In this document: piece by piece, positions 1 through 64,000 of the stretch | How positions within the stretch are numbered: position 1 is the stretch's first letter | Layout: every line of letters begins with the position of its first letter | NCBI RefSeq assembly: GCF_015351025.1 | Contig: NZ_JADKRV010000001.1 | Coordinates: 248,001 to 312,000 of the forward strand | Source of the DNA: Curtobacterium sp. VKM Ac-1376 | GTDB lineage: Bacteria > Actinomycetota > Actinomycetes > Actinomycetales > Microbacteriaceae | Length of the DNA stretch: 64,000 bases | Direction: 5' to 3' | Notes under the pieces: model-generated | What the model saw: the letters and a program-made list of their open reading frames with translations, nothing else | Database searches by the model: none | What the model was told of the DNA's origin: nothing | Program-made: the position numbers and the translations under genes

Positions 1-1099
1 GGATCGCGATGCCGGCGCTCGTGCGGCCCGCGCGACCGGAGCGCTGGCTCGCGCTGGCCTGCGAGATCGCCTCGATGGGCAGGCGCTGCACCTTCGCCCG
101 CGGCGAGTAGCGGGAGACACGAGCGGTGCCGGTGTCGATGACGTACTTGATGCCGGGCACGGTCAGTGAGGTCTCGGCGACGTTCGTGGCGAGGACGACG
201 CGACGGCGGATGCCCGGGGTGTTCCGGCGCTCGAAGACCCGGTGCTGGTCGGCGGCGGACAACCGGCCGTAGAGGGGCAGGACCTCGGTGCCCGGGTAGC
301 GCTTGCCCTCGATCGCGTCCTGCGCGTCGCGGATCTCGTTCTCGCCGGACAGGAAGACGAGGACGTCGCCCGGGTCTTCCTGCGCCAGCTCGTCGAGGGC
401 GTCGGTGATGCCCTGCATGGTGTCGCGGTCGTCGGCGGCGTTCCCGCTGTCCCCGGTACGGGAGTCCGACTCGTCGTCGGCGTCGTCGCCCTGGTCTTCG
501 GCCACGAGTGGTCGGTAGCGGATCTCGACCGGGTAGGTGCGGCCGGACACCTCGATGATCGGGGCATCGCCGAAGTGCTTCGAGAAGGACTCCGGGTCGA
601 TCGTCGCACTCGTGATGATGAGCTTGAGATCGGGCCGGCGGGGAAGCAGCCGCTTCAGGTACCCGAGCAGGAAGTCGATCGTCAGCGAGCGCTCGTGCGC
701 CTCGTCGATGATGATCGTGTCGTACCGCTTCAGGTCGCGGTCGAAGTGGATCTCGTTGAGCAGGATGCCGTCGGTCATCAGCTTCACGCGGGTTTCGGAG
801 CTGACCTTGTCGGTGAAGCGGACCTGGTAGCCGACGAGCCCGCCGAGCTCACCGCCACCGAGCTCCTCGGCCACGCGCTCGGCGATGGTGCGTGCCGCGA
901 TCCGTCGCGGCTGGGTGTGCCCGATGTGCTCGCGACCGAGTTCGAGGCAGATCTTGGGCAGCTGCGTCGTCTTGCCCGAGCCGGTGGCCCCGGCGACGAT
1001 GACGACCTGGTTGTCACGGATGGCAGCCGCGATGTCCTCCCGTCGCTGCGAGACCGGCAGTTCGGGCGGGTACGTGATGACGGGCAGCGGAGAAGACAT
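1..1099 (-). CDS. hrpA: ATP-dependent RNA helicase, HrpA type (3' part outside window)
   Basis: A DEAH-box helicase cut off by the left window edge, so only about the first 366 residues are visible. Walker A (GATGSGKTT) is at residues 37-45, DEAH at 132-135, and a SAT motif follows about 30 residues later. The conserved arginine-finger region (QRSGRAGR) lies close to the edge. Family knowledge: HrpA/HrpB proteins unwind RNA and act in mRNA turnover or ribosome rescue; the length and inserted acidic segment fit actinobacterial HrpA better than a short DEAD-box protein, but HrpB cannot be excluded without the C-terminus. The ATG at 1099 follows a TATCCT box (1109-1114) by 9 bases with no Shine-Dalgarno sequence, so the mRNA is probably leaderless. 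Confidence 0.9.
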
Positions 1100-1138
1100 G
1101 AGCATTCCAGGATACAGGGGTGTCGACCGGGACTGTCG

Positions 1139-2971
1139 TCAGTCGATCTGCTCGGCGAACACGTCGGGTGTCCGAGCGGGGAGATCGCACACCCGGTCGT
1201 GACAGACGTACGCAGCCGGGTCCAGCGCATCCCTCGCCTCGAAGAGCGAGAACCCGGCACCGGCCCAGGCGCGCGCCTGCCCCGGGGTGACGGTGGCGAC
1301 GACGGTGCCGGGGCGTCGAGCCCCGGCCGCGAGGGCATGCATCGGGTCGTCCGGGTCGCTCGTCACGACGACGACCTGTCGCGACGGCCGCTGCAGGGCG
1401 AGCGCGACGCCGAGGGCATCCGCATGGCCGAGGGGGCGCTCGGTACCGGTGCGGGCGCGCTCCGCGACCAGCCGTGCCGCGGCGTACCGCAGGGTCTGGT
1501 CGCCGGTCACGGACGAGAGCGTCGTCGCGGCGGCCGCCAGTGCCGCGGTGCCGGAGCGCATCGCCGTCTGCGGCTGTTCCCCCGTGGCGGTCCCGGCGGC
1601 AGCGAGGACGGGATCGACGGGGAACCGCTCGGCGAGGCCGTCGTCGACGAGGGACCGGGCGGTCACGGCGTACGACACCTCGCCGGTGGCCAGGGCGAGT
1701 TCGAGCAGGCCCTCGGCCAGCAGCCCGATGTCCTCCACCGTTGCGGGAGCGGACGAGGCCCCGCGCGGGGTACTCGAGCGGACGGTCACATGGCCGTCCT
1801 GCACGTGGGCGGCGAGCACCGCGTCGGCGGCGCCACGGGCCAGCGCGACGAGCTCGGGGTCGCCGTGACGGGCACCGGCGATCGCGAGGCCCCGGATCGC
1901 CAGGCCGTTCCACCCCGTCAGCACCTGGTCGTCGAGCGGCGGCGGGTCGAGCTGTGCGCGTTCGGCGATCGGTCGGCGGTACCACTCGCCCTCGACCCGG
2001 CGGCCGTCGATGGTCGATTCGCTGTCCTGCGCCGCGACGAACGCGCCGTCGTCCCGCCGCAGCGTGTTCCGCAGGAAGTCCGCGACACCGCGGGCCTGCT
2101 CGGACCCGGCGACCGCGAGCAACCCCGCGTTGTCGTACAGCATGCGCTCGTAGTGCGGCACGCTCCAATCGCGCTGGGTGGCGTACCGGAAGACGCCGCC
2201 GTCGGCGTCGGTCAGCTCGGACCCGCGGATCGCGTGCAGCGATCGGTCGAGCAGCCCGTCGGCCTCGGCATCGCCGTCGGCCGCCGTATCGGCCAGGAAC
2301 TCCAGCAACGGTGTGCTCGGGAACTTCGGCGCGCCTCCGAAACCCCCGTAGGTGGTGTCCTCGGCACGGGACAGCTGGTTGACGACCGCACGGATCGCGT
2401 CGACGGACGGGAGGCCCTGATCTGCTCCGGCACCGCCGTCACCCGAACGTGCGGTCGCGTCCGCCTCGGCACCCTGCCGGATCGCCGCCGCGATCGCCGC
2501 CGCGTTCGCGTCCACCTCGTGCCGCCGCTCGGTCCAGGCGTCGAGCACCGCCGCCAGGATCTGCCGGAACGCCGGCACCTGTCCCACCGGGAAGGGCGGG
2601 AAGTACGTGCCCGCGAAGAACACGTGGCCCTCCGGCGTCAGGAACGTCGTCAGCGGCCAACCCAGCTGCTGCGTGAAGGCGCTCGCCGAGGCCATCAGGC
2701 TGGCGTCGACATCCGGTCGTTCTTCACGGTCGACCTTCACCGACACGAAGTCTCGGCGGAGCAGCTCTCCGATCTCCGGGTCCGCGAAGCTCTCCCGCGC
2801 CATGACGTGGCACCAGTGGCACGTGGCGTACCCGACCGAGACCATGACGGGAACGCCCCGCTCACGAGCCTCGGCGAAGGCCGCCGGACCCCACTCGCGC
2901 CAGTCCACCGGGTTGTCAGCGTGCAGACGCAGGTAGGGACTCACCGCGGTGCCGAGTCGGTTGTCGTTCAT
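1139..2971 (-). CDS. Thioredoxin-fold DUF255 / YyaL-like protein
   Basis: A 610-residue protein of the DUF255 (SPATA20/YyaL) family. The N-terminal thioredoxin-like domain carries CHWCHVM with Cys51 and Cys54, followed by a long alpha/alpha-barrel region resembling N-acylglucosamine epimerases and cellobiose epimerases. Its biochemical role is not established; a redox or sugar-processing function is only suggested by the folds. The reading frame is open upstream to 3007, but the conserved N-terminus ([21 protein letters not shown]) starts at the ATG at 2971, 36 bases inside. It sits 39 bases from the helicase on the same strand. The upstream -10 candidate (CACGCT, 6 bases before the ATG) is weak. 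Confidence 0.9.
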
Positions 2972-3061
2972 GGGTCCAGCGTGCCCGCCGGCGACTGGGC
3001 GGACCACCGTGCAGGGCGATCTGTGGACGGACCCGCGCTGTGCACATGCGCGGCGCGACGA

Positions 3062-3592
3062 TCAGCGGGTGAGCCAGCCCGTCAGGGACGCCAGGTGCGC
3101 GGCGACCTGGGCGGGGGCCCGGTCGTCGGTGTCCACCCGGGTGACCGCGTCCGTGGTGGCCGAGTCGAGCCTCCCGGCCGTCCGTGTGCTGTGCGCGAGC
3201 TGCGCCTGCGGGACGGCGCCACCCGCCCGCCGGGCCAGCCGCTCGGCGGTGGTGCCGTCCGTGGCGCGGAGCAGGACGGCGGAGACCAGTGGGCGGTCGC
3301 CCATCGCAGCCGCCAGACGCTCGTGTTCCAGTACGGACACGGTGTTCGTGAAGACCAAGCGGTGGTGTCCGAGCTCCCGGTAGGCGCTCCACATCGCGGC
3401 GAGGTTCCGCTCGGCCAGGCGCGCCTCAGGGTGTTCGAGGTGTGGGGCGGGGTGGGCGAGGTCGAGCAGGTCGCCCTCGATCACCGCGTGCCGGACATCC
3501 GCGGCGACGAGCAGGTCGTGCAGCGCTTCGGCCGCCGTCGACTTGCCCACCCCGGAACGTCCGCCGATGAACAGGACCTCGGACCGCGGCAC
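3062..3592 (-). CDS. P-loop nucleoside/nucleotide kinase-like ATPase
   Basis: A small ATPase of 176 residues with a P-loop (GRSGVGKST) at residues 11-19, a DXX-type segment after the second strand (EGDLLDLAHP) and a lid-like arginine-rich region (AERLARRAGG). This pattern fits adenylylate/gluconate-kinase-like P-loop kinases or AAA_33 proteins; the substrate cannot be read from sequence. It begins with GTG one base after the stop codon of the upstream epimerase gene, so the two are translationally coupled in one operon. Similar small ATPases often accompany unrelated metabolic genes in actinobacteria. Confidence 0.75.
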   Translation of the reverse strand: MPRSEVLFIGGRSGVGKSTAAEALHDLLVAADVRHAVIEGDLLDLAHPAPHLEHPEARLAERNLAAMWSAYRELGHHRLVFTNTVSVLEHERLAAAMGDRPLVSAVLLRATDGTTAERLARRAGGAVPQAQLAHSTRTAGRLDSATTDAVTRVDTDDRAPAQVAAHLASLTGWLTR

Positions 3593-3593
3593 G

Positions 3594-4661
3594 TCAGCCC
3601 AAACCGAGGGAGAGGAGTGCGAGTGCCGCGTCCTCGGGGCCGTAGTCGAACATGCGGTCCCAGAACGGGTCGTCGGCCCATGGGACGTCGCCGTCGGCAG
3701 GCACGGCGTGGGCGGTCTCGACCAGCCAGTCGAGTTCCGGCGTGACGGCGGTCACGAACTCCGGCGGCTGCCACCCGAGTGCCCGGGCCGCGGTGGTGTC
3801 GAGCACGAAGGGCGACGGCGACGACCAGGGCGTGCCGCCGACGAAGGCTGGGGCGTCCTCGTCGAGCAGGACCTCATCGAACCGGTGGTCCAGGTGCGCG
3901 CCGATCGCCCGGACGATCTCGAGCACGGTCGGGGCAGAGGCGTCCGCGACGTTGAGGATCCGTCGGTCGGGGGAGTCCGCGACCAGGCGCACGAGCGATC
4001 CGATGCCGCTCGCCGCGGTCGTGTGGTCGACGCCGCGGCCGTGGTCGGCGAGGAGCACACGCTCCCGGCCGTCGAGCACGCGCCGGACGACGAACCACTC
4101 GCGGGGGCGCCCGATGCCGACGCCGTACACCTTCGACGGGCGGAGCACGGTGACCGGGGCGCCGTGGTCGAGGAGGACCTGCTCGGCGGCGACCTTCGCG
4201 GCACCGTAGCCGTCGCGGCTCGTCGGGTCACCGTCGCCAGCGGTCACCGTCGGCTGGGTCTCGGTGACCGCGCCACCGAACACCGGCTTGTCGAGCGAGT
4301 TCGCGTGCCGGCCCTGCTCGTCGGTGTAGACCGCCTTGGACGACACGAACACGGTCGAGCCGACGTCGTCGAGGAACGGCAGGAGCTGCTGGGCGTCGTC
4401 CCGGGTCACGCCGACGGTGTCGACGAGCAGGTCGGCGCCGGGGCGGAGCAGGTCGCGCAGGACGGTGCGGTCGCGTCGGTCGCCAGCCAGGAAGGTCGCA
4501 CCGGCGGCGGTCAGCGAGTCGGCGACGGGCCCGCCGGTCCGTGCCACCAGGTCGACCTGCCAGTCGTCGCCGCCGCGGCCCGAGGCGTCGAGGAGTTCGC
4601 GAGCGACCGCCGAGCCGATCCCGCCGGTGCCGCCGAGGATGACCGCGCGTCTGGTGCTCAT
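3594..4661 (-). CDS. NAD(P)-dependent epimerase/dehydratase (extended SDR)
   Basis: 355 residues with an N-terminal Rossmann motif GGTGGIG at residues 10-16 and an active-site YGAAK with Tyr152 and Lys156, diagnostic of the extended short-chain dehydrogenase fold used by nucleotide-sugar epimerases and reductases. The substrate is unknown; a serine upstream (VFVSSKAVY) completes the catalytic triad. It leads a two-gene operon with the kinase-like ATPase. The ATG at 4661 lies 6 bases behind TACCGT (4668-4673), a leaderless arrangement. Confidence 0.85.
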   Translation of the reverse strand: MSTRRAVILGGTGGIGSAVARELLDASGRGGDDWQVDLVARTGGPVADSLTAAGATFLAGDRRDRTVLRDLLRPGADLLVDTVGVTRDDAQQLLPFLDDVGSTVFVSSKAVYTDEQGRHANSLDKPVFGGAVTETQPTVTAGDGDPTSRDGYGAAKVAAEQVLLDHGAPVTVLRPSKVYGVGIGRPREWFVVRRVLDGRERVLLADHGRGVDHTTAASGIGSLVRLVADSPDRRILNVADASAPTVLEIVRAIGAHLDHRFDEVLLDEDAPAFVGGTPWSSPSPFVLDTTAARALGWQPPEFVTAVTPELDWLVETAHAVPADGDVPWADDPFWDRMFDYGPEDAALALLSLGLG

Positions 4662-4722
4662 GGTGCAACGGTAGTGCGGTCCGTCGGCCAGCGCGGCCCG
4701 GTCCCCCGGGCAGCGCGGCGCG

Positions 4723-5583
4723 TCAGGAGGCCAGCTGCTCGTGTCGCCACCAGTCGGCCAGCGAGCCGTCGTAGACCTTCACCCGGTCGTGACCGAGCAC
4801 CGTGAGTGCGAGGGCGTCGACGCATGCCGCGCTGCCCACACCGCAGTACGTCACGATCTCGCCGGCACCGATCACCGCGGCGAACGCCCGTTCGAGGTCA
4901 GATCCGCGCAGGTACGCGTTCGTGTCGGGGTTCACCAGGGTGTCCGCCGTGATCGGGGTGCTGCCCGGCACGATGGGTGGGTGGTCGTCGCCGAGGGTGG
5001 CCCAGGGCGCGGCGAACACCAGGGACGCGGGTTCCTCGCCCGTGACGGCGCGCAGGACGCGGTCGTGGTCGGCCCACAGCGCGCGCTCTTCGCCGGCCAG
5101 GAACGCACCGGCGCCGGGGTCGGACGGGGCAGCGGGCGTGCGGAGTGCGCCGACACGGACCGGCCGCCCCTCGTCGCGCCACTTCGTGAAGCCGCCGTCG
5201 AGCACCGCGACCGAGTCGAAGCCGAACGAGCGGAAGATCCACCACAGGCGTGCCGACCACTCGCCGACACTGTCGTCGTAGACCACCACGGTCGAGGTGT
5301 TCGTCACCCCGAGCTCGGCGGCGGCGGCTTCGAAGCGTTCGGCGCCGGGACGGGTGAACGGGACGTGGGACCCGGGCTCGGAGAAAGCCGTGATCAGGTC
5401 CGCGTAACGGGCGCCGGGGACGTGCCCGTGCTGTTCGTAGGCGTCCTGCGCGGCGTGCCAGGTCGTCTGGAGACCGGTCCCCGCCGTGTGCACCGAGGCG
5501 TCGAGGACGACGAGCTCGTCAGCACCGAGGTGGTCTGCGAGCCACTGCGTCGACACGAGCGGCGAGGTCAGGACGGGGGCCAT
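4723..5583 (-). CDS. Thiosulfate/3-mercaptopyruvate sulfurtransferase (two rhodanese domains)
   Basis: A tandem rhodanese of 286 residues. The N-terminal domain is inactive-type; the C-terminal domain holds the catalytic Cys247 in the loop CGVGSAA. Members move sulfane sulfur from thiosulfate or 3-mercaptopyruvate to cyanide or thiols; the loop here (CGVGS rather than CRXGX[R/T] or CGSGVTA) leaves the donor uncertain. The frame is open for another 220 codons upstream, but the upstream part is low-complexity spacer. The ATG at 5583 stands 7 bases behind TATGGT (5591-5596), which argues for this start; an ATG at 5595 is the alternative. Confidence 0.88.
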   Translation of the reverse strand: MAPVLTSPLVSTQWLADHLGADELVVLDASVHTAGTGLQTTWHAAQDAYEQHGHVPGARYADLITAFSEPGSHVPFTRPGAERFEAAAAELGVTNTSTVVVYDDSVGEWSARLWWIFRSFGFDSVAVLDGGFTKWRDEGRPVRVGALRTPAAPSDPGAGAFLAGEERALWADHDRVLRAVTGEEPASLVFAAPWATLGDDHPPIVPGSTPITADTLVNPDTNAYLRGSDLERAFAAVIGAGEIVTYCGVGSAACVDALALTVLGHDRVKVYDGSLADWWRHEQLAS

Positions 5584-5662
5584 GCCGGCCACCATAATCC
5601 GCGCCCCTGACGTGGGCCAGAGTGGTGGACACACGGCGCAACCGGGCGCGGGGGCGGTGCAT

Positions 5663-5776
5663 GCGTGGGCAGTGATCGACGAGGCACCAGTCGTTCGACG
5701 AGTGGTCGGTCGGAACATGCACGTGCAACGAGTGCGTGCGCATTCATCGACGATGCACGCGTCGTTCGACAGGTGG
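5663..5776. repeat. Degenerate 43-bp direct repeat, two copies
   Basis: Copy A is 5663-5705 and copy B 5734-5776, 71 bases apart; by eye 35 of 43 positions agree, including the blocks ATCGACGA and GTCGTTCGAC. Between them lies the perfect palindrome TGCACGTGCA at 5718-5727. The units could be duplicated small-RNA genes, protein-binding sites or decayed sequence. Confidence 0.7.
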
Positions 5777-5797
5777 ATCGTCGCGAAACGGGTGTTC

Positions 5798-5882
5798 GGC
5801 GCACGCGCCCGCCGCACGTGCCCGGCGCACGCGCCCGCCGCACGTGCCCGGCGCACGCGCCCGGCGCACGCGCCCGCCGCAC
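5798..5882. repeat. 13-bp tandem repeat array, six full copies
   Basis: Consensus G(G/C)CGCAC(G)(C/T)GCCC. Full copies begin at 5798, 5811, 5824, 5837, 5850 and 5863, and a partial copy runs to 5882. Variants with GCACGTGC and GCACGCGC alternate at first, giving a 26-bp higher-order unit. It lies just downstream of the efflux pump gene. Confidence 0.8.
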
Positions 5883-5935
5883 GCACGTCGGCCCGCCCCG
5901 GCGAACCGGGACGGGCCGTCGTGCGGGCGGCCGCG

Positions 5936-7477
5936 TCAGTGCGCCGCGGCGGGGATGCTCCCGGTCGTGGCGGAACCGGCGGCAGCGAGCCGCTCGACCC
6001 GCACCGACTGTCGGTTGATGAGCAGGCCGCCGGCGAGGGCGACGAGCACGAGCACACCGGCGGAGATGCCGAACGCCGCGTGGTACCCGTCGAGCACGGC
6101 CTGCGCCTGCTGCAGCTTCGTCGGAGCGGCGGACAACCCGGACAGGCTGTTCGCCACGACGTCGGCGAAGATCGTCGACAGCAGCGCGGTGCCGATCGAG
6201 CCACCGATCTGCTGCATGGTGTTGACCGTCGCCGAGGCGACACCGGCGTCTGACCGGGCGACCCCGGTCGTCGCGGTGTTCATCGCGGACGAGAAGATCG
6301 TGCCCATGCCCAGTCCGATCACGATCAACGCCGGCATCACGGTGCCCGCGTACGAGCTGTCGAGGTCGGTGCGGAGCAGCAGGAGGAGCCCCACCGCGGC
6401 GACCAGACCGCCGGCGAAGATGAGCACCTTCGGGCCGACGCGCGGCAGCAGGCGGCCACCGATCTGCGTCGCCGAGATCATGATCGAGAGCGGCATCGGC
6501 AGGAACGCGAGACCGGTCTGCAGCGAGCTGAACCCGAGGGTCTGCTCGAGGTAGTAGGTCAGGAACAGGAAGATGCCGAACATGCCGATCGCGACCAGGC
6601 CGATGGCGATGAACGAGCCGCCGCGGTCGCGGTCCAGCACGACGCGGAGGGGCAGCAGCGGGTGTGCGACGCGGGTCTCGATGAACACGAAGGCGGCGAT
6701 GAGCACCACGCCGCCGGCGAGCATCGCGATGGTGACGGGGGAGTCCCAGCCGTCGGTCTCGGCGTTCGAGAAGCCGTAGACGACCCCGACCAGGCCGAGC
6801 GTGATGGTGATGACCCCGAGCACGTCGATGCGCGGACGCTCGACCTTCGGCGGCTTCTCCATGAAGACGAGCGCGCCGATCACGCCGAGCACGGCGAAGA
6901 CGACGTTGACGTAGAGGCACCAGCGCCACGAGGCGTACTCGGTCAGCACGCCGCCGAGGAGCAGACCGATGGCCGCACCCGAGCCGGCGATGGACCCGAA
7001 GATGCCGAACGCACGACCGCGCTCCTTCGGGTCGCGGAACGTCGTGGTCAGCATGCCGAGCGCGGACGGGGCGAGCAGCGCGCCGAAGACGCCCTGCAGC
7101 GCGCGGGCCGCGACGAGCAGACCGAACGAGTCGGCGAGGCCACCGAGCACCGAGGCGACCGCGAAGCCGACGAGCCCGATGATGAAGGTGTTCTTCCGGC
7201 CGAACAGATCGCCGAGACGACCGCCGAGCAGCAGGAGCGAGCCGAACGCCAGCGAGTACGCGGTGACGATCCACTGCCGCTGGTCGGTGCCGAAGTCCAG
7301 GTCGGCCTGGGCGGAGGGCAGTGCGATGTTCACGATGGTGGCGTCGAGCACCACCATCAGCTGCGCGAGGGCGATGACCGCCAGGGCGATCCAGCGGTGG
7401 TTGCGCTTGGCGGGGGTGGTGCCCGGAGTCGTGGGTGCTGCCCCGGTGGGGGTCGGCACGGTGTGTTCTGCCGTCAC
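5936..7477 (-). CDS. MFS drug efflux transporter, DHA2 (EmrB/QacA) family
   Basis: A 513-residue major facilitator with about 14 hydrophobic segments. The motif A region after TM2 reads GGRLGDLFGRK, and the N-terminal LDATIVNIALP signature of DHA2 pumps is present. It should export drugs or toxic metabolites by proton antiport at the cytoplasmic membrane; the substrate is unknown. The frame is open to 7612, but the GTG at 7477 has a perfect AAGGAGG 6 bases upstream and fits the family N-terminus. A TetR regulator gene is divergent, with an operator-like palindrome between them, so drug-inducible repression is likely. Confidence 0.93.
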   Translation of the reverse strand: MTAEHTVPTPTGAAPTTPGTTPAKRNHRWIALAVIALAQLMVVLDATIVNIALPSAQADLDFGTDQRQWIVTAYSLAFGSLLLLGGRLGDLFGRKNTFIIGLVGFAVASVLGGLADSFGLLVAARALQGVFGALLAPSALGMLTTTFRDPKERGRAFGIFGSIAGSGAAIGLLLGGVLTEYASWRWCLYVNVVFAVLGVIGALVFMEKPPKVERPRIDVLGVITITLGLVGVVYGFSNAETDGWDSPVTIAMLAGGVVLIAAFVFIETRVAHPLLPLRVVLDRDRGGSFIAIGLVAIGMFGIFLFLTYYLEQTLGFSSLQTGLAFLPMPLSIMISATQIGGRLLPRVGPKVLIFAGGLVAAVGLLLLLRTDLDSSYAGTVMPALIVIGLGMGTIFSSAMNTATTGVARSDAGVASATVNTMQQIGGSIGTALLSTIFADVVANSLSGLSAAPTKLQQAQAVLDGYHAAFGISAGVLVLVALAGGLLINRQSVRVERLAAAGSATTGSIPAAAH

Positions 7478-7549
7478 GGCAGCCTCCTTCGAGAAGGTTG
7501 GAGGGGAAGGTGGAGCACGCGCCGTCGGGCACTCCGGAGAGCGGGTGGA

Positions 7550-7576
7550 GCAAACGGATGCACGGCATCCGCTTGC
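7550..7576. promoter_or_regulatory. Operator-like palindrome between efflux pump and TetR
   Basis: Arms GCAAACGGATGC (7550-7561) and GCATCCGCTTGC (7565-7576) pair with one mismatch around a 3-base spacer. Size and place, between divergently transcribed pump and TetR genes, are typical of TetR operators. It lies in the 5' leader or promoter of the pump gene. Confidence 0.6.
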
Positions 7577-7645
7577 GGCCAGTGTAGACCGAAACGGAAG
7601 GGCCGCATCCACTTATTCCCAGAAAGTTCAACTACCGTCTGACGC

Positions 7646-8308
7646 GTGAGCACCACCGAGTCCGCGTCCGACCTCGAGCGACCGCTGCGCGCCGACGCGG
7701 CACGCAACCGCGAGCTGATCCTGCAGACGGCGCGCAAGTGCTTCGCCGAGCGCGGGCTCTCGGTGACGCTGAACGACATCGCGCACGAAGCCGGGGTCGG
7801 TGTCGGCACCGTCTACCGCCGGTTCGCCGACAAGGACTCCCTGATCGAGGCGCTGCTCGCCACCAAGTTCGAGGCCATGAACGACGCTGCCGCGCGAGCC
7901 GCCGACGTGTCCGACCCGCGCGAGGCGCTCCGGGTCTACCTGATGGGTGTCTTCGAGTTCCGCGCCCGTGACCGCGCCCTCGCCGACGCGATCGTGCGTG
8001 CCGGAAAGTCGCGCCCGTCGATCGTGCACGAGCGCGACCGGCTCGAACACCAGGTCGCCGCGATCATCGCCAGGGCCGAGGCTGCCGGAGTCGTCCGCAC
8101 CGGGTTCGACTACCGGGACCTCCCGATGCTCACGGCGATGGTCGGAGCCGTCTCGGACGCCACCCGCGAGCACGACCCGAATGCCTGGCGTCGGTACGCC
8201 GAGCTCCTGATCCAGGGCGTCCTGCCCGGCTCCGACGACACCGAGCCGATGCTCGGGGGCCCGCTGGACCGCGAGTCGATCGAGCGCGCGCTGCACGCGC
8301 AGTCCTGA
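7646..8308 (+). CDS. TetR family transcriptional regulator
   Basis: 220 residues. The helix-turn-helix lies around residues 40-62 (TLNDIAHEAGVGVGTVYRRF) in a standard TetR N-terminal domain; the C-terminal ligand domain (TetR_C-like, through the LTAMVGAVSDA helix) is not recognisable to ligand level. Its divergent position to the DHA2 pump makes it the probable repressor of that pump. The GTG start at 7646 follows TACCGT (7633-7638) by 7 bases. A perfect 40-bp palindrome directly follows the stop codon. Confidence 0.9.
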   Translation: MSTTESASDLERPLRADAARNRELILQTARKCFAERGLSVTLNDIAHEAGVGVGTVYRRFADKDSLIEALLATKFEAMNDAAARAADVSDPREALRVYLMGVFEFRARDRALADAIVRAGKSRPSIVHERDRLEHQVAAIIARAEAAGVVRTGFDYRDLPMLTAMVGAVSDATREHDPNAWRRYAELLIQGVLPGSDDTEPMLGGPLDRESIERALHAQS

Positions 8309-8313
8309 TCACT

Positions 8314-8353
8314 GACGGGAGGCCCGTGGCGGCGCCGCCACGGGCCTCCCGTC
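8314..8353. terminator. Perfect 20-bp-arm palindrome, terminator and dispersed repeat
   Basis: The two 20-base arms (left arm begins GACGGGAGGCCCGTGG) are exact inverse complements with no loop bases left over. It lies 5 bases behind the TetR stop between convergent genes, so it can end transcription from both sides. It belongs to the dispersed GGAGGCCCGTGGCGGG hairpin family of this window. No T-run follows. Confidence 0.75.
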
Positions 8354-8376
8354 CGGTTTCGGTCGCGACCATGGCG

Positions 8377-8424
8377 CACCGGCACCGGCACCGGCACCGG
8401 CACCGGCACCGGCACCGGCACCGG
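8377..8424. repeat. Hexanucleotide repeat (CACCGG) x 8
   Basis: Eight uninterrupted copies of CACCGG between the convergent tetR and mannosyltransferase genes, a likely site for slippage length variation. Confidence 0.95.
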
Positions 8425-8459
8425 CCAGACGGCCGGCGGTCACCGCGCGATGCGCGCTG

Positions 8460-10091
8460 CTACAGCCAGCTCGGCAGCCAGTAGTGCGACCGGACGAAGT
8501 CCCACGGCACCTGCATCGCGGTCCACATCGGGTACCAGTACACCGACGCGAGCACGACGACGACCAAGTACACGCCGACCCAGATGATCGCCCGCGTCCG
8601 CCGGTGCCGATCGTCGTTCCGTGACCCGAGCACCAGTCCGATCGCGGCTGCCAGTGCCATCACCATGAAGGGCTCGAAAGCGATCGTGTAGAACTGGAAC
8701 ACGGTCCGGTCGACGTACATCAGCCAGGGCAGGTAGCCCGCGGCGACGCCGAGCAGCACGAAGCCGTACTCCCACCGCCGGCGCAGCACCCAGAGCACGA
8801 GCAGTGCCACCGTCGCGATGACCGCCGCGTACCAGATGAACGGGTTCGCGATGCCGGTGATCGCCTCGCCGCAGCGCGATGCCCAGCAGCCGTCCTGGCC
8901 GCCGTCGGTGCCGAGGTAGAACATCGACGTGGGCCGCTGCATCACGAGCCAGAGCAGCGGATTCGCCTGGTACGAGTGCGGGGTCTGGAGCCCGATGTTG
9001 AAGTTGTAGATCTCGGACTGGTAGTGCCACCAGTTCTGCAGGCTGTCCGGCACCCATGCCAGCACGCCGGTCCAGCGCTCGCCGCCAGAGGTCAGCCAGT
9101 TCCGGTCCCAGCCGTCCTTCGACACGAACCAGCCGGTCCACGACGCGACGTAGGTGACGGCGGCGATCGGCACGGTGAGCAGGAACGAGACCGGTGCCTG
9201 CTGCAGCAGCGCGCTCGACGACCAGAACTCCACCCCGGCGCGGCGCCGCATCATCATGTCGCTCAGCACGGAGTACACGGCGAAGAACGCCAGGAAGTAC
9301 AGGCCGGACCACTTCGTCGCGGTCGCGAGCCCCAGGGCGAGTCCCATCGCGAACAGCCAGGGCCGCCACCAGAGCACGGGTCCCCACAGGGTGGTCCGGC
9401 CCGCAGCTGCCCGGGCTGCGACCCACTCGTCGAGCCTCCGTTGACTCTGCCGTCGGTCGAGCAGCAGTGCGCCGAACCCCAGGACCACGAAGAACGTCAG
9501 GATGCCGTCGAGCAGCGTCACCCGCGACATCACGATGGCCTGGCCGTCGATCGCGAGCAGGAACCCGGCGAGCGTGCCGATCATGGTCGAGCGGAACAGC
9601 GACCGGGCGATCACCGCGGTGAGGAACACCGTCGCGATGCCGAGGACGGCCACGGTGAAGCGCCAGCCGAACGCGTTGTCCGCGCCGAACAGCAGCATGC
9701 CGAGCCCGACCAGGTACTTGCCGAGCGGCGGGTGCGCGATGAACTCCGCGGCACTCGTGAAGATGTCCGTCTCACCGCGGACGAAGCGTTCGTCGGTGGT
9801 CGGCGACGAGTCGTCGCCCGGGTTGGCCGGCCATGTGCCCTCGTACCCGAGGTGCACGATCGACCAACCGTCCTTGACGTAGTACGTCTCGTCGAACACC
9901 AGCGAGTGCGGGTTGCCGAGGTTCGCCAGGCGGAGCACGGCGGCAAGCAGGGTCACCGCCAGGGGTCCTGTCCAACGCCACAGTGCGATGCGGCGGGACG
10001 TGGACAGCACCCGACCCCACCAGTCGTCGAGGCGCGAGCCGACCGGCCCGTCGGGCACGGCCGTGCGGTCGTCGGTCAGCTCGCTGGTCAT
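8460..10091 (-). CDS. pmt: Dolichyl-phosphate-mannose--protein mannosyltransferase (Pmt, GT39)
   Basis: A 543-residue integral membrane protein with about 11 hydrophobic segments. The acidic pair in the first extracytoplasmic loop (VFDETYYVKDGW) is the catalytic Asp-Glu of GT39 protein O-mannosyltransferases, which move mannose from polyprenyl-phosphate-mannose to Ser/Thr of secreted proteins in actinobacteria. Divergent from rsmI, the same neighbourhood as Rv1002c-Rv1003 in Mycobacterium tuberculosis. The ATG at 10091 is 8 bases behind TAGGAT (10100-10105); the frame is open farther upstream but unconserved. Confidence 0.92.
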   Translation of the reverse strand: MTSELTDDRTAVPDGPVGSRLDDWWGRVLSTSRRIALWRWTGPLAVTLLAAVLRLANLGNPHSLVFDETYYVKDGWSIVHLGYEGTWPANPGDDSSPTTDERFVRGETDIFTSAAEFIAHPPLGKYLVGLGMLLFGADNAFGWRFTVAVLGIATVFLTAVIARSLFRSTMIGTLAGFLLAIDGQAIVMSRVTLLDGILTFFVVLGFGALLLDRRQSQRRLDEWVAARAAAGRTTLWGPVLWWRPWLFAMGLALGLATATKWSGLYFLAFFAVYSVLSDMMMRRRAGVEFWSSSALLQQAPVSFLLTVPIAAVTYVASWTGWFVSKDGWDRNWLTSGGERWTGVLAWVPDSLQNWWHYQSEIYNFNIGLQTPHSYQANPLLWLVMQRPTSMFYLGTDGGQDGCWASRCGEAITGIANPFIWYAAVIATVALLVLWVLRRRWEYGFVLLGVAAGYLPWLMYVDRTVFQFYTIAFEPFMVMALAAAIGLVLGSRNDDRHRRTRAIIWVGVYLVVVVLASVYWYPMWTAMQVPWDFVRSHYWLPSWL

Positions 10092-10189
10092 CGGTGAGCA
10101 TCCTACGGATCGACCCCAGGTCCGTGCTGCGACGGCGGTGCGAGGGTGGCCGGGCCGCGCCGCGGCCGGACTGCGACGACAATGGGTGG

Positions 10190-11011
10190 GTGATCGTCCT
10201 CGCAGCAACGCCCATCGGCAACCTCGGGGACGCCTCGCGCCGTCTCGTCGAGACCCTCTCCAACGCCACGGTCGTCGCGGCGGAGGACACCAGGACCGCC
10301 ATCCACCTCATGCGCGCCCTCGGCATCGAGAACCGTCCGCGGCTCATCGCCCTGCACGAGCACAACGAGCGGGCGAAGGCGTCCGAGGTCGTCGAGCTCG
10401 CCCGGGACGAGGACGTCGTGGTCCTCACCGACGCGGGCATGCCGGCGATCAGCGACCCGGGCTTCCCGCTGGTCGAGGCCGCAGCGGCTGCCGGTGTGAC
10501 CGTCACGGCACTGCCCGGACCGTCCGCCGTGCTGATGGCGCTGGCCGTCTCCGGTCTGCCGACCGACCGCTTCACCTTCGAGGGGTTCCCGACGCGGAAG
10601 GGCGGGGAGCGGCGCCGGGCGTTCCAGGCGCTCGCGGGGGAGCAGCGGACGATGGTGTTCTTCGAGTCGCCGCACCGGCTCGCGGACACGCTCGCCGACA
10701 TGGCGTTCGGCTTCGGGGGCGATCGTCGGGCTGCGGTGTGCCGTGAGCTCACCAAGCTGTACGAAGAGGTCCGGCGCGGGACGCTCGACGAGCTCACGGC
10801 CTGGGCGTCCGAGGGGGTCAAGGGCGAGATCTGCATCGTGGTGGGCGGTGCCTCGGAGGCCACGGAGGAGGCCACGCTCGACGACGGGGTCCGCCTCGTG
10901 CTCGAGCGGGTGGCCGCGGGCATGCGCATGAAGGAGGCCGCCGCGGCGGTCGCGGACGCGACCGGGCTGTCGAAGCGCGACCTGTACGAAGGGGCGCTCG
11001 CGGCGCGCTGA
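10190..11011 (+). CDS. rsmI: 16S rRNA (cytidine1402-2'-O)-methyltransferase
   Basis: 273 residues of the tetrapyrrole-methylase fold: N-terminal glycine motif ATPIGNLGDAS, central ITDAG-type motif (LTDAGMPAISDPG), the SAM-binding ALPGPSA loop and the C-terminal KGE(I) strand. RsmI 2'-O-methylates C1402 of 16S rRNA in the decoding centre together with RsmH. The start chosen is GTG at 10190, which begins exactly at the family N-terminus (VIVLAATPIG) and lies 6 bases after GACAAT (10178-10183). Confidence 0.94.
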   Translation: MIVLAATPIGNLGDASRRLVETLSNATVVAAEDTRTAIHLMRALGIENRPRLIALHEHNERAKASEVVELARDEDVVVLTDAGMPAISDPGFPLVEAAAAAGVTVTALPGPSAVLMALAVSGLPTDRFTFEGFPTRKGGERRRAFQALAGEQRTMVFFESPHRLADTLADMAFGFGGDRRAAVCRELTKLYEEVRRGTLDELTAWASEGVKGEICIVVGGASEATEEATLDDGVRLVLERVAAGMRMKEAAAAVADATGLSKRDLYEGALAAR

Positions 11012-11040
11012 GCGGGGGACGTCACGTTCGCGTTCGTCGG

Positions 11041-11078
11041 CCGGGAGGCGCGGGGCGGGCCCGCCACGGGCCTCCCGG
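11041..11078. terminator. Hairpin behind rsmI, dispersed repeat family
   Basis: Arms of 19 bases with two mismatches, from CCGGGAGGCG to CCTCCCGG, 29 bases behind the rsmI stop and followed by GGTTTTCC. A member of the GGAGGCCCGTGGCGGG family; probably terminates rsmI transcription. Confidence 0.65.
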
Positions 11079-11145
11079 ATCCGGTTTTCCACAGTCCACC
11101 GCCGAGCGCGTCATCCGGCTTCCGCGCGCCCGTAGGATGGTCCGC

Positions 11146-12723
11146 ATGTCCGACGGGTCCTCGTTCAGCATCACCACGCCGATCTTCTACGTGAACGACG
11201 TGCCCCACATCGGGCACGCCTACACCGAGGTCGCCGCGGACGTCCTCGCGCGCTGGCACCGGCAGCGCGGTGACGACACCTGGCTGCTCACCGGCACGGA
11301 CGAGCACGGGCAGAAGATCCTGCGCACCGCCTCGGCGAACGACGTCACGCCGAAGGAGTGGGCCGACCGCCTGGTCAACGACGCCTGGAAGCCGCTGCTC
11401 GACACCGTCGACGTCGCGAACGACGACTTCATCCGCACCACCGACGAGCGCCACGAGCGTGGCGTGACCGCGTTCCTGCAGAAGCTCTACGACGACGGCT
11501 ACATCTACGCCGGTGAGTTCGAGGGCTTCTACTGCGTGGGCTGCGAGGAGTACAAGCAGCCGAGCGACCTCGTCGCCGGCACCGGTCCGTACGAGGGGCA
11601 GCAGGTCTGCGCGATCCACTCGATCCCGGTCGAGGTGCTGTCCGAGCGCAACTACTTCTTCCGCATGTCGGACTTCGAGCAGCGCCTGCTCGACCTGTAC
11701 GAGTCGAACCCGCTGTTCATCCAGCCGGAGAGCGTCCGCAACGAGATCATCTCGTTCGTGAAGCAGGGTCTTCGTGACCTGTCGATCTCGCGCTCCAGCT
11801 TCGACTGGGGCATCCAGATCCCGTGGGACAGCGACCACGTGCTCTACGTGTGGTTCGACGCCCTGCTCAACTACGTCACGGCGCTCGGTTACGGCACCGA
11901 GGACGACGAGGCGTTCCAGCGTCTCTGGCCGAGCGTGCACATCGTCGGCAAGGACATCGCCCGGTTCCACGCCGTGATCTGGCCGGCGATGCTCATGGCC
12001 GCGGGGCTGCCCGTGCCGGAGCGCGTCTTCGGTCACGGCTGGCTGCTCGTCGGCGGCGAGAAGATGTCCAAGTCGAAGCTGACCGGCATCGCGCCGTCGG
12101 AGATCACCGACACGTTCGGGTCCGACGCCTTCCGCTACTACTTCCTCCGCGCGATCATCTTCGGGCAGGACGGCAACTTCAGCTGGGAGGACATCTCGGC
12201 CCGCTACCAGGCGGAGCTCGCGAACGGCTACGGCAACCTCGCCTCGCGCCTGGTCGCGATGCTGCAGAAGTACTTCGACGGTGCCGTGCCGTCGCGCGGT
12301 GAGCTGACCGCGTCGGACGAGGCGATCGACTCCCTGGCGGTGGCGGTCACCGAGCGTGCCGACGCAGCGATCGCGGCCTTCGCGCCGCACGAGGCAATCG
12401 CCGCCGTGTGGGAGCTCGTCGACGCCCTGAACGGGTACATCACGGAGCAGCAGCCGTGGGCCCTCGCGAAGGACGATGCCAACCGCGAGCGGCTCGGCAC
12501 CGTCCTGACGACGGCGCTCCGCGGCCTCGGCACCGTCACCGTGCTGCTCTCGCCGGTGATGCCGAAGGCGACCGAGAAGCTCTGGGCCGCGATCGGTGCC
12601 GGTGGCTCCGTCGCCGAGCAGCGCGTGGACCGCGCGTTCGAGTGGCAGGGTGCCGCGCACGTCGTCGCCCTCGAGAGCGGGCTCTTCCCGCGCATCGAGC
12701 AGGCGGAGCAGGGCGCAGCGTGA
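11146..12723 (+). CDS. metG: Methionyl-tRNA synthetase
   Basis: 525 residues. HIGH is at residues 21-24 and KMSKS at 306-310, the class I aminoacylation signatures, and a single CXXC pair (YCVGCEEY) in the connective peptide marks the shorter one-knuckle MetRS type seen in actinobacteria. The C-terminal anticodon-binding helical bundle follows; there is no extra dimerisation domain. ATG at 11146 lies 7 bases behind TAGGAT (11133-11138), so the mRNA is probably leaderless and the in-frame ATG at 11137, which overlaps the -10 box, would not be used. Followed by tatD with a 4-base stop/start overlap. Confidence 0.96.
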   Translation: MSDGSSFSITTPIFYVNDVPHIGHAYTEVAADVLARWHRQRGDDTWLLTGTDEHGQKILRTASANDVTPKEWADRLVNDAWKPLLDTVDVANDDFIRTTDERHERGVTAFLQKLYDDGYIYAGEFEGFYCVGCEEYKQPSDLVAGTGPYEGQQVCAIHSIPVEVLSERNYFFRMSDFEQRLLDLYESNPLFIQPESVRNEIISFVKQGLRDLSISRSSFDWGIQIPWDSDHVLYVWFDALLNYVTALGYGTEDDEAFQRLWPSVHIVGKDIARFHAVIWPAMLMAAGLPVPERVFGHGWLLVGGEKMSKSKLTGIAPSEITDTFGSDAFRYYFLRAIIFGQDGNFSWEDISARYQAELANGYGNLASRLVAMLQKYFDGAVPSRGELTASDEAIDSLAVAVTERADAAIAAFAPHEAIAAVWELVDALNGYITEQQPWALAKDDANRERLGTVLTTALRGLGTVTVLLSPVMPKATEKLWAAIGAGGSVAEQRVDRAFEWQGAAHVVALESGLFPRIEQAEQGAA

Positions 12724-13652
12724 CCGACGCGGATGCGCACGTCCGGTCCCGCGGCGACGGATCGTCCGGCGGCTCGAAGCGCGACCTGACGTACCCACCG
12801 CTGCCCCAGGCGCTCGTCGTGCCGGTGTACGACAACCACACGCACCTGGAGATCGCCGACGGCGTTGGCGACGGCGGCGACGGTCCGCTCGAGTACCGCG
12901 AGCACCTCGACCGCGCGTCGAGCGTCGGCGTGCGCGGCGTCGTGCAGGTCGGCACCGACCTCGCCACCTCGCAGTGGTCGGCGTCGATCGCCGCGCGCGA
13001 ACCGCGTGTCCTCGCAGCCGTCGCGCTGCACCCGAACGAGGCACCCGTGCTGCAGGAGCAGGGGCTGCTCGACGACCACCTCGCCGGCATCGAGCAGTTG
13101 GCGTCGCTGCCGCGCGTCCGGGCGATCGGTGAGACCGGCCTCGACTTCTTCCGCACGGGCGAGGACGGCCGCGACGCCCAGATCCGCTCGTTCGAGGAGC
13201 ACATCCGCATCGCGAAGGAGCACGACCTCGCGCTGACGATCCACGACCGCGACGCGCACGACGCCGTGGTCGAGGTCCTCGACCGCGTCGGTGCCCCCGA
13301 GCGCACCGTGTTCCACTGCTTCTCCGGCGGACCAGACCTGGCCCGGCTCTGCGCCGAGCGCGGGTGGTACATGTCCTTCGCCGGCACCGTTACGTTCAAG
13401 AACGCCGCGCTGCTCCGCGAAGCGCTGGTGGTCGCGCCTCGGCACCTGATCATGGTCGAGACGGACGCGCCGTTCCTCACCCCCACCCCGTACCGCGGAC
13501 GTCCGAACGCCCCGTACCTCATCCCGCTCACGCTGCGGTCGATGGCGGAGACCATCGGCACTGACGCCTCGATGCTCGCGGCGCAGATCGCCTCGACCAC
13601 CGAGCTCGTCTACGGTGCGTGGGACGCCGAGCCCGTGACGGTGGACGAGTAG
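12720..13652 (+). CDS. tatD: TatD family metal-dependent DNase
   Basis: 310 residues of the TatD amidohydrolase TIM barrel: N-terminal metal motif DNHTHLE, the central GETGLDFF glutamate, HDRDAH and FHCFSGG histidines, and the C-terminal ETDAPFL aspartate. Members are 3'-5' exonucleases for DNA repair and degradation. The GTG at 12720 overlaps the metG stop (GTGA), and a frame extension over the end of metG is ignored. Order metG-tatD-rsmA is conserved in actinobacteria. The N-terminal 25-residue tail rich in Ser/Gly/Arg is not part of the fold. Confidence 0.92.
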
Positions 13653-13654
13653 GC

Positions 13655-14506
13655 GTGGGCGCCCTGCTCGGCCCGGCGGAGATCCGGGAGCTCGCCACCG
13701 AACTCGACGTCACCCCGACGAAGAAGCTCGGTCAGAACTTCGTGCACGACGCCAACACGGTGCGGCGCATCGTGTCCGTCGCCGGCGTGACCCCGTCGTC
13801 GCAGGTGCTCGAGATCGGGCCCGGACTCGGATCACTGACGCTCGGCCTGACCGAGACCGGCGCGCCCGTGACCGCGGTCGAGATCGACAAGCGGCTCGCC
13901 GCCAAGCTGCCGTCGACGGTGGCGTCGATGCAGCCAGACGCCACGCTGACGGTCGTGCAGCAGGACGCCATGACCGTCGCTGCGTCGGACCTGGACGTCG
14001 AGCCCACCCACCTCGTCGCGAACCTGCCCTACAACATCTCGGTACCCGTGCTGCTGCACCTGCTCGCGACCTTCCCGTCGATCGAACGGTCGCTCGTGAT
14101 GGTGCAGGCCGAGGTCGGGTACCGTCTCGCCGCGGGTCCCGGCAGCAAGGTCTACGGTTCGCCGAGCGTCAAGGCGGCCTGGTACGGGTCGTGGAGTACT
14201 GCCGGGCTCGTCAGCCGTCAGGTCTTCTGGCCGGTCCCGAACGTCGACAGTGTCCTGGTTGCCTTCGACCGGCACGAGCCCCCGGGGGACGAGGTCCTGC
14301 GGTCGCGGGTGTTCTCCCTGGTCGACGCGGCGTTCCAGCAGCGGCGGAAGATGCTGCGGCAGAGCCTGTCCGGGGTGCTCGGCGGCAGCGCGCACGCGTC
14401 CGAGGTCCTGACGGCGGCGGGGATCGACCCGACCGCACGGGGCGAGGCGATCGGGGTCGACGACTTCGTGCGACTCGGGCGGACGGTGCTGGCGGCGGCG
14501 GAGTAG
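13655..14506 (+). CDS. rsmA: 16S rRNA (adenine1518/1519-N6)-dimethyltransferase (KsgA)
   Basis: 283 residues with the KsgA signatures: GQNFVHD near residue 26, SAM motif [12 protein letters not shown] (52-62), acidic motif II (VEIDKR), and the catalytic motif IV NLPYN at 123-127. It dimethylates two adenines at the 3' end of 16S rRNA during late 30S assembly. GTG at 13655 comes 2 bases after the tatD stop, so it is the third gene of the metG-tatD-rsmA operon. The usual next gene, ispE, is displaced about 5.5 kb downstream by accessory genes. Confidence 0.95.
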
Positions 14507-14559
14507 CGCCCCGGGTACATCGCCCTGCTCCTGCGAGAGACGAAATACCGGACGGCCGC

Positions 14560-14615
14560 CGCGTGGTGTTCCGAAGCTGAGGAGCGAGCGCGGTGTTCGG
14601 TGACAACACCACGCG
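14560..14615. repeat. Inverted repeat behind rsmA
   Basis: Perfect 11-base arms, CGCGTGGTGTT (14560-14570) and AACACCACGCG (14605-14615), enclose 34 bases. It abuts the dispersed hairpin at 14617 and may be the rsmA terminator or part of the same repeat unit. Confidence 0.6.
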
Positions 14616-14616
14616 T

Positions 14617-14679
14617 GGTGCGAGGTTCCGTGGTCCGTGCGAGCCGAAGCGCCTCGCACCAAACACGCAACCTCGCACC
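14617..14679. repeat. Dispersed hairpin family GTGCGAGGTTCCG, copy 1
   Basis: Left arm GGTGCGAGGTTCCGTGGT and right arm ending GCAACCTCGCACC form a long imperfect stem. The same outer arms occur at 16413, 34609 and 38000. Intergenic, between convergent rsmA and SDR genes. Confidence 0.8.
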
Positions 14680-14717
14680 GTGCTGACGCCGCGCTGGCGC
14701 CGCGCGGCGCACGCGCG

Positions 14718-15458
14718 TCAGTGCTCGCGGGACGCCATCATCTCGAGGATCTGCTGGTGGTTGCCGTTGCGCTCGGCGAAGCGCAGGGGGTGCACGTTCT
14801 GCACCAGGATCTCGGGCGATGCGCCAGAGGACAGCAGGGCGATGACCTCGTCGGCGAAGGCGTCGAGCGGCATCCCGCCGAAGTCCGCGCCACCCATCAG
14901 GTCGGTCATGACCGCCGGCGGTGCGAGCTCGAGCACCTCGAGCGACGACCCGACGAGCTGCTGGCGCAGGGCCTGGGTGTAGGAGTGCACGCCGGCTTTC
15001 GTGGCGCTGTACGTCGGCGTCGCGGTGAGCGGCACGAACGCGAGGCCGGAGGTGACGGTCATCAGCGTCGCGGCGGGCTGCGCGAGCAGGTGCGGCAGGA
15101 ACGCGTCGATGAGCCGGATCGTCCCGACCAGGTTCGTCTGGATGGTCTCGATTGCGTCGTCCATGTGGTCGGAGGAGCGAAGGTCCTCGTTGCGCATGAT
15201 GCCGGACATGGTGATCAGGGCATCGAGCGACGGGTACGCGTCGAGCACCGAGGCGGCAGCGGCATCGATCGACGAAGCGTCGGCGACATCGATCTGCACG
15301 GTGCCGAAACCGTGCTCGGCGGCGAGGGAGTCGAGCAGCGCCTGTCGGCGACCGCCGATGACGACGGTGCTGCCGGCGGCCTGCAGCCGCTGGGCCAGTG
15401 CGAGACCGATTCCCGAGGTGGCGCCGGGGATGAAGACGGTGGAGTTCGTGATGTCCAT
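14718..15458 (-). CDS. Short-chain dehydrogenase/reductase (DltE-like)
   Basis: 246 residues of classical SDR. The cofactor loop GATSGIG is at residues 12-18 and the catalytic pair Tyr150/Lys154 in YSATK, with the preceding VTSG serine. It should reduce or oxidise an unknown carbonyl/alcohol with NAD(P)H. Divergent from an XRE-type regulator whose promoter overlaps its own, so it is the probable target of that regulator. ATG at 15458 is 7 bases behind CATCGT (15466-15471). The SDR/regulator pair is bracketed by two copies of the GTGCGAGG repeat. Confidence 0.9.
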   Translation of the reverse strand: MDITNSTVFIPGATSGIGLALAQRLQAAGSTVVIGGRRQALLDSLAAEHGFGTVQIDVADASSIDAAAASVLDAYPSLDALITMSGIMRNEDLRSSDHMDDAIETIQTNLVGTIRLIDAFLPHLLAQPAATLMTVTSGLAFVPLTATPTYSATKAGVHSYTQALRQQLVGSSLEVLELAPPAVMTDLMGGADFGGMPLDAFADEVIALLSSGASPEILVQNVHPLRFAERNGNHQQILEMMASREH

Positions 15459-15559
15459 GTCCACCACGATGCTCCGCGGTCGCTGCGGCAACCAGAGCGC
15501 GGTCATCGGGGGATCGGCGATCCCTGGCACACGCGCGGGAACCGGACCATGATCGAGCC

Positions 15560-16402
15560 ATGGACCGTGCCGCGCTCGCCGACTTCCTCCGCCGTCGCCG
15601 CGAACTGCTGCGCCCCGAGGACGTCGGTCTCGGGCACGGCCCGCGCCGCCGCACGCCTGGTCTCCGGCGCGAAGAGGTCGCTTCGCTGGCCGGCATGTCC
15701 GTCGACTACTACACGCGCCTCGAGCAGCAGCGCGGCCCCCAGCCGTCGGAGCAGATGATCGCCGCGATCGCCCGGGCACTGCGCTGCAGCCTGGACGAGC
15801 GGGATCACCTGTTCCACCTGGCCGGGCAGAACGCCCCGACCCGGATGCACCGCGCCGACCACATCGACCCGGCGATCCTGCGTGTGCTCGACCGGCTGGA
15901 GGACACCCCGGCGGTCGTCGTGAGCCACCTGGGCGAGACGCTCGTCGAGAACCGGCTCGCTGCGGCGCTCCTCGGCAGCTCGGTCGACCTGCCGGGTAAC
16001 CGGCGGTACCAGGCGTGGCGCTGGTTCGTGACGGGTGAGGAGCTCACGAAGTACGCCCCGGAGCAGCACGAGCGACTGGCCAGGGTCGTGGTGGCCTCGC
16101 TCCGGGCGACGGCTGCGCTCGCGGGGCCGGGAGACCGGCGCGCGACCGAACTGATCGCCGAGCTCGAGGCGCGGAGCCCGGAGTTCCGTGAACTCTGGGC
16201 CCTGCACGAGGTGGCGACGCGCTGGTCGGACAACAAGACCATCGTGCAGCCGGAGCTCGGACGGATCACCGTCGACTGTCAGGTACTGCACACCGACGAC
16301 CAGGCGCAGGCGCTGCTGCTCTTCACCGCGCCTCCGGGGTCGGAGGACGCGCAGAAGCTCGAGCTCCTCGGCGTCGTCGGACAGCAGACGTTCGCTGGCT
16401 GA
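15560..16402 (+). CDS. XRE-family regulator with MmyB-like ligand domain
   Basis: 280 residues. The N-terminal helix-turn-helix (RRTPGLRREEVASLAGMSVDYY, about residues 30-55) followed by TRLEQQRG is the hallmark of the actinobacterial MmyB-type XRE family; residues 100-275 form the MmyB-like PAS/ligand domain with WRWF and the closing LLGVVG region. Such proteins usually control a divergently encoded dehydrogenase, here the SDR. ATG at 15560 is 6 bases behind CATGAT (15548-15553). Confidence 0.9.
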   Translation: MDRAALADFLRRRRELLRPEDVGLGHGPRRRTPGLRREEVASLAGMSVDYYTRLEQQRGPQPSEQMIAAIARALRCSLDERDHLFHLAGQNAPTRMHRADHIDPAILRVLDRLEDTPAVVVSHLGETLVENRLAAALLGSSVDLPGNRRYQAWRWFVTGEELTKYAPEQHERLARVVVASLRATAALAGPGDRRATELIAELEARSPEFRELWALHEVATRWSDNKTIVQPELGRITVDCQVLHTDDQAQALLLFTAPPGSEDAQKLELLGVVGQQTFAG

Positions 16403-16412
16403 CCCTCGCACG

Positions 16413-16473
16413 GTGCGAGGTTCCGTACTCCGTGCGGCGGCGAGCAGGTCGCACCGAGTGCAGAACCTCGCAC
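16413..16473. repeat. Dispersed hairpin family GTGCGAGGTTCCG, copy 2
   Basis: Left arm GTGCGAGGTTCCGTACTC and right arm GAGTGCAGAACCTCGCAC; the 5' edge also forms a mini-palindrome CCTCGCACGGTGCGAGG (16404-16420). Eleven bases behind the XRE regulator stop; could act as its terminator. Confidence 0.85.
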
Positions 16474-16549
16474 GGGACGAACAGAACCCGGAAGCAACGC
16501 CGCGTCACACACTTGGCCGCGTGCCGTACACCCTGCCTAGGGTGGGGGC

Positions 16550-17551
16550 GTGAGCACTCCGCGCGTGTACGTCATCCACGAGAACCCCGAGTGGTTCCCC
16601 CCGCTCGCCGCCGCCTTCGAGGCCGAGGGCGTCCCGGTCGAGGAGATCCTCCTGACCGAGGGGCAGATCGACCTCGGTTCCGAACCCGCGCCGGGCGTCT
16701 ACTGGTCCCGCATGTCCGCGAGTTCCCACACCCGCGGCCACGAGCACAGCAAGGAGTACACCCGCGCGGTCCTCGGCTGGCTCGAACGAGCGGGTCGCCA
16801 GGTCGTCGGCGGCAGCCACGTCCTCGAACTCGAGGTCTCGAAGGTCGCCCAGCACGGCCTCCTGCAGCAGGCCGGGTTCGACGTGCCCCGCACCACCGCC
16901 GTGTTCGGCACGACGACCCTCAAGGACGCCGCCCGCACCTTCACCGACGGGCAGGACGTCCCCTTCATCACGAAGCACAACCAGGGCGGCAAGGGCCTGG
17001 GCGTGCGACGGTTCGACTCGCTCGCCGAGTTCGACGCCTACGTCGACAGCCCCGAGTTCGAGGCCCCGGTCGACGGCATCACCCTGCTGCAGGAGTACCT
17101 CACCGCCCGCGAGCCCTTCATCACCCGCGTCGAGTTCGTCGGCGGCGAGTTCGTCTACGCCGTCCGCGTCGACACGAGCGCCGGCAGCTTCGAGCTCTGC
17201 CCCGCCGACGCGTGCGAGGTCCCGCAGGTGATCGCCGGTGCCGTCTGCGACGTCCCCGGTGCCGACGCTCCCGCGGGCGCGTCGGCAGCGTTCGCCGTCC
17301 GGCAGGAGATCACGGCCGAGCACCCGCTGGTCCAGAAGCTCCGCACGTTCCTCGCCGACCAGCGGGTCACCATCGCGGGCGTCGAGTTCATGGAGACGAC
17401 GGACGGCCGCACCGTCGTCTACGACATCAACACGAACACGAACTACAACCCCGCGGTCGAGGAGTCGGCGCCGGCCTCCGGCCCGCGCTCCATCGCACGC
17501 TACCTCGGCGGGCTGCTGGAGACGCAGTACGCGCCGCAACTGACGGCCTGA
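16550..17551 (+). CDS. ATP-grasp ligase, RimK / glutathione synthetase-like
   Basis: 333 residues. The layout is a small N-terminal pre-ATP-grasp domain (PRVYVIHENPEW), the ATP-binding region with FITKHNQGGKGLGV (about 140-155), and the metal site near the C-terminus where FMET and YDINTNTNYNP supply the Glu and Asn ligands. These enzymes join a carboxylate to an amine with ATP, as in RimK, glutathione or peptide synthesis. The substrate is unknown. GTG at 16550 lies 6 bases after TAGGGT (16538-16543). A perfect terminator-like palindrome separates it from the next operon. Confidence 0.8.
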   Translation: MSTPRVYVIHENPEWFPPLAAAFEAEGVPVEEILLTEGQIDLGSEPAPGVYWSRMSASSHTRGHEHSKEYTRAVLGWLERAGRQVVGGSHVLELEVSKVAQHGLLQQAGFDVPRTTAVFGTTTLKDAARTFTDGQDVPFITKHNQGGKGLGVRRFDSLAEFDAYVDSPEFEAPVDGITLLQEYLTAREPFITRVEFVGGEFVYAVRVDTSAGSFELCPADACEVPQVIAGAVCDVPGADAPAGASAAFAVRQEITAEHPLVQKLRTFLADQRVTIAGVEFMETTDGRTVVYDINTNTNYNPAVEESAPASGPRSIARYLGGLLETQYAPQLTA

Positions 17552-17567
17552 CAACGCAAGAACCACC

Positions 17568-17609
17568 GGACTGGAGGCCCGTGGCGGGCCCGCCACGGGC
17601 CTCCAGTCC
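17568..17609. terminator. Perfect 21-bp-arm palindrome behind ATP-grasp gene
   Basis: Arms of 21 bases (left arm starts GGACTGGAGGCCCGTGG) are exact inverse complements. It lies 16 bases after the stop codon. Best preserved copy of the GGAGGCCCGTGGCGGG dispersed hairpin family. Confidence 0.75.
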
Positions 17610-17659
17610 GTCCCGCGCCCCTTCCCGGGCACTCCCCACCTCCCCAAGGAACTCACCCC

Positions 17660-18724
17660 GTGCGATTCGGATACTGGACCCCGCTCTTCGGCGGCTGGCT
17701 GCGCAACGTCGACAACGAGAACATGCCGGTCACCTTCGACTACGTGAAGCGACTGGCGCAACGCGCCGAGCGGATCGGCTTCGACCTGACGCTCGTGCCG
17801 GAGCTCAACCTCAACGACATCAAGGGCACGGCCGCGCCGTCGCTCGAGGCCTGGTCGCTCGCGGCGGCCATCGCGGCGACGACCGAACGGCTCGAGATCA
17901 TGGCGGCGATGCGACCCGGGTACCACCTGCCCGCGGTGACTGCCAAGCAGGCGGCGACGATCGACGACATCTCGTGCGGCCGGTTCACCTTCAACGTGGT
18001 GAGCGCGTGGTGGGCCGAAGAGGCGAAGCAGTACGGCGGGATCTTCTCCGAGCACGACGACCGCTACAAGCGCACCGCGGAGTTCGTCGAGGTCTTGAAG
18101 GGCCTGTGGCGCGAGACCCCGTACTCGTTCTCCGGCGAGTACTACGACATCCGGAACGCCCACCTCGAGCCGAAGCCGCGCGTGACCCCGCGCATCTACG
18201 CCGGCGGTGAGAGTGAGGCGGGCAAGGCCGCGATCACCGGGTACGCCGACGCCTACGTCACGCACGGCGGCACCGTCGAGGAACTCCGCACGAAGATCGC
18301 CGAGATGAAGCAGCGCCGCGTCGACGCCGGGCTGCCGCCGTTCGAGGCTTTCGGCATGGCCGCGTACGTCATCGTCCGCGAGACCGAGGAGGAGGCGCGG
18401 GCCGAGCTCGCCCGGATCACCGACGTGCAGCACGGCAAGGCGTACGAGTCGTACCAGGACTTCATCTCGAAGTCGCAGCTCGAGCACGTGCCCTCGCTCG
18501 AGGACTACTCGGTGTCGAACCGCGGTCTGCGTCCCGGGTTCGTCGGCACCCCCTCGCAGGTGGCCGACCGCATCAAGGAGTTCGAGGACGCCGGGGTCGA
18601 CACGCTCCTGCTGCAGTTCTCGCCGCAGCTCGAGGAGATGGACCGGTTCGGCGAGCACGTCATCCCGCTCGTCCGGCAGACGGCCGCGACGACGGCTGCG
18701 GGCGCCTCGGAGGCAGTCTCGTGA
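17660..18724 (+). CDS. LLM-class flavin monooxygenase, SfnG/SsuD-like
   Basis: 354 residues of the bacterial luciferase-like (TIM barrel) FMNH2-dependent monooxygenases. The N-terminus (RFGYWTPLFGGWLRN), NVVSAWW and YDIRNA...YAGGES segments resemble dimethylsulfone/alkanesulfonate monooxygenases that cleave C-S bonds and release sulfite or methanesulfinate. The 4-base overlap with a MetY gene supports a role in sulfur scavenging into homocysteine/methionine (inference). GTG at 17660 has AAGGA 10 bases upstream. No separate flavin reductase gene is nearby, so FMNH2 must come from elsewhere. Confidence 0.85.
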   Translation: MRFGYWTPLFGGWLRNVDNENMPVTFDYVKRLAQRAERIGFDLTLVPELNLNDIKGTAAPSLEAWSLAAAIAATTERLEIMAAMRPGYHLPAVTAKQAATIDDISCGRFTFNVVSAWWAEEAKQYGGIFSEHDDRYKRTAEFVEVLKGLWRETPYSFSGEYYDIRNAHLEPKPRVTPRIYAGGESEAGKAAITGYADAYVTHGGTVEELRTKIAEMKQRRVDAGLPPFEAFGMAAYVIVRETEEEARAELARITDVQHGKAYESYQDFISKSQLEHVPSLEDYSVSNRGLRPGFVGTPSQVADRIKEFEDAGVDTLLLQFSPQLEEMDRFGEHVIPLVRQTAATTAAGASEAVS

Positions 18725-20025
18725 GCACCGAGGGCGACTGGGCGTTCGAGACCCGGCAGATCCGTGCGGGATTCAAGGCTGATCCGGGGTGGGGCGCGAA
18801 CGTGCCGCCGATCGCGCAGAGCGCCGGGTTCGTCTACCCGTCGGGCGAGGACGCCGCGGCACGTTTCATGCTCGATGCCCCCGGCCACACCTACTCACGC
18901 GTGAACAACCCGTCCGCAGCGGCGCTCGAGCGGCGGATCACCGACCTCGAGGGCGGCATCGGCGCGCTGGCGCTCGCGTCCGGGCAGGCGGCGACGTCGC
19001 TCGCCGTGCTCGGCGTCGCGCGGGCGGGCGACCACGTCGTGTCGAGCGCCTCGCTCTACGGCGCGACCTACACGCTCTTCGCGTCGACGCTCCGCGACCT
19101 GGGCATCACCTTCACCTTCGTGCAGGACCCGACGGACCTGTCCGAGTGGGCCGCGGCGGTTCGCCCGGAGACGAAGGCGTTCTTCGGTGAGTCGATCCCG
19201 AACCCGCGCGGCGACGTCCTGGACTTCGCCGGGGTGGCGGGTGTGGCGCACGGGGCTGGCGTGCCCCTGATCGTCGACAACACCATCGCGACGCCGTACC
19301 TGGTCCGCCCGATCGAGCACGGCGCCGACATCGTCGTGCACTCGGCGACGAAGTACCTGGCCGGGCACGGCAGCGCCATCGCCGGGCTCATCGTCGACAG
19401 CGGCAACTTCGAGTGGGCCGCCCACGCCGACCGGTACCCGCAGCTCGCGACGGTCGAGGAGTCCGGGTTCGCGAACACGGACTTCGCCGCGAAGTTCGGA
19501 CGCCGTGCCTTCATCCAGCGCACCCGCTCGAAGCTGTCCGCCGATCTGGGGCCCGCGATCGCACCGTTCAACGCGTTCCTGGTGCTGCAGGGGATCCAGA
19601 CCCTGTCACTCCGGATGGACCGCCACGTGTCGAACGCCGCAGCCGTCGCGACCTGGCTGGACGCACACGACCAGGTCGAACACGTGCACTACGCCGGCCT
19701 GCCGGGCTCGCCGTGGCACCACCTGCAGCAGCGCTACGTGCCGAAGGGGCCGTCGGCGGTGCTGTCCTTCGACCTCGCCGGCGGGGTCCACGCCGGGCGA
19801 CGGTTCGTGGCGGCGCTCGAGCTGTTCGACCACGTCTCGAACCTCGGTGACGTCCGGTCGCTCGTCGTGCACCCGGCATCGACGACCCACGTGCAGATGA
19901 CCTCGGCGGAACGGGCGGCCGCCGGTGTCGGGGACGGGCTCATCCGTCTGTCGATCGGCCTGGAGCACATCGACGACATCACCGCCGACCTGGCGCGGGG
20001 GTTCACGGCAGCCGCAGCGGGATAG
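18721..20025 (+). CDS. metY: O-acetyl-L-homoserine sulfhydrylase (PLP, Cys/Met metabolism)
   Basis: 434 residues of the Cys/Met-metabolism PLP family. The PLP lysine is Lys211 in HSATKYLAGHG, and TYSRVNNPS near residue 58 and the SGQAATSLA phosphate-binding loop are present. Length and TRQIRAG-type N-terminus fit MetY, which makes homocysteine from O-acetylhomoserine and sulfide, rather than the shorter MetB/MetC. It overlaps the monooxygenase stop (GTGA) and is cotranscribed, which links organosulfur breakdown to methionine synthesis. Confidence 0.9.
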   Translation: MSTEGDWAFETRQIRAGFKADPGWGANVPPIAQSAGFVYPSGEDAAARFMLDAPGHTYSRVNNPSAAALERRITDLEGGIGALALASGQAATSLAVLGVARAGDHVVSSASLYGATYTLFASTLRDLGITFTFVQDPTDLSEWAAAVRPETKAFFGESIPNPRGDVLDFAGVAGVAHGAGVPLIVDNTIATPYLVRPIEHGADIVVHSATKYLAGHGSAIAGLIVDSGNFEWAAHADRYPQLATVEESGFANTDFAAKFGRRAFIQRTRSKLSADLGPAIAPFNAFLVLQGIQTLSLRMDRHVSNAAAVATWLDAHDQVEHVHYAGLPGSPWHHLQQRYVPKGPSAVLSFDLAGGVHAGRRFVAALELFDHVSNLGDVRSLVVHPASTTHVQMTSAERAAAGVGDGLIRLSIGLEHIDDITADLARGFTAAAAG

Positions 20026-20034
20026 GTTGGGCGC

Positions 20035-20967
20035 ATGACCACGTTGGCCGCCCCGACCCGCGTGCGGACGCGCGCCCCCGGCAAGATCAACGTGTACCTG
20101 TCCGTCGGTGCGCTGCAGGACGACGGCTACCACGACGTGGCCACCGCGTACCAGGCGGTGTCCCTGTACGAGGACGTCACCGCCGAGCACGCGGACGACT
20201 TCTCGGTCACCTTCACGGGCCCGATCGACACGAGTGCCGTGCCGGTCGACGAGTCGAACCTGGCGATCCGCGCGGCCCGGTTGGTGGCGGACGCCGCCGG
20301 CCACCGCGGCGGGGTGCGACTGACCATCGACAAGCAGGTCCCCGTCGCGGGTGGCATGGGCGGCGGCTCCGCGGACGCGGCGGCGACGCTGCTCGCCGTC
20401 GACACGCTCTGGGGCACCGCACTCGGTCGTGAGGAACTGCTCCGGCTCGCCGCGCAGCTCGGCGCCGACGTGCCCTTCGCGTTCGCGGGTGGCACCGCCG
20501 TCGGCACCGGCCGCGGGGACGAGCTCAGCCCCGCCCTGGCGAAGGGCGAGTTCCACTGGGTCCTCGCCCTGAGCGACGACGGCCTGAGCACCCCCGCGGT
20601 CTACCGGGCGCTCGACGAGCACCGGGAGCGCTACCGGGCCGACATCGCGCCGGCGCCGTCGCACCCGGTGGTCGAGGCCAACGTGCTGCAGGCCCTGCGT
20701 GCCGGCGACCCCGACCTGCTCGCCGACTGCGTCCACAACGACCTGCAGGCACCCGCGATGCGGTTGTTGCCCCGGCTCGCGGCGACGCTCGAGCTCGGCG
20801 AGAAGTCCGGCGCCCTCGCCGGCCTGGTGTCCGGCAGCGGGCCGACGGTGGCGTTCCTGGTCGGCGACCGCGACGCAGCGCTCGAGCTGCAGGTCGAGCT
20901 CAGTGCCGCCGGCATGGTCGCCCTCCGGGCCACCGGTCCGGTGCACGGCGCCCGCGTGGTGCACTGA
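20035..20967 (+). CDS. ispE: 4-diphosphocytidyl-2-C-methyl-D-erythritol kinase
   Basis: 310 residues of the GHMP kinase family: N-terminal APGKINVYL (Lys17, Asn19) and the ATP loop [12 protein letters not shown] with GMGGGSADA at 107-115. IspE phosphorylates CDP-methylerythritol in the MEP isoprenoid pathway. ATG at 20035 is 6 bases after TAGGTT (20023-20028), so although it begins 9 bases behind metY it has its own leaderless promoter. In most actinobacteria ispE directly follows rsmA; here it does not. Confidence 0.95.
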
Positions 20968-21024
20968 CGCGGCGTGTGCCTGGTGCCCTGACGCCGGCGC
21001 GGACGCCGGCGCGACGGCCGATCG

Positions 21025-22677
21025 TCAGCGGCTGTACTTCCAGAGGATGACCGTCCCCGTGTGCCAGTGGCGCACCACGTGGAAGCCCTCGTCCTCGAGC
21101 GTCCCGGTGACCTGCGGGCGGATGTTCCGCGACTTCCCGCCGACGAACCAGACGGTGTCGATGCCGTCCAGGCGGGCGGGCACCGTCGCAGCGATGGCAC
21201 CGTTGACGTCCCAGAGCTGTCCGCGCTCGGCACCGGTCTCGGCGACGGCCAGGTCCCGCATCCCGGTGAACGAGTCCGGGTAGGTGTCGGCGATGACCTG
21301 CGCGGTCGTGGTCGGGTGCCCCCAGACGCTGCCGAAGACCACGCCCTCACCGTTGTCGGTCCGCCAGTCGCGCTCGCGCTCGATGATCGCCGCGGCGTCC
21401 GCCCAGTGCGAGTCCTGTTTGGCGTGCGGCAGCCGGACGACCGTGCTGGTCGGGGCCGCCACCAGCAGCATCGCGACCACGGTCAGGGCGAGCCAGCGGC
21501 GGGGACGGACCGCGGTGATCGCGAGACCGATCAGGAGCGCGACGAACGGCAGGCTCAGGCTGGCGTACTTCGGTGAGTACAGGTGCTCGCCCGCGGCCGT
21601 GGCACCGACGAGCAGTGCGGTGGGCAGGAGCGTCAGGGGGACGGCGACCCGGACCGCCTGCGCCCGGAGCAGGTCGCGCGCTGCAGGGGAGGGTCGGCGG
21701 ACGGCGCCGACGGCGAGCACCACCCCGACGGCCATCAGGACCCAGCCGAGCGCGGCGTACGGCCAGACGGCGCCGAACCACGCGGTCGCGATCACCTGCC
21801 GGACGGTGGCCCACCCGATACCGGTGATCCAGGCGACCTGCTTGGCCTGGCCGGCGGCGAGGACGATGAACGGGGACACCACGAGGGCCGCAGCGACCGC
21901 GGCGCCGGCCCAGCGCCCGAGCACCGCACGGTCGACCATCGGCGCGGCCACGGCGCCGGAGCGGCCGGTGAGGGCGGCGCGACGACGGGCCGCGCGATCG
22001 CTGATGCCGGTCCAGACGAGCACGACACCGTGCGTGAGGACGACCAGGGACAGGTAGACGTTGAACAGCACGGCGACGACGGAAAGCACCCCGTAGACCA
22101 CCCACCACCGGGTCGCGTGCCGTCGGCTGCGGGCGCGCCGGACGGCGGTGAGCCCGACGAGCGTGAGCGCGACGGCGAAGGTGGTGACCGCCGCGTACGG
22201 CCGACCCTCGGTGCCGGCCCAGGCGACACGGGGCAGGAGCAGGAAGACGATGCCGGAGACGACGCCGAGCCGGAACCCGCCGAGTCGGCGGCCGAGCGCG
22301 ACGACGAGACCGGCGGAGACGCCGATCGCCAGTGCGCTCGGGAACCGCAGCGTGAACGGGGAGTACCCGACCAGCGTGAACCAGACGTGCATCACGGCGT
22401 AGTACAGGCCGTGCACGGCGTCGACGTTCTGCAACTCGGCCCAGAGCGCCGGCCAGCTCCGCTGCGCGCTCGCGACGGTGGCGGCCTCGTCGTACCAGAC
22501 CGACGGCACCCAGACGAAGGCCGCGGCGACGACGACACCGACGGCGCCGACGGTGATCTCGGGGGTCCGGGCGAGTGCCCGCACAGCCGCGACGGCGAGT
22601 GCCCGGAGGCGCGCACGGACCGACGCGTCCGACGTCGCGCGCCGGACCGGTACGGTGCCGGTGCGGGGGGAACTCAC
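21025..22677 (-). CDS. Membrane glycosyltransferase, GT-C fold (ArnT/PMT-like)
   Basis: 550 residues with 10 or more hydrophobic segments. The first periplasmic loop has the acidic WYDEAATVASA motif typical of GT-C enzymes (ArnT, Pmt, mannosyltransferases) that use polyprenyl-phosphate sugars; the C-terminus is a soluble domain of about 120 residues. Acceptor and sugar are unknown; cell-wall polymer or lipoglycan modification is plausible. GTG at 22677 is 7 bases behind TACGGT (22685-22690), and the frame upstream of that overlaps the divergent moeB-like gene. Converges on ispE. Confidence 0.8.
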   Translation of the reverse strand: MSSPRTGTVPVRRATSDASVRARLRALAVAAVRALARTPEITVGAVGVVVAAAFVWVPSVWYDEAATVASAQRSWPALWAELQNVDAVHGLYYAVMHVWFTLVGYSPFTLRFPSALAIGVSAGLVVALGRRLGGFRLGVVSGIVFLLLPRVAWAGTEGRPYAAVTTFAVALTLVGLTAVRRARSRRHATRWWVVYGVLSVVAVLFNVYLSLVVLTHGVVLVWTGISDRAARRRAALTGRSGAVAAPMVDRAVLGRWAGAAVAAALVVSPFIVLAAGQAKQVAWITGIGWATVRQVIATAWFGAVWPYAALGWVLMAVGVVLAVGAVRRPSPAARDLLRAQAVRVAVPLTLLPTALLVGATAAGEHLYSPKYASLSLPFVALLIGLAITAVRPRRWLALTVVAMLLVAAPTSTVVRLPHAKQDSHWADAAAIIERERDWRTDNGEGVVFGSVWGHPTTTAQVIADTYPDSFTGMRDLAVAETGAERGQLWDVNGAIAATVPARLDGIDTVWFVGGKSRNIRPQVTGTLEDEGFHVVRHWHTGTVILWKYSR

Positions 22678-22772
22678 GCCCGCGACCGTACCGATCTGCT
22701 CTGGGCGTCCGCCGCGTCCGTGCGCTGAACTCTCACGTGCAGGAGTTCGGTGCCACGGGCCAGAATGACGGG

Positions 22773-23828
22773 ATGGATCCCCTCGTCGCCCCCGTCGCTG
22801 CGCTGTCCCCGTGGCGGGCGCAGCTCGGTTCGCGGACCGCAGCGCTCGCCGACGTCGGCACGATCGGGCTGCGGCGGCTGGCCACATCGCGCATCCTCGT
22901 GGTCGGCGCCGGCGGACTGGGGGCGCCGGTCGTCGCGTACCTCGCGGGCGTCGGCCGGCTGACCGTGGTCGACCCGGACGTCGTCGACGCGTCGAACCTG
23001 GCGCGGCAGACCCTGTTCACGGCGGCGGACGTCGGGTCGCCGAAGGCCGAGGTCGCGGTCGCCCGTGCCGTGGCCGTCGACCCCGAGCTCGACGCGGTCG
23101 CCGTGGTCGCGTCGTTCACGCCGGACATGGTCGCCGGGCACGACGTCGTCGTCGACGCGGCCGACTCCGTCCTGGTCACCCGAGCGGTCTCCGACGCCTG
23201 CGCGGTGGCCGGCATGCCGTTCGTGTGGGGGACCGTGCTCGGCCACGACGGCCAGGTCAGCGTGTTCCGCGATGCCGGTCCCGACGGCGTCGACTTCCAC
23301 GACCTGCACCCGGACGCGTTGCCCGACGAGGGGTCGTGCGCCCTCGACGGCGTCGTCCCCGCCCTGTGCGGCGCGGTCGGCGCGGTGATGGCCGCCCAGG
23401 TCTCGGCGTTGGTCGCCGGCACCGGCGACCCCCTGCTCGGACGCGTCCTGACCGTCGACGCACGGCGCTGGCTCTGGACGGAGAGCCCGGTCCGGCGCGG
23501 ACCCGCATCACGTCGACCGGCACCGGTCGCCGGGCCGGAGCCCGCGCGCATCGCTCCGTCCGCCCTCGCCGCCCGCCTCGCCGACCCGTCCGACCCGGTG
23601 GTCGTCGTCGACGTCCGGACCGACGAGGAGCGCGCGGCCGGCGTGGTCGCCGGCGCCGTCCGCGACGACACCGATGCCGCCGACGTGGTCGTCTACTGCG
23701 CCCGTGGCCCCCGGGCGGTCGCGTGGGCGGCACGGCAACCGGCCGGGAGGCGCGTGACGGTCCTCGACGGCGGGTTCGAGGCCTGGCGTCGCGAGGGGCT
23801 GCTCGTCACGATCGAGCGTGACTCCTGA
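22773..23828 (+). CDS. moeZ: MoeB/ThiF-type adenylyltransferase fused to rhodanese domain
   Basis: 351 residues. Residues 15-235 are the E1-like adenylation domain: nucleotide loop GAGGLG at 45-50, Arg79 finger in SNLARQT, and a crossover-type cysteine Cys189. Residues 260-351 form a rhodanese domain with Cys309 (YCARGPRA). MoeZ/MoeBR proteins adenylate and then thiocarboxylate the C-terminal Gly of MoaD (and ThiS/CysO). The usual pair of zinc-binding CXXC motifs is missing, and the protein is shorter than typical (about 390 residues). ATG at 22773 is 6 bases behind CAGAAT (22761-22766). Confidence 0.85.
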   Translation: MDPLVAPVAALSPWRAQLGSRTAALADVGTIGLRRLATSRILVVGAGGLGAPVVAYLAGVGRLTVVDPDVVDASNLARQTLFTAADVGSPKAEVAVARAVAVDPELDAVAVVASFTPDMVAGHDVVVDAADSVLVTRAVSDACAVAGMPFVWGTVLGHDGQVSVFRDAGPDGVDFHDLHPDALPDEGSCALDGVVPALCGAVGAVMAAQVSALVAGTGDPLLGRVLTVDARRWLWTESPVRRGPASRRPAPVAGPEPARIAPSALAARLADPSDPVVVVDVRTDEERAAGVVAGAVRDDTDAADVVVYCARGPRAVAWAARQPAGRRVTVLDGGFEAWRREGLLVTIERDS

Positions 23829-23874
23829 CCCAGCGGGTCGCTTTCACCGCGCCTGCGGATACAATCAGCGGATC

Positions 23875-24291
23875 ATGACGCAACTGCGGGTACGAGATGC
23901 TGCCGCGTTCCTCGGGATCAGTGACGACACCGTGCGCCGGCTCGTCGACGCCGGCACCTTCGCCCGTGCCACGGACGAGGCGGGTCGTGCTGTGGTCGAC
24001 GGCCGCGAAGTCGCCGCGTACGCCCGCGCGCGGAGTACCGAGCTGACCGATCCGGCGTCCGAGGTGAAGCACTCGGCCCGGAACCGGTTCGTCGGCATCG
24101 TCACCGACCTGGTCGTCGACACCGTGATGGCCCAGGTCGAGCTGCAGTGCGGCCCGCACCGGGTGGTGTCGCTGATGAGCGCCGAGGCCGTCCGCGACCT
24201 CGGGCTCGAGGTCGGCGCCGTCGCCGTCGCGTCGGTCAAGGCCACGATGGTCGCGGTCGAGGCGCCCGCTCACCAGGAGGACCCCCGATGA
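23875..24291 (+). CDS. MoeR-like molybdenum-responsive regulator (excisionase HTH + TOBE)
   Basis: 138 residues: an excisionase/MerR-like winged helix at residues 1-55 (RVRDAAAFLGISDDTVRRLVDAG) joined to a single TOBE (Mop) domain, residues 65-130, that binds molybdate or tungstate. It starts 9 bases behind TACAAT (23860-23865) and its stop overlaps the modA start (ATGA), so it heads the molybdate uptake operon and probably senses molybdate to control it (inference from domain and place). No other regulator for mod genes is in view. Confidence 0.85.
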   Translation: MTQLRVRDAAAFLGISDDTVRRLVDAGTFARATDEAGRAVVDGREVAAYARARSTELTDPASEVKHSARNRFVGIVTDLVVDTVMAQVELQCGPHRVVSLMSAEAVRDLGLEVGAVAVASVKATMVAVEAPAHQEDPR

Positions 24292-25109
24292 TCCGTCGGC
24301 ACACCCGCTCGCTGCTCGTTCCCCTCGTCGTCGTCGTGGCGGCGCTCGGGCTGTCGGCGTGTTCCACCACCGACGCCCCGGCGGGGGCGACGTCACCGTC
24401 CTCGTCGTCGTCGTCGAGCGGGGACACAGACGTGTCGGGCTCGATCACCGTGTTCGCGGCGGCGTCGCTCCAGCAGACGTTCACCACGCTCGGCAAGGAC
24501 TTCGAGCTCGCCAACCCCGGCGCCTCGATCCGGTTCTCGTTCGCGGGCTCGAGCGACCTCGTCACGCAGATCCGGAACGGTGCCCCCGCCGACGTCTTCG
24601 CGTCCGCCGACGAGGCGAACATGGCGAAGCTGTCCTCGACCGACCTGGCGAGCGGGTCGGCGCAGGACTTCGCGACGAACGTCCTCGAGATCGCCGTGGC
24701 GCCGGGCAACCCGAAGGGCATCACGAGCCTCGACGACCTGACCGGCGCCGACGTGCAGCTCGTCACCTGCGCCACGCCGGTGCCGTGCGGCGCCGCCACG
24801 GCGAAGGTCGAATCCGCGTCGGGCATCGACCTGCAGCCCGTCAGCGAGGAGCAGTCCGTCACCGACGTCCTCGGCAAGGTCGAGTCCGGACAGGCCGATG
24901 CCGGGCTCGTCTACGTGACCGACGTACGGGGTGCGGACGGCAGGGTCGACGGGGTTCCCTTCGACGAGTCCTCCCGGGCCGTCAACACCTACCCGATCGG
25001 CGTGCTGCGCGAGTCCGAGGACCCGGAGCTCGCGCGGGCGTTCACCGAGTACGTCCGCTCCTCGAGCGGCCAGAAGGTGCTCACCGCCGCCGGGTTCGGG
25101 AAGCCGTGA
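24288..25109 (+). CDS. modA: Molybdate ABC transporter, substrate-binding lipoprotein
   Basis: 273 residues. A lipoprotein signal peptide ends at LSAC (Cys25), then a serine-rich linker (residues 35-50) and a ModA-type binding domain beginning SITVFAAASL, with SSDLVTQIRNGAPADVFASAD. ModA captures molybdate outside the membrane. ATG at 24288 overlaps the upstream stop and has a strong AGGAGG 7 bases before it. A C-terminal disulfide-like pair (VTCATPVPCG) is typical. Confidence 0.94.
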   Translation: MIRRHTRSLLVPLVVVVAALGLSACSTTDAPAGATSPSSSSSSSGDTDVSGSITVFAAASLQQTFTTLGKDFELANPGASIRFSFAGSSDLVTQIRNGAPADVFASADEANMAKLSSTDLASGSAQDFATNVLEIAVAPGNPKGITSLDDLTGADVQLVTCATPVPCGAATAKVESASGIDLQPVSEEQSVTDVLGKVESGQADAGLVYVTDVRGADGRVDGVPFDESSRAVNTYPIGVLRESEDPELARAFTEYVRSSSGQKVLTAAGFGKP

Positions 25110-25112
25110 CCC

Positions 25113-25913
25113 GTGTCCTCGCGGGCTGACGGACGGCCGCCGGTCGCCAGGTGGCTGCCGCTGCCCGCGGCGCTCGGCGGGCTGTTCGTCGTCGTACCGG
25201 TGCTCGCGATGCTCGGCCGGGTCGACTGGTCGTCGATCGTCGGGCTCGTGACCTCGACCGCGTCGCTCACCGCGCTCGGGCTGAGTCTCGGCACGGCACT
25301 CGCCGCGACCGGCATCGCCTTCGTCCTCGGGTACCCGCTCGCCGTGCTCTTCGCGCGGTCGCGGTCGCGCTGGGTCGGCGTCGCCCGGGCCGTGGTGCTG
25401 CTGCCGCTCGTGCTCCCGCCGGTGGTCGGCGGCCTCGCACTGCTCGCGGCGTTCGGTCGGCTCGGTGTGGTCGGGGCGTTCCTCGACGACCGCGGCCTGC
25501 ACATCGCGTTCACCACGGCGGCCGTCGTCATCGCGCAGACCTTCGTCGCGATGCCGTTCCTGGTGTCCTCGGTCGAGGGAGCGCTCCGCGTCGAGGGCGA
25601 CCGGTACGAGCGGGTCGCCGCGACCCTCGGGGCCGGGCCGACCCGGACGTTCCTGACCGTGACGACTCCGCGGGTCCTGCCTGGCATCGTGTCCGGGCTC
25701 GTGCTCTGCTTCGCCCGGGCGCTGGGCGAGTTCGGCGCGACCCTGACCTTCGCCGGCAGTCTGCAGGGGGTCACCCGGACCCTGCCACTCGAGGTCTACC
25801 TGCAGCGCGAGGTCGACCCGGACACCGCGGTCGCGCTGGCCGTGGTGCTCGTCGTGGTGGCCGTCGTGGTCATCGGCGCCTCGTCGTTCCGGACCCGCGG
25901 AGCCCTGGCATGA
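25113..25913 (+). CDS. modB: Molybdate ABC transporter permease
   Basis: 266 residues with about six membrane helices and the permease EAA-type loop around [14 protein letters not shown], the ModB signature that contacts ModC. It forms the homodimeric channel for molybdate. GTG at 25113 is 3 bases after the modA stop. The stop overlaps the modC start (ATGA). Length is normal. Confidence 0.94.
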
Positions 25914-26950
25914 CGGCGACGGGCACGGTCGGCGTCCGAGCGCACGTCGTCGTCGAACGCCGTGACGTCGACGTGTCGGTCGAGGTCGCCGCGGGGGAGT
26001 GCCTGGCGGTCATCGGCCCGAACGGCGCGGGCAAGTCGACGCTCGTCGAGGCCCTGGCCGGACTGCTGCCGATCGACGCCGGACAGATCGTGCTCGCCGA
26101 CGCCGTGGTGTCCGGGCCGCGCCGCAGCGTCCCCGCCAACCGTCGCCGGGTCGGGCTCGTCGCGCAGCGAGCCGACCTGTTCCCGTTCCTCGACGTCGTC
26201 GGGAACGTCGCCTTCGGGCCGCGCGCCGCCGGTGTCCGGCGGGCAGCGGCGCGGGAGCGGGCGCTCGGCGCCCTGGCCGCCGTGGGGATCGAGTCGCTCG
26301 CGGAGCGGCGTCCGGACACCCTGTCCGGCGGGCAGGCGCAGCGCGTCGCCATCGCCCGGGCACTCGCCACCGACCCCGCGGTGCTCCTGCTCGACGAACC
26401 GACCTCCGCGCTCGACCTCGGTGTCCGCGACGAGGTCCGCGCGGCCCTCCGCGCCGCGGTCGCCGACCGACCGAGCGTGCTCGTGACGCACGACCCGGTC
26501 GAGGTCGTCGCCCTGGCCGACCGCGTCGTCGTGTTCGAGGGCGGACGGGTGGTCGAGGAGGGCACTCCGGCAGCCGTGCTCGGATGCCCGACCAGTGCGT
26601 TCGCCGCGACGTTCTCCGGACTCGCGCTGGTGCGCGGGACCGCCACCGCGGGTGGGATCGTGATCGACGGCGGGGGTGCGCTGGCGTCGGGGACGCACCC
26701 CGTGCCTCCCGGCCGTCCTGCCCTGGCCGCGTTCCACCCGACGGCCGCCGTGCTGACGCGGGACGGTACCGGGCCGGCGAGGACCGTGACGTCACTCGAA
26801 CCGCGTGACGGACTGGTGCGTGTGCGGGCCGGCGACCTGGTGGCCGACCTGACGCTCGCGCGGGTCACGGCGCTCGGGATCGGACCGGGCGACACGGTCC
26901 GCATCGAGGTCCCGGCGAGGGAAGTGTCGGTCTACGCGCCCCGCGGTTGA
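25910..26950 (+). CDS. modC: Molybdate ABC transporter ATP-binding protein
   Basis: 346 residues. Walker A GPNGAGKS at 36-43, Q-loop near 86, signature LSGGQ at 138-142, Walker B LLLDEP at 159-164 and switch His in LVTHDPVEV. The C-terminal 70 residues form a TOBE-like domain that may sense molybdate. It powers ModAB. Here the usual Mo-pterin accessory genes are split: uptake on the plus strand, cofactor synthesis (moaA, moaD) convergent on the minus strand 1.3 kb away. Confidence 0.94.
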
Positions 26951-26962
26951 GACAATGGTCGG

Positions 26963-28063
26963 ATGACCTCCTGGTTCCCCAAGGTGTGGCCCGTGGCCAC
27001 CCCGGTCCTGGCGGCCGTCGTGCTCATGTTCTCGTACGGCCGGTACGGACTCGGCACCGCCGTCGTCGCGGTCGTCGCGGTCGTGCTCGCCGCGACGGTG
27101 CTGGCTGCGGTCCACCACGCCGAGGTCGTCGCGCACCGCGTCGGGGAACCCTTCGGGTCGCTCGTGCTCGCCGTTGCCGTGACGATCATCGAGGTGGCGC
27201 TGATCATCTCGCTGTCGAGCTCCGGGGGTGCGCAGGCGGAGACCCTCGCCCGTGACACCGTGTTCTCGGCCGTGATGATCACGATGAACGGACTGGTTGG
27301 CCTCGCGATCCTGATTGGCACCCTGCGGCACAACACGGTGCGGTTCAACCAGGAGGGCGCGAGTGCCGCGACCATGACGGTGGCGGCCCTCGCCGTGCTG
27401 ACCCTGGTGCTGCCGACCTTCACCACCGGCACCGACGACGCGTCCTTCACCGGCACGCAGCTGGTGTTCGTGGCGGTGGCGTCGCTCGTGCTCTACGGAT
27501 TGTTCGTGGTGACGCAGACCGTGGCGCACCGGGACTTCTTCCTGCCGGTCAACCGCTCCGGCGGCGTGCTCGTCGAGTCCGAGGACGCCCACGCCGCACG
27601 GCCGACCGGTCGCACGACCCTGGTGTCGCTCGGGCTGCTCGTCGTCGCACTGGTCGCGGTGGTCGGGCTCGCCAAGGTCGAGTCGCCGGCGATCGAGGCC
27701 GGTGTCGCCGCAGTGGGGTTCCCGCCGTCGTTCGTCGGCGTCGTGATCGCGCTGCTCATCCTGCTCCCAGAGGGCATCGCCGCGTCGAAGGCCGCCGCTC
27801 GCAACAGGGTCCAGACCAGCCTGAACCTGGCGATGGGGTCGGCGATGGCGTCGATCGGTCTGACGATCCCGTCGATCGCGGTCGCGTCGCTGTTCATGCC
27901 GGGGACGCTGCTGCTGGGGCTCGGGCCGTCGCAGATCGTGCTGCTCGCGCTGACGATCGTCGCCGCGGTGCTCACCGTGCTGCCCGGTCGTGCGACGCGG
28001 CTGCAGGGCGGGGTGCACCTGGTGATCTTCGCGGCGTTCATCGTGCTGTCGGTCTCGCCGTAG
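26963..28063 (+). CDS. Ca2+/H+ antiporter (CaCA superfamily, ChaA/Cax-like)
   Basis: 366 residues, 10-11 hydrophobic segments. Two inverted Na_Ca_ex repeats are visible with the ion-binding motifs VTIIEVALI (first half) and LLPEGIAA (second half), whose glutamates bind Ca2+. The middle loop (about 185-205) is polar and acidic. Such antiporters export Ca2+, or Na+/K+ in some ChaA, in exchange for protons. ATG at 26963 follows GACAAT (26951-26956) by 6 bases, so it has its own promoter and is not simply part of the mod operon. Confidence 0.88.
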   Translation: MTSWFPKVWPVATPVLAAVVLMFSYGRYGLGTAVVAVVAVVLAATVLAAVHHAEVVAHRVGEPFGSLVLAVAVTIIEVALIISLSSSGGAQAETLARDTVFSAVMITMNGLVGLAILIGTLRHNTVRFNQEGASAATMTVAALAVLTLVLPTFTTGTDDASFTGTQLVFVAVASLVLYGLFVVTQTVAHRDFFLPVNRSGGVLVESEDAHAARPTGRTTLVSLGLLVVALVAVVGLAKVESPAIEAGVAAVGFPPSFVGVVIALLILLPEGIAASKAAARNRVQTSLNLAMGSAMASIGLTIPSIAVASLFMPGTLLLGLGPSQIVLLALTIVAAVLTVLPGRATRLQGGVHLVIFAAFIVLSVSP

Positions 28064-28147
28064 GGCGGACCGGACCGGGCCGGGCCGGGCCGGGCCGGTC
28101 GCCGGGGCGCTGGGGCGGCCGGGTCGTTCCGGGCATACCTGGTGGAA

Positions 28148-28188
28148 TCGGGCGTACCTGGCCGAAAGTTCCGACCCGGTACGCCCGA
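28148..28188. terminator. Hairpin between convergent cax and moaD
   Basis: Arms TCGGGCGTACC (28148-28158) and GGTACGCCCGA (28178-28188) pair perfectly with a 19-base loop. A related GGGCATACCTGG unit stands just upstream (28130-28142). It lies between convergent genes. The preceding stretch 28075-28096 is a GGGCC-type simple repeat. Confidence 0.6.
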
Positions 28189-28232
28189 AAGTCCCAGGCA
28201 TCGCGAGCGCTCTGGGAAGGAACGGGCGCCGC

Positions 28233-28475
28233 TCAGCCGCCGGCGAAGGGGGGCATCACGTCGACGACCTCGACGCCCTCGAGCGAGGTCGCCCGGTCGC
28301 GCGTGGTCACACCGTCGACGAGGTACGAGCAGCGCTCCTGCAACGCGGTCCAGCGCGGAGGATCTGCGACGGCGTCGATCGCGCCGAGCGCCGCGCCGAT
28401 GGTCGCAGCCCCGGTGGTCAGCGAATCCACACCCACGGCGGCGCGGGCCGCGGCGAAGAACCGGATGGTCGTCAC
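28233..28475 (-). CDS. moaD: Molybdopterin synthase small subunit
   Basis: 80 residues of ubiquitin-like fold ending in the obligatory Gly-Gly (PPFAGG), the site that is adenylated and thiocarboxylated by MoeB/MoeZ, here probably the fusion protein at 22773. MoaD-COSH gives sulfur to precursor Z through MoaE. GTG at 28475 is 3 bases after the moaA stop. No moaE gene is visible in this window. Confidence 0.9.
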   Translation of the reverse strand: MTTIRFFAAARAAVGVDSLTTGAATIGAALGAIDAVADPPRWTALQERCSYLVDGVTTRDRATSLEGVEVVDVMPPFAGG

Positions 28476-28478
28476 GCC

Positions 28479-29540
28479 TCAGCCGCCGATCGCGCTCATG
28501 CCGCGGGTGGGGTGCACGAGCTCGTCGCTGTCGTCACCGTGGTCGCGGGGCTTCGCCCACATCGCGAGCCGCCAGAGCTCGGCGACCTGGTCGTCGGTCG
28601 CACCGGCGCGCATCGGCCCGAGCACGTCGGTCTCCTCGTCGGAGAACAGGCAGCTGCGCACGTGCCCGTCGGCGGTCAGCCGGGTGCGGGTGCAGTCGGC
28701 GCAGAACGACTCGGTGATGCTCGCGATGATCCCGACGGTGCCGAGCGGCTCCCCGGAGACGGCATCGTGCACGCGGTACCGCTCGGCCGGGGCCCCGTCA
28801 CGCGGTGCGTCGTCCGGAGTGAGCACGAACGGCGTCGCCAGCAGCGCGCGGGTCTCGGCGGCGGTCACCATCGAGGTGCGGTCCCAGGCGTGGTCGGGGT
28901 CCAGCGGCATCTGCTCGATGAACCGCAGCTCGTAGCCGCGCTCCAGGCACCAGCGGAGCAGCTCGGGCGCGGCCTCGTCGTTGATCCCGCGCAGCAGCAC
29001 CGCGTTGACCTTGATGTCGAGTCCGGCGTCGTGCGCGGCCGACAGCCCGGCGATGACCCTGTCGAGGAAGGGGCGACGGGTCACGGTGGTGAAGACGTCG
29101 GGGTCGATGGTGTCGAGCGACACGTTCACCCGGCGGAGCCCGGCGTCGTACAGGGCCTGCGCCCGGTGGGCGAGGCCGATCGCGTTCGTGGTCAGCGACA
29201 GCTCGGGGGCCTCGGGCAGCGCCGCACACCGGGCGATCACGTCGACCAGGTCGTGGCGGAGCATCGGCTCGCCGCCGGTGAACCGCACCTTGCGCACGCC
29301 GAACCGCGACGAGCCGAGGCGGACGAGCCGCTCGATCTCCGTGGCGGTCATCAGGGCGTCGTCGGGGGCGAACGGCAGTCCGGCGGCCGGCATGCAGTAC
29401 GTGCAGCGCAGGTTGCACCGCTCGGTCAGCGACACACGCAGGTCGACGGCCCGCCGCCCGAACCGGTCGGCCAGCCCTGCGCCGCCCGGCCCGGGCTCGG
29501 TCGGACCGCCGGTCGTGCCGAGCAGGGTCGCGGGTGCCAT
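28479..29540 (-). CDS. moaA: GTP 3',8-cyclase (radical SAM), molybdenum cofactor step 1
   Basis: 353 residues. The radical-SAM cluster CXXXCXXC uses Cys42, Cys46 and Cys49 (RCNLRCTYC); a second C-terminal cluster is supplied by CADCTR and a later SCLF cysteine, and the protein ends in the essential Gly-Gly (SAIGG). It turns GTP into 3',8-cH2GTP together with MoaC. ATG at 29540 is 6 bases behind TACGCT (29547-29552), within the end of the upstream glycosyltransferase gene, and 4 bases after that gene's stop. Confidence 0.95.
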   Translation of the reverse strand: MAPATLLGTTGGPTEPGPGGAGLADRFGRRAVDLRVSLTERCNLRCTYCMPAAGLPFAPDDALMTATEIERLVRLGSSRFGVRKVRFTGGEPMLRHDLVDVIARCAALPEAPELSLTTNAIGLAHRAQALYDAGLRRVNVSLDTIDPDVFTTVTRRPFLDRVIAGLSAAHDAGLDIKVNAVLLRGINDEAAPELLRWCLERGYELRFIEQMPLDPDHAWDRTSMVTAAETRALLATPFVLTPDDAPRDGAPAERYRVHDAVSGEPLGTVGIIASITESFCADCTRTRLTADGHVRSCLFSDEETDVLGPMRAGATDDQVAELWRLAMWAKPRDHGDDSDELVHPTRGMSAIGG

Positions 29541-29544
29541 GGCG

Positions 29545-30960
29545 TCAGCGTACGTGTTCCACGGGCCGGAACGTCAGCCGCTCCCACCACCGCCGCCAGT
29601 CGGGCCGACTCGTGCGCAGCAGGGTGACGACCACGATGACGGCCACGGCGGCCAGCAGCCACCACCGGTAGGCGTCCGCCGACGGCCACACCCCGCGCAG
29701 CGCGATGGCCAGTCCGATCGACAGCCACTCCCACCGCCCCGACAGCACCACGAACGGGATGAGCAGCAGCGCGTACCAGGGGTAGCGCGGGGTCACGGCG
29801 AGGAACGTCACGCCGATCATCAGGACCTCGCCCGACCACGGTCGCGCCGGGTCGGACAGCCGCCACGCCACGAACGCGGCGAGCAGCACCAGGAGTCCGA
29901 CCACCACCGTGGCGGCGTCGCCCTGGAACACCGTCGACACCAGGGCGAAGCGGGAGCCGTCCTCGTAGCCCTCCTCGCTCAGGTAGCCGGGCAGGTACCC
30001 GAGCACGTCGAGCCCGGTGGTGAGCACGTACGGCACGTAGAGCAGACCGAACACGGCGATGCCGACCGGGACCGCCCACCAGCCCCGGCCACGGCCGAGC
30101 AACGGTGGGTACACGATCGCCGGGATGAGCTTCGTGGCGGTCGCCGCGCCGAGGGCGATCCCGCCCCAGATCGGCCGGCCGAACGCGACGAGCACCACGC
30201 CGGCCGTGGCGAGGGCGGCGCCGACGACGTCGACGTGCGAGTTGGTGACCGCCTCGGACGCCACCAGCGGGGACCAGGCCCACAGCGCCGCCCACCAGGT
30301 CGGCCGCCCGATGCGTCGGAGCACCAGGACGAGCCCGATCGTGACCCCGAGCGAGACGAGCAGCCCGGCGACCTGGAACGGCAGGTACTGGGCGGTCGCC
30401 GGCACGAACGCCCGCACCCCGGCGAACCAGAGCTGGGCCATCGGCGGGTAGATCGTCGTGACGTCCGGCCGGTTGATCGCGGTGCAGTGGCCGTCCGCCC
30501 CGTCGCCGAGCCCGCGGAACCGGGGCTTCAGGGGGTCGCACGTGCCGTCCACCTTGTCCGGGAACAACCAGTCGGGTCGGAGACCGGACAGTGCCGTGGA
30601 CTGGGGGGTGTGCGCGTAGGGGGAGACACCGGCATGCTGGACGATGCCGTCCCACGCGTACCGCGCGGAGTCGGTGCTCGTGTTCGGCGGGCCGACCAGC
30701 GCGGCGATGCCGATCACCACCGCTCCGCCGATGACCATCGTGGTCATCCACCGGACGGGCACGAAACGCACCGCGAGCACGGCGATCACGAAGACGGTCC
30801 AAGCGATCAGCGTCCACGCAACGAATGCAGAACGATGGCCCGATCGGAGGAACCCCAGATGCGTGACGCCGACGGCGATGACGCCCGCGAGGGCCAGCAC
30901 TCCGAGGACGGCCAGCACCCCGGCGAGGGACGGTCGGAGGGCACGCAGTCGGTCGCTCAT
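29545..30960 (-). CDS. Polyprenol-phosphate-mannose-type mannosyltransferase (GT87, DUF2029)
   Basis: 471 residues with about 12 hydrophobic segments. ARYAWDGIVQHAGVSPYAH in the first large loop, with its acidic residue, and a TTIYPPMAQLWF loop match GT87 alpha-mannosyltransferases such as those that build PIM/lipomannan-like glycolipids. Donor and acceptor are inferred from the family only. ATG at 30960 lies 9 bases behind TAGCCT (30970-30975). The 5' end overlaps the likely promoter area of the divergent oxidoreductase. Followed closely by moaA-moaD, so the three may share a transcript although their functions are unrelated. Confidence 0.82.
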   Translation of the reverse strand: MSDRLRALRPSLAGVLAVLGVLALAGVIAVGVTHLGFLRSGHRSAFVAWTLIAWTVFVIAVLAVRFVPVRWMTTMVIGGAVVIGIAALVGPPNTSTDSARYAWDGIVQHAGVSPYAHTPQSTALSGLRPDWLFPDKVDGTCDPLKPRFRGLGDGADGHCTAINRPDVTTIYPPMAQLWFAGVRAFVPATAQYLPFQVAGLLVSLGVTIGLVLVLRRIGRPTWWAALWAWSPLVASEAVTNSHVDVVGAALATAGVVLVAFGRPIWGGIALGAATATKLIPAIVYPPLLGRGRGWWAVPVGIAVFGLLYVPYVLTTGLDVLGYLPGYLSEEGYEDGSRFALVSTVFQGDAATVVVGLLVLLAAFVAWRLSDPARPWSGEVLMIGVTFLAVTPRYPWYALLLIPFVVLSGRWEWLSIGLAIALRGVWPSADAYRWWLLAAVAVIVVVTLLRTSRPDWRRWWERLTFRPVEHVR

Positions 30961-31050
30961 GGTCCGTCGAGGCTATCCGGCGTCCAGCGCCTGCTGCACG
31001 ACGGACGAGCAGCTCTGGCGTCCCCCAACCGCAACGCCCGCTCGGCGGTC

Positions 31051-32493
31051 GTGCTCGGGCGCCTGCTCGGCATCGCGTTCCTGATCTGCTTCGGCACCGG
31101 GATCTACAGCCACCTGCTGCAGGAACCGCTCGGCTGGATGCGGTTCCCGACCCGTCCGACGCAGCTGTACCAGTTCACGCAGGGCCTGCACATCACGACC
31201 GGGATCGCGATCATCCCGCTGCTGCTCGCGAAGCTCAACACCGTCATGCCCGCCCTGGTGCAGGTGCCGCCGGTCCGCGGTGTGCTGCACCTGCTCGAGC
31301 GCCTGTCGATCGCGGTGCTGGTGTCCGCGTCGATCATCCAGGTCGTCACCGGCCTGCTCAACACCTACCAGTGGTACCCGTGGCCGTTCCCGTTCCGCCA
31401 GGTGCACAACGCGATGGCCTCCGTGATCATCGGGTCGCTGGCCATCCACATCGCGGCCAAGCTGCCGGTCATCGCCCGCTACTGGCGGAAGCGCGATTCC
31501 TACGACACGCACGGCCGGTTCATCGCGGACCCCGCGTCCGGCAGCGAGCTGCTCCCACCCGGCCTGGCGCAGCCCGCTCAGCGGGATCGCGCCAGCGACC
31601 CGCGGGATGCGCCGAGCGAGCTTGCGAGCGAGGGTGGTGCCTCCGCCCCGCGCGCTGCGGACTCCGAGACGGCCGGGTCCACCGCCGCCGGCCTGCTGGG
31701 CCGCGTGTTCCGCTGGATCGACGGCGTCGACGCCGCCCCCGGCGGCGGCGCCGAGTCTCGGCCCACCGGACCGGACACGGCCCCGGAGACCCGCGAGGTG
31801 TCCGAGGAGCCGAGTCTCGGCCAGCCGACGGCCGACGTGGCGGAGCCGAGCCGGGCCTCCAGGCCGACGCCGGACGCAGCCACCGGACGACGTGAGCGGA
31901 TCGCCCGACGCGGGTTCTTCGCCGGCGTGACGGCGGCGACCGTCGGTGTCGTCGCGCTCACGGCGGGGCAGTCCTCGAAGCTCGCGGAACCGTTCAACGC
32001 GTTCGGCGCCCGCGGCCGCGGCATCGGTGCGAACGGCTTGCCGGTCAACCGCACCGCGCGTGCCGCCGGTGTCCTCGCCAGCGCGACCGCCGCCGACTGG
32101 ACGCTCACCGTCGTCGGCCATGACGTGAGTCGGACGTTCGTCCGGGCGGAACTCGTCGCGCTCGGCACCGCGCAGGTCGACCTGCCGATCTCGTGCGTCG
32201 AGGGGTGGAGCCAGATGGCGACCTGGAAGGGCGTGCGGATGCGCGACCTGCTCGACGCCGTGCAGGCGCCGCAGGGATCGCACGTGCGGGTGACGAGCCT
32301 GGAGCGGCACGGCGGCTACCGGATCATGGACATGGGACCGGAGTACGCCGAGGACCCGACGACGCTCGTCGCCCTCGAGCTGAACGGTGCGACGCTCGAC
32401 CTGGACCACGGGTTCCCGGCGCGGATCATCGCTCCGGGGCGGCCGGGTGTGCTGCAGACCAAGTGGATCGAGCAGATCGAGGTGCTCCGGTGA
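31051..32493 (+). CDS. Cytochrome b-linked molybdopterin oxidoreductase (fusion)
   Basis: About 480 residues. Residues 1-145 hold a four-helix cytochrome b-type domain with histidines 47, 119 and 133 as haem ligand candidates. A 140-residue low-complexity linker (150-285) follows, then an internal twin-arginine-like segment (Arg286-Arg287, GFFAGV...) and hydrophobic stretch, then a YedY/sulfite-oxidase-type Mo-cofactor domain with the pterin-binding cysteine Cys382 (ISCVEGW). Family knowledge suggests an exported reductase fed by membrane quinol. Nearby mod, moa and moeZ genes support Mo dependence. The start is uncertain: GTG 31051 is the first in-frame start after the divergent gene; ATG 30859 with a GGAGG would overlap that gene antisense. 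Confidence 0.8.
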   Translation: MLGRLLGIAFLICFGTGIYSHLLQEPLGWMRFPTRPTQLYQFTQGLHITTGIAIIPLLLAKLNTVMPALVQVPPVRGVLHLLERLSIAVLVSASIIQVVTGLLNTYQWYPWPFPFRQVHNAMASVIIGSLAIHIAAKLPVIARYWRKRDSYDTHGRFIADPASGSELLPPGLAQPAQRDRASDPRDAPSELASEGGASAPRAADSETAGSTAAGLLGRVFRWIDGVDAAPGGGAESRPTGPDTAPETREVSEEPSLGQPTADVAEPSRASRPTPDAATGRRERIARRGFFAGVTAATVGVVALTAGQSSKLAEPFNAFGARGRGIGANGLPVNRTARAAGVLASATAADWTLTVVGHDVSRTFVRAELVALGTAQVDLPISCVEGWSQMATWKGVRMRDLLDAVQAPQGSHVRVTSLERHGGYRIMDMGPEYAEDPTTLVALELNGATLDLDHGFPARIIAPGRPGVLQTKWIEQIEVLR

Positions 32494-32942
32494 AGGCCGC
32501 GCGGATCGTGCTCGTGGTGATCGGCGTGCTGGTCATCGCCTTCGGGGCGTACGTGCTCGTGACGTCCGTCAAGCCGAACCGCATCGGCGGGCTCGGGGTG
32601 TGGCTGCTCGCGGCGGTGGTGCTGCACGACGCGGTCCTGTCGCCGTTCGTGGTCGGTGCCGGGCTGCTGCTGCGTCGGGCCGGACGCTCGCTGCGGGCCT
32701 GGGTGCTCGTCGTCGTGCAGGCCGCGATCGTGCTGGGCAGCGCGCTCGCCCTGGTGGTCCTGCCGGAGATCGCTGCCAAGGACCACGGCCAGAAGAACCC
32801 CACTGTGCTGCCGTTCGACTACGGCACGCGCCTGGTGCTGGTCGAGGGTGCGCTGCTCGTCGTCGTGGTGGTGGTGCTCGTGGTCGGGGTGGTGCGGTCG
32901 CGTCGCGCTGCTGGTTCGTCCGCGGTGCGCAGCACTGGTTAA
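32490..32942 (+). CDS. Small multi-pass membrane protein
   Basis: 150 residues with four hydrophobic segments and an arginine-rich C-terminal tail. GTG at 32490 overlaps the stop of the Mo oxidoreductase (GTGA), so it is translated from the same message and may be an accessory membrane partner. I do not recognise the family. It has no cysteines or conserved histidines that would suggest redox cofactors. A regulatory role is not indicated. Confidence 0.75.
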   Translation: MKAARIVLVVIGVLVIAFGAYVLVTSVKPNRIGGLGVWLLAAVVLHDAVLSPFVVGAGLLLRRAGRSLRAWVLVVVQAAIVLGSALALVVLPEIAAKDHGQKNPTVLPFDYGTRLVLVEGALLVVVVVVLVVGVVRSRRAAGSSAVRSTG

Positions 32943-32965
32943 AGGGACAACCTTTCAAGTAGGAT
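32939..32965 (+). promoter_or_regulatory. MarR promoter with operator-like palindrome
   Basis: TTAAAGG (32939-32945) and CCTTTCAA (32951-32958) form a near-palindrome around GACAA, directly upstream of the -10 box TAGGAT (32960-32965), which is 6 bases from the ATG at 32972. A repressor bound here would cover the promoter core, so autoregulation by the MarR protein is plausible. Confidence 0.55.
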
Positions 32966-32971
32966 GTGCCC

Positions 32972-33517
32972 ATGACCGACGAGACCCCGTGGCTCACCCG
33001 CGAGCAGCTGCGCGCGTGGATGAAGCTCGTCGCCGTCATGGAACTCCTGCCGGCCGCGCTCGACCAGCAGCTGCAGCGCGACGCCGACCTGACGCACTTC
33101 GACTACATGGTCATCGCGATGCTCTCCGAGACCGACACCCGGACCCTGCGGATGTCGGCGCTCGCCTCGGCCACGAACGCCTCGTTGCCGCGGCTGTCGC
33201 ACGTGGTGTCCCGGCTCGAGAAGCGCGGGCTCGTGACCCGGTGCCCGTCGACCTCGGACCGCCGGGCCACCGACGTCCGCCTGACCGACGCCGGGTACGC
33301 CACCATCGTCGACGCGGCTCCGGACCACGTCCGCACCGCCCGCCGGATGGTCATCGACGCACTCAGTGACGAGCAGGTCGCGCAGCTCGACGGCATCGCG
33401 GCGTCGCTCCTGACGCGGCTCGACCCCGAGCGGCGGTTCGCGGCGCTGACGTACCCCCGCGAGGACGACGACGTCGCGATCTGCGAGCAGCGGCTGACGG
33501 GTGCGGCGACGGACTGA
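32972..33517 (+). CDS. MarR family transcriptional regulator
   Basis: 181 residues. The winged helix is clear: helix-turn-helix in RMSALASATNASLPRLSHVVSRLEKRG and wing DRRATDVRLTDAG. MarR proteins are dimeric repressors relieved by small phenolic or oxidising ligands. Its target is unknown; the upstream membrane protein and oxidoreductase run the same way, so it may control itself or distant genes. An in-frame GTG at 32966 overlaps the end of the -10 region, which favours the ATG at 32972. Confidence 0.9.
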   Translation: MTDETPWLTREQLRAWMKLVAVMELLPAALDQQLQRDADLTHFDYMVIAMLSETDTRTLRMSALASATNASLPRLSHVVSRLEKRGLVTRCPSTSDRRATDVRLTDAGYATIVDAAPDHVRTARRMVIDALSDEQVAQLDGIAASLLTRLDPERRFAALTYPREDDDVAICEQRLTGAATD

Positions 33518-33556
33518 GGCAGGCTCGCGGCTGTGTCCCTGCAATAGGCTCGCCGC

Positions 33557-34513
33557 ATGACCGACCCCGCTGCGCCGTCCGACACGTACTCCTACCTCGG
33601 ACCAGCCGGCACGTTCACCGAGGCGGCCCTCAAGCTCGTCGAGGCCGCCGCCGGCAAGCCCTGGCGGAGCGTCAACAACGTCGGCGAGGCCCTGGACGAC
33701 GTCATGTCCGGCCGCTCGATCGGGGCCGTCATCGCGATCGAGAACAGCGTCGACGGCGGGGTCAGCGCCACGCAGGACGCCCTGGCCCGGATCCCCGGCG
33801 TACGGATCGTGGGGGAGTACCTGGTCCCCGTCGACTTCGTGCTCGTCGCCCGCCCGGGCACCACCCTCGCCGACGTCCGCACCGTGAACGCACACCCGGT
33901 GGCCTACGCGCAGACCCACAACTGGCTCGAGGCGAACCTTCCCGGCCACGGCCACATCCCGGCGTCCTCGAACGTCGCCGCGGCCCTCGCACTGCTCGAG
34001 GCGAACCCCACCGCCGACGCCGCCGTCGCCCCGCCCGGCATCACCGACCACCACGACGTCGTCGTGCTCGCGTCGTCGATCGGGGACAACGCCTCGGCGG
34101 TGACCCGGTTCGTGCTCGTGTCGAAGACCCTCGCGCTGCCCGAACCCACCGGTGCCGACAAGACGAGTGTCATCGTTGAACTGCCGGCCGACCACCCCGG
34201 CGCCCTGGTCGACATGCTCGAGCAGTTCGCGACGCGGGGCATCAACATGGGGTTGCTGTCGTCACGCCCGATCGGCGACGAGCTCGGTCGCTACCGGTTC
34301 GTCATCGACCTCGACGGGCACGTGCGGGACGAGCGGGTCGCGGACGCGCTGCTCGGCCTCCGCCGGTTCAGCCCGCGCGTGACGTTCCTCGGGTCGTACC
34401 CGCGCGCTGACGGTGCCCGCCCCGAGGTGCCCGCCCGCTACTCGGACGCCGCGTTCGTCGAGGCGCGCGACTGGCTGCGCGGCATCGTGTCCGGCGAGCC
34501 CGGGGCGCGGTAG
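33557..34513 (+). CDS. pheA: Prephenate dehydratase
   Basis: 318 residues. The periplasmic-binding-like catalytic part starts YLGPAGTFTEAA and contains the key threonine motif NASAVTRFVLVS (TRF); a C-terminal ACT domain starts HPGALVDMLEQFATRGINM and binds phenylalanine for feedback control. It makes phenylpyruvate from prephenate; no chorismate mutase domain is attached. ATG at 33557 is 6 bases behind TAGGCT (33545-33550). The gene is followed by a repeat-rich 190-base gap. Confidence 0.95.
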   Translation: MTDPAAPSDTYSYLGPAGTFTEAALKLVEAAAGKPWRSVNNVGEALDDVMSGRSIGAVIAIENSVDGGVSATQDALARIPGVRIVGEYLVPVDFVLVARPGTTLADVRTVNAHPVAYAQTHNWLEANLPGHGHIPASSNVAAALALLEANPTADAAVAPPGITDHHDVVVLASSIGDNASAVTRFVLVSKTLALPEPTGADKTSVIVELPADHPGALVDMLEQFATRGINMGLLSSRPIGDELGRYRFVIDLDGHVRDERVADALLGLRRFSPRVTFLGSYPRADGARPEVPARYSDAAFVEARDWLRGIVSGEPGAR

Positions 34514-34707
34514 CGGCACGCGCGGCGCGGGTGCCGCTACCGCGGTGGCGCGGTGGCGCGGTGGCGCAGTGCCGCGGTGGCGCGTGGCGCGTGGCGCGTG
34601 GCCGTGTGGTGCGAGGTTCCGTACTCGGTGGGAGCCCGCGGCCCTCGCACGGACCACGGAACCTCGCACGGAGCGACGGGGAGTCCGCGAGCCCGCGGAT
34701 CCCCGGG
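34514..34707. other. Repeat-rich intergenic region
   Basis: Between convergent pheA and the diacylglycerol kinase gene. The first 90 bases are a low-complexity GCGGTGGC / GTGGCGC tandem stretch (about 34543-34602), followed by the GTGCGAGG hairpin copy 3. I see no gene. Confidence 0.7.
34609..34669. repeat. Dispersed hairpin family GTGCGAGGTTCCG, copy 3
   Basis: Left arm GTGCGAGGTTCCGTACTC; right arm ACCACGGAACCTCGCAC. The central part (CCCGCGGCCCTCGCACGG) differs from other copies, and only the outer arms are conserved. Confidence 0.85.
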
Positions 34708-35778
34708 TCAGGGCACCTGGCGCGACCCGTGGCGGTCGTCCGCCGGGTCCGGCACGCGCACGGACAACCCCATCGGGTCGATGCGCGACCGGAAGGCGAT
34801 GACCTCGCCGACAGGGTCGCCGTCGATCTCGAACTCGTCCGGACGCTCGAGCCGCGCCGTGAACTCCTGCCCGCGCAGGTAGCGCAAGGGGCGTTCCTCA
34901 CGCGACTTCGACACGATCTTCTGGCCCACGGCCGTCTTGCCGAGCGACGAGCGACGGAAGGCCCGCAGGATCCCGTTCTCCCAGAACACCCGGGCGCCGA
35001 TCCGGACCCAGCCGAAGAAGCCACGGGGACGCATCACGGCTATGTCGAACACACCGTCGTCGATCTCGGCGTCGGGCAGCAGGATCGCCCCGGCCTGCAG
35101 CATGCCGCAGTTGCCCACGATCAACGAGTGTGCGCGGAGCGAGTGGTTGCTGTCGTCGTCGAGCCGGTAGCGGAACTCGAACGCGTTGGCGTCGCGGACC
35201 GAGCGGAACAGCGAGTCGACGTAGGCGAGCCATCCGACCTTCTTCTTCAGCTCGGGACGGGTGTTCACGAGCATCCGGGCGTCGAGCCCCAGGCCTGCCA
35301 TGACGAGGAAGCCGAAGCGTTCACGTTCGCCGCCCGGGCGCTCGATCTTGAGCATCCCGAAGTCGATACGGCGGTCGTCGCCGTGGAAGATCGTCCGAGC
35401 GCTCGCCTCGAGGTCGTCGAGGGGCAGCTTCATGTTGCGGGCCAGCAGGTTGCCGGTCCCGCTCGGCAGCAGCGCGAGGGTGGCACCGGCCTCGTGCACG
35501 ACCTCGGCGACCGCCCGGACCGTGCCGTCACCGCCAGCAGCGGCGACGACGTCCGCACCCGCCTCGAGCGCGGCGCGGGTCATGCCGCCGCCCGGGTCCT
35601 CCTCCGACGTCTCGAACCACAGGGTCTCAGCCCAGCCGGCCTCCTGCTGGTGCTGGTCGACGGTGCGCTTGAGGGTCGGCAGGTGGACCTTGACCGGGTT
35701 GTACACCACCGCGGCCGTCCGCTGCTCGGTGGGGAGGGCGTCCTGGTCCGCGGGCGCGGTCTCCGAAGGGGTCGACAT
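34708..35778 (-). CDS. Diacylglycerol/lipid kinase (DagK family)
   Basis: 356 residues of the DAGK/sphingosine-kinase fold: GGDGTVR at 82-88 binds ATP, LPSGTGNLLARN follows, and a C-terminal beta-sandwich has the conserved GIFD-type (DDGVFDIAVM) strand. Members phosphorylate diacylglycerol or related lipids for phospholipid recycling and glycolipid synthesis. ATG at 35778 is 6 bases behind TAGCGT (35785-35790), divergent from serS with only 55 bases between start codons. Confidence 0.9.
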   Translation of the reverse strand: MSTPSETAPADQDALPTEQRTAAVVYNPVKVHLPTLKRTVDQHQQEAGWAETLWFETSEEDPGGGMTRAALEAGADVVAAAGGDGTVRAVAEVVHEAGATLALLPSGTGNLLARNMKLPLDDLEASARTIFHGDDRRIDFGMLKIERPGGERERFGFLVMAGLGLDARMLVNTRPELKKKVGWLAYVDSLFRSVRDANAFEFRYRLDDDSNHSLRAHSLIVGNCGMLQAGAILLPDAEIDDGVFDIAVMRPRGFFGWVRIGARVFWENGILRAFRRSSLGKTAVGQKIVSKSREERPLRYLRGQEFTARLERPDEFEIDGDPVGEVIAFRSRIDPMGLSVRVPDPADDRHGSRQVP

Positions 35779-35833
35779 ACGTCCACGCTACCGACCGATG
35801 CTGCGTGCGGGTGCCCCCGTCTAGAATGGGGCG

Positions 35834-37099
35834 GTGATCGATCCACAGCTGCTTCGCGACAACCCGGACGTCATCAAGGCTTCACAGCAGGCGCGTGGTG
35901 CCTCCGTGGCCGTCGTCGACGAGGCCGTCGCCGTCGACTCCGCCCGCCGCAGTGCGATCACCTCGTTCGAGTCGCTCCGCGCCGAGCAGAACGCCTTCGG
36001 CAAGACCGTCGCGAAGGCCCCGAAGGACGAGAAGGCCGCGCTGGTCCAGCAGGCGCAGACGCTTGCCGCCAGGGTGAAGGAGGCCGGGGCCACCGTCACC
36101 GCGGCCGAGGACACCTTCAACACCGTCGTCCGCGGTATCCCGAACGTCGTGCTGCCCGGTGTCCCCGAGGGCGGCGAGGACGACTTCGTCACGCTCCGCA
36201 CCGTCGGCACCAAGCCGGAGTTCGACTTCGAGCCGAAGGACCACGCCGACCTCGGCGAGCACCTGGGCATCATCGACATCCCGCGCGGCGTCAAGGTCTC
36301 CGGCTCGCGCTTCTACTTCCTGCGCGGCATGGGCGCCCGGCTCGAGATCGCGCTGATGTCGCTCGGCCTCGACCGCGCGATCGCCGCCGGCTTCGAGCCG
36401 CTCATCACCCCCACGCTCGTCCGCCCCGAGACCATGGCCGGCACCGGGTTCCTCGGTGAGCACGCGGCCGAGGTCTACCGGCTCGAGGCCGACGACCTGT
36501 ACCTGACCGGCACGAGCGAGGTCGCCCTCGCCGGGTTCCACGCCGACGAGATCCTGCCACTCGAGGAAGGCCAGGCCCACCGCTACGCCGGCTGGTCGAC
36601 CTGCTACCGGCGTGAGGCCGGTTCGGCGGGCAAGGACAACCGCGGCATCCTCCGCGTGCACCAGTTCAACAAGCTCGAGATGTTCGCCTACGTCCACCCG
36701 GACCAGGCCGAGGCCGAGCACGAGCGCCTGGTCGGCCACCAGGAGCGGATGCTCCAGGACCTCGGGCTCCACTACCGCGTGATCGACGTCGCCGCCGGTG
36801 ACCTCGGCACGAGCGCCGCCAAGAAGTACGACATCGAGGCGTGGGTCCCGACGCAGGGCACCTTCCGTGAGCTCACTTCGACGTCGAACTGCACGACGTA
36901 CCAGGCCCGTCGCCTCGACATCCGGTACCGCACCGAGAGCGGCAAGACGGCCCCGGTCGCAACCCTGAACGGCACCCTCGCCACGACGCGCTGGATCGTC
37001 GCGATCCTCGAGACGCACCAGCAGGCCGACGGGTCGGTCGTCGTGCCCGAGGTGTTGCGCCCCTACCTCGGCGGCGTCGAGGTGATCGAGCCCCGATGA
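35834..37099 (+). CDS. serS: Seryl-tRNA synthetase
   Basis: 421 residues. An N-terminal coiled-coil arm (about residues 30-105) contacts the long variable arm of tRNA-Ser, and class II motifs 2 (CYRREAGSAGKDNRGILR) and 3 (near the C-terminus, LNGTLATTRW) follow. GTG at 35834 lies 6 bases after TAGAAT (35822-35827). Its stop overlaps the HAD gene start. Two tRNA-Ser genes occur in the same window (38199 and 55854). Confidence 0.96.
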   Translation: MIDPQLLRDNPDVIKASQQARGASVAVVDEAVAVDSARRSAITSFESLRAEQNAFGKTVAKAPKDEKAALVQQAQTLAARVKEAGATVTAAEDTFNTVVRGIPNVVLPGVPEGGEDDFVTLRTVGTKPEFDFEPKDHADLGEHLGIIDIPRGVKVSGSRFYFLRGMGARLEIALMSLGLDRAIAAGFEPLITPTLVRPETMAGTGFLGEHAAEVYRLEADDLYLTGTSEVALAGFHADEILPLEEGQAHRYAGWSTCYRREAGSAGKDNRGILRVHQFNKLEMFAYVHPDQAEAEHERLVGHQERMLQDLGLHYRVIDVAAGDLGTSAAKKYDIEAWVPTQGTFRELTSTSNCTTYQARRLDIRYRTESGKTAPVATLNGTLATTRWIVAILETHQQADGSVVVPEVLRPYLGGVEVIEPR

Positions 37100-37959
37100 G
37101 CACCCAGGGACGGTTCGTGGACAGCACCGCACCGAGCGGGGGCACTGACGCGCCCGCCCGCACCAAGCGCTGGCTGGTCGCGCTCGACATCGACGGAACC
37201 ACCATGCGCGAGGACGGTGTCGTCACCGACGCCGTCGTCGCCGCCGTCCGTGACGCCGAGGCCGCCGGGCACGAGGTCATGCTCTCAACCGGCCGCAGCG
37301 AGGGCATGACCGTGCCCCTGCTCGAGACCCTCGGCATCCGGCCGGAGTACCTGGTCTGCGCCAACGGTGCGCTCATCCTGGCCCGTCGCTCCGACGGCTC
37401 CTACGAGCGTGAGCACGTCGAGCGCTTCGACCCGTCCGAGGTGCTGCAGACCATCCATGGATCGCTCGAGAACGCAGCGTTCGGCGTCGAGGACGAGACC
37501 GGGCACTTCCTGCTCTCCGGCAACTTCCCCGACGACACGATGACCGTCGAGGGCGAGCACGTGCCGTTCGAGCAGCTGCTCGGCGTCGAGGCCACCCGCG
37601 TCGTCGTCATCTCGCCCGGCCACGACACCGAGGACTTCCTGCAGATCGTCGAGCAGATGGGCCTGCACAAGGTCTCGTACTCCGTCGGCTGGACGTCGTG
37701 GCTCGACATCGCCCCCGAGGGCGTCACCAAGGCCACCGCCATGGAGCGCGTGCGTGAGTGGCTCGACATCCCGCGTTCGCGCGTCTTCGCCGCGGGTGAC
37801 GGCCGCAACGACATCGACATGCTCCGCTGGGCCTCGACCTCCGGTCGCGGTGTCGTGATGGGTCAGGCGCCCGAGGACGTCGTCGACGCCGGCAACGAGC
37901 TCACCGGTGGCATCAACGACGACGGCCTGGCAGCGGCGCTCGACTCCCTGCCCCGCTGA
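37096..37959 (+). CDS. Cof-type HAD hydrolase
   Basis: 287 residues of the HAD-IIB (Cof) type: motif I DIDGT with Asp31 and Asp33, the late Lys (GVTKATAM), and motif IV GDGRNDIDML. A large C2B cap sits between motifs I and III. Such phosphatases hydrolyse sugar phosphates, FMN or pyridoxal phosphate with low specificity. A 25-residue N-terminal extension precedes the fold. The ATG at 37096 overlaps serS (ATGA), a linkage often seen in actinobacteria. Confidence 0.9.
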   Translation: MSTQGRFVDSTAPSGGTDAPARTKRWLVALDIDGTTMREDGVVTDAVVAAVRDAEAAGHEVMLSTGRSEGMTVPLLETLGIRPEYLVCANGALILARRSDGSYEREHVERFDPSEVLQTIHGSLENAAFGVEDETGHFLLSGNFPDDTMTVEGEHVPFEQLLGVEATRVVVISPGHDTEDFLQIVEQMGLHKVSYSVGWTSWLDIAPEGVTKATAMERVREWLDIPRSRVFAAGDGRNDIDMLRWASTSGRGVVMGQAPEDVVDAGNELTGGINDDGLAAALDSLPR

Positions 37960-37999
37960 CGCGGGCGCGGGCCGGTGCTCGGCGCCGGTTGTTCGTGTG

Positions 38000-38060
38000 G
38001 TGCGAGGTTCCGTACTCGGTGCGGGGCTTCGCTCCCCGCACCGAGTCGGCAACCTCGCAC
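38000..38060. repeat. Dispersed hairpin family GTGCGAGGTTCCG, copy 4
   Basis: Best-formed copy: outer arms GTGCGAGGTT / AACCTCGCAC and inner arms ACTCGGTGCGGGG / CCCCGCACCGAGT, with a small loop CTTCGCT. An extra mini-palindrome CCTCGCACGGTGCGAGG follows at 38084-38100, the same motif that precedes copy 2. Confidence 0.88.
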
Positions 38061-38198
38061 CGTTCGGGCGCGGGCGCGCGGGACCTCGCACGGTGCGAGG
38101 GCGCGGCGCCGCTAGTCCGCCTCCGCGCGCACCCCTGCCTGGAGGCCCGGGTAGACTTCCCGGGACGCGATCACGTCTCGCCACGTGGTCGCGTCACT

Positions 38199-38283
38199 GG
38201 AGGGTTGTCCGAGCGGCCGATGGAGCCTGTCTTGAAAACAGGTGGGCAGAGATGTCTCGTGGGTTCGAATCCCACACCCTCCG
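38199..38283 (+). tRNA. tRNA-Ser (anticodon UGA)
   Basis: 85 bases. The acceptor arms GGAGGGT and ACCCTCC pair; the anticodon stem CCTGT/ACAGG frames loop CTTGAAA, giving anticodon TGA; the T-loop is GTTCGAATC, and a long variable arm (GGGCAGAGATGTCTC) is present as expected for class II tRNA-Ser. CCA is not encoded. A TAGACT box lies about 40 bases upstream (38152-38157). Confidence 0.95.
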
Positions 38284-38285
38284 CG

Positions 38286-38822
38286 ATGGACACCCGCTTG
38301 CGCCCACTCCGCCTCGACGACGCGGCAGTGCTGGCGGACGTCATCAGCGCGAGCGCCGACCACCTGCGGCCGTGGGAACCGAGCCGAGCACCCTCGTACT
38401 TCACGGAGTCCGGCCAGCGGGACGTCATCACGCAGGCCCTCGCCGCGCAGCGTGCCGGAAATGCCGTGCCGTTCGTCATCGAGTCGACCGACGGGGAACT
38501 GCTCGGCCGCATCACGCTGAACGGTGTCGCCCGCGGTGCCCTGCAGTCCTGCGCGATGGGGTACTGGATCCGTGCCGACCGGACGCGGCAGGGGCACGCG
38601 TCCCGTGCCGTCCGGGCCGCGGCTGACCACGCGTTCGACGTGCTGCGACTGCACCGCGTGCAGGCCGAGACCCTGCCCGAGAACGTCGGCTCGCAGCGTG
38701 CGCTCGAGTCCGCCGGTTTCACCCGCTACGGCTTCGCGCCGGAGTACATCAAGATCGACGGGGTCTGGCGTGACCACGTCATGTTCCAGCTCCTCGCGCC
38801 GACGCCGACGCCGGCCCCGTGA
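38286..38822 (+). CDS. GNAT N-acetyltransferase, RimJ/RimL-like
   Basis: 178 residues: LRPLRLDDAAVLADVIS start, GYWIRADRTRQGHASRAVRAA acetyl-CoA loop (Q/R-X-X-G-X-A type) and the C-terminal GFTRYGFAPEYIKIDGVWRDHV, all typical of RimJ/RimL family protein or small-molecule N-acetyltransferases. Its ATG is only 2 bases behind the 3' end of the tRNA-Ser gene. No SD is possible there except inside the tRNA, so after tRNA 3' processing the mRNA would be leaderless. It overlaps the following GrpB gene (GTGA). Confidence 0.9.
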   Translation: MDTRLRPLRLDDAAVLADVISASADHLRPWEPSRAPSYFTESGQRDVITQALAAQRAGNAVPFVIESTDGELLGRITLNGVARGALQSCAMGYWIRADRTRQGHASRAVRAAADHAFDVLRLHRVQAETLPENVGSQRALESAGFTRYGFAPEYIKIDGVWRDHVMFQLLAPTPTPAP

Positions 38823-39382
38823 TCGAGGTCGTCGAGTACCGACCGGGCTGGCCTGAGCGGTTCCGGCAGCTGCACGATGCGTACGCCGCCGCGCTCGACG
38901 ACGCCGACGTGCCGTTCCGGAGCATCGAGCACGTGGGCAGCACCTCCGTGCCGGGCTTGGCGGCGAAGCCCGTGCTCGACGTCGACGTCGTGGTCGACGC
39001 TGCCGGCGTCCCGGCTGCAGTGGCGGCGATGGCGAGGATCGGCTTCGAGCCGCGCGGTGAACTGGGGGTTCCGGGGCGGCAGGCGTTCGGAGCCCCGGAC
39101 CGTTTCGCCCCGACGAACACCTACGTCGTTGCAGCCGGGTCGCTCGCGCTGCGGAACCACCTGGCCGTCCGCGATGTGCTGCGTGCCGACCCGGCGCTCC
39201 GCGACGAGTACGCCGCCGTGAAACGCCGGGCGGCCGCCGAGGCCGAGGACATCGACGACTACATCGAGCGCAAGAGCGAGGTGCTGGGGCGGATACTGCG
39301 TGTCGGCGGCTTGTCCGACGCGGAGTGCGCGGACATCACCACCACGAACCGCCGGATCACCGACCGAGGCGCCGGCGGTTGA
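38819..39382 (+). CDS. GrpB/UPF0157 nucleotidyltransferase-fold protein
   Basis: 187 residues with the UPF0157 signature HVGSTSVPGLAAKPVLDVDVVV near the N-terminus: the GS and DXD elements of a minimal nucleotidyltransferase. The biochemical role is unknown; some members are fused to dephospho-CoA kinase. Cotranscribed with the GNAT by a 4-base overlap. Length is normal. The upstream operon promoter may be that of the tRNA gene. Confidence 0.88.
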   Translation: MIEVVEYRPGWPERFRQLHDAYAAALDDADVPFRSIEHVGSTSVPGLAAKPVLDVDVVVDAAGVPAAVAAMARIGFEPRGELGVPGRQAFGAPDRFAPTNTYVVAAGSLALRNHLAVRDVLRADPALRDEYAAVKRRAAAEAEDIDDYIERKSEVLGRILRVGGLSDAECADITTTNRRITDRGAGG

Positions 39383-39430
39383 CCGTCGCGCTCACCGAGT
39401 GAGCTGCTGCGGGTCCCAGTGGTGAAGCGA

Positions 39431-39484
39431 TCACGAACCCGGGTGTTCGTGAACCAGAACCGTCAGCGCTCCGTCGAGTACGGT
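39431..39484 (+). promoter_or_regulatory. Promoter and operator-like palindrome of the small membrane-protein pseudogene
   Basis: TCACGAAC (39431-39438) and GTTCGTGA (39445-39452) form perfect 8-base arms around CCGGGT. A TACGGT -10 box follows at 39479-39484, 6 bases before the ATG at 39491. The intact promoter suggests recent loss of the gene behind it. Confidence 0.6.
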
Positions 39485-39490
39485 CGACCC

Positions 39491-39638
39491 ATGACGATGC
39501 CAGCCGGTGGTGGGGGATGGGTTCCGAAGTCGCCGAGGGGGAAGAAGATCCTCGCGACGTGCGACGTGCGTCGTCGTCGCGGCACCGATCGTGCTCGCCT
39601 TCATCATCTTCACCGGGCTCGTTGGCGGCCTGCGCTGA
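39491..39638 (+). pseudogene. Small single-pass membrane protein, frameshifted by 7-bp tandem duplication
   Basis: From ATG 39491 the frame encodes a hydrophilic head (MTMPAGGGGWVPKSPRGKK), but after ILAT it runs into basic residues. The direct tandem GCGACGT-GCGACGT at 39554-39567 explains this. Removing one copy restores a continuous 46-residue protein whose second half is a strongly hydrophobic helix (VVVAAPIVLAFIIFTGLVGG) ending at the TGA 39636-39638. The leaderless promoter is intact. It is either a recent null allele, a phase-variable gene or a sequencing error. Confidence 0.7.
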
Positions 39639-39662
39639 CCTCGCCCTGACCCTGACCCAGGC

Positions 39663-40125
39663 GCTGGCGAGCATCGGGTAGAGCGCGGTGAGCGGGGCGC
39701 TCAGGCCAGCACGGACGTCACGGCTGACCTGGTCGGCGAGGACCTCGTGCTCGCCCGCCTCGACCGCGTCCCAGATCGCGCGGACGATGTCGGCGGGGTC
39801 GGACTTCTCGACGTCGAGGTCGGCGATCATGCCGGTGTCGGTGGTGCCGAGGTGGGCGCCGACGACCTGCGTGCCCTGGGGAACGAGCTCGAGGCGCAGG
39901 GAGTTCGTGATCGACCAGAACGGGGCCTTCGACGCCGAGTACGCGCCGGCGAGGGCGACCCAGCTCAGCGCCGAGTGCACGTCGATCAGCGCACCGCCCG
40001 CGATCGAGGGGGCGAAGGCCTTGGCGACGCGGAGTGTGCCGAAGACGTTCGTCGCGAAGACGCGCTCGACCTCTTCGACGGAGACGTCGACGAGCGGGTC
40101 GGCGCCGGCGATCCTGGCGCGCGCC
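39663..40125 (-). pseudogene. Truncated short-chain dehydrogenase
   Basis: About 155 residues of a classical SDR: VFATNVFGTLRVAKAFAP, catalytic YSASK, and GTTDTGMIADLD are present, but the N-terminal cofactor-binding Rossmann half (TGXXXGXG) is absent, and the C-terminus runs past ALYPMLAS into non-homologous sequence without a stop. The 5' break is near a degenerate copy of the GGAGG hairpin family (40170-40209). No convincing start codon remains. It has lost activity. Confidence 0.75.
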
Positions 40126-40169
40126 TGAGCGCCGCTGTGGAGCACGCGTCCTGAACGCGACCAGCTGAC

Positions 40170-40209
40170 GGACGGGAGGGCGGTGGCTGCGCCCGCCCCG
40201 CGCCTCCCC
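40170..40209. repeat. Degenerate copy of GGAGG hairpin family
   Basis: GACGGGAGGGCGGTGGC opposite GCCCCGCGCCTCCCC; arms match imperfectly. It lies between the truncated SDR and the lacI-type gene, close to the SDR break point. Confidence 0.55.
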
Positions 40210-40286
40210 ACCGGCACGGCCGGTCCGCCGCTGGCGCGTCCGTCCGGAACCGGCGGCGTAGACCCCCAGGCTGTCTGGTGGGTGCG

Positions 40287-41300
40287 TCAGCGACGCACGT
40301 CGCACCCGCAACTCGCGCCGAGGACCAACTCGGCGGGCACCAGGTCACGGTGCCACTGGTTGTCCGCGTCGAGGCCGAGCACGCGGTCGACCGCGGCGAC
40401 CGCCATCGTCTCGATCGGCTGTCGGACCGTCGTGAGCTGCGGGTTCGTGTAGTCCGCCTCGGCCGCGCCGTCGAACGACACGATCGCGACGTCCTCGGGG
40501 ACCCGGAGACCGAGTTCCCACAGCGCCCGCATCACGCCGATGGCCTGCATGTCGGAGCTGACGAAGACGGCTCGCGGTCCGGTGCCGTCGGCGAACATGC
40601 GGAGTCCTGCCTCGTACCCGCCGCGCCGCGTGAAGGCGGTGCGGACGATGGGGCCGTCGGGGAGCCCGGCGTCGCGGAGGGCGCGCATCCATCCCTGCTC
40701 GCGCAGTTCCATCGAGCCGGTGTGGCCCATCACGAGGCCGATCGACCGGTAGCCGTGCTCGACCAGGTGCCGGGTGCCGTCGTGGGCGCCACGGAGGGCG
40801 TCGACACCGATGCTGGCGTACTCGGGGACCTCGAAGAACGTGTTGAGCAGGACCATCGGCAGGCCCGGGTCGGTGACGGTGGACAGGTCCGGTCGGGTCA
40901 TGATGCTCGTGACGATGATGCCGTCGACCTGGCGGGCGGAGAGACTGCGGAGCCGCTCGCGCTCCTGGGCGGCGTCGCCGTCGCTGTTGGCGAGCAGGAC
41001 GTCGTACCCACGCGCGGCGGCGGCGTGGGTGACCGCGACGGCGAGCTCGGACCAGAACGGGTTGTCGAGCTCGGGGACGATCAGGCCGAGCATCTTCGAC
41101 GACCCGGTGCGCAGGGCCTGGGCGCTCGCGTTCGGGCGGTAGCCGAGGACCCGGATGGCCTCGCGCACCCGGGCGGCGGTGGCGTCGGCGACGGGGCGCG
41201 GTCCGTCGTGCACGACGTAGCTGACGACGGAGGTACTGACTCCGGCGTAGCGGGCGACGTCCGCACGGGTGACCGCCCTCGGGTTCGTCGGGACGGTCAC
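40287..41300 (-). CDS. LacI family transcriptional regulator
   Basis: 337 residues: N-terminal HTH with hinge (ADVARYAGVSTSVVSYVVH, then RPNASAQAL), and a periplasmic-binding-like ligand domain. It sits just downstream of an Idh/MocA oxidoreductase gene on the same strand. CACGTG-containing sites near both promoters are candidate operators. GTG at 41300 has AAGG 8 bases upstream, so I prefer it to the GTG at 41309, which lacks room for an SD. The ligand is likely a sugar or polyol (inference). Confidence 0.88.
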   Translation of the reverse strand: MTVPTNPRAVTRADVARYAGVSTSVVSYVVHDGPRPVADATAARVREAIRVLGYRPNASAQALRTGSSKMLGLIVPELDNPFWSELAVAVTHAAAARGYDVLLANSDGDAAQERERLRSLSARQVDGIIVTSIMTRPDLSTVTDPGLPMVLLNTFFEVPEYASIGVDALRGAHDGTRHLVEHGYRSIGLVMGHTGSMELREQGWMRALRDAGLPDGPIVRTAFTRRGGYEAGLRMFADGTGPRAVFVSSDMQAIGVMRALWELGLRVPEDVAIVSFDGAAEADYTNPQLTTVRQPIETMAVAAVDRVLGLDADNQWHRDLVPAELVLGASCGCDVRR

Positions 41301-41370
41301 GGGTGCCACCTTCGTCGGGTCCGGGAGTGCCGTTCGGGTGCCGGCCCACGACGGACCGGCGCCCGAAACG

Positions 41371-41378
41371 ACACGTGT
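41371..41378. promoter_or_regulatory. ACACGTGT operator candidate before lacI-type gene
   Basis: A perfect 8-base palindrome ACACGTGT in the 77-base gap upstream of the LacI-type gene, with its last base touching the oxidoreductase stop codon. The same ACACGTG core is present twice upstream of the oxidoreductase, which points to one regulator for both. Confidence 0.5.
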
Positions 41379-42640
41379 TACTCGGACGCGATCGTAGCCG
41401 ACGGTGCAGCGCAGGCCGACGCTGCAGCGCCCGCCGCCGCGTTCGCCGTCTCGGGGGCGTCGCCGAAGTCCGGCACCTCGAGGCGGGCGCCGCCCTGCAG
41501 AGCCGACTGGTGGGCGATGATGCCGGGCAGGGTGAAGCGGGCGGCGGTCCAGGCGTTCACGGGCGGCAGGGTCCGGTCGACGACGGCGCGGACGAAGTCG
41601 TCGGCGAGGAACTGGTGGCTGCCCTCGTGGCCGGTCGGCACCCCGTCGTACTCGGACGGCAGGCGGTCGGTGTCGTGGACCTCGGCGTAGCCGGACACGA
41701 ACGCCTCGCGAAGGGACGGGTCGACGTCTGCCAGGCGCGGGTCGTCGAGCGACATCGTCGCCTGCGTGTTGATCTTGTCGCTGATGTCGTGCGAGTCCTC
41801 CTTGTCCTGCCAGACGCTGGTCTTCGCGAGCTGCTCGAAGCTGGCCTCGGTGCCGAAGTAGCGGAACCGTGACTCGCGGATGTGCGACGGGTAGCCGACG
41901 CGACGCATCTCGTTGATGCGCATGACGCCGCCGTTGTCGAGCTCGAACAGGGCGGTGGCGTTCGAGAAGTCGTTGTCGAACTGGCTGAGGTCCTTGTCGA
42001 AGACGCCGTCACCGCGGTCGTCCTTCACGCCGATGCAGCTGACGCTGACCGCGTGCCCGGGGATCGCGCCGAGGACCCCGCCGACCGAGTGCGTCGGGTA
42101 GAGCATGGGCGGGTAGCTGGCGGTGCGCTTCCAGTCGTCACCACCGCTGTACTGGTACGCGGCGTAGAAGCCGAGGTCCATGTCGTGCACGTAGTCGCCC
42201 TCGGAGTAGAACACCCGGCCGAAGGCCCCGTCGGCGACCTGCTTGCGGGCGAACACCGTGGCGGGGTTGTAGTAGCTCGTCTCGCCCATCATGTAGGTGA
42301 GCCCGGTCTCGCCGACGGCCTGGATGATGTCGCGGATCTCGTCGACGGAGATCGCCATCGGGACGGCGGAGTAGACGTGCTTGCCGGCGCGCAGGGCCTT
42401 GACCACGAGCGGGCCGTGGGTCCAGCGCTGCGTGAAGATCGCGACGGCGTCGACGTCCGAGGCGAGCACCGCGTCGAAGTCGGGGAACGTGCCGTCGAGG
42501 TGCTGCGTCTCGACGAGTTCGGACGCGCGCTCGTCGACGAGGTCCGTGACGTAGACGCGGTCGACGTCGGGGTGGAGCTTGAACAGCTTGGCGAACTGGG
42601 GGGCGAACTGGCCCGCGCCGACCATGCCGACAGAGATCAT
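41378..42640 (-). CDS. Gfo/Idh/MocA family oxidoreductase
   Basis: 420 residues. The N-terminal Rossmann domain (VGMVGAGQFAPQFAKLF) and the AGKHVYSAVPM segment, where the usual EKP catalytic lysine motif is replaced by SAVPM, mark this as an atypical member. The C-terminal domain has FYSEGDYVHD and THSVGGVLG. Substrate is unknown; sugar or inositol oxidation is typical. Loss of the EKP lysine suggests a changed chemistry. The frame is open far upstream, but the ATG at 42640 has AAAGG 8 bases before it and matches the family N-terminus. Confidence 0.87.
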   Translation of the reverse strand: MISVGMVGAGQFAPQFAKLFKLHPDVDRVYVTDLVDERASELVETQHLDGTFPDFDAVLASDVDAVAIFTQRWTHGPLVVKALRAGKHVYSAVPMAISVDEIRDIIQAVGETGLTYMMGETSYYNPATVFARKQVADGAFGRVFYSEGDYVHDMDLGFYAAYQYSGGDDWKRTASYPPMLYPTHSVGGVLGAIPGHAVSVSCIGVKDDRGDGVFDKDLSQFDNDFSNATALFELDNGGVMRINEMRRVGYPSHIRESRFRYFGTEASFEQLAKTSVWQDKEDSHDISDKINTQATMSLDDPRLADVDPSLREAFVSGYAEVHDTDRLPSEYDGVPTGHEGSHQFLADDFVRAVVDRTLPPVNAWTAARFTLPGIIAHQSALQGGARLEVPDFGDAPETANAAAGAAASACAAPSATIASE

Positions 42641-42719
42641 CAGTGACCTTTCCAGGGTGTGGGATGCGTCGCCGAGCGGGTCGCTCCGATGCGATCGAGG
42701 GCCATCCTGACACACCTCG

Positions 42720-42788
42720 TCTACACGTGACAACCGCTGGTGATACCGGCTGCTTCGGTCGGCGTTGCAACGACTCCCCACGTGTAGA
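42720..42788. promoter_or_regulatory. Paired CACGTG operators upstream of Idh/MocA gene
   Basis: TCTACACGTG at 42720-42729 and its exact inverse complement CACGTGTAGA at 42779-42788 stand 49 bases apart. Matching cores plus the ACACGTGT by the lacI-type gene suggest DNA looping by a tetrameric LacI protein. They lie 80-150 bases upstream of the start codon. Confidence 0.55.
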
Positions 42789-42859
42789 TCCACACGATCC
42801 TCCGGGAGCGGTGCGATGAGCTGTCTCGACACTGACCGGTGCGCTGTGCGGACGACGCG

Positions 42860-42889
42860 TTGACCCCTCCGAGGACCGCGAACCAGACT
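42860..42889 (+). promoter_or_regulatory. Promoter of BLUF gene 1
   Basis: TTGACC (42860-42865) and CAGACT (42884-42889) with an 18-base spacer, the latter 7 bases from the ATG at 42897. The TetR gene downstream has an identical CAGACT box. Confidence 0.6.
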
Positions 42890-42896
42890 GCAACGG

Positions 42897-43367
42897 ATGA
42901 CTTCCCTCACCTCACTCGTCTACATGTCGGTCGCGGTCGACGACCTGACCGATGACCAGCTGGTCGCGATGCTGCGCGAGGCTCGGCTCCGCAACGACGC
43001 CCTCGGCGTCTCCGGACTCCTGCTCGCCAAGGGCGGCCGCTTCATGCAGGTGCTCGAAGGCCCGTCCTGGAGCGTCGAGGACCGTTTCGCCGCCATCGAG
43101 CGCGACCCGCGCCACACCGACGTGAAGTCGCTGTCACGCGAGTCCATCGCCGCGCGTCGCTTCGACGGTTGGGCCATGGCGTTCGGCAACCCGACCGCCG
43201 ACGAGATCCGCGACGAGCCGGGCTTCAGCACGTTCCTCAGCGACCGCAGTGGTCTGCCGACCGGGCTGGCGGGCACGCCCGCCGAGTGGCTCCTCCACTG
43301 GTTCCGCGGGCGCGATCTGCGCGATCTGCCGGAGGAGCGGATCTCGCTCGGCCGACACGCGGCCTGA
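42897..43367 (+). CDS. Short BLUF-domain blue-light photoreceptor, paralogue 1
   Basis: 156 residues with a BLUF domain at 1-98. Every key residue is at the AppA spacing: Tyr9, Asn33, Gln51, Trp92 and Met94 correspond to AppA Tyr21, Asn45, Gln63, Trp104 and Met106. BLUF proteins bind FAD, and blue light rearranges the Tyr-Gln hydrogen bonds. There is no effector domain; residues 100-156 form a short tail (AEWLLHWFRGRDLRDLPEER), as in PixD-type receptors that signal through a partner. The next gene is a TetR regulator, and a second BLUF paralogue lies beyond. Confidence 0.92.
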   Translation: MTSLTSLVYMSVAVDDLTDDQLVAMLREARLRNDALGVSGLLLAKGGRFMQVLEGPSWSVEDRFAAIERDPRHTDVKSLSRESIAARRFDGWAMAFGNPTADEIRDEPGFSTFLSDRSGLPTGLAGTPAEWLLHWFRGRDLRDLPEERISLGRHAA

Positions 43368-43385
43368 AACCGCGCACCCCTCGGA

Positions 43386-43421
43386 CTGGAGGAGCGGCGC
43401 GGACCCGCCCCGCGCCTCCAG
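43386..43421. repeat. GGAGG hairpin family copy between BLUF1 and TetR
   Basis: CTGGAGGAGCGGCGCGG and CCCCGCGCCTCCAG form an imperfect stem 19 bases behind the BLUF1 stop. It may end BLUF1 transcription, with TetR starting from its own CAGACT box at 43427-43432. Confidence 0.6.
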
Positions 43422-43438
43422 GCCGACAGACTGGACCC

Positions 43439-44047
43439 GTGGAGCGACGTGAGCAGATCCTGGTGGCCGCGGCCGAGGAGTTCGACCGCGTCGGCTTCGC
43501 CGGCGCGACCATCGCGGGCATCGCCCGCACCGCTGGCGTCTCGCAGGGCACCCTGCACTTCTACTTCCCGACGAAACTCGCCCTGGCGCTCGGCGTCATC
43601 GTCGAGCAGAACGCACGCACCTTCGACGTCGTCAGCCACACCGACAGTTCGCCCGTCGCGGCGCTCATCGGGGCGTCCCGCGGCATCGCTGCGCTCCTGC
43701 GGACCGACCCGATCGTGCGGGCGGGGATCCGGCTGTCGCTCGAGCGCGGCGAGTTCCAGGCCGCGACGCTGAGCTTCTACGAGCAGTGGATCGGCGGCAT
43801 CGTCGACGTGTTCCGCCTGTCCGTCGCGAGCGGCGAGCTCCGCACCGACCTGACGGCGGAGCAGCTCGGCTCGACGGTGGTGCCGTACTTCACGGGAGTG
43901 CAGCTCGTGTCCGACGTCCGGACCCGGCGCTCCGACCTGTTCGCGGGGGCGGCGACGATGTGGCGCGTGGTGATCGCGGCGACGGCGGACCCGAGGCACC
44001 GTGACCGGCTGCTCGGCGTGGTGGAGGACACCTTCGGGGCCGCCTGA
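43439..44047 (+). CDS. TetR/ScbR-like regulator within the BLUF cluster
   Basis: 202 residues. The N-terminal TetR HTH (ATIAGIARTAGVSQGTLHFYFPTK) has the LHFYF form seen in gamma-butyrolactone-receptor-like regulators (ScbR/ArpA), and the C-terminal domain is hydrophobic and helical. It lies between two BLUF photoreceptors and could couple light reception to gene expression (inference). GTG at 43439 is 6 bases behind CAGACT (43427-43432). BLUF2 converges on it with 56 bases between stops. Confidence 0.88.
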   Translation: MERREQILVAAAEEFDRVGFAGATIAGIARTAGVSQGTLHFYFPTKLALALGVIVEQNARTFDVVSHTDSSPVAALIGASRGIAALLRTDPIVRAGIRLSLERGEFQAATLSFYEQWIGGIVDVFRLSVASGELRTDLTAEQLGSTVVPYFTGVQLVSDVRTRRSDLFAGAATMWRVVIAATADPRHRDRLLGVVEDTFGAA

Positions 44048-44103
44048 CCGCGGCTCGTGCTCGGTGCGTGCGCACCGCACCACACCGCGCACGAGCGATC
44101 ACG

Positions 44104-44532
44104 TCAGACGTCGTGGAGCTCGCGGTCGCGGAACCACTTCAGCAGCCACGCGGCGCTCGTCCGGTCGAACGAGCGTGGGAAGTCCATCGTTCCGGAGAGG
44201 AACGGGCTGAAGCCCTCCTCGGCCCGGACATCGGCGTCGTCGAGCGCGCGGTGTGCCATCGACCAGCCGTCGAAGCGTCGGCGCTCGATGTCCTCGCGGA
44301 TGAGCGACTTCACCTCGGTGTGTCGGCGGTCCTTCGCGATCACGGCGAACCGGTCGTCCACGCTCCACGCCGGACCCTCGAGCAGCTGCATGAAGCGACC
44401 GCCCTTGGCGAGCAGGAGGCCGGAGACCCCGAGCGCCTCGTTGCGCAGCCGGGACTCGGCGAGCAGCACCGCGAGGGCGTCGTCGTCGAAGGGGACGACG
44501 GCGCGACTCATGTAGACGATCGAGACGAGCAC
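44104..44532 (-). CDS. Short BLUF-domain blue-light photoreceptor, paralogue 2
   Basis: 142 residues. All BLUF photochemistry residues are kept at exact spacing: Tyr7, Asn31, Gln49, Trp90 and Met92. It is clearly a duplicate of BLUF1, nearly identical across GVSGLLLAKGGRFMQ and RRFDGW, but with a different tail. Unlike most neighbours it has a real Shine-Dalgarno (AGGAGG, 8 bases before GTG 44532), so its expression is probably tuned differently. It is on the opposite strand to BLUF1 and the TetR. Confidence 0.92.
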   Translation of the reverse strand: MLVSIVYMSRAVVPFDDDALAVLLAESRLRNEALGVSGLLLAKGGRFMQLLEGPAWSVDDRFAVIAKDRRHTEVKSLIREDIERRRFDGWSMAHRALDDADVRAEEGFSPFLSGTMDFPRSFDRTSAAWLLKWFRDRELHDV

Positions 44533-44594
44533 GGGTCCATCCTCCTGCCACGAGCCGGATTGCGCGATGTGGATGTCCGCAACGCGACTCCCTG

Positions 44595-45749
44595 TCAGCC
44601 CTGGGGGAGCTCGTGGGCGGTGACGTCCTCGTTGCGCTTCTTCCGCCACGGGCGTGCCGGGGTGTCCGGGCCGTCCCAGACCAGGATCGCCCCCCAGCCC
44701 GCCGCGATGAGCGGCACCGAGATGATGGCGCCGGTGATGCCGGCGAGCACGGTGCCGGCGGTCAGGCCGATCAGGATGACCAGGCCGTGCAGCTTGAGCG
44801 TGCGACCCATCAGGACCGGCTGCAGGAAGTTGCCCTCGAGCTGGTTCACCACGATCACGATGCCGATCACGATGAGCGCCTGCACGGGGCCGAGCGCGAC
44901 GAGCGCGACGAGGGCCGCGAGGACGCCGGCCGCGGTCGCACCGACGATCGGGATGAACGCCGTGATGAAGACGATGACGGCCAGCGGCAGGGCGAGCGGG
45001 ACCCCGACGATCGCGATGCTGACACCGATGCCGATGGCGTCGACCGCCGCGACGGTGGCGGTGCCGCGGACGTAGCCACCGAGGGTCGAGACGACGCGGT
45101 CACCGACCCGGCGTGCACGGGCGTACCGCTCGCCGGTGAAGGGGCGGAGCAGGAACTCCCAGATGCTCGGGCCGTCCTTCAGGAAGAAGAACAGCACGAC
45201 GATCATGAGCACCAGGCCGGTGAGGAAGTTCGCGGTGGCCGAGGCGCCGGCGAGCGCACCCGAGCCGAACTGGGCGCTGGTGACGAAGTCGGTGGCGCCG
45301 GCGACGGCGTCGTCGACCTGCTTGTCGGAGATCGAGAACGGCAGGTCCTTCGAGAACTGCTGCAGCTGCTGGAACCCGTCGACGGCGGACTTCTGCAGCT
45401 CCGCCCACTGGTTCTCGACCGCGACGACGATGAGCCAGCCGAGCAGACCGAGGACCGCGAGCACGCCGATGAGCACCGTGAGGGTGGCCAGGACCGAGGG
45501 CACCCGGTGCTTGCGGAGCCACGACACGACCGGGTGCATGGCCGACGCGATGATGAGCGCGAGGAGCACGGGGATCGTGACGACGCTGAGGATGTTGCTC
45601 GCCCAGACGACGCCGGCGATGACCACCACGAGGATGATGAGCTGCAGGCACCGGGTCGCGAGGTGCCCGGCGGAGTCGGACCAGGCCGCCTGGACCCTCG
45701 ACGGCGTGGGCGGGGTGGTCGGGTGCGGAGCGTCGCGGAAGAACGGCAT
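44595..45749 (-). CDS. AI-2E family transporter (YdiK/PerM-like)
   Basis: 384 residues with about eight membrane helices, a large soluble loop after the third, and the C-terminal FIPIVGATAAG...NQLEGNFLQP motif that defines the AI-2E (UPF0118) family. Members export small molecules or ions; autoinducer-2 transport is proven only for one. ATG at 45749 is 7 bases behind TAGCGT (45757-45762), a box that overlaps the stop codon of the preceding MFS gene. The open frame upstream of it is spurious. Confidence 0.9.
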   Translation of the reverse strand: MPFFRDAPHPTTPPTPSRVQAAWSDSAGHLATRCLQLIILVVVIAGVVWASNILSVVTIPVLLALIIASAMHPVVSWLRKHRVPSVLATLTVLIGVLAVLGLLGWLIVVAVENQWAELQKSAVDGFQQLQQFSKDLPFSISDKQVDDAVAGATDFVTSAQFGSGALAGASATANFLTGLVLMIVVLFFFLKDGPSIWEFLLRPFTGERYARARRVGDRVVSTLGGYVRGTATVAAVDAIGIGVSIAIVGVPLALPLAVIVFITAFIPIVGATAAGVLAALVALVALGPVQALIVIGIVIVVNQLEGNFLQPVLMGRTLKLHGLVILIGLTAGTVLAGITGAIISVPLIAAGWGAILVWDGPDTPARPWRKKRNEDVTAHELPQG

Positions 45750-45759
45750 GTCCGAGACG

Positions 45760-46992
45760 CTACCCACCGGGGGACCGACGCGCCGCCTGCGCCGGGGCGA
45801 TCGTCCGTCCGGTGTCGTCTCCGCTGGCGCCCCGGGCTGCCGGGGCGACCACGAACGCGGCGACGAGCAGGGCGGCCGGCACGAGCATCGCGACCTGCAG
45901 CCCGAGGTGCTCGCCGACGAACCCGAGCAGCGGGGGCCCCACCAGGAACGCGATGTACCCGGCGGTGGCCACGACCGACACGCGGCGGTCACCCTCGGTG
46001 GGATGGTCGCCCGCGGCGGAGATCGCGAGCGGGAACCCGAGGGCGATCCCGAGGCCCCACACACCCGCGGCGACCGCGGTCACGAGTGGGGTCGGGGACA
46101 GGACGACGAGCAGGACGCCGACCACACCGACCGCAGCGCAGACCCGGATGACCCGAGCGCGGCCGAAACGGGCGACGAGCGGGGTGCCGGACACGCGTCC
46201 GACGAGCATCGCGAGGGCGAAGCCGGTGAACACGAGGGACCCGACGGACTCGGGAGCGTCGTGGTCGGTGGTCATGAGGAGTGGGAGCCAGTCGCTGGCA
46301 GCGCCCTCGGCGAAGGCCATCGCCAGGGTGATCACGCCGATGAGCGCGAGTTGCACGGTGAGGACGGACCGGCGGACAGGTGCTGCGACGCCGGCGGTCG
46401 CGGCAGCCGCCCGCGGTTTCCACTCGACGTCGCGGGGGACCGGCCGGAGGTTCAGGGCTGCCGTCCCCGCCAGCGCCGCCATGACCGCGGCGCCGAGGAG
46501 CAGGTGCACGCCGACCGGGGTCCGCGCCGCCGTCATCGCGATGCCGACCGCACCACCGACGACGGTGCCGAGGCTGAAGCAGGCGTGCAGCACCGGCACC
46601 ACCGGCCGACCGATCCGCCGTTCGACCGCGGCGGCCTCGACGTTCAACCCGATCTCGGCGACCCCGGCGCCGAACCCGATCAGGAACAGCCCCGCCCAGA
46701 CCCCGGCAACCGACTGCGCCGGGGCGAGCAGGGCGACGAGCACCATGCCGAGCACCGGCAGGGCCCCGCCGAGCATGATGAGCGGCCGCGTGCCGAGACG
46801 CCGCACCAGGGCTCCGGCGGCGAGGATCCCGATCATCGACCCGATCGACAGCCCGAGCAGCACGAGGCCCATCGCCTCGATCGACGCACCGAGCTCGTCG
46901 CGGATGGCGGGCGTCCGCGTGATCCACGTGGCGATCCCGAACCCGGTGATCGTCGACGTGGCGAAGAGTGCGAGTCGATGTCGCCCGGCCAT
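45760..46992 (-). CDS. MFS transporter (YbjJ-like)
   Basis: 410 residues, 12 hydrophobic segments with a central basic loop (about 195-215). The N-terminal FGIATWITRTPAIRDELGAS and GFGAGVAEIGLNVEAAAVE resemble the YbjJ/fucose-permease-like subgroup, so sugars or small metabolites are likely substrates, but efflux is possible. A CAGATG box 5 bases before the ATG is a weak -10 candidate. It precedes the AI-2E gene by 10 bases on the same strand. Confidence 0.88.
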   Translation of the reverse strand: MAGRHRLALFATSTITGFGIATWITRTPAIRDELGASIEAMGLVLLGLSIGSMIGILAAGALVRRLGTRPLIMLGGALPVLGMVLVALLAPAQSVAGVWAGLFLIGFGAGVAEIGLNVEAAAVERRIGRPVVPVLHACFSLGTVVGGAVGIAMTAARTPVGVHLLLGAAVMAALAGTAALNLRPVPRDVEWKPRAAAATAGVAAPVRRSVLTVQLALIGVITLAMAFAEGAASDWLPLLMTTDHDAPESVGSLVFTGFALAMLVGRVSGTPLVARFGRARVIRVCAAVGVVGVLLVVLSPTPLVTAVAAGVWGLGIALGFPLAISAAGDHPTEGDRRVSVVATAGYIAFLVGPPLLGFVGEHLGLQVAMLVPAALLVAAFVVAPAARGASGDDTGRTIAPAQAARRSPGG

Positions 46993-47060
46993 GCGACCAT
47001 CTGATCGGTCCCACGGCAGCCCGTCAAGGGTCGCCGGGCTCCGCGCTTAGGATCGGGCAC

Positions 47061-47777
47061 ATGGCGACCGTCCTCCTCGTCCGACACGGACGCACCACCG
47101 CGAACGCCACGGGCGTGCTGGCCGGACGCACCGCGGGTGTGCGACTCGACGCCGTCGGGCGGACCCAGGCCGACCGGACCGCGGAGCGCATCGCCGCCGT
47201 CCCCGTCGTCGCCGTGGTGTCCAGCCCGCTCGAACGGTGCCGGCAGACCGCCCGCGCGATCCTGGACCGTCAGACTGGCGAACCGGCGTCGCTGATCGAG
47301 CGGGCCATCACCGAGGCCGACTACGGGCAGTGGCAGGGCCGGAAGCTCGCCGACCTGGCGAAGGAGCCGCTCTGGCGCACCGTGCAGGCGAACCCGAGCG
47401 CCGTCGTGTTCCCCGGCGGCGAGTCGATGCAGACCATGCAGTCCCGCGCCGTCGCGGCCGTCCGACGGATCGACGCCGAGATCGAGGCGGAGCACGGGCC
47501 CGGCGCCGTCTGGGTCGCGGTCAGCCACGGCGACATCATCAAGAGCGTCCTCGCCGACGCGTTCGGCATGCACCTCGACCTGTTCCAGCGCATCGGCGTC
47601 GGACCGGCCTCGGTGTCCGTCGTGCGCTACGGCGAGCACCGGCCCGAGGTCGTCGCGACGAACACCGAGTCGGGCGATCTGTCCTGGCTCCGCGGTGCCC
47701 CTGCCCCGACCGGGGACGCCGCGGTCGGCGGTGGCGCGGGGCACCCGGAACCCGGCACCGGCACCGCTGGCGCCTGA
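47061..47777 (+). CDS. Histidine phosphatase, MSMEG_4193 family
   Basis: 238 residues. RHG motif at 8-10 (LVRHGRTTAN) gives the phospho-accepting His9; the second catalytic His is in VSHGDIIKS, with the acid in EADYGQW. It is the first gene of a conserved actinobacterial trio with DUF3090 and SCO1664, whose joint role is unproven. A glycine/alanine/proline-rich tail of about 30 residues ends the protein. ATG at 47061 is 7 bases behind TAGGAT (47048-47053). Confidence 0.92.
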   Translation: MATVLLVRHGRTTANATGVLAGRTAGVRLDAVGRTQADRTAERIAAVPVVAVVSSPLERCRQTARAILDRQTGEPASLIERAITEADYGQWQGRKLADLAKEPLWRTVQANPSAVVFPGGESMQTMQSRAVAAVRRIDAEIEAEHGPGAVWVAVSHGDIIKSVLADAFGMHLDLFQRIGVGPASVSVVRYGEHRPEVVATNTESGDLSWLRGAPAPTGDAAVGGGAGHPEPGTGTAGA

Positions 47778-47849
47778 CCAGGACCCGACGCCGGGACCGG
47801 CCCTGCCAGACCCTGAACGGGCGGAGCCGTGCCCTCCTACAATGCGGGT

Positions 47850-48377
47850 ATGCCCACCATCGTCCACGGCTTCGACTGGCCGGACCGCCTCGTCATCGGC
47901 ACCATCGGCCGTCCGGGTGAGCGCGCCTTCTACATCCAGGCCCGCTCCGGCAGGCGGGTGACCAGCGTCGCGCTCGAGAAGGAGCAGACCGCGGTGCTCG
48001 CCGACAAGATCGACGAGCTCCTCGACGAGGTCGCCACCGTCGACGACAACCGGTTCAGCGTGCCGCCGTCGGTGCCCGTCGAACTGCGGGACGCGGCACC
48101 GCTCGACCAGCCGGTCGAGGCGGAGTTCCGCGCCGGCGCCCTGAGCCTGGGCTTCGACCCGTCGACCGCGCAGGTCGTCATCGAGGCGTACCCGATCGAC
48201 GACGACGTCGAGATCGTGTCCGAGGAGAGCGAGGACGGCCTCGAGATCGAGGCCGTCGTCGAGATCCCGGAGCCCGAGGAGCTGTTCCAGGTGAAGATCC
48301 CGGTCGGCACCGCCCGGGCGTTCGTCGAGCGCACCCGTGAGGTCGTCGCCGCCGGCCGTCCGCCCGGCGACGCATGA
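47850..48377 (+). CDS. DUF3090 family protein
   Basis: 175 residues of the actinobacterial DUF3090 family (TIGR03847), starting with FDWPDRLVIGTIGRPGERAFYIQA and ending FVERTREVVAAGRPPG with an acidic middle (EIVSEESEDGLEIEAVVEI). Function is unknown; it always travels with the neighbours. ATG at 47850 is 6 bases behind TACAAT (47838-47843), a near-consensus box, so the cluster has a second internal promoter. The stop overlaps the next start. Confidence 0.9.
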   Translation: MPTIVHGFDWPDRLVIGTIGRPGERAFYIQARSGRRVTSVALEKEQTAVLADKIDELLDEVATVDDNRFSVPPSVPVELRDAAPLDQPVEAEFRAGALSLGFDPSTAQVVIEAYPIDDDVEIVSEESEDGLEIEAVVEIPEPEELFQVKIPVGTARAFVERTREVVAAGRPPGDA

Positions 48378-49132
48378 GCGACGGTTCGCTCTCCATCACG
48401 GCGCGCATCCGCGAGGCGTCGAACGCCACCTTCCTCGCCGACCTGGACGGGCACTCCGTCGTCTACAAGCCTGTCGAGGGTGAGCGTCCGCTCTGGGACT
48501 TCCCGGACGGCACGCTCGCCGGTCGCGAGGTCGCGGCGCACCTGGTGTCCGAGGCCTTCGGCTGGGGGATCGTGCCGCCGACGTGGATGGGCGACGGTCC
48601 GTTCGGGCCGGGCATGGTCCAGCGCTGGCAGGACGTCGACCCGGAGCAGGACGCCGTCGACCTGGTCGCACCCGAGGTCGCCGAGGCGGACGGAGTCGCC
48701 TGGCTGCCGGTCCTCGAGGCGATCGACGAGGACGACCAGCCCGTGACGCTGGTGCACGAGGACTCCGAACCCCTGCGCCGGATGGCCGTCTTCGACGTCG
48801 TCGTGAACAACGCGGACCGCAAGGGCGGGCACGTGCTCGCCATGCCCGACGGCCACCGCTTCGGCGTCGACCACGGACTGACCTTCCACGTCGAGCACAA
48901 GCTCCGGACGGTCCTGTGGGGCTGGATCGGCGAGCCGCTCGGTCCCGACGAGCTCGAGGGCCTGGACCGGGTGTCCGAGGCCCTGCGCGGTGGTCTCGGT
49001 GACGAGCTCGCCGAGCACCTGACCGACGAGGAGATCGACACGGTCCGGGCACGCTGCGCCGCCCTGCGCGCCGTCGGGATCTTCCCGCCGCCGCCCGGTC
49101 ACGGCCCCGCCGTGCCCTGGCCGCTGTTCTAG
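48374..49132 (+). CDS. SCO1664 family protein (PI3/4-kinase-like fold)
   Basis: 252 residues. The family (TIGR03843) resembles phosphatidylinositol 3/4-kinase-type catalytic domains: NATFLADLDGHSVVYKPVEGERPLWDFPDG (nucleotide loop and lysine), DVVVNNADRKGGHVL as catalytic loop, and FGVDHGLTFH as the metal DHG/DFG counterpart. A kinase acting with the histidine phosphatase is an appealing guess, not a proven function. ATG at 48374 overlaps the DUF3090 stop. Confidence 0.9.
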   Translation: MSDGSLSITARIREASNATFLADLDGHSVVYKPVEGERPLWDFPDGTLAGREVAAHLVSEAFGWGIVPPTWMGDGPFGPGMVQRWQDVDPEQDAVDLVAPEVAEADGVAWLPVLEAIDEDDQPVTLVHEDSEPLRRMAVFDVVVNNADRKGGHVLAMPDGHRFGVDHGLTFHVEHKLRTVLWGWIGEPLGPDELEGLDRVSEALRGGLGDELAEHLTDEEIDTVRARCAALRAVGIFPPPPGHGPAVPWPLF

Positions 49133-49148
49133 ACGCACCCCGTCCACA

Positions 49149-49188
49149 GCCTGGAGGATCGTGGCGGGCCCGCCACGGGCCTCCAGGC
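49149..49188. terminator. Hairpin between convergent SCO1664 and VWA genes
   Basis: Arms of 20 bases, from GCCTGGAGGATCGTGGCGGG to GGGCCTCCAGGC, with two mismatches. A member of the GGAGGCCCGTGGCGGG family, 16 bases behind SCO1664 and able to stop transcription from both sides. Confidence 0.7.
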
Positions 49189-49203
49189 CGTCCGTCGCCG
49201 GTT

Positions 49204-51222
49204 TCAGAGCCCCCAGTCGTCGCGGAAGAGCGCGCCGCCGGCCCCGCGACGCGAGCCGAGGTACGACCCGACCACGGCGACCCCGAGGTCGTCGTTCTCC
49301 GGTGCCACGACCGTGCCGTCCACCCGCTTCGCCATCGCGTCGATGAACCGCGCCAGGCCCGGGTCCTCGCCCAGGCGGAAGAACGTCGTCTGGGCACCGA
49401 GGCGTCCGCTGTTCTCGAGCTCCCGCACGGTCAGCGCGATCGTCACCGGGTCCGGCGGGTAGTCGAACCAGACCTGCCCGTTCGGCTCGAGGTGCGAGGT
49501 CGGCTCGCCGTCGGTGACGATGAGCAGGACGGGCTGCGCGGTCGGGTGCTTCCGGAAGTGCCGGTTCGCGAGCAGCAGGGCGTGGTGCAGGTTCGTGCCC
49601 TTGTCCCACATCGCGTCGAGGCCGACGAGCTGTTCGACGTCCATCACCTCGGCCTCGCGGCCGAACGCGATGAGCTGCAGGTCGTCACCGCGGAACCGAG
49701 TCGACACCAGGGTGTGCAGCGCCAGGGCCGTGCGCTTCATCGGGACCCAGCGGTCCTCCATCGCCATCGAGAACGACGTGTCGACGAGCAGGGCGACGCA
49801 GGCCTGGGTGCGGGCCTCGGTCTCCTGCACCTCGACGTCGTCGATGGTCAGGCGCACGCCGGCGCCCTGTGGACCGCTGGCCGCCGTCCGGACCACCGCG
49901 TTCGTGATCGTGCGGGGAATGTCCCAGGGCTCGGTGTCGCCGAACGCCCACTGCCGTGACGCACCCGATGGTTCGCCGGCGGACCCCGAGCGACGGAGGT
50001 CCCGCGCGCCCTGTCGACCGGACATTCGCTGCGCGACGTCCTTGAGCAGGCTCTTGCCGAGCTGCCGCATCGCCTTCGGCGTCAGCCGGAGCTGCCCGTC
50101 GGCTCCGCGGCGCAGCGCCCCGGAGTTCCGGAGCGCCTGCTCGAGGCGCTGCAGGGTCTTCGCGTCGACCGCGGCCTCGTCGCCGAGCTGCCGGGACAGC
50201 GCGTCGAGGTCGAGGTCGTCGAGCTCCGACCCGGGTCCGGACTGCGCGAGCTGGTCCGCGAGGGCGTCGAGGTCCGCGATGTCCTGGAACACCCCGGTGC
50301 CGTCACCGAGCCCGAGGCCCTGTTCGCCGTCGAGCCGCTCCGAGCCGCCCCAGTCCTCGCCGGGGCGCAGTGCGCGCAGGGTGCCGTCGAGCTGGGACAG
50401 CTGCCCCATCAGGTCGGGGGAGCCGAACGCCTGCTGGGCGAGCGCGTCGAGTTCGTCGCGCTGTTCCTGTGTCATCGAGTTCCGCATGCGCTGTGCTGCC
50501 GCCGCCCGGCCCGCCAGGTCGTCGAGCAGCTCGTCGACGTTCTTCGGGTCCGACGGGAAGTACTCCCCGTGCTGGTCCATGAAGTCGTCGAACTGCTGCT
50601 GGGTGTCCTCGCCGCGGGCGTGCGCCTCGAGCAAGGCGTTGAGGTCCTGCATCATCGCGCTGACCGCGGCGCGATCCTGGTCCGTGGCGCCCTCGAGCGC
50701 CTGCTTCATGCCGGCGAAGCGCTGGTCCAGGACCTCTCGCCCGAGCAGGTCCTTGATCTCGTCGTACTTCTGGCGGGCGGTCGGGCTCCTCCAGTCGTAG
50801 TCGCCCAGTTCCTGCACTGCGGCTGCAGGGGAGGGCGACAGGCTGTCGAGCTGCAGTTCGGCCAGGGCACGGTCACCGTCGCCGAAGTCGACGTTGCGGG
50901 CGAGTTCCCCGCGCTCGGCGAGGAGCGCCGCATCGAGGAGCTCGCGCACCTGCTGCAGGGTGCCGTCGAGGTTGTTCCTGCTGGTGAGCTCACGGCGGCG
51001 CTCGGCCACCCGGCGGGCCAGGTCGTCGAGGCCGCGCTGCGTCCGACCGCCGCGCCGCAGGAACTCCCGCATCGCCCGCTCGGGCGACGTGCCGCCCATC
51101 ACGTCCTGCCCGATGGCGTCGAGCGCCTCGGCCAGGTCGACCGGGGCGGCGAGCGGGTCCGGTCCGTCGGTGTACTGGCCGTACCGGGTGTCGCGCGTCA
51201 GGCGCCGGTTCTGCCTAGCCAT
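49204..51222 (-). CDS. VWA-domain protein partnered with AAA ATPase
   Basis: 672 residues. A long alpha-helical N-terminal part (DUF-type, repeated acidic and Gln-rich stretches, 1-400) ends in a von Willebrand A domain with MIDAS motif DTSFS starting at Asp481 and the later TDGEPT. Pairs of MoxR-like AAA ATPase and VWA protein act as chelatase- or chaperone-like complexes that insert metals or remodel targets. Its start overlaps the end of the ATPase gene by 8 bases, so they are made together. The target is unknown. Confidence 0.88.
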   Translation of the reverse strand: MARQNRRLTRDTRYGQYTDGPDPLAAPVDLAEALDAIGQDVMGGTSPERAMREFLRRGGRTQRGLDDLARRVAERRRELTSRNNLDGTLQQVRELLDAALLAERGELARNVDFGDGDRALAELQLDSLSPSPAAAVQELGDYDWRSPTARQKYDEIKDLLGREVLDQRFAGMKQALEGATDQDRAAVSAMMQDLNALLEAHARGEDTQQQFDDFMDQHGEYFPSDPKNVDELLDDLAGRAAAAQRMRNSMTQEQRDELDALAQQAFGSPDLMGQLSQLDGTLRALRPGEDWGGSERLDGEQGLGLGDGTGVFQDIADLDALADQLAQSGPGSELDDLDLDALSRQLGDEAAVDAKTLQRLEQALRNSGALRRGADGQLRLTPKAMRQLGKSLLKDVAQRMSGRQGARDLRRSGSAGEPSGASRQWAFGDTEPWDIPRTITNAVVRTAASGPQGAGVRLTIDDVEVQETEARTQACVALLVDTSFSMAMEDRWVPMKRTALALHTLVSTRFRGDDLQLIAFGREAEVMDVEQLVGLDAMWDKGTNLHHALLLANRHFRKHPTAQPVLLIVTDGEPTSHLEPNGQVWFDYPPDPVTIALTVRELENSGRLGAQTTFFRLGEDPGLARFIDAMAKRVDGTVVAPENDDLGVAVVGSYLGSRRGAGGALFRDDWGL

Positions 51223-52600
51223 AGACGGCTTCGCCCCCGCCGGACTCCTTGCTGATGCGTCGGGCCAGGAACAGCCCCTCGAGGGCGAGCTCGATCGCGC
51301 CAGCCCGCTCGCCGTCGTTCGTCGCGCCCAGGCGCTCGCACACCCGGTCGTACAGGTCCGACTCGCCGATCGACGGCAGGCCCTCGAGGAACGCCCGCGC
51401 TCCGACCTGCTCGCCCGTGGTCACCATCGTGCCGCCGTCGAGCGCGTCGACCAGCACGGCGAAGTCGAGGCCCGTGAAGCGGGAGCGCACGGTCTCGGCC
51501 GTCGCGGTGCGCAGCAGGTGCGCGAGGACCTCGTCGGCCCGGTCCTCTTCGCCGTTCTCGAACTCGATCTTGCCGCCGAGCACGTCGACCGCGGTCTCGA
51601 GGTCGATCGGGCGGGCGACGGCGTCCGGCTCACCCTGCCGCGCTGCGCGGTGCACGGCCGCGGCGGCGACCGTCTCGGCGCCGGCGATCGCGAACCGGGC
51701 GCTCACGCCACTGCGCTGGTCGACGGCGCTCGAGCCACGCAGTGCCCGGGTGAAGCGGGCGAGGATCTCGACGATCGCGTCCGGCACCTCGGCCGTCAGC
51801 TGCGCCTCCTGCCGGATGACGGCGACCTCGTCGTCGAGCTCGATGGGGTAGTGCGTGCGGATCTCGGCGCCGAAGCGGTCCTTCAGCGGCGTGATGATCC
51901 GGCCGCGGTTCGTGTAGTCCTCCGGGTTCGCGCTCGCGACGACGAGCACGTCGAGCGGCAGCCGCAGCACGTACCCGCGGATCTGGACGTCGCGCTCCTC
52001 CATCACGTTGAGCATCGCGACCTGGATCCGCTCGGCCAGGTCGGGGAGTTCGTTGATCGCGACGATGCCGCGGTGACCGCGGGGAACGAGCCCGAAGTGG
52101 ATGGTCTCCGGGTCGCCCAGGCTGCGTCCCTCGGCGACCTTCATCGGGTCGACGTCGCCGATCAGGTCGGCGACGCTCGTGTCCGGCGTCGCGAGCTTCT
52201 CGACGTAGCGGTCGTCGCGGTGTCGCCAGCTGATCGGCAGGGCGTCGCCGAGGTCTTCGGCGCGCCGGATGCTCGCGGTGGTGATCGGTTCGTACGGGTG
52301 CTCGCCGAGCTCGGAACCGGTGATGACCGGCGTCCACTCGTCGAGCAGGCCCTGCAGGGTGCGGAGCAGGCGGGTCTTGCCCTGGCCGCGCTCGCCGAGC
52401 AGGACGACGTCGTGGCCGGCGATCAGGGCGCGTTCGAGCTGGGGGATGACGGTGGTCTCGAAGCCGTGCAGGCCGGGCCACGGATCGGTGCCCTGTCGCA
52501 GGGCGGTGAGCAGGTTGTCGCGGATCTCGGCGCGGACCGTCTTCTGGACGTGACCAGAGGTGCGGAGCTCGCCGACCGTGCGGATGTCAGGTCGGGTCAC
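51215..52600 (-). CDS. MoxR/magnesium-chelatase-like AAA ATPase
   Basis: 461 residues. Walker A GERGQGKT at 69-76, Walker B-like IVAINELPDL and sensor 1 VVASANPEDYTNRG are clear. The C-terminal lid is long (after 300). It leads the VWA protein in one operon. GTG at 52600 is 7 bases behind TACCGT (52608-52613). A frame extension upstream over the spacer is not supported. Similar ATPase/VWA pairs in actinobacteria are annotated as sigma-54-interaction or magnesium-chelatase-like proteins. Confidence 0.88.
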   Translation of the reverse strand: MTRPDIRTVGELRTSGHVQKTVRAEIRDNLLTALRQGTDPWPGLHGFETTVIPQLERALIAGHDVVLLGERGQGKTRLLRTLQGLLDEWTPVITGSELGEHPYEPITTASIRRAEDLGDALPISWRHRDDRYVEKLATPDTSVADLIGDVDPMKVAEGRSLGDPETIHFGLVPRGHRGIVAINELPDLAERIQVAMLNVMEERDVQIRGYVLRLPLDVLVVASANPEDYTNRGRIITPLKDRFGAEIRTHYPIELDDEVAVIRQEAQLTAEVPDAIVEILARFTRALRGSSAVDQRSGVSARFAIAGAETVAAAAVHRAARQGEPDAVARPIDLETAVDVLGGKIEFENGEEDRADEVLAHLLRTATAETVRSRFTGLDFAVLVDALDGGTMVTTGEQVGARAFLEGLPSIGESDLYDRVCERLGATNDGERAGAIELALEGLFLARRISKESGGGEAVYG

Positions 52601-52627
52601 GTTCTGGACGGTACGCCGTTCCGGTCT

Positions 52628-52660
52628 GGAGGCGCGGTGCCAGCCGCGCACCGCGCCTCC
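52628..52660. repeat. GGAGG hairpin family copy in a divergent promoter region
   Basis: Perfect arms GGAGGCGCGGTGC (52628-52640) and GCACCGCGCCTCC (52648-52660) around 7 bases. Unlike other copies it lies between divergent genes (ATPase minus, MFS plus), so here it cannot simply be a terminator. Confidence 0.75.
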
Positions 52661-52805
52661 CGTCCCTTGTGGGTTTCCACAGCACTTGCGATCATTGAGA
52701 TCCCGGCGACGGAGCCGGATTCGAAGTAGGGGGATCCGGCTCCGTCCCCGGTCCCTCGTTCCGCATCCGAACCACATCGGCGACCTCGGCGTACGGTCCC
52801 CTTTC

Positions 52806-54260
52806 GTGAGCAGCGCGAACGCAACCATCAAGAGCCTGGTGCCCGCCAGGATGGACCGACTGCCGTGGACCCGGTTCCACTGGAGCGTCGTCGTGGGACT
52901 CGGCATCTCGTGGGTCCTCGACGGTCTGGAGATCCAGATCGTGTCCAACGCGGGGTTCCAGGCCGACCTGAACCTGTCGACGCAGCAGGTGACGTCCCTC
53001 GGGACCATCTACCTGGTCGGGCAGGTCGTCGGTGCGCTGGTGTTCGGGCGCATGTCCGACCGGTTGGGGCGCCGCAAGCTCTTCATCCTCACACTGGCGA
53101 TCTACCTGATCGGTTCCGGCATCGCGGGTCTCGCGCAGGACTTCTGGTTCCTCGCGGCCTTCCGGTTCGTCGCCGGGCTCGGCATCGGTGGCGAGTACGC
53201 GGCGATCAACTCCGCGATCGACGAACTCATCCCGGCGAAGTACCGCGGGCACGTCGACATCGCCATCAACGGCACCTACTGGGGTGGTGCGGCGCTCGGC
53301 GCGTTCGCGAACATCTACCTGCTCGACACGTCGTACTTCGCCGAGGACGTCGGCTGGCGCATCGGGTTCTTCCTCGGCCCGGTGCTCGGCATCGCGATCA
53401 TCTTCCTGCGACGGCACATCCCGGAGAGTCCGCGGTGGCTGATGACCCACGGGCGCGAGGAGGAGGCCGAGGCCACCGTCAGCCGCATCGAGGCGTCGGT
53501 GGAACAGGCGACCGGCAAGCAACTCCCCGAAGTCGACCGGTCGAAGGCGATGACGGTCACGCCGACCGATCGCGTGGGCTTCCTGACCATCGCGCGCGTG
53601 CTGCTGAAGCAGTACCCGACCCGCACCCTCGTCGGCGCGACCATGATGATCACGCAGGCGTTCCTGTACAACGCGATCTTCTTCACCTACGCGCTGGTGC
53701 TGACGAACTTCTTCGGGCTGAAGACGGCGGAGACGGCGGTCTACTTCTTCCCGTTCGCGATCGGCAACCTGCTCGGGCCGATCGTCCTCGGGCGTTTCTT
53801 CGACACGTGGGGTCGTCGCCAGATGATCTTCCTGACGTACCTGGTGTCGGGGCTCGTGCTCGCCGCCTCGGCGTTCCTGTTCCGCGCCGACGCGATCTCG
53901 GCGACGGTGCAGGTGGCGTTCTGGTGCGTCTCGTTCTTCTTCGCCTCGGCCGGGGCGTCGAGCGCCTACCTGACCGTCAGCGAGATCTTCCCGCTCGAGC
54001 TGCGGTCGCAGGCCATCTCGTACTTCTTCGCCCTGGCGCAGATCTTCGGCGCGATCGCGCCGGCGATCTACGGCGCCTTCATCGGTGACGGGTCGTCCCG
54101 CGAGCCGCTGTTCTGGGGGTACCTGCTCGGGTCCGCTGTGATGATCGGTGGCGGTGTGGTGGCGCTGGTGTTCGGCGTCGATGCCGCCCGGAAGGGGCTG
54201 GAGGACGTCACCCAGCCGCTCTCAGTGCTGACCGGCGACGCGAAGGCCGACCGGCGGTGA
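52806..54260 (+). CDS. MFS transporter, sugar-porter / metabolite:H+ symporter type
   Basis: 484 residues with 12 hydrophobic segments. The motif A loop is FGRMSDRLGRRK, the repeated motif in the second half is GRFFDTWGRR, and PESPRWL after TM6 is the sugar-porter/SP signature; FRFVAGLGIGGEYAA is typical of MFS carriers for aromatic acids or inositol. GTG at 52806 lies 8 bases behind TACGGT (52792-52797). A GntR-type regulator follows on the same strand. The substrate is unknown. Confidence 0.9.
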   Translation: MSSANATIKSLVPARMDRLPWTRFHWSVVVGLGISWVLDGLEIQIVSNAGFQADLNLSTQQVTSLGTIYLVGQVVGALVFGRMSDRLGRRKLFILTLAIYLIGSGIAGLAQDFWFLAAFRFVAGLGIGGEYAAINSAIDELIPAKYRGHVDIAINGTYWGGAALGAFANIYLLDTSYFAEDVGWRIGFFLGPVLGIAIIFLRRHIPESPRWLMTHGREEEAEATVSRIEASVEQATGKQLPEVDRSKAMTVTPTDRVGFLTIARVLLKQYPTRTLVGATMMITQAFLYNAIFFTYALVLTNFFGLKTAETAVYFFPFAIGNLLGPIVLGRFFDTWGRRQMIFLTYLVSGLVLAASAFLFRADAISATVQVAFWCVSFFFASAGASSAYLTVSEIFPLELRSQAISYFFALAQIFGAIAPAIYGAFIGDGSSREPLFWGYLLGSAVMIGGGVVALVFGVDAARKGLEDVTQPLSVLTGDAKADRR

Positions 54261-54276
54261 GGCCCGCAGCGATGCG

Positions 54277-54304
54277 CTGACATTCTGTATTCAGAGTGTT
54301 TAGC
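54277..54304 (+). promoter_or_regulatory. Possible operator/promoter upstream of GntR-type gene
   Basis: CTGACA (54277-54282) and an imperfect palindrome TCTGTATTCAGA (54284-54295) lie just behind the MFS stop. They could form a -35 element and an operator for the following regulator; the -10 element is unclear. Low-GC for this genome. Confidence 0.35.
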
Positions 54305-54429
54305 GGCGCCGTCGTGGCGCTGTCACTGTGCCTGCATGGCACTCCTCCACAGCGCGACACCGGCGACGATGATCCACGGCAGCGGCAGCATCCCCCGCGG
54401 GGGTTCCACTCGTGCGTGAGTCTGGGCTC

Positions 54430-55110
54430 ATGGAGAAGACGCCCATGCGGGCCGGGGCCGGCGGCCTCGATCCCCACGGCCTGCGCCGCAGTCTGCTGCG
54501 CGACGCCGTGTTCCTCCGCCTGCTCGACAACGTGCTGCGCGGCGAGTACCGGCGGGGGCAGCGCCTGCGGCTCGACACCATGGCCGAGGACATGCGGGTG
54601 TCGCGCACGCCCGTACGGGAAGCCCTGGTCACGCTCGAGTCGTTGCAACTCGTCACCGTGCAGCGGTACGTCGGTGTCGTCATCTCGCAGTGGTCCGTCG
54701 ACCAGATGATCGAACGCCTGCGGATCGCGCAGACCATGCTCGTCGATCCGCCCTCGTGCTCCGCGGGGTCCGAAGACCGGTTCGACAAGATGTGGTTGCG
54801 GGAGTGCTGGACCGAGGCGGGCGCCTTCGTCGAGCTCGGAGCCTGGTACCTGCGGCGGCGGGGGTCGACGGTCAGTGGGGACTGGTTGGAGTCGCAGCGC
54901 ATCCTGCTCGACATGTTCTTCACCGACGACGTCGCCCTGGCGAACGGGATCGACGCCGTGGTCGATCGGCGACGACGCGTCGACATCGTGGAGCGCGCGG
55001 TCGAGGCCGCCGACCGTGACGCCCTCGACGACTGCGCCGCCGCGCTCCTCGACCTGTCCAGTGCCCTGATCGCGCTGCCCGACCGCTTCCGGGTGGTCGT
55101 ACCGGCCTGA
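54430..55110 (+). CDS. GntR family transcriptional regulator (FadR/FCD-like)
   Basis: 226 residues. Winged-helix part about 20-85: LRDAVFLRLLDNVLRGEYRRGQRL, RVSRTPVREALVTLESLQLV, the classic GntR recognition helix (SRTPVREAL). The C-terminal helical domain is FCD-like but short and lacks an obvious metal-binding His set. Its neighbour is the MFS gene. Start is ambiguous: ATG 54430 lies 6 bases behind a weak GAGTCT box, while GTG 54412 would add six residues. Confidence 0.85.
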   Translation: MEKTPMRAGAGGLDPHGLRRSLLRDAVFLRLLDNVLRGEYRRGQRLRLDTMAEDMRVSRTPVREALVTLESLQLVTVQRYVGVVISQWSVDQMIERLRIAQTMLVDPPSCSAGSEDRFDKMWLRECWTEAGAFVELGAWYLRRRGSTVSGDWLESQRILLDMFFTDDVALANGIDAVVDRRRRVDIVERAVEAADRDALDDCAAALLDLSSALIALPDRFRVVVPA

Positions 55111-55126
55111 CCCGCGGCACCTGCGG

Positions 55127-55321
55127 ATGCGCTCGACGCAGCCGACCGCCGCACCGTCGTCGCCGGCCGCTGCGCCGGAGCCCGCGACGCCGGCAGCTCC
55201 GTCTGGTGGCACCGCGTCGTCCGCTGCACCACGCACCCCCTCGGCGACGCCCGAGACCATTGACGGGCCCGAGGGCCAGTTCGCCGACCAGCAGACCTGC
55301 TCCAAGGCGTTCGGGTACTGA
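55127..55321 (+). CDS. Hypothetical short Ala/Pro/Ser-rich ORF, possibly a gene remnant
   Basis: 64 codons from ATG 55127: a linker-like Ala/Pro/Ser/Thr stretch and then a more ordered end DGPEGQFADQQTCSKAFGY. It looks like the C-terminus of an exported or lipoprotein-type gene whose N-terminal signal is missing. There is no SD and no -10 box nearby. I do not recognise it; it may be a remnant or non-coding. Confidence 0.25.
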   Translation: MRSTQPTAAPSSPAAAPEPATPAAPSGGTASSAAPRTPSATPETIDGPEGQFADQQTCSKAFGY

Positions 55322-55372
55322 GCCGGGCGCGGGTGCGGTCGGTCGGCGGGCGTCGCCCCCTCTTCGCGAAAA

Positions 55373-55457
55373 CGACAGTGTGCCACCGAACATCGGCGGC
55401 ACACTGTCGCTCTGGCGGCACGGTCGGGCCGGATCGGCGGCACAGTGTCGCTTTCGC
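55373..55457. repeat. Hairpin with repeated arm
   Basis: CGACAGTGTGCCACCG (55373-55388) pairs with CGGCGGCACACTGTCG (55394-55409), one mismatch and a 5-base loop. The right arm recurs as a direct repeat at 55434-55454 (ATCGGCGGCACAGTGTCGCT), so alternative pairings are possible. Unique in the window. Confidence 0.75.
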
Positions 55458-55737
55458 CGGACTGGCCGTCGCCGAGCGCGGACCGAGCCGTCCCGGTCGA
55501 ACGACCCCGGAACGCCGAGAACGGAGGCGCGGTGGTGGGCCGCGCCCCCAGGAAGCCGTTCCCCGGCGGGCGCCACGCGATCGGGCGCGCCGGGCCGCAC
55601 GGGGAACGACGTCGGGTGCTGTGTCGCGACGACGGGAACGAGCCCCGGAACGTGATTGCCGCGTCCCGACGATGCTATGCAGCGGGGTACACGCGGACAA
55701 CCCCTCGGTGTCCCCACTTCGGGGGACCGCGCTTCCC

Positions 55738-55785
55738 GGTGCCTGCCACGCCCGGTGCCTGCCACGCCCGGTGCCTGCCACGCCC
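55738..55785. repeat. 16-bp tandem repeat x 3
   Basis: Three exact copies of GGTGCCTGCCACGCCC, 68 bases upstream of tRNA-Ser(GCU), in non-coding sequence. Confidence 0.95.
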
Positions 55786-55853
55786 GGTGTGCGCTCAGGT
55801 CGAGAGTGGCGCGGTCCTCCTGTATGGTGGTCGCAGCGCTCGCGAGAGTGCTT

Positions 55854-55942
55854 GGAGACGTCGCATAGTCCGGCCGAGTGCACCACCCTGCTAAGGTGGA
55901 GTCCCCTTTAGGGGACCGAGGGTTCAAATCCCTCCGTCTCCG
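55854..55942 (+). tRNA. tRNA-Ser (anticodon GCU)
   Basis: 89 bases. Acceptor arms GGAGACG and CGTCTCC pair. Anticodon stem CCACC/GGTGG with loop CTGCTAA gives GCT. The long variable arm (GTCCCCTTTAGGGGAC) and GTTCAAATC T-loop are typical of tRNA-Ser. CCA is not encoded. A TATGGT box (55822-55827) lies about 27 bases upstream. Confidence 0.95.
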
Positions 55943-55961
55943 CACTGCACGAACAGCAGCA

Positions 55962-55993
55962 CGAAACCCCGGTCCGATCGGACCGGGGTTTCG
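55962..55993. terminator. Bidirectional terminator behind tRNA-Ser
   Basis: A perfect 32-base palindrome with 16-base arms, CGAAACCCCGGTCCGA and its inverse. The A-rich 5' flank and T-rich 3' end (GGGGTTTCGTCGTT) suit termination of both the tRNA gene and the converging MFS gene at 56020. Confidence 0.85.
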
Positions 55994-56019
55994 TCGTTCT
56001 CGGAGCCGATGCGCTCGGC

Positions 56020-57210
56020 TCAGACCGTCGCGATGCTCCCCGTCGTCGTGGTCCGCGTCGCTGCACGACCCCGACGCACCGCTCCCATGGCGACGAGCGT
56101 CAGCACCACGGCGGCCAGGGTGATCCCGGCACCCGCCCAGATCGGCGACGTGTACCCGAGCCCGGCAGCGATGGTCAACCCGCCGATCCAGGCCCCGAGT
56201 GCGTTGCCGAGGTTGAACGCGGCGATGTTCGCCCCGCTCGCCAGGGTCGGCGCGTGGTCGGCGTACTGCATCACCCGCGTCTGCAGGGCCGGCACGGTGG
56301 CGAACCCGAACGCCCCCATCAGCACGAGGGCGATCACGGTGAGCACGGGCGAGGTCGCGACGAGGGCGAACACCGCGAGCACCACGGTCAGCACGACGAG
56401 CACCACGAGCAGCGTGCGGTCGATGGAGCGGGCCGCGAGCTTGCCGCCCGCGAAGTTCCCGACGAACAGCCCGACACCGAACACGATGAGCAGCCACGGC
56501 ACCGCCGACGACGGGAACCCGGACACCGAGGTCAGCGTGTAGGCGATGTAGGTGAAGGCACCGAACATGCCGCCGTAGCCGAGCACGGTCATGCCGAGCG
56601 ACAGCCAGACCTGCCCGGAGCGGAAGGCCCCGAGTTCGCGGGCGAGCGAGGGGACCTCGGTCGAGCGGACGGCGGGGACGAGCACGAGCACACCGACCAG
56701 GGCGACGACCCCGATCGCCGCGATGGCCCAGAAGGTCGCACGCCAGCCAGCGGCCTGCCCGAGGAAGGTGCCGAAGGGCACGCCGAGCACGTTCGACGCG
56801 GTGAGTCCGGTGAACATCAGGGCGACGGCCGAGGCCCGCTTGGCCCGCTCGACCATGTTCGCGGCGACGACGGAGCCGATGCCGAAGAACGCCCCGTGGC
56901 ACAGCGCGGCGATGACGCGTCCGGTCATCATCACGCCGTACGTCGGGGCGAGGGCGGACAGGGTGTTGCCGATGATGAACAGCACGAGCAGTCCGAGCAG
57001 GACGGGCTTGCGGGGGAGCCGGGTGGTGGCCGCGGTCAGGCCGAGGGCTCCGACGATGACCGCCAGGGCGTACCCGGTGACGAGCCAGCCGGCGGTGGTC
57101 TCGGTGACGCCGTAGTCGGCCGCCACCTCGGGCAGCAGTCCCGTGATGACGAACTCGGTGAGGCCGATGCCGAATCCGCCGAGTGCCAGGGCGATGAGTC
57201 CCGCGGGCAT
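56020..57210 (-). CDS. MFS efflux transporter, DHA1 (AraJ/Cmx-like)
   Basis: 396 residues, 12 hydrophobic segments, with the DHA1 motifs FVITGLLPEVAADYGVTETTAGW near the N-terminus and GRVIAALCHGAFFGIGSVVAANMV (motif around TM5). Relatives export arabinose, chloramphenicol or other drugs. ATG at 57210 has AAGGA 9 bases upstream. A divergent MarR regulator and paired direct repeats lie between, so it is probably repressed by that MarR protein. Confidence 0.9.
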   Translation of the reverse strand: MPAGLIALALGGFGIGLTEFVITGLLPEVAADYGVTETTAGWLVTGYALAVIVGALGLTAATTRLPRKPVLLGLLVLFIIGNTLSALAPTYGVMMTGRVIAALCHGAFFGIGSVVAANMVERAKRASAVALMFTGLTASNVLGVPFGTFLGQAAGWRATFWAIAAIGVVALVGVLVLVPAVRSTEVPSLARELGAFRSGQVWLSLGMTVLGYGGMFGAFTYIAYTLTSVSGFPSSAVPWLLIVFGVGLFVGNFAGGKLAARSIDRTLLVVLVVLTVVLAVFALVATSPVLTVIALVLMGAFGFATVPALQTRVMQYADHAPTLASGANIAAFNLGNALGAWIGGLTIAAGLGYTSPIWAGAGITLAAVVLTLVAMGAVRRGRAATRTTTTGSIATV

Positions 57211-57257
57211 GGGGTGTCCTTCCGTTGTGCGGTGCAGCTGTACCGCGTACGCTAATT

Positions 57258-57299
57258 GTTGCGGACGCGGCATATCGATAGTTGCACACGCGGGGTATC
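57258..57299. promoter_or_regulatory. Tandem operator candidates between MFS and MarR
   Basis: Two direct copies of a 19-base unit, GTTGCNNACGCGGNNTATC, at 57258-57276 and 57281-57299, 23 bases apart, i.e. two helical turns. They lie in the divergent promoter region, and MarR-type repressors commonly bind twice there. Confidence 0.55.
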
Positions 57300-57344
57300 C
57301 GCGCAAGCAAGTGCCTGTGTCCGCAGCGATCCGAAGGAGCCCCG

Positions 57345-57794
57345 ATGTCCGTCGACGACACCTCCACTGCCGTCCGTGCCCACGGGTGGCGCACGTTGGC
57401 GGCGCTGCACGGCCTGATTGAGACGCGACTCGAGCGTGCCCTGCGCGAGGTCGACCTGTCCGTCGTGGAGTTCACGGTCCTCGATGCCCTCCGTCGCCAG
57501 GACGGCTTCCACATGCGCATGCAGCAGCTCGCCCGCGCCGCCGCCCTCAGTCCGAGTGCGACGACCCGGCTGGTGAACCGGCTCGAGGAGCGCGCCCTCC
57601 TGACCCGCGTCCTGTGCGCCGACGACCGCCGCGGGTTGTACACGGAACTCACGCACGCCGGGGCGGCACTGCTCGAGCGTGCCACCCCGATCCACGCCGA
57701 GGCGCTCGAGGGCGCGCTCGCCGAGGCGCACAGGGTCCCCGAGCTCGCCGACCTGGCCGAGTCCGTCGACCGGCTCGAGGGCGCGCGCGTCTGA
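57345..57794 (+). CDS. MarR family transcriptional regulator
   Basis: 149 residues. Winged helix: LARAAALSPSATTRLVNRLEERALL as recognition region and DRRGLYTELTHAGAALL as wing. It is divergent from the DHA1 pump, its likely target. ATG at 57345 has AAGGAG 6 bases upstream; the frame extension to 57282 covers the operators and is not used. Ends before a short spacer that converges on the LacI-type gene. Confidence 0.9.
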   Translation: MSVDDTSTAVRAHGWRTLAALHGLIETRLERALREVDLSVVEFTVLDALRRQDGFHMRMQQLARAAALSPSATTRLVNRLEERALLTRVLCADDRRGLYTELTHAGAALLERATPIHAEALEGALAEAHRVPELADLAESVDRLEGARV

Positions 57795-57871
57795 CCTCGG
57801 GTCACCTCGCACCCGGCCTGGAGGCCCGGCACACCTCCGCCCCGCCGGCGTCGGCCCCGGGTGGTCACCAC

Positions 57872-58876
57872 TCAGGCGCGCGGCGGCCCCGTCGTCGACC
57901 GCACCACGAGCGTCGGCGGCACGAGCGTCCGGATCGGATCTGCCGGAGCCGCCGCAGCCGCGCCGATCCGCTCGACCAACCGCGCGGCCGCCAGGCGCCC
58001 GACCTCGTCGTTGTGCGGGTCCACCGTCGTCAGGCGCAGCAGCGGTGACGCGGCGAGCGGGGTCTCGTCGTTGCCGATGACCGAGACGTCCTGCGGCACG
58101 CGGCGTCCGGATTCCTGCACGGCGGCGATCGCGCCCATCGCCATGACGTCGTTCGCGGCGAACACCGCGGTCAGGTCGGGGTGCTCCCGGAGTGCGAGCC
58201 GCATGCCCTCGTAGCCGGTCGTCTCCGAGGTCGGGCCGGAGCCGTAGACCAGCGGCTCGATGCCGGACGCGACCAGCTGCGCGACGGTGGCCTGACGGCG
58301 GACGGCAGCCGGGCCTCCCGAGCCGGTGACGTGGGCGATGCGGCGGTGACCCAGGCCGATCAGGTGATCCGCTGCCAACCGTCCGCCGGCGGCTTCGTCG
58401 GAGGCGACCACGTCGAGGCCGCCGGGCACGTCCTCCCGCGCGCCGGCGACGACGACCGGGGTGTCCGCGGGCACGACGACGTCGGGGAAGCCCTCGGCGG
58501 CGAGCACCACGCCGTCGACCCGCAGGGACACCAGGTCGTCGAACGGCGAGGACCCGAGGTGGGCGTTCGCGCGGGTGTCGGCGAGGGTGAGGCGGAGGCC
58601 GTGCGGGGCGAGGGCCTCGCGGATGCCGTCGAGCATCGGAACGTACCAGGGGTTGCGGAAGTCGTCGACGATGACCCCGATGGTCCGGGTCCGGGTGCCG
58701 GCGAGGATGGCGGCGGCGCGGTTCGGGCGGTACCCGAGCTCGGCGACGGCCTCGAGCACCGCGGACCGGCGGGCGGGGGAAACGCCGGGATCGTCGCGCA
58801 GCACCATCGAGACCAGGGACTTCGAGACGCCCGCGCGTGCGGCGACGTCGATGATCGTCGGCGGGCGAGGGGTCAC
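57872..58876 (-). CDS. LacI family transcriptional regulator
   Basis: 334 residues. HTH IIDVAARAGVSKSLVSMVLRDD with hinge RPNRAAAILAGTRT, then a sugar-binding effector domain. It is divergent from the Gfo/Idh-isomerase operon and should bind the perfect palindrome at 58941-58960. GTG at 58876 has GGAAAGG 6 bases upstream and begins at the usual N-terminus, so I prefer it to GTG 58894. The inducer is likely a sugar or polyol handled by the operon (inference). Confidence 0.9.
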   Translation of the reverse strand: MTPRPPTIIDVAARAGVSKSLVSMVLRDDPGVSPARRSAVLEAVAELGYRPNRAAAILAGTRTRTIGVIVDDFRNPWYVPMLDGIREALAPHGLRLTLADTRANAHLGSSPFDDLVSLRVDGVVLAAEGFPDVVVPADTPVVVAGAREDVPGGLDVVASDEAAGGRLAADHLIGLGHRRIAHVTGSGGPAAVRRQATVAQLVASGIEPLVYGSGPTSETTGYEGMRLALREHPDLTAVFAANDVMAMGAIAAVQESGRRVPQDVSVIGNDETPLAASPLLRLTTVDPHNDEVGRLAAARLVERIGAAAAAPADPIRTLVPPTLVVRSTTGPPRA

Positions 58877-58899
58877 GCTGAGCCTTTCCGGCACGGTGC

Positions 58900-58960
58900 T
58901 TGACAGGACATGGGCTGGTGCGGCTACAGTCTACCGACACGTTCTGGAACGTTCCAGAAC
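58900..58960 (+). promoter_or_regulatory. Promoter with perfect 20-bp LacI-type operator
   Basis: TTGACA (58900-58905) and TACAGT (58925-58930) with a 19-base spacer, then the exact palindrome GTTCTGGAAC/GTTCCAGAAC at 58941-58960, followed by a third half-site GTTGCAGAAC (58961-58970). The operator lies just downstream of the start of transcription, so a bound repressor would block elongation. The start codon has its own AAGGAG. Confidence 0.8.
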
Positions 58961-59002
58961 GTTGCAGAACAGGAATCCAGCCACCTTCTCGAAGGAGAGA
59001 AC

Positions 59003-60256
59003 ATGAGCGACAGCATCGGCGTCGCCGTCATCGGCGCGGGCATGGCGGGCAAGGCCCACATGGCTGCGTGGCGGAACGCACCGTCCCTCTTCGCCCCGAC
59101 GCTGCCGCCCGTCCGGCTCGTCTCGGTCGGCGACGTCTACGAGCCCTTGGCTGCCGAGGCGGCACGGCGCTTCGGCTACGAGCGGCACGACACCGACTGG
59201 CGCGCGATCGCCGCGGCCGACGACATCGACGTCGTGAGCGTCGTCGTGGCGAACAGCCTGCACCGCGAGATCGTCGAGGAGCTGCTCGCCGCGGGCAAGC
59301 ACGTGCTGTGCGAGAAGCCGCTGTCGGACTCGCTCGACGACGCGCGGGCCATGGCCGCCGCTGCCGCCGAGGCGTCACAGCGCGGGGTGCTCGGACGGGT
59401 GGGCTTCACCTACCGTCGGGCGCCCGGCCTCGCCGCGGTCAAGCAGCTCGTCGAGGACGGCACGCTCGGCCGGGTGCTGCACGTGTCCGGCCGGTACTGG
59501 ACCGACTACGGCGCCTCGCCCGACGTCCCGTTCTCGTGGCGCTTCGCCGGGGAACCGGGGTCCGGGGCCCTCGCCGACGTCGGCTCGCACCTGTCCTACG
59601 TCGCCGAGTTCCTGGCCGGCCCGGTCCGGAGCGTCAGCGGTGGGACCTTCACCACGTCGATCACCGAACGGCCCGTCGCCGCCGGGCATGCCCTGCGCGG
59701 GCAGGCCGTCCCGCTCACCGGCGAGGTCGAGGCCGTCGGCAACGACGACTACGCCACCTTCAGCGCGCGCTTCGGCGACGGCACGGTCGTCGGGTCGCTC
59801 GAGGCCTCCCGCGTCGCGGCCGGGCACCCGAACGGCCTCGTCATCGAGGTGTTCTGCGAGCGCGGCGCCGCCCGATGGGACCAGGAGCGTGCCTCCGAGA
59901 TCGGCCTCGCGCTGCAGTCCGACGGCTCGCGCCTGGGCGGGTACCGCCAGGTCGTGCTCGGCCCGGACCACCCCTACGTCGCGGGCGGCATGGCGATGGA
60001 CGCCCCGGGCGTCGGCTGGGGGCAGAACCAGATGTTCGAGTACCAGGCGCGGGCGTTCCTCGACGAGATCGTGGGGCGCTCCGGCCCGGTGCCCGACGCG
60101 CTGCCCGCGAACGCCACGTTCGACGACGGCGTGCACAACATGGAGGTCCTCGACGCGGTGGCACGGTCCGCGGCGACCGGGGGAGCGTCCGTCGACGTGG
60201 CCGCAACCGACGGGACGGCCGCGGGCGACACGACCGCCGAGGGGGTCCGCGCATGA
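59003..60256 (+). CDS. Gfo/Idh/MocA oxidoreductase
   Basis: 417 residues. Rossmann motif VIGAGMAGKAHMAAW near residue 8, catalytic EKPLSD (Lys in AGKHVLCEKP), and a C-terminal GFTYRRAPG...DVGSHLSYVAEF domain match sugar/inositol dehydrogenases. ATG at 59003 has AAGGAG 6 bases upstream. Cotranscribed with a sugar-isomerase-fold gene (ATGA overlap) under LacI control, so the pair should oxidise and isomerise an unknown polyol or sugar. Confidence 0.9.
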   Translation: MSDSIGVAVIGAGMAGKAHMAAWRNAPSLFAPTLPPVRLVSVGDVYEPLAAEAARRFGYERHDTDWRAIAAADDIDVVSVVVANSLHREIVEELLAAGKHVLCEKPLSDSLDDARAMAAAAAEASQRGVLGRVGFTYRRAPGLAAVKQLVEDGTLGRVLHVSGRYWTDYGASPDVPFSWRFAGEPGSGALADVGSHLSYVAEFLAGPVRSVSGGTFTTSITERPVAAGHALRGQAVPLTGEVEAVGNDDYATFSARFGDGTVVGSLEASRVAAGHPNGLVIEVFCERGAARWDQERASEIGLALQSDGSRLGGYRQVVLGPDHPYVAGGMAMDAPGVGWGQNQMFEYQARAFLDEIVGRSGPVPDALPANATFDDGVHNMEVLDAVARSAATGGASVDVAATDGTAAGDTTAEGVRA

Positions 60257-61257
60257 AGCTCGGGCTGTACAACGCGATCCTGCACGACCGCCCCCTCGCC
60301 GACGCGCTCCAGGTCATCGCCGCCAACGCGCTCTCCGGCATCGAGCTGAACACCGGTGGGTTCCTGCCCCCGGTGCACGTGCCCGACCTCGACGCGATCC
60401 TGGTGGACGACTCCGCCCGTGACACGTTCCTCGCGCAGTTCGAGGGGACCGGCGTCTCGATCGCCGGACTGAACTGCAACGGCAACCCGCTCCACCCCGA
60501 CCCGGCGATCGGCCCGGCGCACGCCGAGGACCTCCGACGCAGCATCCGGCTCGCCGCACGGCTCGGCCAGGACCGCGTCGTCACGATGTCGGGGCTGCCG
60601 GCGGGGGAGCCCGGGGGGACGCGGCCGAACTGGATCGTCAACGCCTGGAACTCCGCCGCGCTCGACGTGCTCGAGCACCAGTGGAGCGTGGCGGTGCCGT
60701 TCTGGCAGGAGATCGACGCCCTGGCACGCGAGCACGGTGTCAAGGTGGCGCTCGAGCTGCACCCGCAGAACGTCGTGTTCAACCCGGCGACGATCCGCGA
60801 GCTCGTGGAGCGCGGCGGCCTGACGAACGTGGGCGTCGAGCTCGATGCCTCGCACCTGTTCTGGCAGCAGATGGACCCGGTGGCGGTCGCCCGTGACCTC
60901 GGTCCCCTCGTGTTCCACGCGGCCGTGAAGGACGTCCGGATCAACCCGCACGCCGCGATCAACGGGGTGCTCGACAACGGGTTCCGGCGGTTGTCGCCGG
61001 ACGAGCCGCGCACGAACCTCGGCGGTGACGAGTGGGCGAACGAGTGGCCGAAGCCGTCGGCGTGGGACTTCGTCGCGCTCGGCAAGGGGCACGACGAGGC
61101 CTACTGGTCGTCCTTCCTGCAGGCACTGCGTGCGATCGACCCGGACATGTGGGTGAACATCGAGCACGAGGACACCGAGCTCGGTCGCGAAGAAGGGGTC
61201 GCGGTCGCCGCGCGCGTCCTGCGCGCCGCTGACGCGGCGCTGGCACCCTCGACCTGA
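60253..61257 (+). CDS. Sugar phosphate isomerase/epimerase-type TIM barrel
   Basis: 334 residues of the AP-endonuclease-2/xylose-isomerase-like TIM barrel family (KLGLYNAILHDRPLADALQVIAANALSGIELNTGG). Metal-ligand positions are visible in ALELHPQN (Glu), VGVELDASHLFWQ (Asp/His), HAAVKD and the late NIEHEDTE glutamate. Family members isomerise or epimerise ketoses, including inosose. It completes the LacI-regulated operon. ATG at 60253 overlaps the upstream stop. Confidence 0.9.
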   Translation: MKLGLYNAILHDRPLADALQVIAANALSGIELNTGGFLPPVHVPDLDAILVDDSARDTFLAQFEGTGVSIAGLNCNGNPLHPDPAIGPAHAEDLRRSIRLAARLGQDRVVTMSGLPAGEPGGTRPNWIVNAWNSAALDVLEHQWSVAVPFWQEIDALAREHGVKVALELHPQNVVFNPATIRELVERGGLTNVGVELDASHLFWQQMDPVAVARDLGPLVFHAAVKDVRINPHAAINGVLDNGFRRLSPDEPRTNLGGDEWANEWPKPSAWDFVALGKGHDEAYWSSFLQALRAIDPDMWVNIEHEDTELGREEGVAVAARVLRAADAALAPST

Positions 61258-61296
61258 CGTCCGGCAGCTGACCCCGTCACCGCCTGGAGGCCCGTG

Positions 61297-61389
61297 GGCC
61301 GTTCCGCGCACGAGGTGACGGATCCCGTGTGGTGGGCCGTGCCTCCCGGCCCACCACACGCGGATCGGCCACCGGTGCGCGGAACGACC
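61297..61389. repeat. Long nested hairpin upstream of moxR-type gene
   Basis: Outer arms GGCCGTTCCGCGCAC (61297-61311) and GTGCGCGGAACGACC (61375-61389), inner arms GATCCCGTGTGGTGGGCC (61321-61338) and GGCCCACCACACGCGGATC (61348-61366), one bulge and a 9-base loop. A partial GGAGGCCCGTGGG unit precedes it. It could end the isomerase transcript. Confidence 0.8.
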
Positions 61390-61457
61390 AGTCCGTGCAC
61401 CCGTACCGGGTGCTGTCACCGGCCCGAGGTAGCATGCACGACACCTGTCCCGAGACG

Positions 61458-62462
61458 ATGGAGCCCTGCGTGCCGGAGCCGACCGACCCCGCCTTCCCGC
61501 TCGAACGCGTGCGAGCGGTGGGCGACGACATCGTGGCCTCCGTCGCCACGGTGATCGACGGCAAGACGGAAGCCATCCGCACGGCACTGACGGTGATGCT
61601 GGCCGAGGGGCACCTGCTGGTCGAGGACGTACCCGGCGTCGGCAAGACCGTGCTCGCCAAGGCAGTCGGCGCCTCGGTCGGCGGGTCGGTGAACCGCATC
61701 CAGTTCACGTCGGACATGCTGCCGTCGGACGTCACGGGCGTGAACATCTTCGACCAGTCCTCCGGCACGTTCCGGTTCTCGCCCGGCCCGGTCTTCGCGA
61801 ACGTCGTCATCGGCGACGAGATCAACCGCACCAGCCCGAAGACCCAGTCGGCCCTGCTCGAGGCGATGGCCGAGTCGCAGGTCACCGTCGACGGCGTGAC
61901 CCGGCAGCTCGACCGTCCGTTCATGATCGTCGCGACGCAGAACCCGATCGACATGGAGGGCACCTACCCGCTGCCCGAAGCGCAGCGCGACCGTTTCATG
62001 GCGCGCATCGCGATGGGGTACCCGAGCGTCGACGCCGAGCGGCAGATGCTCGCGAACCGCGGCGGCAGTGACCCGCTGTCGCGTCTGCACCCGATCGTCG
62101 ACGTCACCACGCTGCGGGCGATCATCGAGACCGTCTCGCGGGTGCACATCGCCCCGGACGTCGAGGCGTACATCATCGCCATCGTCCGGTCCACGCGCAC
62201 CCACCCCGACCTCGTGCTCGGCGCGAGCCCCCGCGCCACCCTCCACCTGGCCCAGGCCGCACGTGCGCACGCCGCCCTGCTCGGCCGACCGTTCGTCACG
62301 CCGGACGACGTCGCGGCCCTCGCGCCGATCGTGCTCGCGCACCGGCTCGTCCCGGTGGCCCGCGGGCTCGGTGGCACCGGCGAGGACACCGTGCGCGAGA
62401 TCGTCGTGCGCATCGTCTCGGACATGGCCATCCCGTTCACGGCCACCCCAGTCCGCTCCTGA
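61458..62462 (+). CDS. MoxR family AAA+ ATPase
   Basis: 334 residues. Walker A GVGKT at 60-64, Walker B/DEINR at 120-124, sensor QNPIDMEGTYPLPEAQRDRF. MoxR ATPases act as chaperones that mature protein complexes, usually with DUF58 and transglutaminase partners, as here. ATG 61458 is chosen because TAGCAT (61430-61435) covers the next upstream ATG (61434), but the leader would then be about 15 bases; the start is not certain. Confidence 0.9.
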   Translation: MEPCVPEPTDPAFPLERVRAVGDDIVASVATVIDGKTEAIRTALTVMLAEGHLLVEDVPGVGKTVLAKAVGASVGGSVNRIQFTSDMLPSDVTGVNIFDQSSGTFRFSPGPVFANVVIGDEINRTSPKTQSALLEAMAESQVTVDGVTRQLDRPFMIVATQNPIDMEGTYPLPEAQRDRFMARIAMGYPSVDAERQMLANRGGSDPLSRLHPIVDVTTLRAIIETVSRVHIAPDVEAYIIAIVRSTRTHPDLVLGASPRATLHLAQAARAHAALLGRPFVTPDDVAALAPIVLAHRLVPVARGLGGTGEDTVREIVVRIVSDMAIPFTATPVRS

Positions 62463-63793
62463 TGGCCGGTCCATCGGTACCGTCGTCGTTCCTGCGACGC
62501 GTCGGTGCCGCGCGGTCCACGGCGTCACGGCTCGGTCGTCGCGGACTCTCCCTGGCCCGACGGACCCCGTTCCCGCGCCCGACGGTCCGCGGTTGGACGG
62601 TCATCGCGATCGGCATCGGTCTGGTCGGCGGGGGCCTGGTCGGCACCACGAGCGTCGCGGTCTCGGCCGGGCTGTTGCTGCTCGTGCTCGTCGTGCTCGG
62701 CATCGTCATGGCCTTCGTCGTCGCCACGCCGCTCCGGGGCAGCCGCAGCACCGCGCGCGCCATCGTGCAGGTCGGCGAGGTGTACCGCGAACGCATCACC
62801 CTCGGCAGCACCAGCCTGCCGATCGGGCCGCGGGCGACGCTGCTCGTGCGCGAACAGCTCGAGGACGCCTTCGCCAGCCTTGCCGAGGCGGAGACCTACG
62901 CCGAGGTCGGCCCCGGCGTGCCACCGGCGGTCCTCGACGTCGAGGCGCTCGCGATGCACCGCGGTCGCAGCCTGGTCGGTCCGGTCACGATCCGGGTCGA
63001 GGACCCGTTCGGCCTGCTCCGCATCGACCGCCCCGTCGTCCCCGCAGAAGAGGTGGTGGTCGTCCCCGCCTCGGCCCCGCTCGGTGCGATCGACGCCGGC
63101 GCGCTCGCAGGTGCCGTCTCGGCCGACGAAGGCCGGGTCGGACAGGGGGGTTCGGCCGACGACAGCGAGCTCCGTCCGTACCGACCGGGCGACCCGATCC
63201 GCCGCGTGCACTGGGCGCAGAGTGCGCGTCGCGGTGAACTGCACGTCCGCCAGACCACGCAGGCGCAACCACCGGAGGCCGTCATCGCGCTCGACGTCCG
63301 CCGCGAGTCCTACCAGCGGCTCGGCCGTGAGGACCTGGCCGAGATCTCCGACCTCGGAGGCGACCAGGCGTTCGAGCACGCCGTCGTGGTGGCCGCCAGC
63401 GTCGCCCGCGCACTCGCCGCCCGGACCTCACGCGTCGTGCTCGTGTTCGACGGCCCGGACGGCAGCACCCGGCACGCGGGAGACGTCGGTGGCCTCACCG
63501 ACGTGCTCGTCGGGCTGGCCGACGTGCGCCTGCGGTCGGAGGCGCGCGAGGTCACCGACGTCCTGCCCGAGGTGCGCGGTCGCGACGTGCACGGCATGAC
63601 CGCTGTCGTCACGGGCAACTGCACCGCCGAGCAGGCCGCCGAGCTCATCAGCGCCACGAGCGGCTCGAGCCGCGGGATCCTGGCGACCATCGTGCCGCCG
63701 GACCCGGCCGTGCGGGGCATCCTCGACCGCGGCGGCTGGCGGACGCTGGTCGTCCCGGTCGCCGGTGCGACGCCGTCCGGAGCGGCACGGTGA
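62462..63793 (+). CDS. DUF58 domain-containing protein
   Basis: 443 residues. Two hydrophobic helices at about 35-75 anchor it in the membrane. The DUF58 block is ELRPYRPGDPIRRVHWAQSARRGELHVRQ, followed by a VWA-like fold (VIALDVRRES, LVFDGPDGSTRHAGD). It partners with the MoxR ATPase. ATG at 62462 shares one base with the MoxR stop codon. The next gene overlaps it (GTGA). Confidence 0.9.
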   Translation: MAGPSVPSSFLRRVGAARSTASRLGRRGLSLARRTPFPRPTVRGWTVIAIGIGLVGGGLVGTTSVAVSAGLLLLVLVVLGIVMAFVVATPLRGSRSTARAIVQVGEVYRERITLGSTSLPIGPRATLLVREQLEDAFASLAEAETYAEVGPGVPPAVLDVEALAMHRGRSLVGPVTIRVEDPFGLLRIDRPVVPAEEVVVVPASAPLGAIDAGALAGAVSADEGRVGQGGSADDSELRPYRPGDPIRRVHWAQSARRGELHVRQTTQAQPPEAVIALDVRRESYQRLGREDLAEISDLGGDQAFEHAVVVAASVARALAARTSRVVLVFDGPDGSTRHAGDVGGLTDVLVGLADVRLRSEAREVTDVLPEVRGRDVHGMTAVVTGNCTAEQAAELISATSGSSRGILATIVPPDPAVRGILDRGGWRTLVVPVAGATPSGAAR

Positions 63794-64000
63794 GCGGGGT
63801 CGCCGCGCAGGCCCGTCCGCGGGCGGACGTGCGCGAGATCCTCGACCGCGACGACGACCTCCGTGACGGGCCGAGCGCCTGGGTCGTCGCACTCGCCCCG
63901 GTGCCGGTACTCCTGGCCTCGCTCGCCATCCGACCGCTCGTGCAGGGCATCGCATGGTGGGCATCGGGCGTCGTCGTGGTCGCCGTGCTCGTCGCGGTGG
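63790..64000 (+). CDS. Start of a membrane protein, probably transglutaminase-like (partial)
   Basis: Only 70 codons remain before the window ends. The visible part is a basic N-terminus, then hydrophobic segments (VVALAPVPVLLASLAI, WWASGVVVVAVLVAV). In actinobacterial MoxR-DUF58 operons the third gene encodes a membrane-bound transglutaminase-type (TgpA) protein, and the size of the first helices suits this. The catalytic core lies outside, so the call rests on context. GTG at 63790 overlaps the DUF58 stop. Confidence 0.6.
   Translation, partial: MSGVAAQARPRADVREILDRDDDLRDGPSAWVVALAPVPVLLASLAIRPLVQGIAWWASGVVVVAVLVAV

Follow-up and report, generated by a model that had tools for sequence, protein, structure and literature searches.

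In the genus Curtobacterium, a gene for a short, stand-alone BLUF photoreceptor (BLUF2) and a gene for a TetR-family regulator form the conserved core of a locus whose flanking genes turn over. By analogy with other BLUF proteins that act on repressors, this arrangement may represent a light-input module, in which short BLUF proteins modulate the adjacent hormone-receptor-type TetR by contact. We put the chances of this reading at about even.

The locus lies in the window analysed here, a stretch of 64,000 nucleotides spanning positions 248001-312000 of contig C1 in a 3.77 Mb Curtobacterium genome. BLUF1 (42897-43367, plus strand) is a stand-alone BLUF photoreceptor of 156 amino acids (aa), with a match to PF04940 at 7.9e-27 (93.6 bits, against a gathering score of 25). 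The TetR gene (43439-44047, plus strand) encodes a 202 aa regulator of the butyrolactone/avenolide receptor branch with matches to PF00440 and PF21935. BLUF2 (44104-44532, minus strand), convergent with TetR, is a stand-alone BLUF photoreceptor of 142 aa (PF04940, 4.3e-26, 91.3 bits). The positions of these three genes in the original prediction are borne out by the gene calls and by the sequence, and all Pfam matches are over their cut-offs. The accompanying description of two BLUF genes flanking a TetR gene needs qualification: both do adjoin it, but BLUF1 is co-directional with TetR, whereas BLUF2 is convergent and runs towards it.

Orthologues in the genus were defined by identities of at least 60% for TetR (pieces included), at least 72% for BLUF2, and at least 72% for BLUF1; we set these cut-offs ourselves at gaps in the identity lists, the next matches being at 55%, 64%, and 61%, respectively. 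TetR has an orthologue in 55 of 60 genus genomes, as does BLUF2 (55/60), and both are present in 53. In every one of these 53 genomes, the two genes are on the same contig, convergent, and separated by less than 2 kb: the gap is below 200 bp in 28 genomes and 0.37-1.96 kb in the other 25. In some of the loci examined, the two are separated by a gene for a luciferase-domain protein or for an acetyltransferase. The linkage is strong yet not obligate, because three genomes keep one gene without the other: TetR is kept at 78% identity in G021, which has no BLUF in its genome, and BLUF2 is present without a TetR orthologue in both G002 and G067. Neither gene has an orthologue in G063, G073, and G074, and in G025 (65% complete) TetR is in pieces and BLUF2 is absent.

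BLUF1 has an orthologue in 37 of the 60 genomes, and every genome with BLUF1 also has TetR (fragmented in G025 and in G009). It is found up to 7 kb upstream of TetR, and co-directional with it, in 24 of the 55 TetR genomes (at 250 bp or less in 17). In 6 of the 37 BLUF1 genomes it is far from TetR, and in 7 it is on another contig, which may in part reflect assembly breaks.

As a check without bias towards BLUF, 33 loci from close relatives were fetched by TetR alone. The neighbours in these loci are BLUF2 (31 loci, at 4 kb or less), PGAM (23), the neighbour of PGAM (21), MFS (13), ABC-transporter genes (12), BLUF1 (12), and AI-2E (5). The two loci without BLUF2 are L202, from C. pusillum ATCC 19096, and L222, in which the contig ends there. 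Named loci with a TetR at least 60% identical come from Curtobacterium in 31 of 33 cases and from a "Microbacteriaceae bacterium" in the other two. The distances of TetR and BLUF2 correlate beyond two neighbouring genes, with a partial r of 0.67 from 210 non-independent pairs, for which no significance is claimed. The neighbourhood that the original prediction expected to find in relatives is therefore conserved for the BLUF2-TetR pair, whereas the trio is less general.

Across the family, BLUF is found in 59 of 249 genomes and in 22 of 85 genera. All 78 BLUF places in other genera were fetched, of which 71 were analysed and 7 were dropped, the gene caller having found no BLUF in them. A single TetR match, and a weak one (3e-3), is present among the 139 genes adjoining BLUF in the 71 loci, and on this count BLUF beside TetR is rejected as a general Microbacteriaceae layout. 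TetR genes make up 12 of the 542 genes in these 71 loci and lie within three genes of BLUF in 10 of the loci, suggesting that loose proximity is common by chance. In 37 loci from other genera that carry distant relatives of the regulator (27-40% identity), there were no matches to BLUF nearby. Among the best candidates (12 or fewer per genome), the closest relatives of the regulator in other genera (g71 and g64, about 200-213 bits) are located away from BLUF genes. Both the BLUF2-TetR pair and the three-gene layout were found in Curtobacterium only, among the genomes and loci sampled.

BLUF1 and BLUF2 both have Tyr, Asn, Gln, Trp, and Met at the AppA spacing (0/24/42/83/85; Y9, N33, Q51, W92, and M94 in BLUF1), as predicted. 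These five photocycle residues are unchanged in all 22 distinct BLUF1 and all 34 distinct BLUF2 sequences (56/56, window copies included). Each protein has one Pfam domain, which agrees with the earlier claim that neither carries an effector domain, and at their lengths both qualify as short BLUF proteins. In a structure search, an AlphaFold2 model of BLUF1 matches AppA, PixD, and BlrB; its overall pLDDT is 71.8, with confidence in the BLUF core alone and values of 28-69 from about residue 91. An LLxWFR segment is conserved in the C-terminal region of the BLUF proteins.

The two BLUF proteins had been called duplicates, and this stands: they are 60% identical over 141 aa and fall into one group with support of 1.0 in a subsampled tree of 8 BLUF1 and 12 BLUF2 rows (every third of each) with 8 fusion, 30 other genus, and 71 other-genera BLUF rows. 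Given this grouping, they look like the products of a duplication inside the genus. The different tails ascribed to them are not seen: the 60% alignment continues through the C-terminal region, and BLUF1 is simply 12 residues longer.

If the two proteins form a light-input module, both would carry FAD and be switched by blue light. The C-terminal region of the lit protein, including the LLxWFR segment, would change its contact with the TetR dimer, and this changed contact would alter the hold of TetR on DNA, as proposed by analogy to BlsA with AcoN and BluF with BluR. BLUF2 would be the standing partner of TetR. BLUF1 would be a duplicate, adjoining TetR in some members of the genus, that may differ in sensitivity or lifetime. 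Contact-type control is the simplest reading because a BLUF gene is kept beside one repressor gene through most of the genus. A light-input module is also supported by the status of BLUF2 as the commonest neighbour of TetR (31/33 loci) while other neighbours vary, by the stand-alone nature of BLUF proteins that have no output domain, weakly by the correlated distances of TetR and BLUF2, and, loosely, by the existence of proteins in the genus that join a BLUF to a TetR domain (discussed below). Several observations argue against it: synteny at the genus level could keep neighbours together without function (PGAM and its neighbour are also near, in 23 and 21 of the 33 loci), TetR occurs without BLUF in G021, BLUF2 occurs without TetR in G002 and G067, and BLUF1 is distant or on another contig in some genomes.

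The E. coli repressor BluR is of the MerR type; no pairing of a BLUF-EAL protein with a MerR protein is seen here, the pairing being instead one of a short BLUF with a TetR. In E. coli, BluF (YcgF) antagonizes a repressor encoded beside it: YcgF/BluF releases the repressor BluR (YcgE), and the ycgE gene tends to adjoin (PMC8508746). BLUF2 and TetR likewise adjoin in 53 of the 53 genomes in which both occur, and contact between them would be the corresponding step. BluF carries an EAL domain (PMC8508746), whereas the BLUF proteins described here are short. BlsA of Acinetobacter baumannii is, likewise, a short stand-alone BLUF, and its action on a repressor is through direct contact that depends on light: it binds Fur and AcoN (PMC8508746), and the BlsA-AcoN interaction is observed in the yeast two-hybrid system only under blue light (PMC6595428). 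The annotation of AcoN is that of a sigma-54-dependent regulator of the Fis family (PMC6595428), and Fur is a Fur protein, whereas the regulator here is a TetR. The sections of these papers that deal with the A. baumannii system describe one BLUF protein, compared to two here, and do not describe its partners as gene neighbours.

TetR has been placed under blue-light control in the engineered LOV-TetR switches pLITR, pLATR, and TRU (PMC9614035). These are man-made LOV fusions, whereas the BLUF proteins here are natural and on separate chains. A TetR/AcrR gene is named among the neighbours in the legend of the AnBLUF46 context figure, where no functional claim is attached to it (PMC9020721). 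Beyond a table entry for C. luteum (discussed below), no natural BLUF-TetR regulatory pair was found in the full-text literature searched, the coverage of which excludes most subscription journals. A BLUF protein acting with a repressor is a known kind of system; a TetR as the partner of a separate BLUF would be a new variant, for which light control is plausible.

The link between these genes could instead be transcriptional only, with TetR repressing its own expression and the promoter of BLUF1, BLUF2, or both, while the BLUF proteins act on some partner elsewhere. TetR genes commonly control neighbouring genes, which is in keeping with this alternative, as is the survival of BLUF2 without TetR in G002 and G067. 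The alternative also draws on the promoters themselves, which are compact, of leaderless type, and carry a related -10 box in all three genes. The putative BLUF1 promoter (42860-42889, plus strand) consists of TTGACC (42860-42865), an 18 nt spacer, and CAGACT (42884-42889), which is located 7 nt before the ATG. CAGACT is also the -10-like box of TetR (43427-43432, plus strand), 6 nt before the GTG. That these two genes have this box in common had been predicted correctly: of the 59 genes called in the window, they alone have [ACG]A[CG]ACT in this place, and A-x-A-C-T is the consensus in the orthologues of both.

When upstream regions are right-aligned, a consensus box is observed 6-7 nt before the start codon in BLUF1, TetR, and BLUF2. 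The consensus is A-x-A-C-T-G in 24 BLUF1 and 33 TetR regions (with A-x-A-C-T at -11 to -7 in the latter) and AnGATG at -11 to -6 in 47 BLUF2 regions (variants include CAGGAT, GAAGAT, and CAGTAT). Because a leader would not fit between the box and the nearby start codon, leaderless starts are probable for all three genes. The original prediction had given BLUF2 a strong Shine-Dalgarno (SD) sequence. The window does have GGAGG, but the orthologue consensus is that of a -10-like box, and GAGGAT (44539-44544, minus strand), the -10-like box of BLUF2, is part of that proposed SD; an SD in this particular genome is possible. On the same consensus, we reject a strong SD for BLUF2 and a leaderless start for BLUF1 as a regulatory difference between the two.

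BLUF1 and BLUF2 also share the element GCGGAC just upstream of the -35, at nearly the same place: 42848-42853 (plus strand, at -49) for BLUF1 and 44575-44580 (minus strand, at -48) for BLUF2. In 17 of 24 BLUF1 regions and 21 of 47 BLUF2 regions, GCGGAC falls between -53 and -46 (mononucleotide-shuffle means of 0.22 and 0.26, respectively); both genes may have received it from their shared ancestor. These shared elements fit control of the BLUF promoters by TetR, but GCGGAC is found at -53 to -46 in none of the 33 TetR upstream regions, and the promoter of the convergent BLUF2 is on the far side of that gene from TetR. We consider a purely transcriptional link unlikely.

Two hairpins are predicted at the locus. 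The first, between BLUF1 and TetR (43381-43426, plus strand), is strong (-33.5 kcal/mol, z -4.14), is probably a terminator, and is also present upstream of most of the TetR orthologues shown. Because it separates TetR from BLUF1, TetR is probably its own transcription unit. This hairpin was set aside as a candidate operator, as the window contains 14 matches to its arm pattern, counting the two of the hairpin itself, compared to 2.07 expected. The second (44053-44096, no strand assigned; -32 kcal/mol, z -2.97) lies between the stop codons of the convergent TetR and BLUF2 genes and is a possible two-way terminator. In relatives, a long inverted repeat precedes the -35 of BLUF1; we did not take it as an operator, as the window does not have the left arm.

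TetR has Pfam matches to TetR_N (9.5e-13, 48.2 bits against a cut-off of 24) and TetR_C_45 (3e-6, 28.2 bits against a cut-off of 27). The label "TetR/ScbR-like" holds in that the protein is a ScbR-like TetR, but its score with the NCBIfam ScbR model NF041196 (145.2 bits) is below the equivalog cut-off of 150; judged by this score, TetR is a relative of ScbR and not a member. Its best solved relatives by sequence are AvaR1 (1.8e-20) and the butyrolactone receptor TylP (1.3e-19). The AlphaFold2 model of TetR (63 rows) has a pLDDT of 93.1 and an all-helical TetR fold, and in a PDB fold search with this model ranks 1-33 are occupied by AvaR1, TylP, CprB, and two "bacterial hormones" receptor entries. 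The Streptomyces proteins AvaR1, TylP, and CprB have the same fold, with 22-31% identity over the whole of TetR; unlike them, TetR has no synthase in its genome, is under the ScbR cut-off, and has BLUF neighbours. PADLOC gave no match at 0.001 for BLUF1, TetR, or BLUF2 that would indicate an anti-phage role.

These relatives raise the alternative that TetR, as an orphan receptor, senses a diffusible butyrolactone or butenolide from foreign bacteria, and that the BLUF genes are synteny neighbours with no functional link to it. In agreement with such a role, the first 33 structural matches are all hormone-receptor entries, and TetR is retained in G021, which has no BLUF. W117 and T152, which we take to be ligand-pocket residues (in ArpA, the Trp is important for binding of the ligand), are identical in 31/31 close rows, and in 31/31 and 29/31 distant-genera rows, respectively. 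This alternative is nevertheless improbable in our view: no other neighbour of TetR is as constant as BLUF2 (31/33) where others change, and the butyrolactone synthase AfsA (PF03756) has no match in 58 of the 60 genus genomes, including the source genome (0 of 14 control genomes gave a match in this search). In the remaining two, G065 and G074, AfsA adjoins a different TetR paralogue. Endogenous butyrolactone control is therefore unlikely. As the presumed pocket residues are kept even though 58 of 60 genomes are without the synthase, TetR may be responsive to light as well as to a diffusible ligand.

It is very unlikely that the BLUF proteins signal to a different shared target (such as a c-di-GMP enzyme, as thought possible for BlrB) with TetR in their regulon: the partners of short BLUF proteins are varied (PMC8508746) and genus genomes have up to seven BLUF domains each (six in the source genome), but among the proteins searched for, BLUF2 is most constantly linked to TetR.

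The source genome also encodes three 350 aa proteins in which an N-terminal BLUF is followed by a TetR at the C-terminus. The copy on contig C36 matches BLUF at 5.1e-27 and TetR_C_6 at 3.5e-8, with a TetR_N match (0.007) that is below the cut-off. In 40 of the 60 genus genomes there are fusions of nearly full length, covering at least 330 of the 350 positions. Of the 249 family genomes, 244 belong to other genera; at E 1e-30, matches over the full length were found in the genus only (G000 and G060), among the best candidates (eight or fewer per genome). The photoactive Gln is replaced by Gly in all 40 of the fusion rows read (from a total of 57), and Tyr is replaced by Phe in 10 of these 40; Gln is present in all 121 non-fused BLUF proteins used for the tree. 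The TetR part of the fusions resembles TetR_C_6 and belongs to a different branch from the hormone-receptor TetR. The value of the fusions as Rosetta-stone proof of BLUF-TetR binding in the window is weakened by this other TetR branch and by a BLUF without Gln.

One such protein has appeared in the literature: WP_058726129.1 of C. luteum (335 aa) is tabled with the domain architecture "BLUF+AcrR", from Kaushik et al. 2019 (PMC8508746, Table 4). It joins BLUF and TetR/AcrR in the same genus, but does so in a single chain and with the other TetR branch. The fusion L262 of G004, in which Tyr is replaced by Phe and Gln by Gly, has the same length of 335 aa, and its likeness to WP_058726129.1 is by length alone. 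In G073 and G074, stand-alone TetR genes of the fused branch are located approximately 0.85 kb from a Gln-bearing BLUF and may represent an unfused stage; similar paralogues are common, hence these two pairs are not counted as evidence.

A broader and more tentative proposal, which we hold to be possible but doubtful, is that light input into TetR control was built twice in Curtobacterium: once when a hormone-receptor-type TetR, in a genome lacking a synthase, became the output of the two intact short BLUF duplicates encoded next to it, and once by a separate fusion of a BLUF to another TetR, in which Gln was then lost. The fused BLUF would be blind, and may sense flavin, redox, or partners, or compete with the sighted BLUF proteins by forming mixed dimers. 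If so, the Gln-less BLUF-TetR fusions would be a chance to ask what BLUF does after losing light sensing.

Leaves and litter are common habitats of Curtobacterium, and light reaches them as a daily signal. The locus is possibly a two-receptor switch, which may respond to ligand as well as to light. If the light-input module is real, it would contain the first TetR in nature that is under the control of a separate BLUF receptor, judging by the literature searched, and would provide a compact two-chain optogenetic repressor. It would also link blue-light sensing to the butyrolactone-receptor family.

Three BLUF-TetR fusion proteins, each of 350 aa, are encoded in the genome of Curtobacterium sp. 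VKM Ac-1376 itself, on contigs C36 (locus L001:544-1596), C59 (L002:724-1776) and C24 (L003:1498-2550). In all 40 BLUF-TetR fusion sequences read, the photoactive Gln is replaced by Gly; one sub-group of these sequences additionally has Phe in place of the photocycle Tyr. Some fusion genes adjoin a second TetR gene whose product belongs to the same branch as the fused TetR domain (L263:563-2199, L265:1-1547, L271 and L274). No full-length BLUF-TetR fusion was found in genomes G073 and G074. In each of the two, a stand-alone BLUF gene that has the Gln and a stand-alone TetR gene from the branch seen in the fusions lie approximately 0.85 kb apart (G074, L281:3279-5240; G073, L283, about 3347-5179).

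In two genomes of one other Microbacteriaceae genus, the BLUF domain (PF04940) is preceded by a fused Glyoxalase-like domain (PF18029; L145:3872-4867 and L152:3443-4420). In a third group of short BLUF proteins, a CCCCGTTCTGGGG block recurs approximately 65-80 nt upstream of the genes: among the seven rows shown from loci L005 and L036-L042, it is present in six (L005, L036, L037, L039, L041 and L042) and absent from L040.

AfsA, of the butyrolactone synthase family, is encoded in only 2 of the 60 Curtobacterium genomes, G065 and G074, and in both it adjoins a TetR paralogue that is ScbR-like (G065:C25:27161-28580 and G074:C1:1721592-1723229). The TetR orthologue itself is split into two frames or pieces in L051 (G009) and at G025:C1:3619228-3619828.

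Upstream of BLUF1, an ABC sugar transporter operon separates the MocA-type oxidoreductase gene from BLUF1 in many relatives. In the window (41378-42896), this operon is absent between the two genes, and the inverted repeat ahead of BLUF1 lacks its left arm. Hairpin arms of the GCCTCCAG type occur at 43381-43426 and at 12 other places in the window; the arm pattern has 14 matches in the window (counting both arms at 43381-43426) against 2.07 expected. The GCCTCCAG-type hairpin is probably the terminator type of the genus.
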